Shown here piece after piece: positions 1-26,047 of a stretch of DNA of 26,047 bases (position 1 is the first letter of the stretch; each line of letters begins with the position of its first letter). Made by a program: the position numbers and the translations under genes. The notes beneath the pieces are model-generated. The model saw nothing but the letters and a program-made list of their open reading frames with translations. It searched no databases and was not told where the DNA came from. The DNA comes from a virus. The stretch is from IMG/VR virus record IMGVR_UViG_3300031329_000021, positions 1 to 26,047 of that record; one strand, written 5' to 3'.

Positions 1-57
1 ACCCCACTCCCCGATGATGCGCCCTACTGGTAGGACTCTAGCACCATTACTGGTCAA
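1..57 (-). CDS. Possible 5' end of the next gene, running off the window edge
   Basis: A TTG-initiated frame overlaps the last codons of the HNH gene and stays open to the edge, ending in VLPVGRIIGEWG. Only 19 codons are visible. In related phages an HNH gene is often followed by the small terminase gene, so this could be its start, but nothing in 19 residues proves it. The competing ATG a few bases away gives only a 7-codon frame. Very uncertain. Confidence 0.2.
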   Translation of the reverse strand, partial: MTSNGARVLPVGRIIGEWG

Positions 58-385
58 GTGGCTTCGCTCCTCTGCGTTGGTTGCAGACTCGATGAGCTGC
101 TGCTAAAGGGCTGTCCACAAGACCTGCCAAAAGATGATCAGCGTCGATGGGCTGCCCCTCTAGGAAGGGTTCCTTACACAAGTGGCAGTGAGTAGCGTTT
201 TCCTTTACCCTCTTTGCTTCTTGTCGATAAGCGTAATTGTATAACTGAGATTTCTTCCTAGTATCTACACGAGCGTCTGCCGCTCTAGCCCTGCGCTGCC
301 GGTATTCCCTCTCGTGGGGGTCACACCTAGCATTTCCTTTTGTCAATATTCCGCAAACTGCGCAAGGTTGTGGCCACCTACCCAT
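47..385 (-). CDS. HNH endonuclease
   Basis: 112-aa protein. An N-terminal CxxC (CAVC) with further Cys/His may form a zinc knuckle. The C-terminal half carries the HNH core: CHLC, then DADH, then AAHRVCNQRRG. HNH proteins beside the terminase genes are common in HK97-like phages, where some are needed for DNA packaging; that role is inferred from position. The ATG at 385 was chosen because it overlaps the upstream stop as TGATG, which implies translational coupling. The longer frame to 466 runs through the zinc-ribbon gene and is artefactual. Terminase genes probably lie just outside the window. Confidence 0.75.
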   Translation of the reverse strand: MGRWPQPCAVCGILTKGNARCDPHEREYRQRRARAADARVDTRKKSQLYNYAYRQEAKRVKENATHCHLCKEPFLEGQPIDADHLLAGLVDSPLAAAHRVCNQRRGAKPLDQ

Positions 386-558
386 CAGGGACTCGTCGAG
401 TAAAAGTCTTTTGCGTTGAAAGTTACTGCTAGAACGCTTGGAACTCTGACTAGGGCAGTACCACACCGAGGGCAGGGAAGGTTCGGGTCTTGGGTAATGG
501 GGTGCGTCACGCTTTGAATGAGGTTACACCCTCGGCACTTGTAATCGTAATTTGGCAT
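385..558 (-). CDS. FmdB-like zinc-ribbon protein, 57 aa
   Basis: A short protein starting MPNYDYKCRGC, with a second CPRCG pair about 20 residues later, so two CxxC knuckles form a zinc ribbon. The C-terminal part (VRVPSVLAVTFNAKDFYSTSP) is the typical end of small FmdB/regulatory-type zinc-ribbon proteins common in actinophages. Its molecular function is unknown. The ATG overlaps the upstream stop as TAATG and its TGA overlaps the HNH start as TGATG, so it sits in a tightly coupled set. It is only 57 codons long. Confidence 0.75.
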   Translation of the reverse strand: MPNYDYKCRGCNLIQSVTHPITQDPNLPCPRCGTALVRVPSVLAVTFNAKDFYSTSP

Positions 559-974
559 TAGTGTAATCTCACGACCTTACCCCTGCTAACTTGAACCTCT
601 AGAAATTCTTCTTGCTTGGTGTAGGTAGTGTCTTTCCTTATCTTCTTGCTCGCTTGCATAACCTCGCCAGTGATGATCAGTGCGTGAGTCCACTCGTGGT
701 TGAGCATAACGAAAATGTTATTAGGCAGGTGCGTAATGAACTTTGTCTTGCGAGCTGAGAAGTGAACCGTCTCAAACGGAAACCTCTCGCCTTTCCAGTT
801 GTGTTTAACTTCGACTTCTATGTCGTAGTTGCCCTTTGGCCCGTGAGCCAGTAGGTCTATCCCATAAGGGTCAGGGTTCACCCTAGCGATAATGTCGAAA
901 GTGCTTAGCCACTCGATCACTATCTCTTTGGCGTTGTCGTCTTGGTCGTAAAGCTTTTGGTCGAAGGGCTTCAC
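558..974 (-). CDS. PD-(D/E)XK-like nuclease, putative
   Basis: About 138 aa. GIDLL (candidate catalytic Asp) is followed about 15 residues later by EVEVKHNW (E-x-K), the order of a PD-(D/E)XK nuclease core, then by FPFETVHFSARKTKF, also usual in such proteins. A role in DNA processing or as a phage resolvase/restriction-like nuclease is inferred from the fold signature only. I place the start at the GTG that overlaps the preceding stop as GTGA; a frame beginning three codons earlier is also possible. It lies between the metallophosphoesterase and the zinc ribbon in the same operon. Confidence 0.55.
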   Translation of the reverse strand: MKPFDQKLYDQDDNAKEIVIEWLSTFDIIARVNPDPYGIDLLAHGPKGNYDIEVEVKHNWKGERFPFETVHFSARKTKFITHLPNNIFVMLNHEWTHALIITGEVMQASKKIRKDTTYTKQEEFLEVQVSRGKVVRLH

Positions 975-2140
975 TTGTCCCACTCACCCGACAGGACAGC
1001 CAGGTCTCTGCGAGGGTCGTATCCCTCACCGACTACCAGCGAGACGATTCCTGTTGGCGTGTTGCCTCCCATACCTGTTCTGTCAGCAAACCAGTGCGAG
1101 CCACCATCCATAGCTGGGACTTGAAGCCACAGCGTTTGATTCATTTGCTTAGCTGCGAAATGGTGATAATGACCTGTTATCAGCACGTCACTTTGCCCGA
1201 CTCCTGTTCGACCCAGTGCCTGACCGCCCATCCATTTTTGCACGTCCCGGATTTGGTGACCGTGAGCGAAGCCGACAATCGTTCCGTTGAAGTTGCAAGC
1301 AAGGGTTGTGTTGTCTCGTGCTGGGAAGCGTCCTGTGACGTGCTGAAGGTCGGGACTCTCCTTGCAGATATCTAGCACCTGAGAGACAATCTCTACCTGC
1401 CACGAGTCAACAGGGTCAGTTAGAAGCTGTCGGTGCGACTCATCGTGGTTGCCGGGGACGACTGGTATCACTAGGTCTTCAGTCAATGGTGCAAACGCCT
1501 TTACCCACTCAAGCAAGATGCGTCGTCCCACTCGGATTTGTGAAGTAAGGTCTAGGTCTAGTCGCCCTGCTATTCTTCCGCCCTGAGATACAACGCCCTC
1601 GATGCAATCTCCAAGCTGAGGCAATGCTATCTGACCTACCCCCCGGTCTTTTATTTCTTTGTGGCGAAGGAGGCTTGCTTCTAGTCCACGTCTCACACGC
1701 CCGACAGTGCCTTGTGTGCCGTCTCCTGCGTCTTTGCCCCACTGAGTGTCGCCGATGTTGTAGATAGCCGTTAGGTTGCCGTATGTTGGCTTGGCAGCAC
1801 GAGGAGGTCGCCACTTCTTTATCTCTGCCTCTAGCTCTTTAGGGTCTAGCAGAGTGCCTCGAATTGACGAGGGCTTTAGGCTTACTCGGTAAGACTGCAA
1901 CCACTCACCCGAGCGTGTCTCCCACTTGGAACGTTTGACGCTTATGACCAGCCACTCTGCCGGATTCAGGTCAAACTCTGCAAGTAGCTCGTCGGAGCCA
2001 GACGGTTCGTCCTTGCGAGGCGAACTCACAAAGTATCCTCCGTTTGCATCCAGTTCTAGTTGCGGACGCCAAGACTCTTTAGGTGCTGTTTGCCTTCGGT
2101 CGCTGCCTTGGTTGGATAGTGAGTTCAAGTCCTCTAGCAT
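971..2140 (-). CDS. Calcineurin-like metallophosphoesterase
   Basis: 389 aa. The metal-binding motifs appear in order: GDTQWGK near residue 130, QLGDCIEG near 176, VPGNHDE near 228, AHGHQ near 292 and ITGHYHHF near 321. The first ~115 residues are an extra N-terminal domain (with FDLNPAEWLVISVKRSKW) that I do not recognise. Phages of Actinobacteria often carry such an enzyme next to a small HTH-like protein and an HNH gene, but its substrate is unknown; nucleic acid end processing is a guess. The upstream leader has AGGGGATAGG. It belongs to the leftmost early operon. Confidence 0.8.
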   Translation of the reverse strand: MLEDLNSLSNQGSDRRQTAPKESWRPQLELDANGGYFVSSPRKDEPSGSDELLAEFDLNPAEWLVISVKRSKWETRSGEWLQSYRVSLKPSSIRGTLLDPKELEAEIKKWRPPRAAKPTYGNLTAIYNIGDTQWGKDAGDGTQGTVGRVRRGLEASLLRHKEIKDRGVGQIALPQLGDCIEGVVSQGGRIAGRLDLDLTSQIRVGRRILLEWVKAFAPLTEDLVIPVVPGNHDESHRQLLTDPVDSWQVEIVSQVLDICKESPDLQHVTGRFPARDNTTLACNFNGTIVGFAHGHQIRDVQKWMGGQALGRTGVGQSDVLITGHYHHFAAKQMNQTLWLQVPAMDGGSHWFADRTGMGGNTPTGIVSLVVGEGYDPRRDLAVLSGEWDK

Positions 2141-2149
2141 CTTCTAAGC

Positions 2150-2380
2150 CTATCCCCTGTAGCAAGCGCAGGCTTGAGTGCGATGTTTGGTTATGGTCAC
2201 GTCTGCCAAGCTAAGCCCCTTGAGCCGGAGCTGAGTTGACAAAGTGCTGGCAGGCCAAGCCCGAAGGTCGGCTAAAGCTCCGATGAGTATGTCTCTGTCG
2301 TTTGGTTCGAGTTCTGCTAACTGCATCTCTACCTTGCAATAAACTGCTTTGCTTTGCGGTCTTGCTAAATCTTCAAGCAT
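2150..2380 (-). CDS. Small HTH-type DNA-binding protein
   Basis: 76 aa. Layout: a helical N-terminus (MLEDLARPQS), CKVEMQLAELEPNDRDILIGALADL, then AWPASTLSTQLRLKGLSLADVTITKHR and a Cys-containing tail (CACYRG). The pattern [W-P-A-x-x-L-S-x-x-L-R ... I-x-x-H-R ... C-x-C] is one I know from small phage HTH proteins found beside metallophosphoesterase and terminase genes. The role is probably regulatory or packaging-related, unproven. It starts with MLEDL, as does the next gene downstream. It sits 9 bp upstream of the metallophosphoesterase gene. Confidence 0.6.
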   Translation of the reverse strand: MLEDLARPQSKAVYCKVEMQLAELEPNDRDILIGALADLRAWPASTLSTQLRLKGLSLADVTITKHRTQACACYRG

Positions 2381-2389
2381 TTTTGCTCC

Positions 2390-2608
2390 TTAGATTGTCA
2401 GGTCGTTATCGGTTGCGATTAGCTTTTGTGCGATCTTGATTAGAGACGGATGGTTAGCCAAGCTAAGACCTGCCTTGACGTCTAGGTATTCCGCTAAATC
2501 TAAGCGGATAGACTCTAGGTCGGCGCTCCAAACTAAATCGTGACGCAACAGTCCAGATGCCTGCTTGAAGTCGTTGGTTACCTGCTGATATTGCTTGTCC
2601 TTGTTCAT
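2390..2608 (-). CDS. Hypothetical protein, 72 aa
   Basis: Not recognised. A soluble, mainly helical small protein with no Cys and no membrane segment. It starts at an ATG overlapping the upstream stop as ATGA, which supports expression as part of the small-gene operon. The high density of coupled neighbours is the main evidence for it being real. Confidence 0.55.
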   Translation of the reverse strand: MNKDKQYQQVTNDFKQASGLLRHDLVWSADLESIRLDLAEYLDVKAGLSLANHPSLIKIAQKLIATDNDLTI

Positions 2609-2796
2609 TTCTCGTCCTCGTCGAATAGGTATGCAATCAAGTCGTCAAGAAACACAATGTCTTTAGGTTCGCCAATAGCAGGCTCGCTCACAACTGCAAT
2701 ATGCTGCGCTAAACGGATGGCACGCTGGCGCTCTGCAAGTTGTCCTGCCTTGTACCAAATTTGCCCGTTCGTTGCGATTAGTTCGTTGATGCTCAT
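2605..2796 (-). CDS. Hypothetical protein, member of a small W-x-x-G/ER-rich paralogue set
   Basis: 63 aa, unknown function. The N-terminal helix QIWYKAGQLAERQRAIRLAQ resembles the motif in two genes upstream in the same operon (LYWTLGYDAGVELERER and ILWTKGREAGVEAERER): aromatic, G, two or three residues, A, then a charged ER/RQR run. The C-terminus is acidic (LFDEDEK). Both ends overlap their neighbours by 4 bp (ATGA), implying coupled translation. Confidence 0.55.
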   Translation of the reverse strand: MSINELIATNGQIWYKAGQLAERQRAIRLAQHIAVVSEPAIGEPKDIVFLDDLIAYLFDEDEK

Positions 2797-3137
2797 TTTG
2801 TCCCTTTCGTGTAGGTGTAAAAGGTAGCTTGGTGAGGGTGAAAAAGGTAGTGCTTACAATCGTTTAGCCCTCTAAACAATCGCAAGGGGTTTGATAACAC
2901 TTGTAACCAATCGGTTACTATGGCCTTTGTGTCGTAAAAGTTACATTCCACTATTGTGGAGTCTTGTGCATTTTTGTGGATGCTGGCTTTTATGTTTTTG
3001 TGGATTGTCAGGAAACTACCGCTTTCGGTATAGTTCTGACATAAGTGGTAATTAGGTGCAAAGTATGCACTGGCTTTCCTGCCAATCTCTGACCACTTTT
3101 TCTTAGTCATAATCTCTGACCGTGTTTTCTTAGTCAT
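2793..3137 (-). CDS. Hypothetical protein, 114 aa, with a duplicated N-terminus
   Basis: Not recognised. The start at 3137 is fixed by a perfect AAGGAGG six bases upstream; the longer frame has no such signal. The first 18 residues are a duplicated nonapeptide: MTKKTRSEI then MTKKKWSEI, encoded by a 27-bp tandem repeat. A second small repeat, IHKN, occurs twice further on. The protein is basic, with several Tyr, His and Cys residues, and its DNA looks more AT-rich than its neighbours, which may indicate recent acquisition. No domain is evident. Confidence 0.5.
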   Translation of the reverse strand: MTKKTRSEIMTKKKWSEIGRKASAYFAPNYHLCQNYTESGSFLTIHKNIKASIHKNAQDSTIVECNFYDTKAIVTDWLQVLSNPLRLFRGLNDCKHYLFHPHQATFYTYTKGTK

Positions 3138-3148
3138 CTTGTGCCTCC

Positions 3149-3274
3149 TTACATCTTGTCTAGTAGCACGATTGCCAAAAAGAACAGCGCAAAAATTGCC
3201 ATACCGACTGCCATCCCTGCGGAAAATAAAAGCCAATTCAGCGGATTTCTTTCCTTGCGGTGCTTCCCGGTCAT
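3149..3274 (-). CDS. Small single-span membrane protein, 41 aa
   Basis: Starts MTGKHRKERNP (basic), followed by one hydrophobic span of about 26 residues (LNWLLFSAGMAVGMAIFALFFLAIVLL) ending in DKM. The positive N-terminus predicts N-in topology. The ATG overlaps the previous gene as ATGA, and the AAGGAGG of the next gene starts right after its stop. The function is unknown; it could be an antiholin, a superinfection factor or a membrane-targeting peptide. Confidence 0.55.
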   Translation of the reverse strand: MTGKHRKERNPLNWLLFSAGMAVGMAIFALFFLAIVLLDKM

Positions 3275-3462
3275 TCTTGCCCCTTCTTAATGGCTGCCTC
3301 TATTTCCTGAGCAAGAAACGGGTAACTTAGTGTCTGCAGAATGTCTCTGGTTGCAGCTAGGTCTTTCATTACCTTTATGATGCGCTCACGCTCTAGCTCG
3401 ACCCCAGCGTCGTAGCCTAGTGTCCAGTAAAGCTTGTTGCTGTCGTTGCTTTCATCAGCCAA
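3271..3462 (-). CDS. Hypothetical protein, paralogue A of the ERER family
   Basis: 63 aa, acidic N-terminus (MADESNDSN), then KLYWTLGYDAGVELERERIIKV and a helical C-terminus. It matches the adjacent upstream gene in the motif W-T-x-G-x-x-A-G-V-E-x-E-R-E-R-I, so the two are tandem paralogues. Function unknown. It overlaps the upstream gene by 8 bp and the downstream 41-aa gene by 4 bp. Confidence 0.55.
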   Translation of the reverse strand: MADESNDSNKLYWTLGYDAGVELERERIIKVMKDLAATRDILQTLSYPFLAQEIEAAIKKGQE

Positions 3463-3658
3463 CTTGTGCCTCTCTAATTGTTATAATTAGCTCTGCAATG
3501 CCGTAGCAGACTGAGTGGTCGCACTTGCCAGACTCTTGAAAGTCAAAACAGATCCTTGCTTGAGCCATTTTGCTTATGCGCTCACGCTCTGCCTCGACGC
3601 CGGCTTCACGGCCTTTTGTCCAGAGGATTTTGCCGCTTATGTCTTTCATTTCAATCAT
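3455..3658 (-). CDS. Hypothetical protein, paralogue B of the ERER family
   Basis: 67 aa. Residues 9-30 carry the shared motif (ILWTKGREAGVEAERERISK). Its own C-terminal half contains Cys residues (RICFDFQESGKCDHSVCYG) that could form a small metal site, absent in paralogue A. The ATG at 3658 overlaps the NrdH stop as ATGA; an internal ATG three codons later has AAGGG at nine bases and is an alternative start. Function unknown. Confidence 0.55.
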   Translation of the reverse strand: MIEMKDISGKILWTKGREAGVEAERERISKMAQARICFDFQESGKCDHSVCYGIAELIITIREAQVG

Positions 3659-3912
3659 CCCTTAGCCTCATCACTTGCTAGAAAGTTAGCTAAGCTTCTG
3701 ATCTTCTCGACACGAAAGCCCGACCAAGTTTTGCGGTCAGTGACAACTATCGGTGCAGTTGTGTGACCGATGAGCTTGAAGCGCTCTAGCGCCTCCGGGT
3801 GTTGCGTTAGGTCTACCTTGTCGTAGATGATGCCTAGCTTGTCCATTAGCCTCGTAGTAGCTGCGCACTGGACACACGATGGCGTCGTGAATACTTGCAC
3901 TGGGATTTTCAT
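3655..3912 (-). CDS. nrdH: NrdH-like glutaredoxin
   Basis: 85 aa, standard length. Redox motif C13-V-Q-C16 after VFTTPS, then ATTRLMDKLGIIYDKVDLTQHPEAL, the TAPIV cis-proline region and WSGFRVEKI, all signature parts of NrdH redoxins that reduce class Ib ribonucleotide reductase. In phages it probably boosts dNTP supply via the host enzyme, since no nrdE/F is visible here. An AGGAG precedes the ATG, which overlaps the upstream stop as ATGA. Confidence 0.85.
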   Translation of the reverse strand: MKIPVQVFTTPSCVQCAATTRLMDKLGIIYDKVDLTQHPEALERFKLIGHTTAPIVVTDRKTWSGFRVEKIRSLANFLASDEAKG

Positions 3913-4163
3913 ACGGAAGCTCCTGTCGTGTTTCGGATTTCTTCTTTTGCCCTGTTAATTGCAACGAAGGCGTAGTCGTAACCCCTCGACTCAACCTTGG
4001 TGAGGGTGAGGTGTCTCTTTAGGCTTACCTCGAAAGACAGCTTTCGGGTCGCAAACTCTGCTCCGATTCGGATGCCGTCCTTGTAGGCTTCGTCAAGCTG
4101 CTTAGCAAAAAGCAATTCTGCAACTTCGTACTTGAAGTCTGCCCAGTTTCTAATCTTTAACAT
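3909..4163 (-). CDS. Hypothetical protein, 84 aa
   Basis: Not recognised. Basic, helical. It includes AYKDGIRIGAEFATRK, which loosely follows the aromatic-x-x-G-x-x-x-G-x-x-x-x-x-R pattern of the ERER paralogues further down the operon. It starts inside the end of the upstream gene (14-bp overlap) behind AGGGGAGAGA. Confidence 0.5.
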   Translation of the reverse strand: MLKIRNWADFKYEVAELLFAKQLDEAYKDGIRIGAEFATRKLSFEVSLKRHLTLTKVESRGYDYAFVAINRAKEEIRNTTGASV

Positions 4164-4356
4164 TCTCTCCCCTTAGCTCTTTGGCTGCCCAACGAAAATG
4201 CTCCGCTGCGATTAGTTCGTCTCGGTTGTGCTTGATGTTAGATAGTTCGTCGAGTGCGTAAAGGCACGCTTCAAAGCCAAGATTAAACGCTGTCATTTCT
4301 AGCAGGTCAATATGATGTTCGACAGTCTGCCGGGTTTGCTTTAGCGCTGCCTCCAT
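4150..4356 (-). CDS. Hypothetical protein, 68 aa
   Basis: Not recognised. Predicted all-helical and soluble (QTRQTVEHHIDLLEMTAFNLGFEACLYALDEL). It overlaps the upstream HTH gene by 16 bp and the downstream gene by 14 bp. The compact overlapping arrangement is the best evidence that it is translated. Confidence 0.5.
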   Translation of the reverse strand: MEAALKQTRQTVEHHIDLLEMTAFNLGFEACLYALDELSNIKHNRDELIAAEHFRWAAKELRGENVKD

Positions 4357-4538
4357 TCTGGGTCGCCTCCTGCAATCTTGTAAAGCTCGCTTCGGTCGAT
4401 GCGAATCAGGCGAGGGCCAAGTCGGGTGCTGTCGATGCGACCTGCCTTGATGTAGTTGCGGATTGTGTTTGGGTGAAGTCCAAGCTCGGAGGCTGCCTCC
4501 TTGATTGTGACCATTGTGTCCTTGATGTTGGTTGTCAT
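4341..4538 (-). CDS. Small MerR/excisionase-type HTH protein
   Basis: 65 aa. The core is MVTIKEAASELGLHPNTIRNYIKAGRIDSTRLGPRLIRIDRSEL: the wing-helix pattern of the HTH_17 family (helix-turn-helix followed by a short wing, R-x-I-x-R-x-E-L). Members are excisionases or small transcription factors. No integrase is seen in the window, so regulatory use is equally likely. The start at 4538 overlaps the stop of the 27-codon gene as ATGA. Confidence 0.7.
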   Translation of the reverse strand: MTTNIKDTMVTIKEAASELGLHPNTIRNYIKAGRIDSTRLGPRLIRIDRSELYKIAGGDPEWRQR

Positions 4539-4618
4539 TTTTCTTTGTCTCCTAGTTGTAGCGATAGATAAATTACTCCGGCGGCCAGTAGCCAAAAGGT
4601 TAGCCCGATCATCTCCAT
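4535..4618 (-). CDS. Tiny single-span membrane peptide, 27 aa
   Basis: MEMIGLTFWLLAAGVIYLSL then QLGDKEK: one hydrophobic span with a short charged tail. It is defined at both ends by overlaps with its neighbours (TAATG at the start, ATGA at the end), which argues for translation. The function is unknown. Too small for homology to be judged by eye. Confidence 0.45.
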   Translation of the reverse strand: MEMIGLTFWLLAAGVIYLSLQLGDKEK

Positions 4619-4764
4619 TAGTTCACCTCGGCTAGTGCTTTGCGGAAGTTGCGGATTTGGTCGTTGACTGAGCGAATGAAAGCGGTTGGGACGTTTAGTG
4701 CATATCCCTGCTTGCGCTGCTCTAGTGCTATCTGAAGTCTTGTCTCTAGTTCTTGCTTGTTCAT
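4618..4764 (-). CDS. Hypothetical protein, 48 aa, first gene of the left early operon
   Basis: MNKQELETRLQIALEQRKQ, then GYALNVPTAFIRSVNDQIRNFRKALAEVN. Helical and charged. It is preceded by GAAGGGAC and lies about 28 nt downstream of the expected start of a strong promoter, so it should be the first and best-expressed gene of the leftmost operon. Function unknown. First genes of such early operons often encode host-takeover or regulatory peptides, which is only a suggestion here. Confidence 0.6.
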   Translation of the reverse strand: MNKQELETRLQIALEQRKQGYALNVPTAFIRSVNDQIRNFRKALAEVN

Positions 4765-4798
4765 TGTGTGTCCCTTCGTTGGTGTTCGTTGTAGTTAG

Positions 4799-4828
4799 AT
4801 TCTACTATCGAATGACAACAAGTGTCAA
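4799..4828 (-). promoter_or_regulatory. Early promoter P1 (sigma-70 type)
   Basis: On the minus strand, TTGACA (4823-4828), an 18-bp spacer and TAGAAT (4799-4804). A 14-nt block, AATAAGCTTGACAC, is identical in the promoter at 8855-8884, and the leaders downstream share ACAACGA and CAACGAA[AG]GGACACA. It drives the leftmost operon starting with the 48-aa gene. The preceding ATTCTT/AAGAAT inverted repeat just after rusA is only a weak terminator candidate. Confidence 0.7.
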
Positions 4829-4856
4829 GCTTATTCGCAAAGATTCTTAAAAGAAT

Positions 4857-5276
4857 TTATAGAGGCGTGATAATGATTGTGCAACCGGGCTGTCGCTCGT
4901 CGGCGTAAAACTTGTAAGCGTGAAGCTCGACGACCTGAGAGTCGTCTGCCCAGACGTGCGAGTCCTTGGAGGTGTCTCCGGCGATGTTCTGCCCGATGCC
5001 ATCCAAAATACTTCGACATAATTTGTCAACGTCGGGAGGCACGATTGGGAGGAACCGCTTTTTTATTGTCACAGTCTTAGGACGAGGTAAGAAGATTCTC
5101 ACCTCGACCTTGACCGGGCCAGTCAGAAGCTCGTCGAGTTGTAGATTGTGACAAGCGACTGATACTGCCTTCCGCCAAGGTTTCAAAGTCTTGGCAGACG
5201 CTTCGACTACTCGTCCATTGAAAACCCTCTTGGATCCTTGTGGAGCAGGTAGTCCGAAGACTTCTATTGTGAGCAT
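4857..5276 (-). CDS. rusA: RusA-type Holliday junction resolvase
   Basis: 139 aa, typical length. FGLPAPQGSKR at the N-terminus, then the acidic catalytic set: PPDVDKLCRSILDGI (D82, D84, D92) and WADDSQVVEL (D111, D112). RusA homodimers cut Holliday junctions and resolve branched phage DNA before packaging. The ATG overlaps the stop of the SSB-like gene as TAATG. It is the last gene of its operon; the intergenic promoter P1 follows. Confidence 0.85.
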   Translation of the reverse strand: MLTIEVFGLPAPQGSKRVFNGRVVEASAKTLKPWRKAVSVACHNLQLDELLTGPVKVEVRIFLPRPKTVTIKKRFLPIVPPDVDKLCRSILDGIGQNIAGDTSKDSHVWADDSQVVELHAYKFYADERQPGCTIIITPL

Positions 5277-5551
5277 TAGAACGGAGCGTCAGCCTTGAGC
5301 TGTGCGTTGTTGACGTGAACCGCTGCCGAAGTCTTAGGCTCGTTGTCTCGGTTTGTGTATTCCTCAATCTTGACCGACAGGTCTCCGGTGATTGTGAACG
5401 TCTGACCTTCTTCGACTCGCTGGTCAGTCCAGATTGTAAAGTAGCGCTTTGCTTCTTCACCGTTGCGAAGCTTAAACTCCTCGACAGCTCGGAAGCCGTA
5501 GCCCTCAATTATCTTGAAGACCTTGGCGTCCTCGATGATTATTTTTGCCAT
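5276..5551 (-). CDS. SSB-like (OB-fold) ssDNA-binding protein, putative
   Basis: 91 aa. The beta-rich order (KYFTIWTDQ-type strand RYFTIWTDQRVEEGQTFTITGDL, then SVKIEEYTNRDNEPKTSAAVHVNNAQL) matches small phage single-strand-binding proteins with an OB fold. The start at 5551 has GAAAGGT upstream; the extended frame to 5668 lies in the preceding gene and was rejected. Placement between the replication protein and rusA supports a role in replication or recombination. Function inferred from pattern and context. Confidence 0.6.
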   Translation of the reverse strand: MAKIIIEDAKVFKIIEGYGFRAVEEFKLRNGEEAKRYFTIWTDQRVEEGQTFTITGDLSVKIEEYTNRDNEPKTSAAVHVNNAQLKADAPF

Positions 5552-5558
5552 TTTTGAT

Positions 5559-5801
5559 TTACCTTTCGATGTGAGCAGGATTGCAGCAGTCACTCTTGCC
5601 ACAAGTTCGAACCCCCGGAAGCACCGTGAGTCCGTCGTCGTGGATCGGCGTGACCATATCTTCCGCAAAGTGTCCGTGCCACACTATGCAGTTTTCTATC
5701 TTTTGTAATTTCCTTGCACGACAGGACTCGCAGCGTTCGTGCGTCTTCCGGTTGGCGTTAGCCTCCCAAGTCCAACCGCAACGAGTGCATTGAGTAATCA
5801 C
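5559..5801 (-). CDS. Small zinc-binding/HNH-like protein
   Basis: About 80 aa. CTRCGW and CESCRARK form an N-terminal zinc knuckle; the second half has CIVWHGHF and ends RTCGKSDCCNPAHIER, the C-x4-C-x-N-P-x-H-I form seen in phage HNH-like proteins. It may be a nuclease or merely a zinc-binding DNA protein. The start is uncertain: the GTG at 5801 lies right after the stop of the replication gene and has no strong ribosome-binding site. Confidence 0.55.
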   Translation of the reverse strand: MITQCTRCGWTWEANANRKTHERCESCRARKLQKIENCIVWHGHFAEDMVTPIHDDGLTVLPGVRTCGKSDCCNPAHIER

Positions 5802-5809
5802 AAAACCGA

Positions 5810-6655
5810 TTATGACAGACAGCGCCGACAAAGTGCAATTGTGTTCCCGTGTTGGCACTTAGGAGCAGGAGCGCTCAGCGCCTCCTGTGAGCGTTGGTCA
5901 GCTAGGAACTGGTCTTTGTAAGCCAAGTCCTTGCTTCGTCGCTCCTCGGTAGCAACACGAGCCTCTGAGGAGGTTATGAAGTTTTCCCAAGCATCGGCGT
6001 TTAGCCAAGACGACGGGTACTTCGTAAACTGTGGCTTGCGATAGGGATCGTCCTTGTATGCCTTGACCCCAGCGATGATGCTTTCAAAGCTTGCTCTTTT
6101 CAAAGCGCTTCTAAAGTCTTTCACTGCTCGACCCTTGTCAATCTTCTTTGGGTAAAGCTCCCAGAACTGATTGAAGCTTTTTACAAATTCTTCTTCTTCA
6201 GAATCTCGCAAGTTAGGTAATGGTTTCTTTTCAAGGTTATTTAATGGTTCGGGTGGTCTGTACACCGCCCCCCCTGTGGTCTCTACACCGCCCCCCTTTG
6301 TCGTAGATGCCACCCCCCCTTGTGGCATTTGTACAGGGGTGGTCTGTACACCGCCCCCTTTGTTTTTTCGGTGATTTGCGCTTCTATCGCACTCATCGGG
6401 GCAGGTAATTTCAACGTAATACCTGTTAGTAAAACCTTCCCTGCGTTCTTCTCTAAGTTCGCCGAGTGCGATTAGTGAGTCGATGGAGCGCTGAACTGTT
6501 CTGCGATTTATTCCGCCTGATAATCTGCCAATGGTTTCAATTGCAGGCCAAGCTCCGTGTTCGCCTTCAAAGTTAGCTATGGCAATAAGTACAAGCCTGT
6601 CTGAGTAGGTAGCCTTGGAGTGGTAAAGGGCTAGTGCTACTGCCGAAATACTCAT
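5810..6655 (-). CDS. Replication initiation protein, lambda O-like
   Basis: 281 aa. Residues 1-95 look like a winged HTH (SDRLVLIAIANFEG..WPAIETIGRLSGGINRRTVQRSIDSLIALGEL). Residues ~100-140 are a Gly/Thr/Pro-rich linker with GGGV[QE]TT repeats. Residues ~155-225 (FNQFWELYPKKIDKGRAVKDFR..., TKYPSSWLNADAWENF) are the C-terminal module found in phage replication proteins and some helicase loaders. The linker DNA contains repeats that look like origin iterons, the same design as lambda O, where the origin lies in the initiator gene. It ends with a CQHG/CRRC knuckle. It overlaps the GIY-YIG gene by 4 bp. Confidence 0.7.
   Translation of the reverse strand: MSISAVALALYHSKATYSDRLVLIAIANFEGEHGAWPAIETIGRLSGGINRRTVQRSIDSLIALGELREERREGFTNRYYVEITCPDECDRSANHRKNKGGGVQTTPVQMPQGGVASTTKGGGVETTGGAVYRPPEPLNNLEKKPLPNLRDSEEEEFVKSFNQFWELYPKKIDKGRAVKDFRSALKRASFESIIAGVKAYKDDPYRKPQFTKYPSSWLNADAWENFITSSEARVATEERRSKDLAYKDQFLADQRSQEALSAPAPKCQHGNTIALCRRCLS
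6253..6358. repeat. Iteron-like repeats, candidate replication origin
   Basis: Three copies of GTGGTCTNTACACCGCCCCC on the plus strand, at 6253-6272, 6276-6295 and 6339-6358, with a degenerate fourth (6300-6323). GTACAG/CTGTAC flank the third copy as an inverted repeat. An AT-rich stretch (about 6200-6246) adjoins. Copy 1 is read in a different codon phase from copies 2 and 3 (23-bp versus 63-bp offsets), so the DNA rather than the protein appears conserved. The minus strand carries several runs of five to seven G. Confidence 0.55.
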
Positions 6656-7236
6656 TTCTTTAGCCTCTCAATCTTCTCATAAAAAATCTCATTTTCAAAG
6701 GCCAAGTGCTTATGGAAACACTCCTCGAACCAGCGAGTGCTGTGGATATCCTTGCAGTCTCTACATTCCGATAAGCAAGGCAGCGCCCTTCTACCAGCAA
6801 AGTTATCTAGACAAAGCTGATGCAGATTTTTAACAATCAACTCATCCGAGATATTTGAACCCCAAGACTTTAGCTCCCGGCTGTATTCAAGGTGTGCAGC
6901 ATCGGGCTTAAATTGCTTGCCGTCAATGTCCTTGTCCTGAAACATTTGCATCAAGTGAAGCTTCAACCTAAAATCATCTAAGTAAGGTGATTGTTCCGCT
7001 TGTGTGTTGTTCATTGCGATATTGTGAATTGGTTTCTCTGTGCGGATTGCTATCGCTTCAGCTCTAAATGCGTCATTTCTAAAATCGTAATGCTCATAAG
7101 TGGCATTGGCTATTTGAGAAAACCACTCAGCTTTTTTTGCGTGCTGTGATTGTCGACCTTTGATATTGCCTGTTATTCCTACATAAAGTAGGCGGCCTTC
7201 GCTATTAAAATAACGGTAAAGACTTGTTTGTTTCAT
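6652..7236 (-). CDS. GIY-YIG family nuclease
   Basis: 194 aa. The N-terminal domain has LYRYF (GIY equivalent), LLYVGIT (YIG equivalent) and an Arg/Lys-rich helix (IKGRQSQH), followed by RAEAIAIRTEKPIHNIA, which supplies the Glu and Asn expected in this fold. The C-terminal ~110 residues include a possible Cys/His cluster (CLSECRDCKDIH) that could bind metal or DNA. It may be a homing-type endonuclease or a recombination nuclease. The ATG overlaps the upstream stop as ATGA, and it is coupled to the replication gene downstream. Confidence 0.7.
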   Translation of the reverse strand: MKQTSLYRYFNSEGRLLYVGITGNIKGRQSQHAKKAEWFSQIANATYEHYDFRNDAFRAEAIAIRTEKPIHNIAMNNTQAEQSPYLDDFRLKLHLMQMFQDKDIDGKQFKPDAAHLEYSRELKSWGSNISDELIVKNLHQLCLDNFAGRRALPCLSECRDCKDIHSTRWFEECFHKHLAFENEIFYEKIERLKK

Positions 7237-7376
7237 TTCTGCCTATCTGATGTGGCAGAATGATAACTGCCGACATCCTCATTGTCGGTTTTGCAGGTCA
7301 GGGGTTTACGCCTCTGGCCTGCTTCCATTCTATCACTTACCATCCGCACCGCTTGTGGCAGCGTAACGCTGTGCAT
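7233..7376 (-). CDS. Hypothetical protein, 47 aa
   Basis: MHSVTLPQAVRMVSDRMEAGQRRKP... with GAAGGATCT directly before the ATG, a good ribosome-binding site, so it is probably translated on its own. The same frame stays open upstream through the 10-G tract, so a slippage event would fuse these residues to the methyltransferase C-terminal subunit. Function unknown. Confidence 0.5.
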   Translation of the reverse strand: MHSVTLPQAVRMVSDRMEAGQRRKPLTCKTDNEDVGSYHSATSDRQK

Positions 7377-7425
7377 AGATCCTTCTTTTTGTTGCGTTGA
7401 TTGCAAGTTGTCAGTGTAAGTGTCG

Positions 7426-8265
7426 CTAACTGTTGGAGTTGGAAGATTCACTTGCCCCCCCCCCAGCCGGTAGCGTAACGCCCTCAAGCAAGATTCGCAA
7501 AGCCAGCTCAGCCTGTTGCGGAACTACACCGTTGCCACACGCCTTTAGTTCCTGATTGCGAGTCAGTCCGACACCTGTAACCCAGCCTTCTGGTAGCCCC
7601 ATCATCCACTCTGTGAATAGCGATGAAAGCCTGTGAGCTCCATCCTTGCCGTCTGGCTTAGTTGGCAGCGGTGCTGGTCGGCCTAGTGCGTGTTCCCAGC
7701 GTCTGATTGCTGGCTCGAACTTGCCCCATAATGTTTTTTCGACTGCGGTTGCAATCCCTCTACTGGATGCTGAGCCTGAGCCGGAATGGTTTGCGCCTTT
7801 CCAATCCAAGGCAGTGGTGGTTGGGAGCAAGTCATTTACTACGGTTTCCCTTACATTGGCGTATCCGCCTTTGTGTTTATTCAAAGCTTTTTGCTCAGGG
7901 GTTCGGGCTGGCAAGTAATCCATTGTGTTCGGGGTCGGAAAGTAAGTCATCATTTGACCGCTTAGGGTTACTTGTCCGCCTCGAGCCTTTGATTTATCTT
8001 CTGGCTGGTGTCCTCGTTCGGCTTCGCTAGCTGCTGGAGTTCTGAGGATAGGCAATGATGAAAACTCGGAATCTGTTATGGGGAGCGCCTGCGTCGGCAG
8101 CTCGTAAACCTTGCCATTTCGCATCGTACCCGAGGTCTGCCAAGTCTCCGAGAACAGCTCCCAATGCTCGCAAAGCAGGTTCGCTATCCCCTGCTTCTCC
8201 CATACACCACGGACAGTGTTCCAAGTCTGGGTTGGTTGCGCTTGCGCTAAGTAATCCTCTGACAT
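7426..8265 (-). CDS. Cytosine-C5 methyltransferase, C-terminal subunit/half
   Basis: 279 aa in a frame different from the N-terminal half. Recognisable pieces: FSETWQTSGTMRNGKVYELPT, SSLPILRTPAASE, then EWMMGLPEGW (residues ~219-228) and CGNGVVPQQAELAL (motif X, ~243-256). Motifs I-VIII are absent; they are in the overlapping upstream gene, so neither half alone should be active. Split m5C methyltransferases with overlapping alpha/beta genes are known (M.AquI, M.EcoHK31I). The start ATG at 8265 is weakly marked (GGTGG upstream). A run of ten G near the end sets the C-terminus. Confidence 0.65.
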   Translation of the reverse strand: MSEDYLAQAQPTQTWNTVRGVWEKQGIANLLCEHWELFSETWQTSGTMRNGKVYELPTQALPITDSEFSSLPILRTPAASEAERGHQPEDKSKARGGQVTLSGQMMTYFPTPNTMDYLPARTPEQKALNKHKGGYANVRETVVNDLLPTTTALDWKGANHSGSGSASSRGIATAVEKTLWGKFEPAIRRWEHALGRPAPLPTKPDGKDGAHRLSSLFTEWMMGLPEGWVTGVGLTRNQELKACGNGVVPQQAELALRILLEGVTLPAGGGASESSNSNS

Positions 8266-8599
8266 TTTCAATGACCACCAATCTAGGTTGTAGTTCTTCT
8301 ATTGCTCTTGCAAACTCAGACCAAAGACCTGAGCGTGTTCCTGTTCTTAGTCCGGCACGCTTGCCAGCTAATGATAAATCCTGACAAGGAAAACCGCCAG
8401 TAAGAATGTCCACTGGCTCCACCTGAGTGAAGTCAACCTTGGTAACATCACGGTAATTTGGGACACCCGGGAAGTGAGCTTCAAGGATTGCGCTCGGTGC
8501 TGACTCCCACTCACAGTGCCACGCAACTTCTGCGCCTGTGACATTGACAACAGCATTGTCTAGTCCGCCGTAACCGCTAAAGAGCGAGCCAATCTTCAT
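8027..8599 (-). CDS. dcm: Cytosine-C5 methyltransferase, N-terminal catalytic subunit/half
   Basis: 190 aa. Motif I FSGYGGLD (7-14), motif IV GGFPCQDLS with catalytic C72, motif VI ENVRGL (111-116) and motif VIII HNRFRVFIIA (174-183). It stops at PQNSSS where a complete enzyme would continue to the target-recognition region and motifs IX-X; those are encoded by the overlapping frame at 7426-8265. The overlap is 239 nt. A sequencing or +1 frameshift origin is possible, but the second frame is protein-like through the whole overlap. Expected role: methylating phage DNA against host restriction. Confidence 0.8.
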   Translation of the reverse strand: MKIGSLFSGYGGLDNAVVNVTGAEVAWHCEWESAPSAILEAHFPGVPNYRDVTKVDFTQVEPVDILTGGFPCQDLSLAGKRAGLRTGTRSGLWSEFARAIEELQPRLVVIENVRGLLSASATNPDLEHCPWCMGEAGDSEPALRALGAVLGDLADLGYDAKWQGLRAADAGAPHNRFRVFIIAYPQNSSS

Positions 8600-8826
8600 A
8601 GGTTTTCAAGTTTTTCGTACTCAGCCCAAGCCTCGGATGCAAGCTTGTCTCTGTCTCCGGCGGCGTAACGACCTGCGTGAAAGTAGATTTTCTTGAACCG
8701 TTCTGGTATCACCTTCAAGGTCTTGGTTATCACCTTGACCTCTGGCTTTGTGAAGTGGCTTCGGTAGCTTATGTCGTTGCGCTCCGCCTCTAGCTTTTGC
8801 ACTAGGTCGCTAAATTGTAGATTCAC
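8596..8826 (-). CDS. Hypothetical protein, 76 aa, first gene after promoter P2
   Basis: The GTG start at 8826 lies behind GAAAGGAC; the longer frame enters the leader. Protein: NLQFSDLVQKLEAERNDISYRSHFTK, then a basic stretch (KVITKTLKVIPERFKKIYFHAGRYAAGDRDK) and an acidic end. No recognised domain. It overlaps the methyltransferase start as ATGA, so it is coupled to it; a role as accessory to modification or recombination is only guilt by association. Confidence 0.55.
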   Translation of the reverse strand: MNLQFSDLVQKLEAERNDISYRSHFTKPEVKVITKTLKVIPERFKKIYFHAGRYAAGDRDKLASEAWAEYEKLENL

Positions 8827-8854
8827 TTTGTGTCCTTTCGTTGTCGTTGTGATG

Positions 8855-8884
8855 ATTATGCAATCGAGTAACAATGCGTGTCAA
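8855..8884 (-). promoter_or_regulatory. Early promoter P2 (sigma-70 type)
   Basis: Minus strand: TTGACA (8879-8884), 18-bp spacer, CATAAT (8855-8860). It shares AATAAGCTTGACAC and, inside the spacer, TTGT.A.TCGAT with P1 at 4799-4828, and the leader ACAACGACAACGAAAGGACACA with P1's leader. The similarity outside the -35/-10 boxes suggests a common regulator or a shared leader function. It should drive the methyltransferase-replication-rusA operon. Confidence 0.7.
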
Positions 8885-8912
8885 GCTTATTTCAGAAGTT
8901 TTTTACGAGTTT

Positions 8913-9251
8913 CTAAATCAGGTAAGAAGGAGGCTCGCACTCGGTCTTGTTGCCTGCCTTGTCTAAGGTGTACCAAGTGCTTCGGGTTGTGTCGAGTATC
9001 GGATGCCCCAGCGCTGAGAACTTGGACGCCTTGTGTCCGTAGTCTCTGGCATACCCTGCGATCAGAGCGTCCGATTCCATCCTGCCGTTGTACTCAGCGC
9101 AAACTAGTATCACATTTTGCAAGTTATCTAACACTTTTGAGCCACCCATTCCCCTGTTCTGTATATGGTGAGGAACAAGCTGGTCGGAGTCGCCGCAGTG
9201 CCAGCACCAAAGGTCACGCTCACGAAGTTTCCTTGTGTCTGCTGCCTTCAA
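8913..9251 (-). CDS. HNH endonuclease
   Basis: 112 aa. CWHCG zinc half-site, then LVPHHIQNRGMGGSKVLDNLQNVILVC and AEYNGRMESD: the standard H-N-H core with a following Cys. A free-standing HNH in a recombination operon; it could be a homing enzyme or part of the recombination system. The start is TTG within TTGA overlapping the upstream stop. It is the last gene before the P2 promoter gap. Confidence 0.8.
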   Translation of the reverse strand: MKAADTRKLRERDLWCWHCGDSDQLVPHHIQNRGMGGSKVLDNLQNVILVCAEYNGRMESDALIAGYARDYGHKASKFSALGHPILDTTRSTWYTLDKAGNKTECEPPSYLI

Positions 9252-9574
9252 GCTCGCAGCTCTGACTGGATTAGTTTCGCCTGAGTACCTGAAGCCATAA
9301 TCGCCGTTTCTAGACTACGGATTTTTAGCCGGATACGATTCGCTTCTGCCTTCCTCAAGTCCCGTTGTAAGCGAACGTCGGCAGCCTCAAGACGTGCCAG
9401 TGCGTTTCTGTCCGCAACCGTGCCTTGATGTTTGATAAAAGCCCTTTGCTCCGTAGTGTCTAGCAGGTGTTCTGCCTCCGCTAACCTGACCTCGGCTTGG
9501 TAAAGAGCTTCAAAGCCCTTTGTGTTCTCCGCTGTCAGTTCCGTTAGTGTCGCTTGAATCTCTGAGGGCAGCAC
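9248..9574 (-). CDS. Coiled-coil protein of the recombination module
   Basis: 108 aa from a GTG start. Strongly helical, rich in Ala/Glu/Leu: LTELTAENTKGFEALYQAEVRLAEAEHLLD..., GTVADRNALARLEAADVRLQRDLRKAEANRIRLKIRSLET. I know this layout (L-T-A-E-N at the start, G-T-V-A-D-R-x-A in the middle) from uncharacterised siphophage proteins next to annealing and exonuclease genes. Probably an accessory to recombination; mechanism unknown. It overlaps the preceding gene by 65 bp. Confidence 0.6.
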   Translation of the reverse strand: MLPSEIQATLTELTAENTKGFEALYQAEVRLAEAEHLLDTTEQRAFIKHQGTVADRNALARLEAADVRLQRDLRKAEANRIRLKIRSLETAIMASGTQAKLIQSELRA

Positions 9575-9677
9575 TTAGCACCAACAAGTGATGAATAAGT
9601 TCTCGGTTCCAGAACCTTGCTTTGTCGATCTGTCCGTTCCGAGCTGCCTCGAGGTAAGCGTGTTCAATTTCCGCCAC
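9510..9677 (-). CDS. Hypothetical protein, about 55 aa
   Basis: Helical: AEIEHAYLEAARNGQIDKARFWNRELIHHLLVLSAALRD. Unknown. The start is uncertain (GTG at 9677, or GTG at 9707 inside the annealing-protein gene). It overlaps its downstream neighbour by 65 bp, longer than is usual here. The helical, protein-like composition argues that it is real. Confidence 0.4.
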   Translation of the reverse strand: MAEIEHAYLEAARNGQIDKARFWNRELIHHLLVLSAALRDSSDTNGTDSGEHKGL

Positions 9678-10191
9678 CTTTGCCCATTGAACTGAGAGAT
9701 TCGGCACGAAGTTTTATCCCTTCCAGAACAGCCTTGGGATAGTCCGCAGCCTTAGCTTGTGCATAGAGCATCCTTAGAGTTTCTACGTCTTCCAGATTAG
9801 CAGCTTCACCTAGTAGGTCACGAACGTCACGAGGCTTAGAGACCTTCTCCATCTCCTCTCGAGAGGCAAGCGAGCCTGTTTTGGATGCAGCATACCCGGC
9901 AAGCATTAGCGCTCGGCCCACCGACGACGTTTCGCATACCTCTAACGCCGCTTGTCCTTGTGGCCCGGAACCTCCGTCAATCTCGAAGGCGTGTCCAGTA
10001 GCTTTGGGTATGGCAGCAGCTTGGTCGCCTGCCGTCAAGAAGATTTCTGTCTTGACAACCCAAGTTGACACTGCTCGGTCTTGCGGTGTGGTCAGGTTGT
10101 GCGTCACGATCCGTCCGTCTGGCCAGTCGGCAGCGAATAGCTCCAAGCGCTCGGCGACAGTTGCATACTTACTCAAATCAAATTTAGCCAT
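9664..10191 (-). CDS. Putative single-strand annealing/recombination protein
   Basis: 175 aa. FDLSKYATVAERLELFAADWPDGRIVTHNL at the N-terminus; the central motif ALEVCETSSVGRALMLAGYAASKTGSLASREEMEKV is the [E-T-S-x-x-G-R-A-L-x-x-x-G-Y] signature of Erf/Sak-like and related phage annealing proteins. The tail is Gly-rich (GKGGGN). It probably anneals ssDNA produced by the YqaJ nuclease encoded two genes upstream. Family placement is by motif and context. Confidence 0.55.
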   Translation of the reverse strand: MAKFDLSKYATVAERLELFAADWPDGRIVTHNLTTPQDRAVSTWVVKTEIFLTAGDQAAAIPKATGHAFEIDGGSGPQGQAALEVCETSSVGRALMLAGYAASKTGSLASREEMEKVSKPRDVRDLLGEAANLEDVETLRMLYAQAKAADYPKAVLEGIKLRAESLSSMGKGGGN

Positions 10192-10385
10192 TATTCTTCG
10201 TCCTCATTTTCTTCTTCGTTGTCAATAAATTTCCAGTTGTCTGCCATCCAAAAAGGAGCAGTTAGTCCCTCAATGTAAATCCGTTCTAGCAGTTTGTTCT
10301 TGTCCAGTACCACGCCGGACACTGCGCCCGTAACATAAGTCTCATCCCTAGCGATAGTCACCGTGTCGCCTAAAAAAACGTTCAT
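10191..10385 (-). CDS. Hypothetical protein, 64 aa, acidic C-terminus
   Basis: Beta-rich N-terminal part (VFLGDTVTIARDETYVTGAVSGVVLD..., FWMADNWKFID) followed by an acidic tail (NEEENEDEE). It is coupled at both ends by TAATG overlaps to the exonuclease and annealing genes. An SH3-like small barrel that binds a partner in the recombination complex is conceivable; no family recognised. Confidence 0.5.
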   Translation of the reverse strand: MNVFLGDTVTIARDETYVTGAVSGVVLDKNKLLERIYIEGLTAPFWMADNWKFIDNEEENEDEE

Positions 10386-11266
10386 TACTTCCCTTTCTTG
10401 TTTACCACTAGGTAAGGTCGTCCGCCGTTGCGAGCTTGCCTAGAGGCTACACGAATTTTTTTGCCCTCGTGTTCGAAGTAAGCGTGCTTGGCTTTGCCCA
10501 TCACCGTTAGGACTTGTGACTTTTGCTTGAAGAACTCTGACTCGGCTTCGTCAAAAGCCTGTTGCGCTAGGGCTAGATTGTGTACTCCGTCTACCTCGAC
10601 CTCCTCGTCGTTTATGTCGGGGTGCATTTCTCTGACTGCCTCGTAAGTAGAAGCTGAGCCGTCCCAGTCTGGAGCAGTTCCTTCGGTAACGTGCTGCCAG
10701 AATCTTGCAGCTTGGTCAGTCAAAACATCCTGCTCGAAGTCGTCCCACTCGACCCAATGTTCGACCCAAGCCATATTGACCACGCCAACAATGACCGCTC
10801 GCTTGATTCCCATTACGGACATATAGAACCTCACCTGCTGGATGTAAGTTAATGGGACTTCGTGCCAGTAGTTGCGTGAAGTCTTGACCTCGACAATGAC
10901 CCACTCGCCGTTGACCTTAGCTAAGCCGTCGGGATTGGCGTGCATAAAAGGTCGCTCGTTGTTTGAGTAGGTTCCAGTGGAATAGATTTCCCATTCTGGA
11001 TGTTCCTCTTGCAAGAGTTCCATTATTGGTTGCTCAAACTTTTGCCCGAATCTAATCGCCCAATTCCAAACAGGACGTGCTTCTATTTGTCCTGTCTTGA
11101 CGGCCCATAAATAGTATGCGCTTTGCCAAGGGCTGAGTCCCATCGCTACGCCAATCTCGCTTCCGCCTAATCCCTCGGCTCGTGCTGCGTGCCACTCATC
11201 GCTGCCCGGATTAAAGACTCCGACTAGACTTGCGTTATTGAATTGCTTTGGTGTGTGCAGTTCCAT
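10385..11266 (-). CDS. YqaJ-family exonuclease
   Basis: 293 aa. GGSEIGVAMGLSPWQSAY near residue 34, ANPDGL with its catalytic Asp near 110, then VIVEVKTS (E-x-K) and YIQQVRFYM: the order of the lambda-exonuclease/YqaJ fold. It would resect dsDNA ends for the annealing protein downstream. The N-terminus is fixed by AAAGGAG directly upstream of the ATG at 11266. It is first in the recombination operon, driven by the promoter at 11291-11320. Confidence 0.85.
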   Translation of the reverse strand: MELHTPKQFNNASLVGVFNPGSDEWHAARAEGLGGSEIGVAMGLSPWQSAYYLWAVKTGQIEARPVWNWAIRFGQKFEQPIMELLQEEHPEWEIYSTGTYSNNERPFMHANPDGLAKVNGEWVIVEVKTSRNYWHEVPLTYIQQVRFYMSVMGIKRAVIVGVVNMAWVEHWVEWDDFEQDVLTDQAARFWQHVTEGTAPDWDGSASTYEAVREMHPDINDEEVEVDGVHNLALAQQAFDEAESEFFKQKSQVLTVMGKAKHAYFEHEGKKIRVASRQARNGGRPYLVVNKKGK

Positions 11267-11283
11267 ATTTCTCCTTTGTTGGC

Positions 11284-11289
11284 TAGGCT
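11284..11289 (+). promoter_or_regulatory. Leaderless promoter of the first whiB-like gene
   Basis: TAGGCT (TANNNT -10 form) six bases upstream of the ATG at 11296, so transcription should start at or next to the A of the start codon. There is no Shine-Dalgarno sequence, as expected for a leaderless mRNA. The -35 region (TTCCAT at 11261-11266) is weak. It interlocks with the minus-strand promoter. Confidence 0.5.
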
Positions 11290-11290
11290 G

Positions 11291-11320
11291 ATTCTATGTC
11301 AAAGCACGGACACCTTTCAA
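11291..11320 (-). promoter_or_regulatory. Promoter P3 of the recombination operon
   Basis: Minus strand: TTGAAA (11315-11320), 18-bp spacer, TAGAAT (11291-11296). Start expected near 11284, giving a short leader with AAAGGAG before the exonuclease ATG. The -35 box lies inside the first codons of the opposite whiB-like gene and the -10 box overlaps that gene's ATG, so the two promoters should compete. Confidence 0.6.
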
Positions 11321-11553
11321 GTCTCTATATGAGATTTCTAAAGCTGGTCAATTTGCACGATCCTGATTGCCAGAAGCTTCCAAACGTTTTCTTCCCGGAG
11401 GACATAAGCGATCCAGAAGCTAGGGCAGTTGCAACCAAAACCGCAAAGGCAATCTGCAAGGCTTGCCCGATGGTTGACGATTGTTTTACCTACGCAATGG
11501 AGACGCATCAGCGCTATGGAATTTGGGGAGCAACTTCACCGCAAGACCGTTAA
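11296..11553 (+). CDS. WhiB-like Fe-S transcriptional regulator 1
   Basis: 85 aa. Four Cys for a [4Fe-4S] cluster: C25 (DPDC), then C54-x2-C57-x5-C63 (CKACPMVDDC), followed by YGIWGAT (the G[VI]WGG turn, here GIWGA). WhiB proteins bind host sigma-A and redirect transcription; phage members are known to act on host whiB2/superinfection control in mycobacteriophage TM4. No basic C-terminal DNA-binding tail is present, since it ends SPQDR. First gene of the only plus-strand cassette, with leaderless start. Confidence 0.85.
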   Translation: MSKHGHLSSLYMRFLKLVNLHDPDCQKLPNVFFPEDISDPEARAVATKTAKAICKACPMVDDCFTYAMETHQRYGIWGATSPQDR

Positions 11554-11560
11554 AAAGACA

Positions 11561-11598
11561 ACCGCACCACCTCCTGATTGCTCAAGAGACAGTGCGGT
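11561..11598. terminator. Bidirectional terminator between whiB 1 and the tRNA-like gene
   Basis: 7-bp perfect stem ACCGCAC/GTGCGGT with a 24-nt loop. On the plus strand it is followed by GTTAATATTTTG; on the minus strand by TGTCTTTTTAA, the better U-tract. It would end the first whiB transcript and, in the other direction, the tRNA-like or late read-through transcript. Confidence 0.45.
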
Positions 11599-11615
11599 GT
11601 TAATATTTTGATTAG

Positions 11616-11686
11616 GGGCCGTACTAGGAATCGAACCTAGACTTTAACCCATATCCGGGCTGTCTCTACCATTGGACTATGCGGCC
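11616..11686 (-). tRNA. tRNA-like gene with an aberrant anticodon arm
   Basis: Minus strand: acceptor GGCCGCA/TACGGCC (one C:A mismatch), TA at positions 8-9, D arm with AATGGTAG loop, and a perfect T arm CTAGG-TTCGATT-CCTAG. CCA is not encoded. The anticodon arm can pair AGCCC/GGGTT but leaves only six bases (GGATAT), with no U33, so no anticodon can be assigned. 71 nt, about one or two bases short. A -10-like TAGTAT lies just upstream (11698-11703). It could be a decayed tRNA, a sequencing error, or a tRNA mimic. Confidence 0.6.
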
Positions 11687-11740
11687 TTGTAGTCACAATA
11701 CTAGCACTCTTTGCGATTTGCTTTGGCTCTGGGCAATGGT

Positions 11741-11746
11741 TACTCT
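11741..11746 (+). promoter_or_regulatory. Leaderless promoter of whiB genes 2 and 3
   Basis: TACTCT (TANNNT) followed by six bases and the ATG at 11753: the same geometry as for the first whiB-like gene. No ribosome-binding site precedes the ATG. Confidence 0.45.
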
Positions 11747-11752
11747 TTGCTT

Positions 11753-12028
11753 ATGACTAACTTTCAGGCTTACGAAAAGCTAAAACTTGCAATCGCAAAC
11801 GCTCCTGCAATACCACCTTGCCAGACAACCGACCCTGAGATTTGGTTCTCTGATAACGAGACAGGAGTCCACGATTACAGGGTTGCAAAAATCTTTTGCA
11901 AAACTTGCCCTGTTAGAAATGAGTGCCTTCAGTATGCCATCGTCGCTAACGAGGTTCACGGAATCTGGGGAGGTCTTACCTACAAGGAGCGCAGGAAGCT
12001 CGCTCCTAAAGGTTGGCAAAAAAAGTGA
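11753..12028 (+). CDS. WhiB-like Fe-S transcriptional regulator 2
   Basis: 91 aa from ATG 11753; the longer TTG frame was rejected because it runs through the promoter. Cluster Cys: C23 (PPC), C49-x2-C52-x5-C58 (CKTCPVRNEC), then VHGIWGG and a basic tail (TYKERRKLAPKGWQKK) that may contact DNA. The Cys spacing is identical to regulator 3, so the two probably arose by duplication. Its stop overlaps the next start as GTGA. Confidence 0.85.
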   Translation: MTNFQAYEKLKLAIANAPAIPPCQTTDPEIWFSDNETGVHDYRVAKIFCKTCPVRNECLQYAIVANEVHGIWGGLTYKERRKLAPKGWQKK

Positions 12029-12291
12029 GGGCTGCTAAAGAACACAACAACCTGCGTCTTGCAATTCTTGAGCTGCCGACGACAACATCCTGTCAAAAAC
12101 TCGACCCCGATATTTGGTATCCTGAGCAAGGGCCAGCGCTTGCCATAACTATAGAAGCTAAGCGCCTCTGTAGCCTCTGTCACGTCCGAGTAGAGTGCTT
12201 GGCTTATGCCTTAGCAGCTAACGAACGTCACGGAATCTGGGGAGGGCTGAGCGCCGACGCTAGGAAAAAACTTAGAGCGACTTCTTCGTAA
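12025..12291 (+). CDS. WhiB-like Fe-S transcriptional regulator 3
   Basis: 88 aa from GTG 12025, coupled to regulator 2 by a GTGA overlap. Cys at 23, 49, 52 and 58 (TSC; CSLCHVRVEC, with His where Pro is usual), then RHGIWGG and a basic tail (ADARKKLRATSS). Its 3' end overlaps the convergent holin-like gene by 20 bp, with no terminator between them, so late transcription would produce antisense RNA to it. Confidence 0.85.
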   Translation: MRAAKEHNNLRLAILELPTTTSCQKLDPDIWYPEQGPALAITIEAKRLCSLCHVRVECLAYALAANERHGIWGGLSADARKKLRATSS

Positions 12292-12469
12292 TGATAGAAG
12301 TTAGCACTGATAGTAGTGCTGATCCGAGTGCAATGCTAAAAAAGCCAACCCAGTCAACTGCAAATAGCCCTACGGTTCCTCCACCGAGGAAAGCCAGTCC
12401 TGCCTGAGCAAAAGTCTTTACAGCACGCTCTCCGGCACTGTTGATAAATTCTTTACTAAACATCTCCAT
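12272..12469 (-). CDS. Holin-like membrane protein, 65 aa
   Basis: Starts MEMFSKEFINSAGERAVKTFAQ (amphipathic), then a hydrophobic region AGLAFLGGGTVGLFAVDWVGFFSIALGSALLSVLTSII, enough for two membrane spans, and a KKSL tail. The E-R-A-V-K-T-F-A-Q ... DW-x-G ... S-x-L-T-S form is the one seen in actinophage holins next to lysins. An ATG six bases further in is an alternative start. It is last in the late operon. Confidence 0.65.
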   Translation of the reverse strand: MEMFSKEFINSAGERAVKTFAQAGLAFLGGGTVGLFAVDWVGFFSIALGSALLSVLTSIITKKSL

Positions 12470-12758
12470 TAGTCCAATCTTGATTGTTGTTTCTTCCGTC
12501 TTGCCACGATGCACTTACAGTGTACGCTGTTGTGATTATTGAGATAAGCGATACGCCGCCTGTTATCAAAGTGACCCCGACTCCCCATTGGTCAACTAGG
12601 AACGTCACAGCACCGAAGATTATCATTGCGAAGCCGAGTCGATACGATCCAAAGATTAGCTTGCGACGAAACTTCCAGCTTGCTCCGGTTGCGGACTCAG
12701 GTTCATCCTTTAGGAAGAACACTCCGTCAAGCATTTTTACAAGGGTCTTTTGCAACAT
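12456..12758 (-). CDS. Two-span membrane protein of the lysis cassette
   Basis: Contains MLDGVFFLKDEPES, then KFRRKLIFGSYRLGFAMIIFGAVTFLVDQ and GVGVTLITGGVSLISIITTAYTV: two membrane spans after a cytoplasmic N-terminus. Found in similar position in related actinophages, possibly an antiholin or accessory holin. The ATG at 12758 has GAGAGG at seven bases but lies in the lysin gene; the ATG at 12734, just after the lysin stop, is the alternative start. Confidence 0.6.
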   Translation of the reverse strand: MLQKTLVKMLDGVFFLKDEPESATGASWKFRRKLIFGSYRLGFAMIIFGAVTFLVDQWGVGVTLITGGVSLISIITTAYTVSASWQDGRNNNQDWTNGDV

Positions 12759-13243
12759 TCGCATACCTCTCGTACGGGCTTCTTTACGTTAGCGAGAATT
12801 AGCTTGTATACGTCAACCTTGTCAGACGTTACGCCAAAGACGCCCTTCAGAGTTCTTGACGCTGTGACGTGGACGTGAGGGCCAGAACTTTTGCCAGTGT
12901 TACCTAGCAGCCCGACTGTCTGACCTTTGCGGAGCTTCTGCCCGACTTGGTAACCCGGCTTAGAATCCATATGGCAATATCCCAAGAACCAGACAACGCC
13001 GTCTTTATCCATCGCAGTTTGAACGACAACCCAACCAAGAACATCTGAAAACTGAATCAACCTAATCGTACCCTTGGCGATTGCAGGTATTCGTGTGCCT
13101 CTTGGTCTTGCCCAGTCTGTCCCAGAGTGCGGTTGCATACCGTTTGCTTTTCTAAAGTTACTCATCTCGCCATAGTGCGAGGTTATGTATTTAGCATCAT
13201 AGACTAAGCGCCAATCAGCAGTGCGATCAGAGAAGCGACTCAC
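12737..13243 (-). CDS. M23-family peptidase, endolysin
   Basis: 168 aa. Zinc site H39-x3-D43 (HSGTD), H91 (GYCHMD) and H123-x-H125 (GPHVHV), with GLLGNTGKSS before it, all in standard order for lysostaphin-like M23 endopeptidases. It should cut peptidoglycan cross-links at lysis. The GTG start has AAGGA upstream. No cell-wall-binding domain is visible; the C-terminus is a short Cys-rich tail (CECCKRPL). It lies next to membrane proteins of the lysis cassette. Confidence 0.85.
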   Translation of the reverse strand: MSRFSDRTADWRLVYDAKYITSHYGEMSNFRKANGMQPHSGTDWARPRGTRIPAIAKGTIRLIQFSDVLGWVVVQTAMDKDGVVWFLGYCHMDSKPGYQVGQKLRKGQTVGLLGNTGKSSGPHVHVTASRTLKGVFGVTSDKVDVYKLILANVKKPVREVCECCKRPL

Positions 13244-13267
13244 TTTGACTTCCTTAATTTGTATATT

Positions 13268-13513
13268 TTAGCCACGAAGCAAGCTCACTAACCCGACTGC
13301 GACTGCTCCAAGTGTTGCGCCGTAGACTCCGTAGACGAGGCGAGCGATAAGCTCGACCTTTGCTAAACGAGTTTCCATATTGGCAACCTTTTCAGGCAGA
13401 TACTTTAAGCCACGCAGCTCCGCAAACATCTCGATCTGGTTCTCGTTTACTTCCATAAGTTTCTCATAAACTTGAACATTAGTAATGCGAACTGATGTGC
13501 CTTCTTCAGCCAT
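13268..13513 (-). CDS. Coiled-coil plus membrane-anchor protein (XhlA-like)
   Basis: 81 aa: helical residues ~15-55 (VYEKLMEVNENQIEMFAELRGL...KVANMETRLAKVELI) and one C-terminal span (VYGVYGATLGAVAVGLVSLL). This layout resembles haemolysin XhlA/DUF2746-type phage lysis accessories. It lies between a tail protein and the lysin, consistent with a lysis role; assignment by architecture. Confidence 0.55.
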   Translation of the reverse strand: MAEEGTSVRITNVQVYEKLMEVNENQIEMFAELRGLKYLPEKVANMETRLAKVELIARLVYGVYGATLGAVAVGLVSLLRG

Positions 13514-13860
13514 TATTTGCCGCCTTCAAACTGAGTTGCTTCCCAGTCAATTATTTCTTCATTCCACGAATAAATTAGCCCGTCGTCTGGGTAAGGCACT
13601 GGTGATTCCCATTGGCAAGTTTCCTCGACTAGCAGCCAAGAGTCATAGGGCTTAGGCGAAATGAATGCGTCACGCTCTGAGTCGTAGGTAAATCCAACAC
13701 CTGCATAGTTGAACCGAATGGTTGCGTTGTAGCTAGTCTGAATCCAAGTGCCGCCAAGGTTGTCAACCAACCAGTCGTAGCCCTCGTTAGGGAAAGCGTT
13801 GTTAGTGACCAACACTCTAGTTACAATGTTGTCTTCGTCTAGTTCTGCAAAGTTTGCCAT
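13513..13860 (-). CDS. Virion/tail-associated protein of aquatic-phage type
   Basis: 115 aa: MANFAELDEDNIVTRVLVTNN, then GGTWIQTSYN, RFNYAGVGFTYDSERDAFISPKPYDSWLL and a C-terminal WESPVPYPDDGLIYSWNEE. I recognise this order from tail-fibre-region proteins of marine and freshwater phages; the precise role is unknown, possibly a structural component or chaperone of the fibre. It overlaps its neighbours by one base (ATG/stop). Confidence 0.6.
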   Translation of the reverse strand: MANFAELDEDNIVTRVLVTNNAFPNEGYDWLVDNLGGTWIQTSYNATIRFNYAGVGFTYDSERDAFISPKPYDSWLLVEETCQWESPVPYPDDGLIYSWNEEIIDWEATQFEGGK

Positions 13861-14765
13861 TATGCCGCATACCTAACTATTACAACTCCTGAGCCTCCGT
13901 TACCAGAAATGCTTCCAAAGGTGCCATTTCCGCCGCCGCCTCCGCCTGTGTTTATTGTTCCGTTTGTCGACTCAATTACACCGTTAATCGTGCGTCCACC
14001 GTTCCCACCGCCATCAGTGCCTGAACCAATGGTTTCTTGATAAGTTCCGCCGCCACCGCCGCCAGCTCTAGAAATGGAAGTGCCAGTTATTAATGAAGAT
14101 AACCCTGCGCCACCATCTCCGCCGTGACCTGTTGCATCTGTTCCACCCGCTTCACCGACAGAACCAGCGCCACCACCGCCAGCACTCGCAATTGCCGCAT
14201 CACTTGTACCGTTAGCTGCTAAGCCTCCGCTAAAGCCCTCATTAGTTGTTCCGCTACCGCCTGCTGAACCTGTTGTACTTTGAGTTCCGCCGCCACCGCC
14301 TGAGCCGCCATCGCTGCCAGTTCCCGACGTTGCACTTGTCCCAAAGCCACCCCCGCCACCGCCTGAGCTAGTAACAGTTGAAAAAGTGGTATTACTACCA
14401 TTAGTGCCGTTAGTTGTTGTTGCGCTAGAAGCTGCGCCACCTGAGCCAACTGTAATTGTGTAGCCTTGAGCCGTTACGGAGATAGTTGATTCTGCACTAG
14501 CTCCGCCGCCCGAAGATTCCCCAACGACGCTACAGCGATAACCGCCTGAGCCTCCTCCTCCAGAAGGATAACCGTTATTAGAAGAACCACTACCGCCGCC
14601 GCCTGCGATAACCAAATACTCACAATTCAAGTTCTTGGTAGGTGTGAACGTGCCTGATGCTGTAAAAGTATGTATCCAATAGCCATCGGCCTCAGTAATA
14701 GTTCCACCAGTAGCGAAAGGGCCGGTAGCGCCACCTGCTGCTGCGAGTATCCCTAGAGGTATCAC
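13860..14765 (-). CDS. Glycine-rich tail fibre/tip protein
   Basis: 301 aa from a GTG start. Residues ~25-65 (YWIHTFTASGTFTPTKNLNCEYLVIAGGGGSG) are the entry to a Gly-rich domain, followed by about 230 residues of G/S/T runs (GGGGGG, SGGG), ending SGNGGSGVVIVRYAA. This type is found in phage receptor-binding or fibre-tip proteins, where polyglycine II helices pack together. It probably touches the host surface. Repeats at DNA level make the region prone to recombination. Confidence 0.7.
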   Translation of the reverse strand: MIPLGILAAAGGATGPFATGGTITEADGYWIHTFTASGTFTPTKNLNCEYLVIAGGGGSGSSNNGYPSGGGGSGGYRCSVVGESSGGGASAESTISVTAQGYTITVGSGGAASSATTTNGTNGSNTTFSTVTSSGGGGGGFGTSATSGTGSDGGSGGGGGTQSTTGSAGGSGTTNEGFSGGLAANGTSDAAIASAGGGGAGSVGEAGGTDATGHGGDGGAGLSSLITGTSISRAGGGGGGTYQETIGSGTDGGGNGGRTINGVIESTNGTINTGGGGGGNGTFGSISGNGGSGVVIVRYAA

Positions 14766-15541
14766 GCTAGGTCACCTATCAAGACAGCAGTTGAAGAACT
14801 CAAGAACAGTATCGAGGCAGCAGCCCACTGTGAGGCTATCGTTAGCGCTGCGTCTTTTGAGTTGACTGTGACGCCTGAGCCTGCAAAGGTAATCACGCCT
14901 GTCCCGATGTTCACGAAGTCCACCCTGTCGCCTGCGCTGAATGTTGCGCTTGGAGCTGTAAGAGTGAAAGTTCCGTCGGCTGTTATCGTTTCGCCTCTGT
15001 CGCCAACTGCGAGAGTGTAGGCAGCGGTCTTGGCGTTTACCGCCGGAGTGAGCAAAGCTTTGTCGTCAAGCTGTGACTGAATCCCAGAGGTTACGCCTTC
15101 TACATAATTCAGCTCGGTTGCGTCTGCTGTCACACCGTCAAGAATGTTCAGCTCTGCGGTAGTTGCCGTCACGCCGTCAAGGATGTTTAGCTCTGCTGCT
15201 GTGGCTGTTAGGTCGCTTATCTGTGAGGCAGGGATTGTAACTGCGCTTAGGTCAACGTTTAGAGTTACGTCGCCGGTTGTGCCTCCGCCACTAAGGGCTG
15301 TCCCTGCGACTACCGAAGTAATATCGCCAGGGTTAGACACTGCCACCCAAGCGCTGCCTGAATAGTATTGAAGCGAATCCGTGTCTGAAAGAAAAGCAAG
15401 CATCCCCTCGGCAACATTGTCACCTAGCGCTGTCGTTCTAGCTGCTGCGTCTGCATAAACTTGCACGACTTGATTCTGGATCAAGCTTTGAAAGTCGTCT
15501 GCCTCGACTACTTCGCCTACTGCCCATAGTTTCCAGCTCAT
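14762..15541 (-). CDS. Tail fibre protein with 13-residue repeats
   Basis: 259 aa. N-terminal part (WKLWAVGEVVEADDFQSLIQNQV... LQYYSGSAWVAV) parallels the upstream gene. Residues 116-154 are three tandem units of ELNILDGVTA type, a motif common in phage tail fibres. The C-terminus (GDRVDFVNIGTGVITFAGSGVTVNSK...) forms a beta-rich end also shared with the upstream gene. The two genes are probably duplicated with the repeat insert as the main difference. Confidence 0.65.
   Translation of the reverse strand: MSWKLWAVGEVVEADDFQSLIQNQVVQVYADAAARTTALGDNVAEGMLAFLSDTDSLQYYSGSAWVAVSNPGDITSVVAGTALSGGGTTGDVTLNVDLSAVTIPASQISDLTATAAELNILDGVTATTAELNILDGVTADATELNYVEGVTSGIQSQLDDKALLTPAVNAKTAAYTLAVGDRGETITADGTFTLTAPSATFSAGDRVDFVNIGTGVITFAGSGVTVNSKDAALTIASQWAAASILFLSSSTAVLIGDLA
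15080..15196 (-). repeat. Three 39-bp tandem coding repeats
   Basis: Three 13-codon units in the tail fibre gene: AELNILDGVTATT, AELNILDGVTADA, TELNYVEGVTSGI. The third is degenerate. Such repeats can expand or contract and alter fibre length. Confidence 0.75.
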
Positions 15542-15542
15542 A

Positions 15543-16085
15543 CTAAACCGCCGTAATGTTTCCGATTAGTCGGTACTCGTCTGTCGCCACACAAAGAAGT
15601 GTAGCCGCTGAATACTGAGCGCCGATTGTAAAACTGCCCGATGTTGTGGATGTTGCGTCTCCTGCCACCGTTGCCGTGTCTGCCGTTATTGTGACCACGC
15701 CTGCGCCGTCTGCAATTATGTCTGCCCTAGCACCGACCTGAAAGTCCGTGCTTGCGTCTACAGTTACAGTCGTCGCCGAGCCGTTGGTAAATCTGATTGT
15801 TTTATTTTCGTCTGTCGAGGCAAGCGTTCTAGACGTCGTTGCGTCTGTCACAATTGTGGTTAGTTGGCTTGCCTGAGTATCTACTCCCACCCAAGCGGAA
15901 CCGTTGTAAACGGTAAGCAAGTTTGTGTCGTCAAGGTAAGAAAACATTCCCTCCGCAACGGTAGCAATCCCACTGGTTCGAGCCGAAGCATCGGCAAATC
16001 GCATAATGGTTTGGTTCATTAAATAGGAATTGACGTCGGCTGCTGCAAGTACCTCCCCGGCGACCCACACTTTTTGTCCAGTCAA
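15543..16085 (-). CDS. Tail fibre/tip protein, paralogue of the next gene
   Basis: 180 aa, TTG start behind TAGGAG. GQKVWVAGEVLAAADVNSYLMNQTIMRFADASARTSG... MFSYLDDTNLLTVYNGSAWVGV aligns with the start of the downstream fibre gene, as does the C-terminal GARADIIADGAGVVTITAD. It lacks the 13-residue repeats. Function: structural, near the tail tip, inferred from position after the minor tail protein. Confidence 0.6.
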   Translation of the reverse strand: MTGQKVWVAGEVLAAADVNSYLMNQTIMRFADASARTSGIATVAEGMFSYLDDTNLLTVYNGSAWVGVDTQASQLTTIVTDATTSRTLASTDENKTIRFTNGSATTVTVDASTDFQVGARADIIADGAGVVTITADTATVAGDATSTTSGSFTIGAQYSAATLLCVATDEYRLIGNITAV

Positions 16086-16092
16086 GTTACTC

Positions 16093-17322
16093 CTAAAAAC
16101 CTAAAATGTTGTTTGAGGATAGTCTACCAAACACTAGGTCGGATAGAGTCCAAGGGCTTTTTTCAATCGTGCTAAAGCCAAGGCTAAGGATGTGTTCAAC
16201 AGTCGACACCGAGTGGTCGATGCGAATAATCTCTGCGAACTTTGAAATGGCAGGAGCGATGCCGTTAGGCGTTAGCTTAATTTCTACGACGTCGGAAAGC
16301 TCCAAGGCAAGAAGCTGCGCCTGTTGAGCTAAAGTTCTCCGGTCAAGAATTACGTCGACCGAATTGAAACGGTACTCGGGGTCTTTGTATTTGTTGGCAT
16401 AAAGCTTTGAAAGCTCGACTAAATCTGAGTCGTTATTTATTAGCAAGCCCGTTTGATTTAGACCAAAAATCCCGTAAGTATCTATCGAGTCCAACGCACG
16501 AGCAACCGCTTGTGTCCCTGTAATTTGTGAGGTCAAAACAATTTCGTTGTGCAGGTTTTCCGAGCCATACTCTACGACGATGTTTGAATATGGGACGCCT
16601 GTTCCGTCGTCTGCAAAAGTAAATCCCTGCGCATTGGAAGACGCTCTCCTGTCACGGAAAACAACCGAGCCTGCCTTTGAAATAAAGAACGAACCCGGCT
16701 CAGATTTTTCAATAGTTCTAAAGTAAGCCAAAGCGTTCGTGTTCTCTGGGATAGTGTCTGCCCCTAGCTCCATTGCGCCGACCTCAATGTCTCTTTGAGC
16801 TACAGGCCAAGCAAGTTCTGGCAAAGACAAGATCGTGTTTATTCTGTCGCCACTTTGTTGCACGTCATTGGTTCTTGTAAAAATAAACTGACTCGCAAGT
16901 GAAGACGTTGCGTCTGAACACGCAACCGCAACCGTGCTGTCTCCGCTTGGTTCATAGAAAAGATTCCAGTCGTCAATCAAACCAAAGAATTGAACCACCC
17001 CACCGGAGCTAATTCGGATTTGTCGCTTAGGTATAATCTGGCCAAAATAAGGAGAAGCTGCAAACTCAGGGTCGAAGGTTCTGTCGTTGTTTAGCAACAC
17101 AACATTTGCAAGCCCTTGGTCGTACTGATCGAGCTGTCTGTTCTTGCCTCGTTGTATTGAAATGCTTTTGACCTTGGCTGTCACGTCGTAAAAAATAGCG
17201 CCTGACAACGGAAAGCTTGAGTTGTCTAGCAACCCTTTTGTCTCGCTGTCGAGCGTAAAAAACGGAGCAGTTGGCGAGGTTACGTTGAAACCAATTTCGA
17301 CTAGAGGTGTAGGGACTGCCAT
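16093..17322 (-). CDS. Minor tail protein (distal tail/baseplate)
   Basis: 409 aa. VKSISIQRGKNRQLDQYDQGLANVVLLNNDRTFDPEFAASPYFGQIIPKRQIRIS is the signature start of the minor tail proteins that follow the tape measure in actinophages (R-G-x-x-R-x-L-D ... N-x-D-R-x-F-D-P ... P-x-R-x-x-R-I). The rest is beta-rich with no enzymatic motif. It should sit at the tail tip between the tail tube and fibre. The ATG is one base from the tape measure stop. Confidence 0.75.
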   Translation of the reverse strand: MAVPTPLVEIGFNVTSPTAPFFTLDSETKGLLDNSSFPLSGAIFYDVTAKVKSISIQRGKNRQLDQYDQGLANVVLLNNDRTFDPEFAASPYFGQIIPKRQIRISSGGVVQFFGLIDDWNLFYEPSGDSTVAVACSDATSSLASQFIFTRTNDVQQSGDRINTILSLPELAWPVAQRDIEVGAMELGADTIPENTNALAYFRTIEKSEPGSFFISKAGSVVFRDRRASSNAQGFTFADDGTGVPYSNIVVEYGSENLHNEIVLTSQITGTQAVARALDSIDTYGIFGLNQTGLLINNDSDLVELSKLYANKYKDPEYRFNSVDVILDRRTLAQQAQLLALELSDVVEIKLTPNGIAPAISKFAEIIRIDHSVSTVEHILSLGFSTIEKSPWTLSDLVFGRLSSNNILGF

Positions 17323-20276
17323 TAGAGCGGACTCACAATAACTTGTCCGCCGCCTGTGACGTACTTAGCAACAGTGTTACCCAAAGACTTTCCAACCATC
17401 GCTAGAGACTGCGAGGTGTCCGCCTTGACGTTGATGTTTATCACAGTACCGACTGCGGCTTCAGGGCTTCCGCCTGCTGTCAAAGAGTTTCTGCTAGACC
17501 TGATTTCTGCCAAGGTACTTAGAGCAGAAGCTCGTTGAGCAGCACTAATTGAAGCTAGGTTTGCATAGGCATTTGCCCCTGCAATCCTGTCGTCAAGATA
17601 ACTAAGCACTCCTGCCACGTCGCTCGCTGAGTCAATGAGAATCCCAACTCCGTTTTTTATGTCGGAGGAAGCACCCTGTGTAACGCCCGTGCCGAGTGAG
17701 CCGCCGGGCATAGTTGCGGCTTCAATTTCTTTTCCGACAGCGAAGCCTTTTACCTTTTCAAGCTTGGCTAGGAACTGGTCAAGAGTGCCACCAAGACCGC
17801 CAAACATTCCGTCCATATCTTCAATATCTTCTTGTAACTGAGACTTGATTCCAGACACCGAGTCGTGTAAAGCCACAGCAGCCTGCTCAAGGGCTTCGGC
17901 AAGCGTCGCTTGTTGTTGTACCAATGCGACTGCCAAATCGCTCTGAGTGGTCGCATACAGCTGCTCGAGAGCAGCAGTAGCCAATCCTTGCTTCTCGTAG
18001 ATTTCAGCCGCTAAGGTATCCATCCCATTTGCCGACTCAGTTTCTAGTGCGTCAAATAGGTTCCGGAGGTTTTCTTTTGTCTCAGGAGTTGACTCAAGGA
18101 TCGCACCTGCAAGCTCGTTACCTGTTTCAACTCCTGCCGAAACAATCTGCTCAATAAATGTTTGCGTGAAACCCTGCGACGCTAGGTCGGCTGACTTAGA
18201 CAGCAGCCCCTTAGAGGCGTCCAGCTTGGCAGTCATTGAGCTAATGAGTCCATCGACAGACTTGTCTTCGCTGCTGTCGAACAAGCGCCCAACGTCGACC
18301 TCTACTGCTGAGCGGTATGCGTTGCGCAACCTGTCTTGCGAACCTTGGACTATTCCTGCAAGCTTGTTGTCAAACTCCGTCTGTAGCCTCAGAATTGAAT
18401 CGGCGTAATCCTGATTTGCCGTCGCAACCGTGTCGTTGTAATTCTTCTGCGCTGAAGCAAGCTGCTTTTGCGAGGACTTTATCATTGTTTGAACACGCTC
18501 GAAAGCAACATCTTTTGCACTTGGGCCTGTAGACACTCGGCTTGTTGATGGTGTGTTGTAAACAATCGGAACTCTAGGCCCCCACTTGTTACCGTCCCAA
18601 GTCATTGTGAACCAAACTTCTTCACCGGGTGCGCCGTAGAACGAGGTAAAGACTTGGCCCGGTCTTGGGTTGCCCGGCAAGCCCTTGTTCTGACCAGTAG
18701 GAGATGCAGGTATTAGCTCACCCGGAGCCATAATCTTGACCCCGGCCAAGCGCAGTGCCGCTTCCGTAGCTGCGTTTAGCTCGCCTGTTACTCCACCAAG
18801 CTTTAAATTGTTAAATCTGTTTAGCTCGCCTGTTGTTCCGTCAGTTGCCCTGTTGACTTCTCTTTGCTTGTTCACCATCCCGTTTAGGGAATTGACAAGT
18901 CCAGCAGTGGCAGCAGCAGCAGCAGCGATAATTATTGCTAGTCGAACATAAGGGTTTTTGCCGACTGCGGTGTTGAAAAGTATTTGAAGAACAGTGGCTA
19001 CCTTTATCACTGCGTTTAGAGCGATGATGCCAGCAGACAGCCCAGCGATAACACCAATCATCTTACCAATGACTTCGATGTTGTCGACAATGGAAATTAT
19101 GAAGTTAGCGACGTTTCTAGTTGCGCCCTCCCAGTCAACTCTTGCCAATGCTGCCGTGAGCTTTTCGCCTATCTCTGGAAGCAGGTTTTTTACTATTGGG
19201 ATTAGCTGTTCAAGCCTTGGAGCCAGCTTGCTTCCAATGTCGATTCCAACGTCGGCAGCGGCAGAGCCAAGCAAGGAAAGCTGAGCGTTGAAACTTGTTA
19301 GCTGCTTATCTGCAACCGCCTGCGCAGTTCCGCCTGCGTCCCTTAGCGCTCCTTCGTAGTCTCGAAGTGCGCCTCCGTTATCTATCAGAAGCAAGATTCC
19401 AGCACGAGCTTGCTTAGTAAACCCAAGCTGACTTAGTGTTGCAAGTCTTTGCTCGACGGTCATATCTCCGAGTGATTCCGTGAAGTCGTCTGCAATGTCT
19501 GCAAAGTTGTTCATTTTGCCGGAAGCGTCAAAGACAGAAATACCTAAATCTTTAAACTGGTCTGGAACCTTTTGAGCTTGCTCGGCCAATCCAAAGATTG
19601 TATTTGTTAGCTGCGTTCCTGCAAGCTCACCCTTGACACCTTGATCGGCAAAGACTGCAAGCGCAGCAGCACCTTCGGCGATATCCTTTTCGACAGACTT
19701 AAGTGCTGTTCCTGCCTTGGTAGTTAGAGAGGTTGAGAACTGCTCAATGGTTGCGTTGGCTAACTGAGAAGCCCTCGCCAGAGTGTCGGAGACGACAATC
19801 ATATTTTCCATATTCGCAACAGCGTCGTTCTTGATGGTCAAGCCAAGAGCCGACTGAGCGTCTGTCAGTAGGTCAGTGGCAAGCGCCATATCGAACATTC
19901 CAGCCTGCGCAAATTGCGCCACAACTGGGAGGGCAGAGATTGAAGCCTCTGCATCAAGTCCAGCGGATGCTAGAAAGTAAAAAGATTCTGCCGCTTGTTC
20001 GGCTGAGAAGGTTGTGACTAGAGCTACCTCACGGGCAGCCCTTGCCATATCGTCCTCCATAGTCTTCGTGAGGTCGCCCATAATGGCTTGGGACTTGACA
20101 AGCGCTCCGTCAAACTTTGCAAACTCACGGACTGAGGCAACGGCGATCGCAGCGGTCGAGGCAGCGATTGCAGCTAGTGCAACACCTGCGCTTTTAGCAA
20201 GGTTGTCAAGGCTAATGCTTGCGTTCTTGATTCCCTTGTTGTCAAAGTCGGAGACAATCCGAATCTTGATAGCCAT
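17322..20276 (-). CDS. Tail tape measure protein
   Basis: 984 aa. A TP901-type core at residues ~45-340 (FAKFDGALVKSQAIMGDLTKTMEDDMARAAREVA... FSAEQAAESFYFLASAGLDAEASISALPVVAQFA), two hydrophobic segments (~402-425 and ~444-463), then a long helical/coiled C-terminal half. It sets tail length and is ejected during infection. Length would predict a tail of roughly 150 nm using the usual 1.5 Å per residue rule. It is downstream of the chaperones, separated from them by an extra gene. Confidence 0.9.
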   Translation of the reverse strand: MAIKIRIVSDFDNKGIKNASISLDNLAKSAGVALAAIAASTAAIAVASVREFAKFDGALVKSQAIMGDLTKTMEDDMARAAREVALVTTFSAEQAAESFYFLASAGLDAEASISALPVVAQFAQAGMFDMALATDLLTDAQSALGLTIKNDAVANMENMIVVSDTLARASQLANATIEQFSTSLTTKAGTALKSVEKDIAEGAAALAVFADQGVKGELAGTQLTNTIFGLAEQAQKVPDQFKDLGISVFDASGKMNNFADIADDFTESLGDMTVEQRLATLSQLGFTKQARAGILLLIDNGGALRDYEGALRDAGGTAQAVADKQLTSFNAQLSLLGSAAADVGIDIGSKLAPRLEQLIPIVKNLLPEIGEKLTAALARVDWEGATRNVANFIISIVDNIEVIGKMIGVIAGLSAGIIALNAVIKVATVLQILFNTAVGKNPYVRLAIIIAAAAAATAGLVNSLNGMVNKQREVNRATDGTTGELNRFNNLKLGGVTGELNAATEAALRLAGVKIMAPGELIPASPTGQNKGLPGNPRPGQVFTSFYGAPGEEVWFTMTWDGNKWGPRVPIVYNTPSTSRVSTGPSAKDVAFERVQTMIKSSQKQLASAQKNYNDTVATANQDYADSILRLQTEFDNKLAGIVQGSQDRLRNAYRSAVEVDVGRLFDSSEDKSVDGLISSMTAKLDASKGLLSKSADLASQGFTQTFIEQIVSAGVETGNELAGAILESTPETKENLRNLFDALETESANGMDTLAAEIYEKQGLATAALEQLYATTQSDLAVALVQQQATLAEALEQAAVALHDSVSGIKSQLQEDIEDMDGMFGGLGGTLDQFLAKLEKVKGFAVGKEIEAATMPGGSLGTGVTQGASSDIKNGVGILIDSASDVAGVLSYLDDRIAGANAYANLASISAAQRASALSTLAEIRSSRNSLTAGGSPEAAVGTVININVKADTSQSLAMVGKSLGNTVAKYVTGGGQVIVSPL

Positions 20277-20290
20277 AAGTTATGCCCTGT

Positions 20291-20872
20291 CTAATTCTTG
20301 ACGTTCGAGTTTAGTTTTCTTGAAATCTGGATTCCAAATTCCTCGGCTATCTTTGAAACCTTCGCTTCAATCTCAGGCTTGCGCTTTAGGACTCGCTGCC
20401 ACAAGAAGCGTCCCGGCTTGCCAAACATCGAACCCAGTTTCCTGTTGAACGCCTTGCCCTGCCCGTTGTAGATGTAGGAGTGATAACCAACCGAGTTAGA
20501 ACCCCAGCCCTTTGAGACTGCTCGTGGCGCTCTGCGCTCGATGCCTGCAAGCTCTGCATACTCAAAACCGTATTGGTTGCCCATTCCGTTGCTTCGTCCT
20601 TTACCCTCGATAAAGATAAGGTCTTTAGGTCTTAGGCTGACACGAGCCTTTACATCGACCCCTGACCAAGCTGTCCGTCCATCGTGGAACATTCCCGGCA
20701 TAGCGCTTTGCAGTCTGGCTCCATCGAATGAGTTGATGGCATTTTCTATAGGATTAAGGATTGGGTTTAGCTCGCTGTTTAGGGCTTTTCGTAATGCAGG
20801 CAAAAGGCGTTTCTCTGCTTCCTTCAGCGCCCGAATTGTTTCTTTGTCTCCGGACAAATATGTCTCTGCCAT
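20291..20872 (-). CDS. HK97 gp10-like or tail-associated structural protein
   Basis: 193 aa. The start at 20872 has GAGGAG upstream; the extended frame enters the terminator hairpin. KEAEKRLLPALRKALNSELNPI at the N-terminus and GRFLWQRVLKRKPEIEAKVSKI near the C-terminus resemble gp10-like connector or tail-completion proteins (W-x-x-[VA]-x-x-x-x-P-E-I). Its position between chaperone and tape measure is unusual, since gp10-like genes normally sit before the tail terminator. Assignment tentative. Confidence 0.45.
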   Translation of the reverse strand: MAETYLSGDKETIRALKEAEKRLLPALRKALNSELNPILNPIENAINSFDGARLQSAMPGMFHDGRTAWSGVDVKARVSLRPKDLIFIEGKGRSNGMGNQYGFEYAELAGIERRAPRAVSKGWGSNSVGYHSYIYNGQGKAFNRKLGSMFGKPGRFLWQRVLKRKPEIEAKVSKIAEEFGIQISRKLNSNVKN

Positions 20873-20910
20873 TTTTTGCTCCTCTGCTTCTATTCTACCC
20901 AACAAAGAAA

Positions 20911-20928
20911 CCCTCCCCGAAGGAAGGG
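20911..20928 (-). terminator. UUCG-loop hairpin, attenuator between chaperone and next gene
   Basis: Minus strand: CCCTTCC-TTCG-GGGAGGG, 7-bp stem closed by a C(UUCG)G tetraloop, then TTTCTTTGTT. It lies 6 bp after the GT stop and before the ribosome-binding site of the next gene. An opposite-strand structure with a T-tract (20908-20954) is also possible. As the tape measure must still be made, it probably terminates only in part. Confidence 0.55.
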
Positions 20929-20933
20929 CCTCT

Positions 20934-21331
20934 CTATCTGGCTGGGAGGTTTTTAGCAACCATCCAGCGGTGCATTGTCCAGAGCATCCTTTCGGATTCC
21001 TGCATCAAGACACTCGGGGCAATACCTGTTTCACAAGCGATTCCTGCTATGAACCAATGAGCGGAGGAGTCGCCCAACCCTATCATTTTGGGTCGGAACC
21101 AGCTCCAACCATATCGACTGATTCTAGCCACTTCTCAAACGTAAGCTTCGTCTGGTCAGTTCTCTTTTGTGAGTGCCAAGCCAAGAAAAGCGAATAACTC
21201 ATTCTTGGGTCGTTGCTCATAGCTGAGATGCTGACTCCGAACTTATCCTCGAACGCAACCATATCGGCAGCGTTGCAAGTTGTGTCCTTTACTGCTCCGT
21301 CTTCGTGTGTGATCTGTAGATTTATTTTCAA
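20934..21331 (-). CDS. Tail assembly chaperone GT (frameshift product)
   Basis: The 82 codons of the G gene, then after a -1 slip at CCCAAAA another 50 codons (MIGLGDSSAHWFIAGIACET..., APSVLMQESERMLWTMHRWM) to a TAG at 20934; 132 aa in total. T-type extensions in this position recruit tape measure and tube subunits in lambda and relatives. The C-terminal sequence (GIAPSVL...ESERML) fits known T domains. Frame logic is exact by manual translation. Confidence 0.75.
21083..21331 (-). CDS. Tail assembly chaperone G
   Basis: 82 aa from a TTG start with AGGAG at six bases. MKINLQITHEDGAV..., DMVAFEDKFGVSI, then YSLFLAWHSQKRTDQTKLTFEKWLESVDMV: the normal tail chaperone G form, with an F-x-x-W hydrophobic end. 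Ends DPK at the slippery heptamer. G coats the tape measure with GT during tail assembly. Confidence 0.75.
   Translation of the reverse strand: MKINLQITHEDGAVKDTTCNAADMVAFEDKFGVSISAMSNDPRMSYSLFLAWHSQKRTDQTKLTFEKWLESVDMVGAGSDPK
21086..21092 (-). promoter_or_regulatory. Programmed -1 frameshift site CCCAAAA
   Basis: X XXY YYZ heptamer C CCA AAA in the G frame, directly followed by the G stop codon TGA. After slipping, the ribosome reads AAA ATG ATA GGG into the T frame. Canonical for G/GT of siphophages. Confidence 0.8.
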
Positions 21332-21346
21332 CTTATTCTCCTGTTG

Positions 21347-21763
21347 TTATGATGTGGCTTTAGTGATTGAACCGCTTAGTGGGAACGTGACGCTAAACGT
21401 GGACAAGTCTCCGACAGCTCCGCTTACAGGCGATAGAGAATTTATGAGGTAACTGCCAGCGTAGCTAGGGGTTGTCGCTGAAACTGTTGAGCCGTTTCCT
21501 GCAATAAGGGTTATGGTTACAAGCGTTCCAACTAGGTCTTCGGTTAGAACGGTATTTAATGCACCTGCGCCAAAGTCAGTGTGAAAGTCTAGAGACAGCG
21601 AGCCGGACTTTAGCCCTCCGACAACCTCAGTGAACCCGTCAGAAGCAAAGTCAGTAACATCAACTTCGGTTGAGGTGATTGTAAGTTCTGCACGAGCGAC
21701 GCTCGCACTTACGTCTGTTCCGCCAATGTCGACGTTGTTTCCGGTAACTACATACTTAGCCAA
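21347..21763 (-). CDS. Major tail (tube) protein 2
   Basis: 138 aa, TTG start behind AGGAG. Beta-rich with VTDFASDGFTEVVGGLKSGSLSLDFH and a C-terminal SLSPVSGAVGDLSTFSVTFP, typical of tail tube proteins. 108 of 138 positions match the gene just upstream (hand count), with changes concentrated at ~67-75 and ~98-113. One copy may be the tube and the other a variant subunit. Confidence 0.8.
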   Translation of the reverse strand: MAKYVVTGNNVDIGGTDVSASVARAELTITSTEVDVTDFASDGFTEVVGGLKSGSLSLDFHTDFGAGALNTVLTEDLVGTLVTITLIAGNGSTVSATTPSYAGSYLINSLSPVSGAVGDLSTFSVTFPLSGSITKATS

Positions 21764-21778
21764 TTTATTCTCCTTTTA

Positions 21779-22195
21779 TTATGCTACAGCTTTAGCGACT
21801 GAACCTGACATTGGGAATGTCACGCTAAAAGTTGAAAGGTCGCCGACAGCTCCGCTAACGGGTGACAGGGAATTTACCAAAAAGTTGGCAGTGTAGCTAG
21901 GCGTTGCATCGGTAGGCGCTGTCCCGTTCCCTGCAATCAAAACAATTTGGACTAGAGTTCCAACCAAGTCTTCAGTTAAAACGTCGTTTATGCCGTCTGT
22001 TGCAAAGTCGCTATGAAAGTCTAAGGACAATGAGCCGGACTTCAATCCGCCGACAACTTCAGTAAAGCCTCCGGAGGCAAAGTCGGTCACGTCAACTTCG
22101 GTTGAGGTTATGGTTAGCTCTGCTCTTGCCACGCCTGCACTTACATCCGTGCCTGCGATGCTTACTTTGTTTCCTGTTACTACATACTTTGCCAA
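21779..22195 (-). CDS. Major tail (tube) protein 1
   Basis: 138 aa, TTG start behind AGGAG, same length and fold as its downstream copy. Conserved VARAELTITSTEVDVTDFAS and VLTEDLVGTLV between the two. The tandem pair is unusual; most siphophages have a single tube gene. The codons differ at many synonymous positions, so the duplication is not recent. Confidence 0.8.
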   Translation of the reverse strand: MAKYVVTGNKVSIAGTDVSAGVARAELTITSTEVDVTDFASGGFTEVVGGLKSGSLSLDFHSDFATDGINDVLTEDLVGTLVQIVLIAGNGTAPTDATPSYTANFLVNSLSPVSGAVGDLSTFSVTFPMSGSVAKAVA

Positions 22196-22207
22196 GTTGT
22201 TCTCCTT

Positions 22208-22609
22208 TTATGCGTAGACGGTAACAGCGAACTCCGCTGCTAAGTAATCGCTTTCGTTTACAGTTATAGAACCAATGTTAGGCATTGACTCGACAATTAG
22301 GTCTTGGCAAGCACCGCTCAGTGTTCTATTAGATTCTATCGCACTCTTGCAAGATGAGTCTCCGGTGGGTTCTGAGTAAAGGTCTAGATACCTCTGAGCC
22401 TGCCTTTCAGCAGCTCGCCCGACAATCACTCGGACAGTAAACGAAAAGATGTTTAGTCCACCCGAAAAGGCTTGGTGATACTGAATAGAGTTCAGGCTTA
22501 CGATGGCAGCAGGAGGCGACACTTGATCGGGTATTTCTTCAAAGACCCTAAGCCCGGAGATGGTTCTTAGGTTGGCTGCGATGCCTGACCTAATTGCAGC
22601 GATGCTCAC
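22208..22609 (-). CDS. Tail terminator-like protein
   Basis: 133 aa from GTG. IRSGIAANLRTISGLRVFEEIPDQVSPPAAIV at the start, a beta region FSFTVRVIVGRAAERQAQRYLDLYSEP and a final AAEFAVTVYA: the alternating helix-strand pattern of tail terminator proteins (lambda gpU fold). Positioned between the head-tail adaptor and tube genes as expected. It overlaps the adaptor gene by 4 bp. Confidence 0.65.
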   Translation of the reverse strand: MSIAAIRSGIAANLRTISGLRVFEEIPDQVSPPAAIVSLNSIQYHQAFSGGLNIFSFTVRVIVGRAAERQAQRYLDLYSEPTGDSSCKSAIESNRTLSGACQDLIVESMPNIGSITVNESDYLAAEFAVTVYA

Positions 22610-23205
22610 GCAAACCTGATTTTTCTGTAGGGGTTGATTAGCCTCTCAATGTCCGGGTCAAACTTGCTAACCCTAACAACTCCGATATCTCCAAAGCCCA
22701 TTACTCCACCCGGAGAATCGTTGCGCTTGAACAGTCTCGAAGCAAGAAGGACGGTTGCTTGCTTGATTGCTATTGGCGCTGAGGCAAACCCAAAAGTCCC
22801 TTCGACTCTGACAGTGACCTCTAGTCCGCTTCTAGGCCAGTAATAATCTCCGACAGCACGAAGGCTATCAAACGGGACAACCATTCCTCCTGCGATCCCG
22901 TTTAGTGGCTCTAGCTGGTAATCGGTTGAAGTCCAAGTCTCGTCATAAACTCCGTCTGCTGCCGTGCTTGTCTTGATTGAAACTAAATTTGTAAGGTCGT
23001 CAATTTGGCAAACGATGGAATCTTCCGGTGCATAAAAGCGGTGCGTCTCTGTAGGGAAGAACTGTCGCTCTGTCGATTGGTCTATGTCTCGACTAGCGCT
23101 TTCGATTGCAAGCTCCAGCAGGTCGTCGTCGATGGTGTCGCTCACTGGGATTCTAAGAGAAGCCTTGACCTCGTTTAGAGTGCAGTATCCATTTGTAATT
23201 GCCAA
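22606..23205 (-). CDS. Head-tail connector (gp6-like adaptor)
   Basis: 199 aa, TTG start behind GGAGG. YCTLNEVKASLRIPVSDTIDDDLLELAIESASRDIDQSTERQF is the usual N-terminus of HK97 gp6-like adaptors; the C-terminus ends in NPYRKIRFA. It joins the portal to the tail interface. Preceded by two hairpin terminators, so its expression depends on read-through or on a local promoter not clearly seen. Confidence 0.75.
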   Translation of the reverse strand: MAITNGYCTLNEVKASLRIPVSDTIDDDLLELAIESASRDIDQSTERQFFPTETHRFYAPEDSIVCQIDDLTNLVSIKTSTAADGVYDETWTSTDYQLEPLNGIAGGMVVPFDSLRAVGDYYWPRSGLEVTVRVEGTFGFASAPIAIKQATVLLASRLFKRNDSPGGVMGFGDIGVVRVSKFDPDIERLINPYRKIRFA

Positions 23206-23252
23206 TGTAAACCTCCAAGCTCTAGTCTAACTTAGTGCCGATAGATAGCGAA

Positions 23253-23280
23253 AAGCCCTCACCATTTCTGGCAAGGGCTT
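23253..23280 (-). terminator. Second hairpin after the capsid gene
   Basis: Minus strand: AAGCCCT...AGGGCTT 7-bp stem with an inner CCA/TGG stem, then TTTTCGCTAT. It lies before the adaptor gene. The sequence TTTCGCTAT is also found after the first hairpin. Confidence 0.6.
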
Positions 23281-23340
23281 CTCTCAACGAAGGAACTATG
23301 AAGACAAACAACATAGCTTGCTAATCGTAGCATAGCGAAA

Positions 23341-23369
23341 CCCTGTTAGCAATCTACAAACTAACAGGG
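23341..23369 (-). terminator. Strong hairpin terminator of the capsid gene
   Basis: Minus strand: CCCTGTTAG...CTAACAGGG, a 9-bp perfect stem with an 11-nt loop, then TTTCGCTATG. It starts about 20 bp after the capsid stop. The T-tract is short, so termination may be partial; a second hairpin follows. Confidence 0.6.
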
Positions 23370-23389
23370 CCTCGGTCTAGTTCGTTGGG

Positions 23390-24562
23390 TTAGCTTGCGC
23401 CACCTACGAAGTGCTTAACCTCAGTGTTTGAAGTTAGGTCGCCATCAACACGAAGAAGGAATCTCCAAGTTGTTAGGTCGTTCTGGAAAGCGAAGTCTGT
23501 TGACGAAGCAACATCCAAGCCACCTGCAAGGCGAACCTTGTAGCTATCCATTGAACCTGCGATTACAGACTTCTCGCCTAGAGCGGTGTCTTCCATATGA
23601 GGATTTTCTAGAACGTTGAAGCCAGCGAATGTATCCTGACCTCCGGGGCCTACCTGTGAGATGTTGTATAGGTAGTTTCCAGCGGTGTCCTTTAGCTTGC
23701 GAGCTTCACCGATTGACTTGGTGTTCATCATCAAGGCCATTGAAGGCTTACGACGAGTAGCTGCATCAACCGAGTAAATTAGGTCAATTAGGTTGTCGGC
23801 AGTGAAAGCACCTGCAACACCAGTCGCACCAGTCACGCCAGCAGCAGATGCTGTAACGATTCCGTTTGGCTGTGAAGAACCAGTTCCAACAGTTAGTGCT
23901 GCGTTTACTGCGTAACCAATTCCCTGTCCGGCCTGACCTGCTAGGTGTGCGCCAAGGTTGAACCCTGCGTCCGACACTAGCTCGTTAGCTGCCTGAATGA
24001 TTCCACCGTACTTGAAGGCTCCAAGTGTGATGCTTGCATATGTTGGCTCAACATCGTCCAGCTCTGCGCCTGCGCCCTTGAGAGTCATTGCAGAATAAGC
24101 TGAAAGAGTTGGGATAGTCAAATCTTCGCCAGAAGTTGTCTGGATAATTTGAGGAATCTCAAGCATTGGGCCAACGGAACGAGCAACATCAAAGACCTCA
24201 TCGTAGAACGACTTTGGTACTGTGTTAGCTGAAGGTGCTAGAACCGCACGCTTTTCAAAGGTGTGGTTGCGCTGTTCTCCACGAGCCATTGCTCGGAAGA
24301 TGTCAGACGAAGAACGCTCCTCGGAAACCGCTGGGACAAATCCCTTGGCTGCCAATGATGCTTCTACGTTGCGCTCCTCGGAACGCTGAGCGATCGTGAT
24401 GCTGTCGTCCGCCTTGCGGATGTCAACTTCGATTGCGTCAATCTTTGCTAGTTCAGCACTGTCTAGTCCACGACCTTCAGCTTCGGCGAAGTCAATAACT
24501 TCTCGAACCTGCGTAATAAGGTTGTTGCGAACTTCGTGCTGAGTCTTAATGAACTCAGACAT
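23390..24562 (-). CDS. Major capsid protein, HK97 fold
   Basis: 390 aa. The N-terminal ~105 residues are a charged coiled-coil (delta/scaffold domain) and likely cut off by the phage protease near FEKRAVLAP. The core follows: FYDEVFDVARSVGPMLEIPQIIQTTSGEDLTIPTLS... LVSDAGFNLGAHLAGQAGQGIGYAVNAALTVGTGSSQPNGIV, which is the HK97-type pattern with the SQPNGI loop. ATG behind AAGGAG. Its own long non-coding leader and terminator bracket it, consistent with high expression. Confidence 0.9.
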   Translation of the reverse strand: MSEFIKTQHEVRNNLITQVREVIDFAEAEGRGLDSAELAKIDAIEVDIRKADDSITIAQRSEERNVEASLAAKGFVPAVSEERSSSDIFRAMARGEQRNHTFEKRAVLAPSANTVPKSFYDEVFDVARSVGPMLEIPQIIQTTSGEDLTIPTLSAYSAMTLKGAGAELDDVEPTYASITLGAFKYGGIIQAANELVSDAGFNLGAHLAGQAGQGIGYAVNAALTVGTGSSQPNGIVTASAAGVTGATGVAGAFTADNLIDLIYSVDAATRRKPSMALMMNTKSIGEARKLKDTAGNYLYNISQVGPGGQDTFAGFNVLENPHMEDTALGEKSVIAGSMDSYKVRLAGGLDVASSTDFAFQNDLTTWRFLLRVDGDLTSNTEVKHFVGGAS

Positions 24563-24767
24563 TTAGTCTCCTTGTTAGGTAATTTGCATTTAGGATGCAG
24601 TGGCGTTAACGCTCAACAGCAGGGTCGGCAGAGCTGACTCTTATCCGATACAAATAGTTTACAACAGGTGCGCAGGTGTAACCCTGCGGATGGTAGCAGT
24701 TATCAAATAATAAGCAAGAACATTTAGAAACTACTTATCACAATTAGATAACAACTAGTGTTTTATT

Positions 24768-24781
24768 CGAACACTTGTTCG
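24768..24781. promoter_or_regulatory. LexA-like operator box 1
   Basis: CGAACACTTGTTCG, with T before it, fits the actinobacterial SOS box TCGAAC-N4-GTTCGA in 13 of 14 positions. It is the inverse copy of box 2, 156 bp away. Confidence 0.5.
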
Positions 24782-24937
24782 GGTGCGTGTTCACTGGGCA
24801 AGACCCACCATTTCGCTCAGGTCGGACGTTCGCTGTGATGCCTGCGTGGTTGTGGCTAAGAGTAGGGTAAAAGCCGTTAGCGAGGCTGCTAGGTGTGTCT
24901 GTGTGGCTGTTTGTCTTTCGTTGTCAAAAGGTGTTAT

Positions 24938-24951
24938 CGAACAAGTGTTCT
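24938..24951. promoter_or_regulatory. LexA-like operator box 2
   Basis: CGAACAAGTGTTCT, preceded by T. It matches the SOS box core GAAC-N4-GTTC exactly; the outer bases are less good. It lies just after the terminator of the upstream gene on the minus strand. Confidence 0.5.
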
Positions 24952-24965
24952 AGTTAAAAAGGAAA

Positions 24966-24994
24966 CCCCGACGGTTCCAAGAAGTCCGTCGGGG
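24966..24994 (-). terminator. Strong terminator upstream of the capsid leader
   Basis: Minus strand: CCCCGACGG...CCGTCGGGG, a perfect 9-bp GC-rich stem with an 11-nt loop, followed by TTTCCTTTTTAA. This is the most convincing terminator in the window and separates the portal/protease transcript from the capsid gene. Confidence 0.8.
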
Positions 24995-25014
24995 TGAGAC
25001 TTGATGCTTGGCGA

Positions 25015-25239
25015 CTAGCGAATGTCAGTCGGCTTGGTTACACGAGTCTCTTTTTTAGCCCTCTCAAATGGAGCGCTTTCCGTCACCACGTCTTCGCCGT
25101 CGCTGGCTTTCGGTGGAGTCTCAGAGTCGAGTGCAACTATTGCATCGGCCCACTTCTCAACGTTGACTCGAACTACTCCGCTGTCTGGGTTTCCTGAAGC
25201 GTCAAGAATTGCCTTGACGATTTGCTCTTTGTTAGCCAT
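25015..25239 (-). CDS. Small head-region protein, 74 aa, unknown
   Basis: MANKEQIVKAILDASGNPDSGVVRVNVEKWADAIVALD, then an acidic linker and KKETRVTKPTDIR. Proteins of this type (I-V-x-A-I-L-x-x-x-G-N-P-x-S-G ... A-D-A-I-V, ending ETR) are regularly found between protease and capsid genes of actinophages; their function is unknown, possibly a capsid accessory. ATG overlaps the protease stop. Confidence 0.6.
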   Translation of the reverse strand: MANKEQIVKAILDASGNPDSGVVRVNVEKWADAIVALDSETPPKASDGEDVVTESAPFERAKKETRVTKPTDIR

Positions 25240-25976
25240 TAGATACCTTTCATTAGAAGCTCTAGCTTCTTCTTTTTTAGCGCAAGCAACCCAAGGTCGC
25301 CAACGACGATCGGCTCGGGTATGACTTCGGCTTCAGGAGCTAAAGTTGTAATCACTTGATTTAGGAGTTCTTGTTCTTCTCCGGTTATGTTGAGTCCGTC
25401 TTCAATCTTGCCGAGGGCGTCTGCTAATGCGTCGACGCTGACCTCTGCTCGCTGAGCTGCCTTTTCAAATCTACGAACCGACACGGTTCCAGCGGTTGCA
25501 GTGTAAGCAGGATTTCCGACAAGACTCACTTCGAACAACCTCACAGAGTTTAGAGTTCGCTCCGAGCCGTCACTCGACCAAGCGTCCCCTCCTGTGGGGA
25601 CTGAGAATCCAAAGCTCATAGCGTCAACATCTCCACGCCTAAGAAGCTCGGCAACATCCCGGCCTCGGCTTGTGTTAGGCAGGACGCCGCCAACCATTAG
25701 TCCCTTGTCGTCTTCGGTAAGGCTTAGGGTTTTTGCACGAGTCGATCCAAGAATCTCTCCGGAGTCGTGGTTCCAAAGAAACTTGACATCGTTGCGAGAC
25801 TTTAGCGAACGCTTGAAAGCGCCTTGCGCTATCCGCTCGGTGAACGGAAGTGGCAGGCTAGGGGAGTTGAACATCGCAGCGTATCCGCTGAAGTGCATCC
25901 CGTCTGTTTCTTCCCGAATCTCAAAGTCGGTCGTTGTTACTCGTTGCTCAATTCCTGACACTGTTGCGCCCTTCAA
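25239..25976 (-). CDS. Prohead protease, HK97 family (S78)
   Basis: 245 aa from TTG at 25976 (overlaps the upstream stop as TTGA); a GTG at 25961 with GAAGGG at seven bases is an equally good start. FSGYAAMFNSPSLP, FTERIAQGAF, FLWNHDSGEILGSTR (catalytic His70) and VDAMSFGFSV (catalytic Ser121) are the family signature. It matures the capsid protein. The C-terminal ~85 residues after the protease core may be a scaffold-like extension. Confidence 0.9.
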   Translation of the reverse strand: MKGATVSGIEQRVTTTDFEIREETDGMHFSGYAAMFNSPSLPLPFTERIAQGAFKRSLKSRNDVKFLWNHDSGEILGSTRAKTLSLTEDDKGLMVGGVLPNTSRGRDVAELLRRGDVDAMSFGFSVPTGGDAWSSDGSERTLNSVRLFEVSLVGNPAYTATAGTVSVRRFEKAAQRAEVSVDALADALGKIEDGLNITGEEQELLNQVITTLAPEAEVIPEPIVVGDLGLLALKKKKLELLMKGI

Positions 25977-26047
25977 TTAGTCTTCTTTGAGTTTACCATC
26001 TTGCTTGCTTTCGGACTAAAGGTTGCAGGCTGAATCTTTGGTTCTTC
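25973..26047 (-). CDS. C-terminal end of a gene from outside the window, probably portal
   Basis: 24 codons then TGA, read from the window edge: EEPKIQPATFSPKASKMVNS then KKTN. Ser/Lys-rich, disordered tail. In HK97-type modules the gene before the protease is the portal protein, so this is most likely its end; sequence alone cannot show it. The stop overlaps the protease start. Confidence 0.5.
   Translation of the reverse strand, partial: EEPKIQPATFSPKASKMVNSKKTN

Follow-up and report, generated by a model that had tools for sequence, protein, structure and literature searches.

A dual-coding gene overlap in a probable two-chain m5C DNA methyltransferase family of phages, with poly-G tracts in the second gene

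Overlapping genes for m5C DNA methyltransferases are already known, namely from M.AquI, M.EcoHK31I, and the Cluster O phages. M.AquI (CYCGRG) is a two-polypeptide m5C enzyme whose larger chain comprises motifs I-VIII and whose smaller chain contributes motifs IX-X, and M.EcoHK31I (YGGCCR) is likewise composed of two polypeptides, with motif IX located in the second chain (PMC3404938). The layout has also been seen in genes 6/7 of Cluster O mycobacteriophages (Corndog, Firecracker), for which it was left undecided whether two products, a frameshift, a hop, or an intron are involved (PMC4351075). Finally, actinophage methylases of the ShiLan type harbor a hidden HNH in an alternate frame (PMC11855218).

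The locus described here lies in a 26-kb virus record from IMG/VR (26,047 nucleotides; this whole stretch is referred to as the window in the following). From the letters alone, a preliminary description had proposed that a single stretch of DNA specifies two portions of a methyltransferase in two frames. The features of the two genes, termed alpha and beta, are as follows.

8027..8599, minus strand: alpha gene, putative catalytic half of an m5C DNA methyltransferase (PF00145, TIGR00675; split kept in relatives)
7426..8265, minus strand: beta gene in the +1 frame of alpha (ATG start, TTG at 8271 possible; phrog_1008; start kept in relatives with a strong Shine-Dalgarno (SD) sequence)
8027..8265, minus strand: dual-coding overlap of 239 nt (purifying selection in both frames)
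8274..8279, minus strand: SD-like GGTGGT upstream of the beta ATG (anti-SD duplex -8.5 kcal/mol)
7729..8046, minus strand: variable [L/F][P/R]T[P/T] modules of beta (number and identity vary among relatives)
7582..7611, minus strand: motif IX, EWMMGLPEGW, in beta (located by motif scan; columns nearly invariant in alignment A2)
7513..7536, minus strand: motif X, GNGVVPQQ, in beta (located by motif scan; columns nearly invariant in alignment A2)

The open reading frame 8599-8027 on the minus strand was confirmed and corresponds to an alpha protein of 190 aa, which aligns with the N-terminal half of PF00145 (E 9e-37; positions 1-164 of the 324 in the profile) and also matches TIGR00675 in an NCBIfam search; among proteins of solved structure, M.HhaI is closest to it in sequence (E 1.6e-16). 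Motifs I (FSGYGG), IV (PCQ), VI (ENV), and VIII (HNRFRVF) of C5-cytosine DNA methyltransferases are present in this frame, just as the preliminary description had read them, and the stop codon follows directly after motif VIII. Its placement of EWMMGLPEGW and GNGVVPQQ in the 8265-7426 frame was equally borne out, so that motifs IX and X of such enzymes are both found, near-invariant, in beta. This second protein is made up of a dual-coded N-terminal domain, the variable modules, and motifs IX and X, and matches phrog_1008 ("DNA methyltransferase", E 3.5e-59). Searches of Pfam and NCBIfam with beta or with nested betas (see below) gave no match, and a PDB sequence search with beta returned no relevant match. 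At loci L015, L016, L090, L093, and L095, motif X was observed in the third frame, which represents a second frame change inside beta, with a G tract nearby in some of them.

An AF2 model of beta (alignment n=57, from fetched loci only, with rows from annotated phage records left out) reached a mean pLDDT of 69, with values >90 for residues about 181-240 and short strands at residues 10-54 (pLDDT about 64-84). Judged by this model, the N-terminal domain of beta that lies on top of alpha motifs VI-VIII is apparently small and strand-rich. Among the matches listed by Foldseek for the beta model, all were C5 DNA methyltransferases, albeit with poor E-values, and VIA-align placed beta residues 181-245 onto the C-terminal region of DNMT3A/B with a Z of only about 2.5. 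These weak predicted similarities agree with beta representing the missing C-terminal part, without proving it. For a nested beta, the model reached a pLDDT of 58 and was too poor for a structure search.

In the partition of motifs (alpha I-VIII, beta IX-X), the window and its relatives correspond to M.AquI, for which the variable region was reported as divided between the chains. M.EcoHK31I is matched in that the second chain is encoded in another frame of the first gene, with partial overlap in the window and full nesting in relatives. Its distribution of motif IX to the small and motif X to the large chain is not met by the window, where X resides in beta, but is met by 72/87 relatives of one nested set. 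Moreover, the window beta extends past alpha, unlike in M.EcoHK31I, and contains the variable modules, whereas the target recognition domain of M.EcoHK31I was assigned to the large chain. The earlier comparison with both enzymes was apt. As in the window, the Cluster O genes encode the two halves of a C5 methyltransferase in frames that overlap, both frames of the overlap have coding potential, and the best start for the second gene falls within the first (PMC4351075), and Firecracker is itself within our set of relatives; unlike in that account, selection and start-site evidence here favors two products, and the family is wider. The likeness to the ShiLan type consists in an actinophage methylase gene with a conserved alternate-frame protein (PMC11855218), where, however, the hidden frame is a mobile endonuclease insertion and not an enzyme subunit.

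The family and phage searches that had been proposed for both proteins assigned alpha to PF00145 and beta to phrog_1008 and recovered the same split in relatives. It was surveyed in 95 distinct loci (mostly IMG/VR contigs, retrieved with alpha or beta) and is kept in about 90 distinct viral contigs. In nearly all of the 95 loci, alpha stops 1-13 codons beyond the end of its match and motif X lies in the +1 frame; across the overlap, the +1 frame is open and the +2 frame is not. The phage records that match beta number 569 and nearly all belong to actinophages. WhiB genes in the window and the hosts of the relatives point to an actinobacterial host, as far as can be judged from sequence. Three consecutive small WhiB-like genes are located at 11296-12291 (plus strand), of which the first two match Pfam Whib and the third is similar by eye. 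Elsewhere in the window, a GIY-YIG domain protein (6652-7236, minus strand; PF01541, E 8.7e-05) is encoded directly downstream of the methylase genes, and two adjacent, very similar 138-aa genes (21347-21763 and 21779-22195, minus strand) beside structural genes look like a tandem duplication.

In GenBank, the overlap is annotated for Juno112 (239 nt), Firecracker (209 nt), and Blue7 (155 nt), while other entries trim beta or give a single gene. In public annotations, the beta start is often placed too far downstream, alpha is left out, or only a single gene is given, as seen for L027 (Orcanus gp41), L129 (Jinkies), and L028 (Martik gp71), each of which hides the dual-coded part. In the Mycobacterium phages L117 (Empress) and L119 (GigiOuiOui), a frame change of alpha near residue 87-91 was noticed, with beta being intact.

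Selection across the overlap was assessed with 77 dereplicated relatives, using the non-overlapping part of the alpha gene as control. At residues with four-fold-degenerate codons, the frequency of identical codons rises from 0.331 in alpha residues 1-118 to 0.554 in the overlap. None of the 77 relatives has a +1-frame stop in the overlap, as opposed to 96% expected when synonymous codons are resampled with alpha proteins and codon usage kept, an openness far beyond chance. The identity of beta pairs amounts to 0.48 in the overlap (null 0.267) and 0.334 outside (null 0.291). However, frame C identity is likewise elevated in the overlap (0.408, null 0.228), as conserved codons lift it too; frame identity alone was therefore rejected as proof of dual coding, and stop avoidance and single-change tests were used instead. 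W126 and W133 of beta are present in 77/77 relatives at positions where alpha is variable (L in 37/77 and M in 46/77), and codons that are rare elsewhere have become fixed at sites where beta depends on them (e.g., Gly GGG in 74/77 at a usage of 0.13). Among close pairs, changes that are synonymous in alpha and stop beta occur at 0.0008 per opportunity in the overlap versus 0.0525 in the control region, and changes that stop frame C in the same overlap at 0.039. The beta N/S is 0.41 in the overlap (0.0408/0.0999) and 1.29 in the control (0.0538/0.0416). Since pairs are not independent and the nulls include no phylogeny model, these figures are used as effect sizes without p-values. Selection is thus observed on both frames, as required of a dual-coding overlapping gene pair, and we regard the 239-nt overlap, on the strength of these sequence comparisons, as truly dual coding. 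The preliminary description had judged that both frames of 8027-8265 look like real methyltransferase-type sequence and had called for a test of purifying selection there; stop avoidance, tryptophan invariance, and N/S bear it out.

Start signals for beta are conserved as well, and most loci show one of two patterns. In the window type, the ATG (8265) is formed from the Glu-Asn-Val (ENV) codons of alpha motif VI. In the other, represented by about half of the relatives, GTG mostly comes immediately after a +1 stop and is preceded, at a distance of a few bases, by AGGGG or AGAGG; in two loci of this pattern, a Ser-to-Asn change in alpha has put ATG in place of GTG. The mean anti-SD duplex energies of the two patterns (-7.1 and -6.9 kcal/mol) compare with -2.9 for other ATG/GTG codons of the +1 frame and -5.2 for alpha starts.

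Among genome and viral homologues, three layouts of one family share the same +1 peptide, i.e., split, nested, and fused actinobacterial; phrog_1008 matches the window beta, one nested beta, and one fused-form beta. In the nested layout, which is found in phages and in genomes of many phyla and resembles M.EcoHK31I, beta lies inside alpha, with motif IX in beta and X in alpha. Here, +1 stops are absent from all 73 dereplicated sequences (69% expected), and the beta N/S is 0.15 versus 0.80 in the control. In the fused layout, motifs IX and X are in the alpha frame, and the +1 peptide scores above all 100 synonymous shuffles; many of these forms still have modules in beta. Only 1.8% of the fused sequences carry a +1 stop (35% expected), and new +1 stops arose at 3 of 3961 opportunities (rate 0.0008 versus 0.0207 in the control). 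The beta N/S of this set (1.50 versus 1.75 in the control) is uninformative by itself, so that the case for the fused forms rests on stop avoidance, codon conservation, and HMM comparison. In the actinobacterial set, a short alpha is, apart from a few exceptions, associated with IX/X in beta and a long one with IX/X in alpha itself. Genes of the "fused" Martik/Derg type were rejected as plain single-chain controls, as their +1 frame is also constrained; canonical methyltransferases of Okeania and Saccharibacteria were used instead. The canonical enzymes (Okeania, Saccharibacteria, and others) have +1 stops and lack the +1 peptide.

In a tree with midpoint root, whose bootstrap is not fully settled, the canonical methyltransferases form one clade and every +1-open type is placed opposite them (99/95), with an interchange of split and fused forms inside an actinobacterial clade (100/96). 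From this topology, we infer that the second frame appears to be old and that what varies is the point where the C-terminal part returns to the alpha frame. The notion that fused genes are an old state with a decaying relic is unsupported, as these genes continue to avoid new +1 stops and one actinobacterial clade has fused forms alternating with split ones. More distant C5 methylases (L163, L171, L174, L180, and L182; Pseudomonas, Collimonas, Armatimonadetes, Actinomycetota) also have a long stop-free +1 frame of different sequence, partly matching phrog_16143, which is maybe another nested partner class.

Taken as a whole, we consider it highly likely that the window encodes a two-gene m5C DNA methyltransferase with chains from overlapping frames, although translation of both, complex formation, and methylation are inferred, with no expression or activity data at hand. 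Alpha would be the catalytic half with motifs I-VIII. A ribosome would start inside alpha, either at the ATG in the ENV codons or at a downstream GTG/ATG after AGGGG/AGAGG, and produce beta in the +1 frame, whose N-terminal domain over alpha motifs VI-VIII would be followed by modules that probably read the target, an inferred function, and by motifs IX and X. Both chains would then join as one active enzyme in the manner of M.AquI, and presumably shield the phage DNA from host restriction, a role that is likewise inferred. The original idea of two enzyme parts in the same DNA is supported by every test that was run, namely by the conserved split, the constraint specific to the +1 frame, and the conserved beta start sites.

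Alternatively, a single polypeptide could be produced if ribosomes moved to the +1 frame close to where alpha ends, through either a programmed frameshift or a hop, in which case beta would have no start of its own; motifs I-VIII and IX-X do follow in order in frames 1 nt apart, relatives with a continuous frame do exist, and the possibility was kept in PMC4351075. Independent initiation nevertheless fits better, because a frameshift at that point would leave the overlap untranslated in the +1 frame that is under selection there, and the variable alpha tails offer no common slip site. As SD sequences and start codons also lie upstream of the overlap, often right behind a +1 stop, the hallmarks of a programmed frameshift gene (a conserved slip site and no independent start) are not met, and we deem this route very unlikely. 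Hardly any credence is given to a constraint at the DNA or RNA level (a structure or regulatory site), with beta translated only after the alpha stop as in some GenBank entries: the annotated start of Orcanus gp41 does lie after the alpha stop, and codon conservation also raises frame C identity, but stops are avoided in +1 and not in frame C (0.0008 versus 0.039 per opportunity), and the invariant tryptophans and an N/S below 1 follow the logic of a +1 protein.

If the +1 product were a small protein in its own right, acting mainly as something other than a methyltransferase subunit (e.g., in anti-restriction or regulation), this would, at least for the fused forms, account for a peptide that is still protected from stops (3 of 3961) where alpha itself possesses IX and X. 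We think this improbable, as split and nested betas carry motif IX, which C5 methyltransferases need, and beta retains modules in many fused forms. A sequencing or assembly error or a decaying pseudogene might be suspected given that the virus record is metagenomic and the gene contains a homopolymer, but is refuted, as far as comparison of sequences can do so, by the recurrence of the split in about 90 distinct contigs as well as in sequenced phage isolates such as Juno112, Firecracker, and Blue7, and by strong purifying selection; it can practically be dismissed. Of the two findings named beforehand as fatal to the two-frame interpretation, a single-base error is thereby excluded, and relatives with a continuous frame but no conservation of the second were not what emerged: continuous relatives exist, and their second frame is still conserved.

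Near its end, beta contains a homopolymer next to a further module:

7455..7464, minus strand: G10 tract near the beta end (relatives with G9 and the same flanks read into the next module)
7236..7454, minus strand: out-of-frame module (VNLPTPTVSDTYTDNLQSTQQKEGSMHSVTLPQAV...), which a G9 tract would add to beta (in frame in L002, L004, and L005)

Each beta has 1-5 modules, which begin with [L/F/M][P/R]TP and are shuffled among relatives; for example, the first module of L010 differs from that of the window in one residue in about 40, with alphas that are 43% identical. G7-G11 tracts lie directly upstream of many beta modules (loci with a pre-module poly-G: window, L002, L004-L007, L009, L012, L016, L046, L056, L058, and L107), and runs of G>=8 on the coding strand number 25 in 111 kb of beta regions versus 4 in 353 kb elsewhere. 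With G9, the module is in frame in 14/14 cases, and with other lengths, six are out of frame, four in frame (L078 being counted as such from its translation, against the script label), and one unassigned. Between identical flanks, G9 (L004, L005) reads on for 72-77 codons, whereas G10 (window) and G7 (L006, L007) stop after 8. A homopolymer length that sets the frame and differs among relatives is one mark of a phase-variable locus, and the poly-G site looks like a contingency locus at the sequence level; homopolymer errors in the assemblies are possible, as there are no read data. Tentatively, and with somewhat more doubt than confidence on our side, beta could be a modular phase-variable specificity subunit, in which poly-G slippage would switch shuffled target-recognition modules or the C-terminal part with IX-X in or out of frame. 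A population would then display several methylation specificities with a constant alpha, and the dual-coded N-terminal domain would serve as the fixed dock between the chains.

A literature search found no paper on a family-wide dual-coded beta or on a phage poly-G methylase, which is only weak evidence of absence. As far as the literature searched shows, the selection and start-site evidence for two products, the family of three layouts, the constrained +1 frame in continuous-looking genes, and the poly-G tracts are new. In bacteria and phages, it is uncommon for selection to have been measured on both frames of a long same-strand overlap, and an undecided puzzle of actinophage annotation is turned into a testable model. 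The results indicate that a dual-coded second frame is a family-wide trait shared by many m5C methylases from phages and prophages, among them genes whose annotation shows a single uninterrupted methylase, and suggest that a second protein, missed or shortened in annotation, is required by many of these enzymes; recoding such a gene for expression could consequently destroy an unmarked second gene. The poly-G tracts, in turn, raise the possibility that phages, like bacteria, subject the methylation of their own DNA to phase variation.
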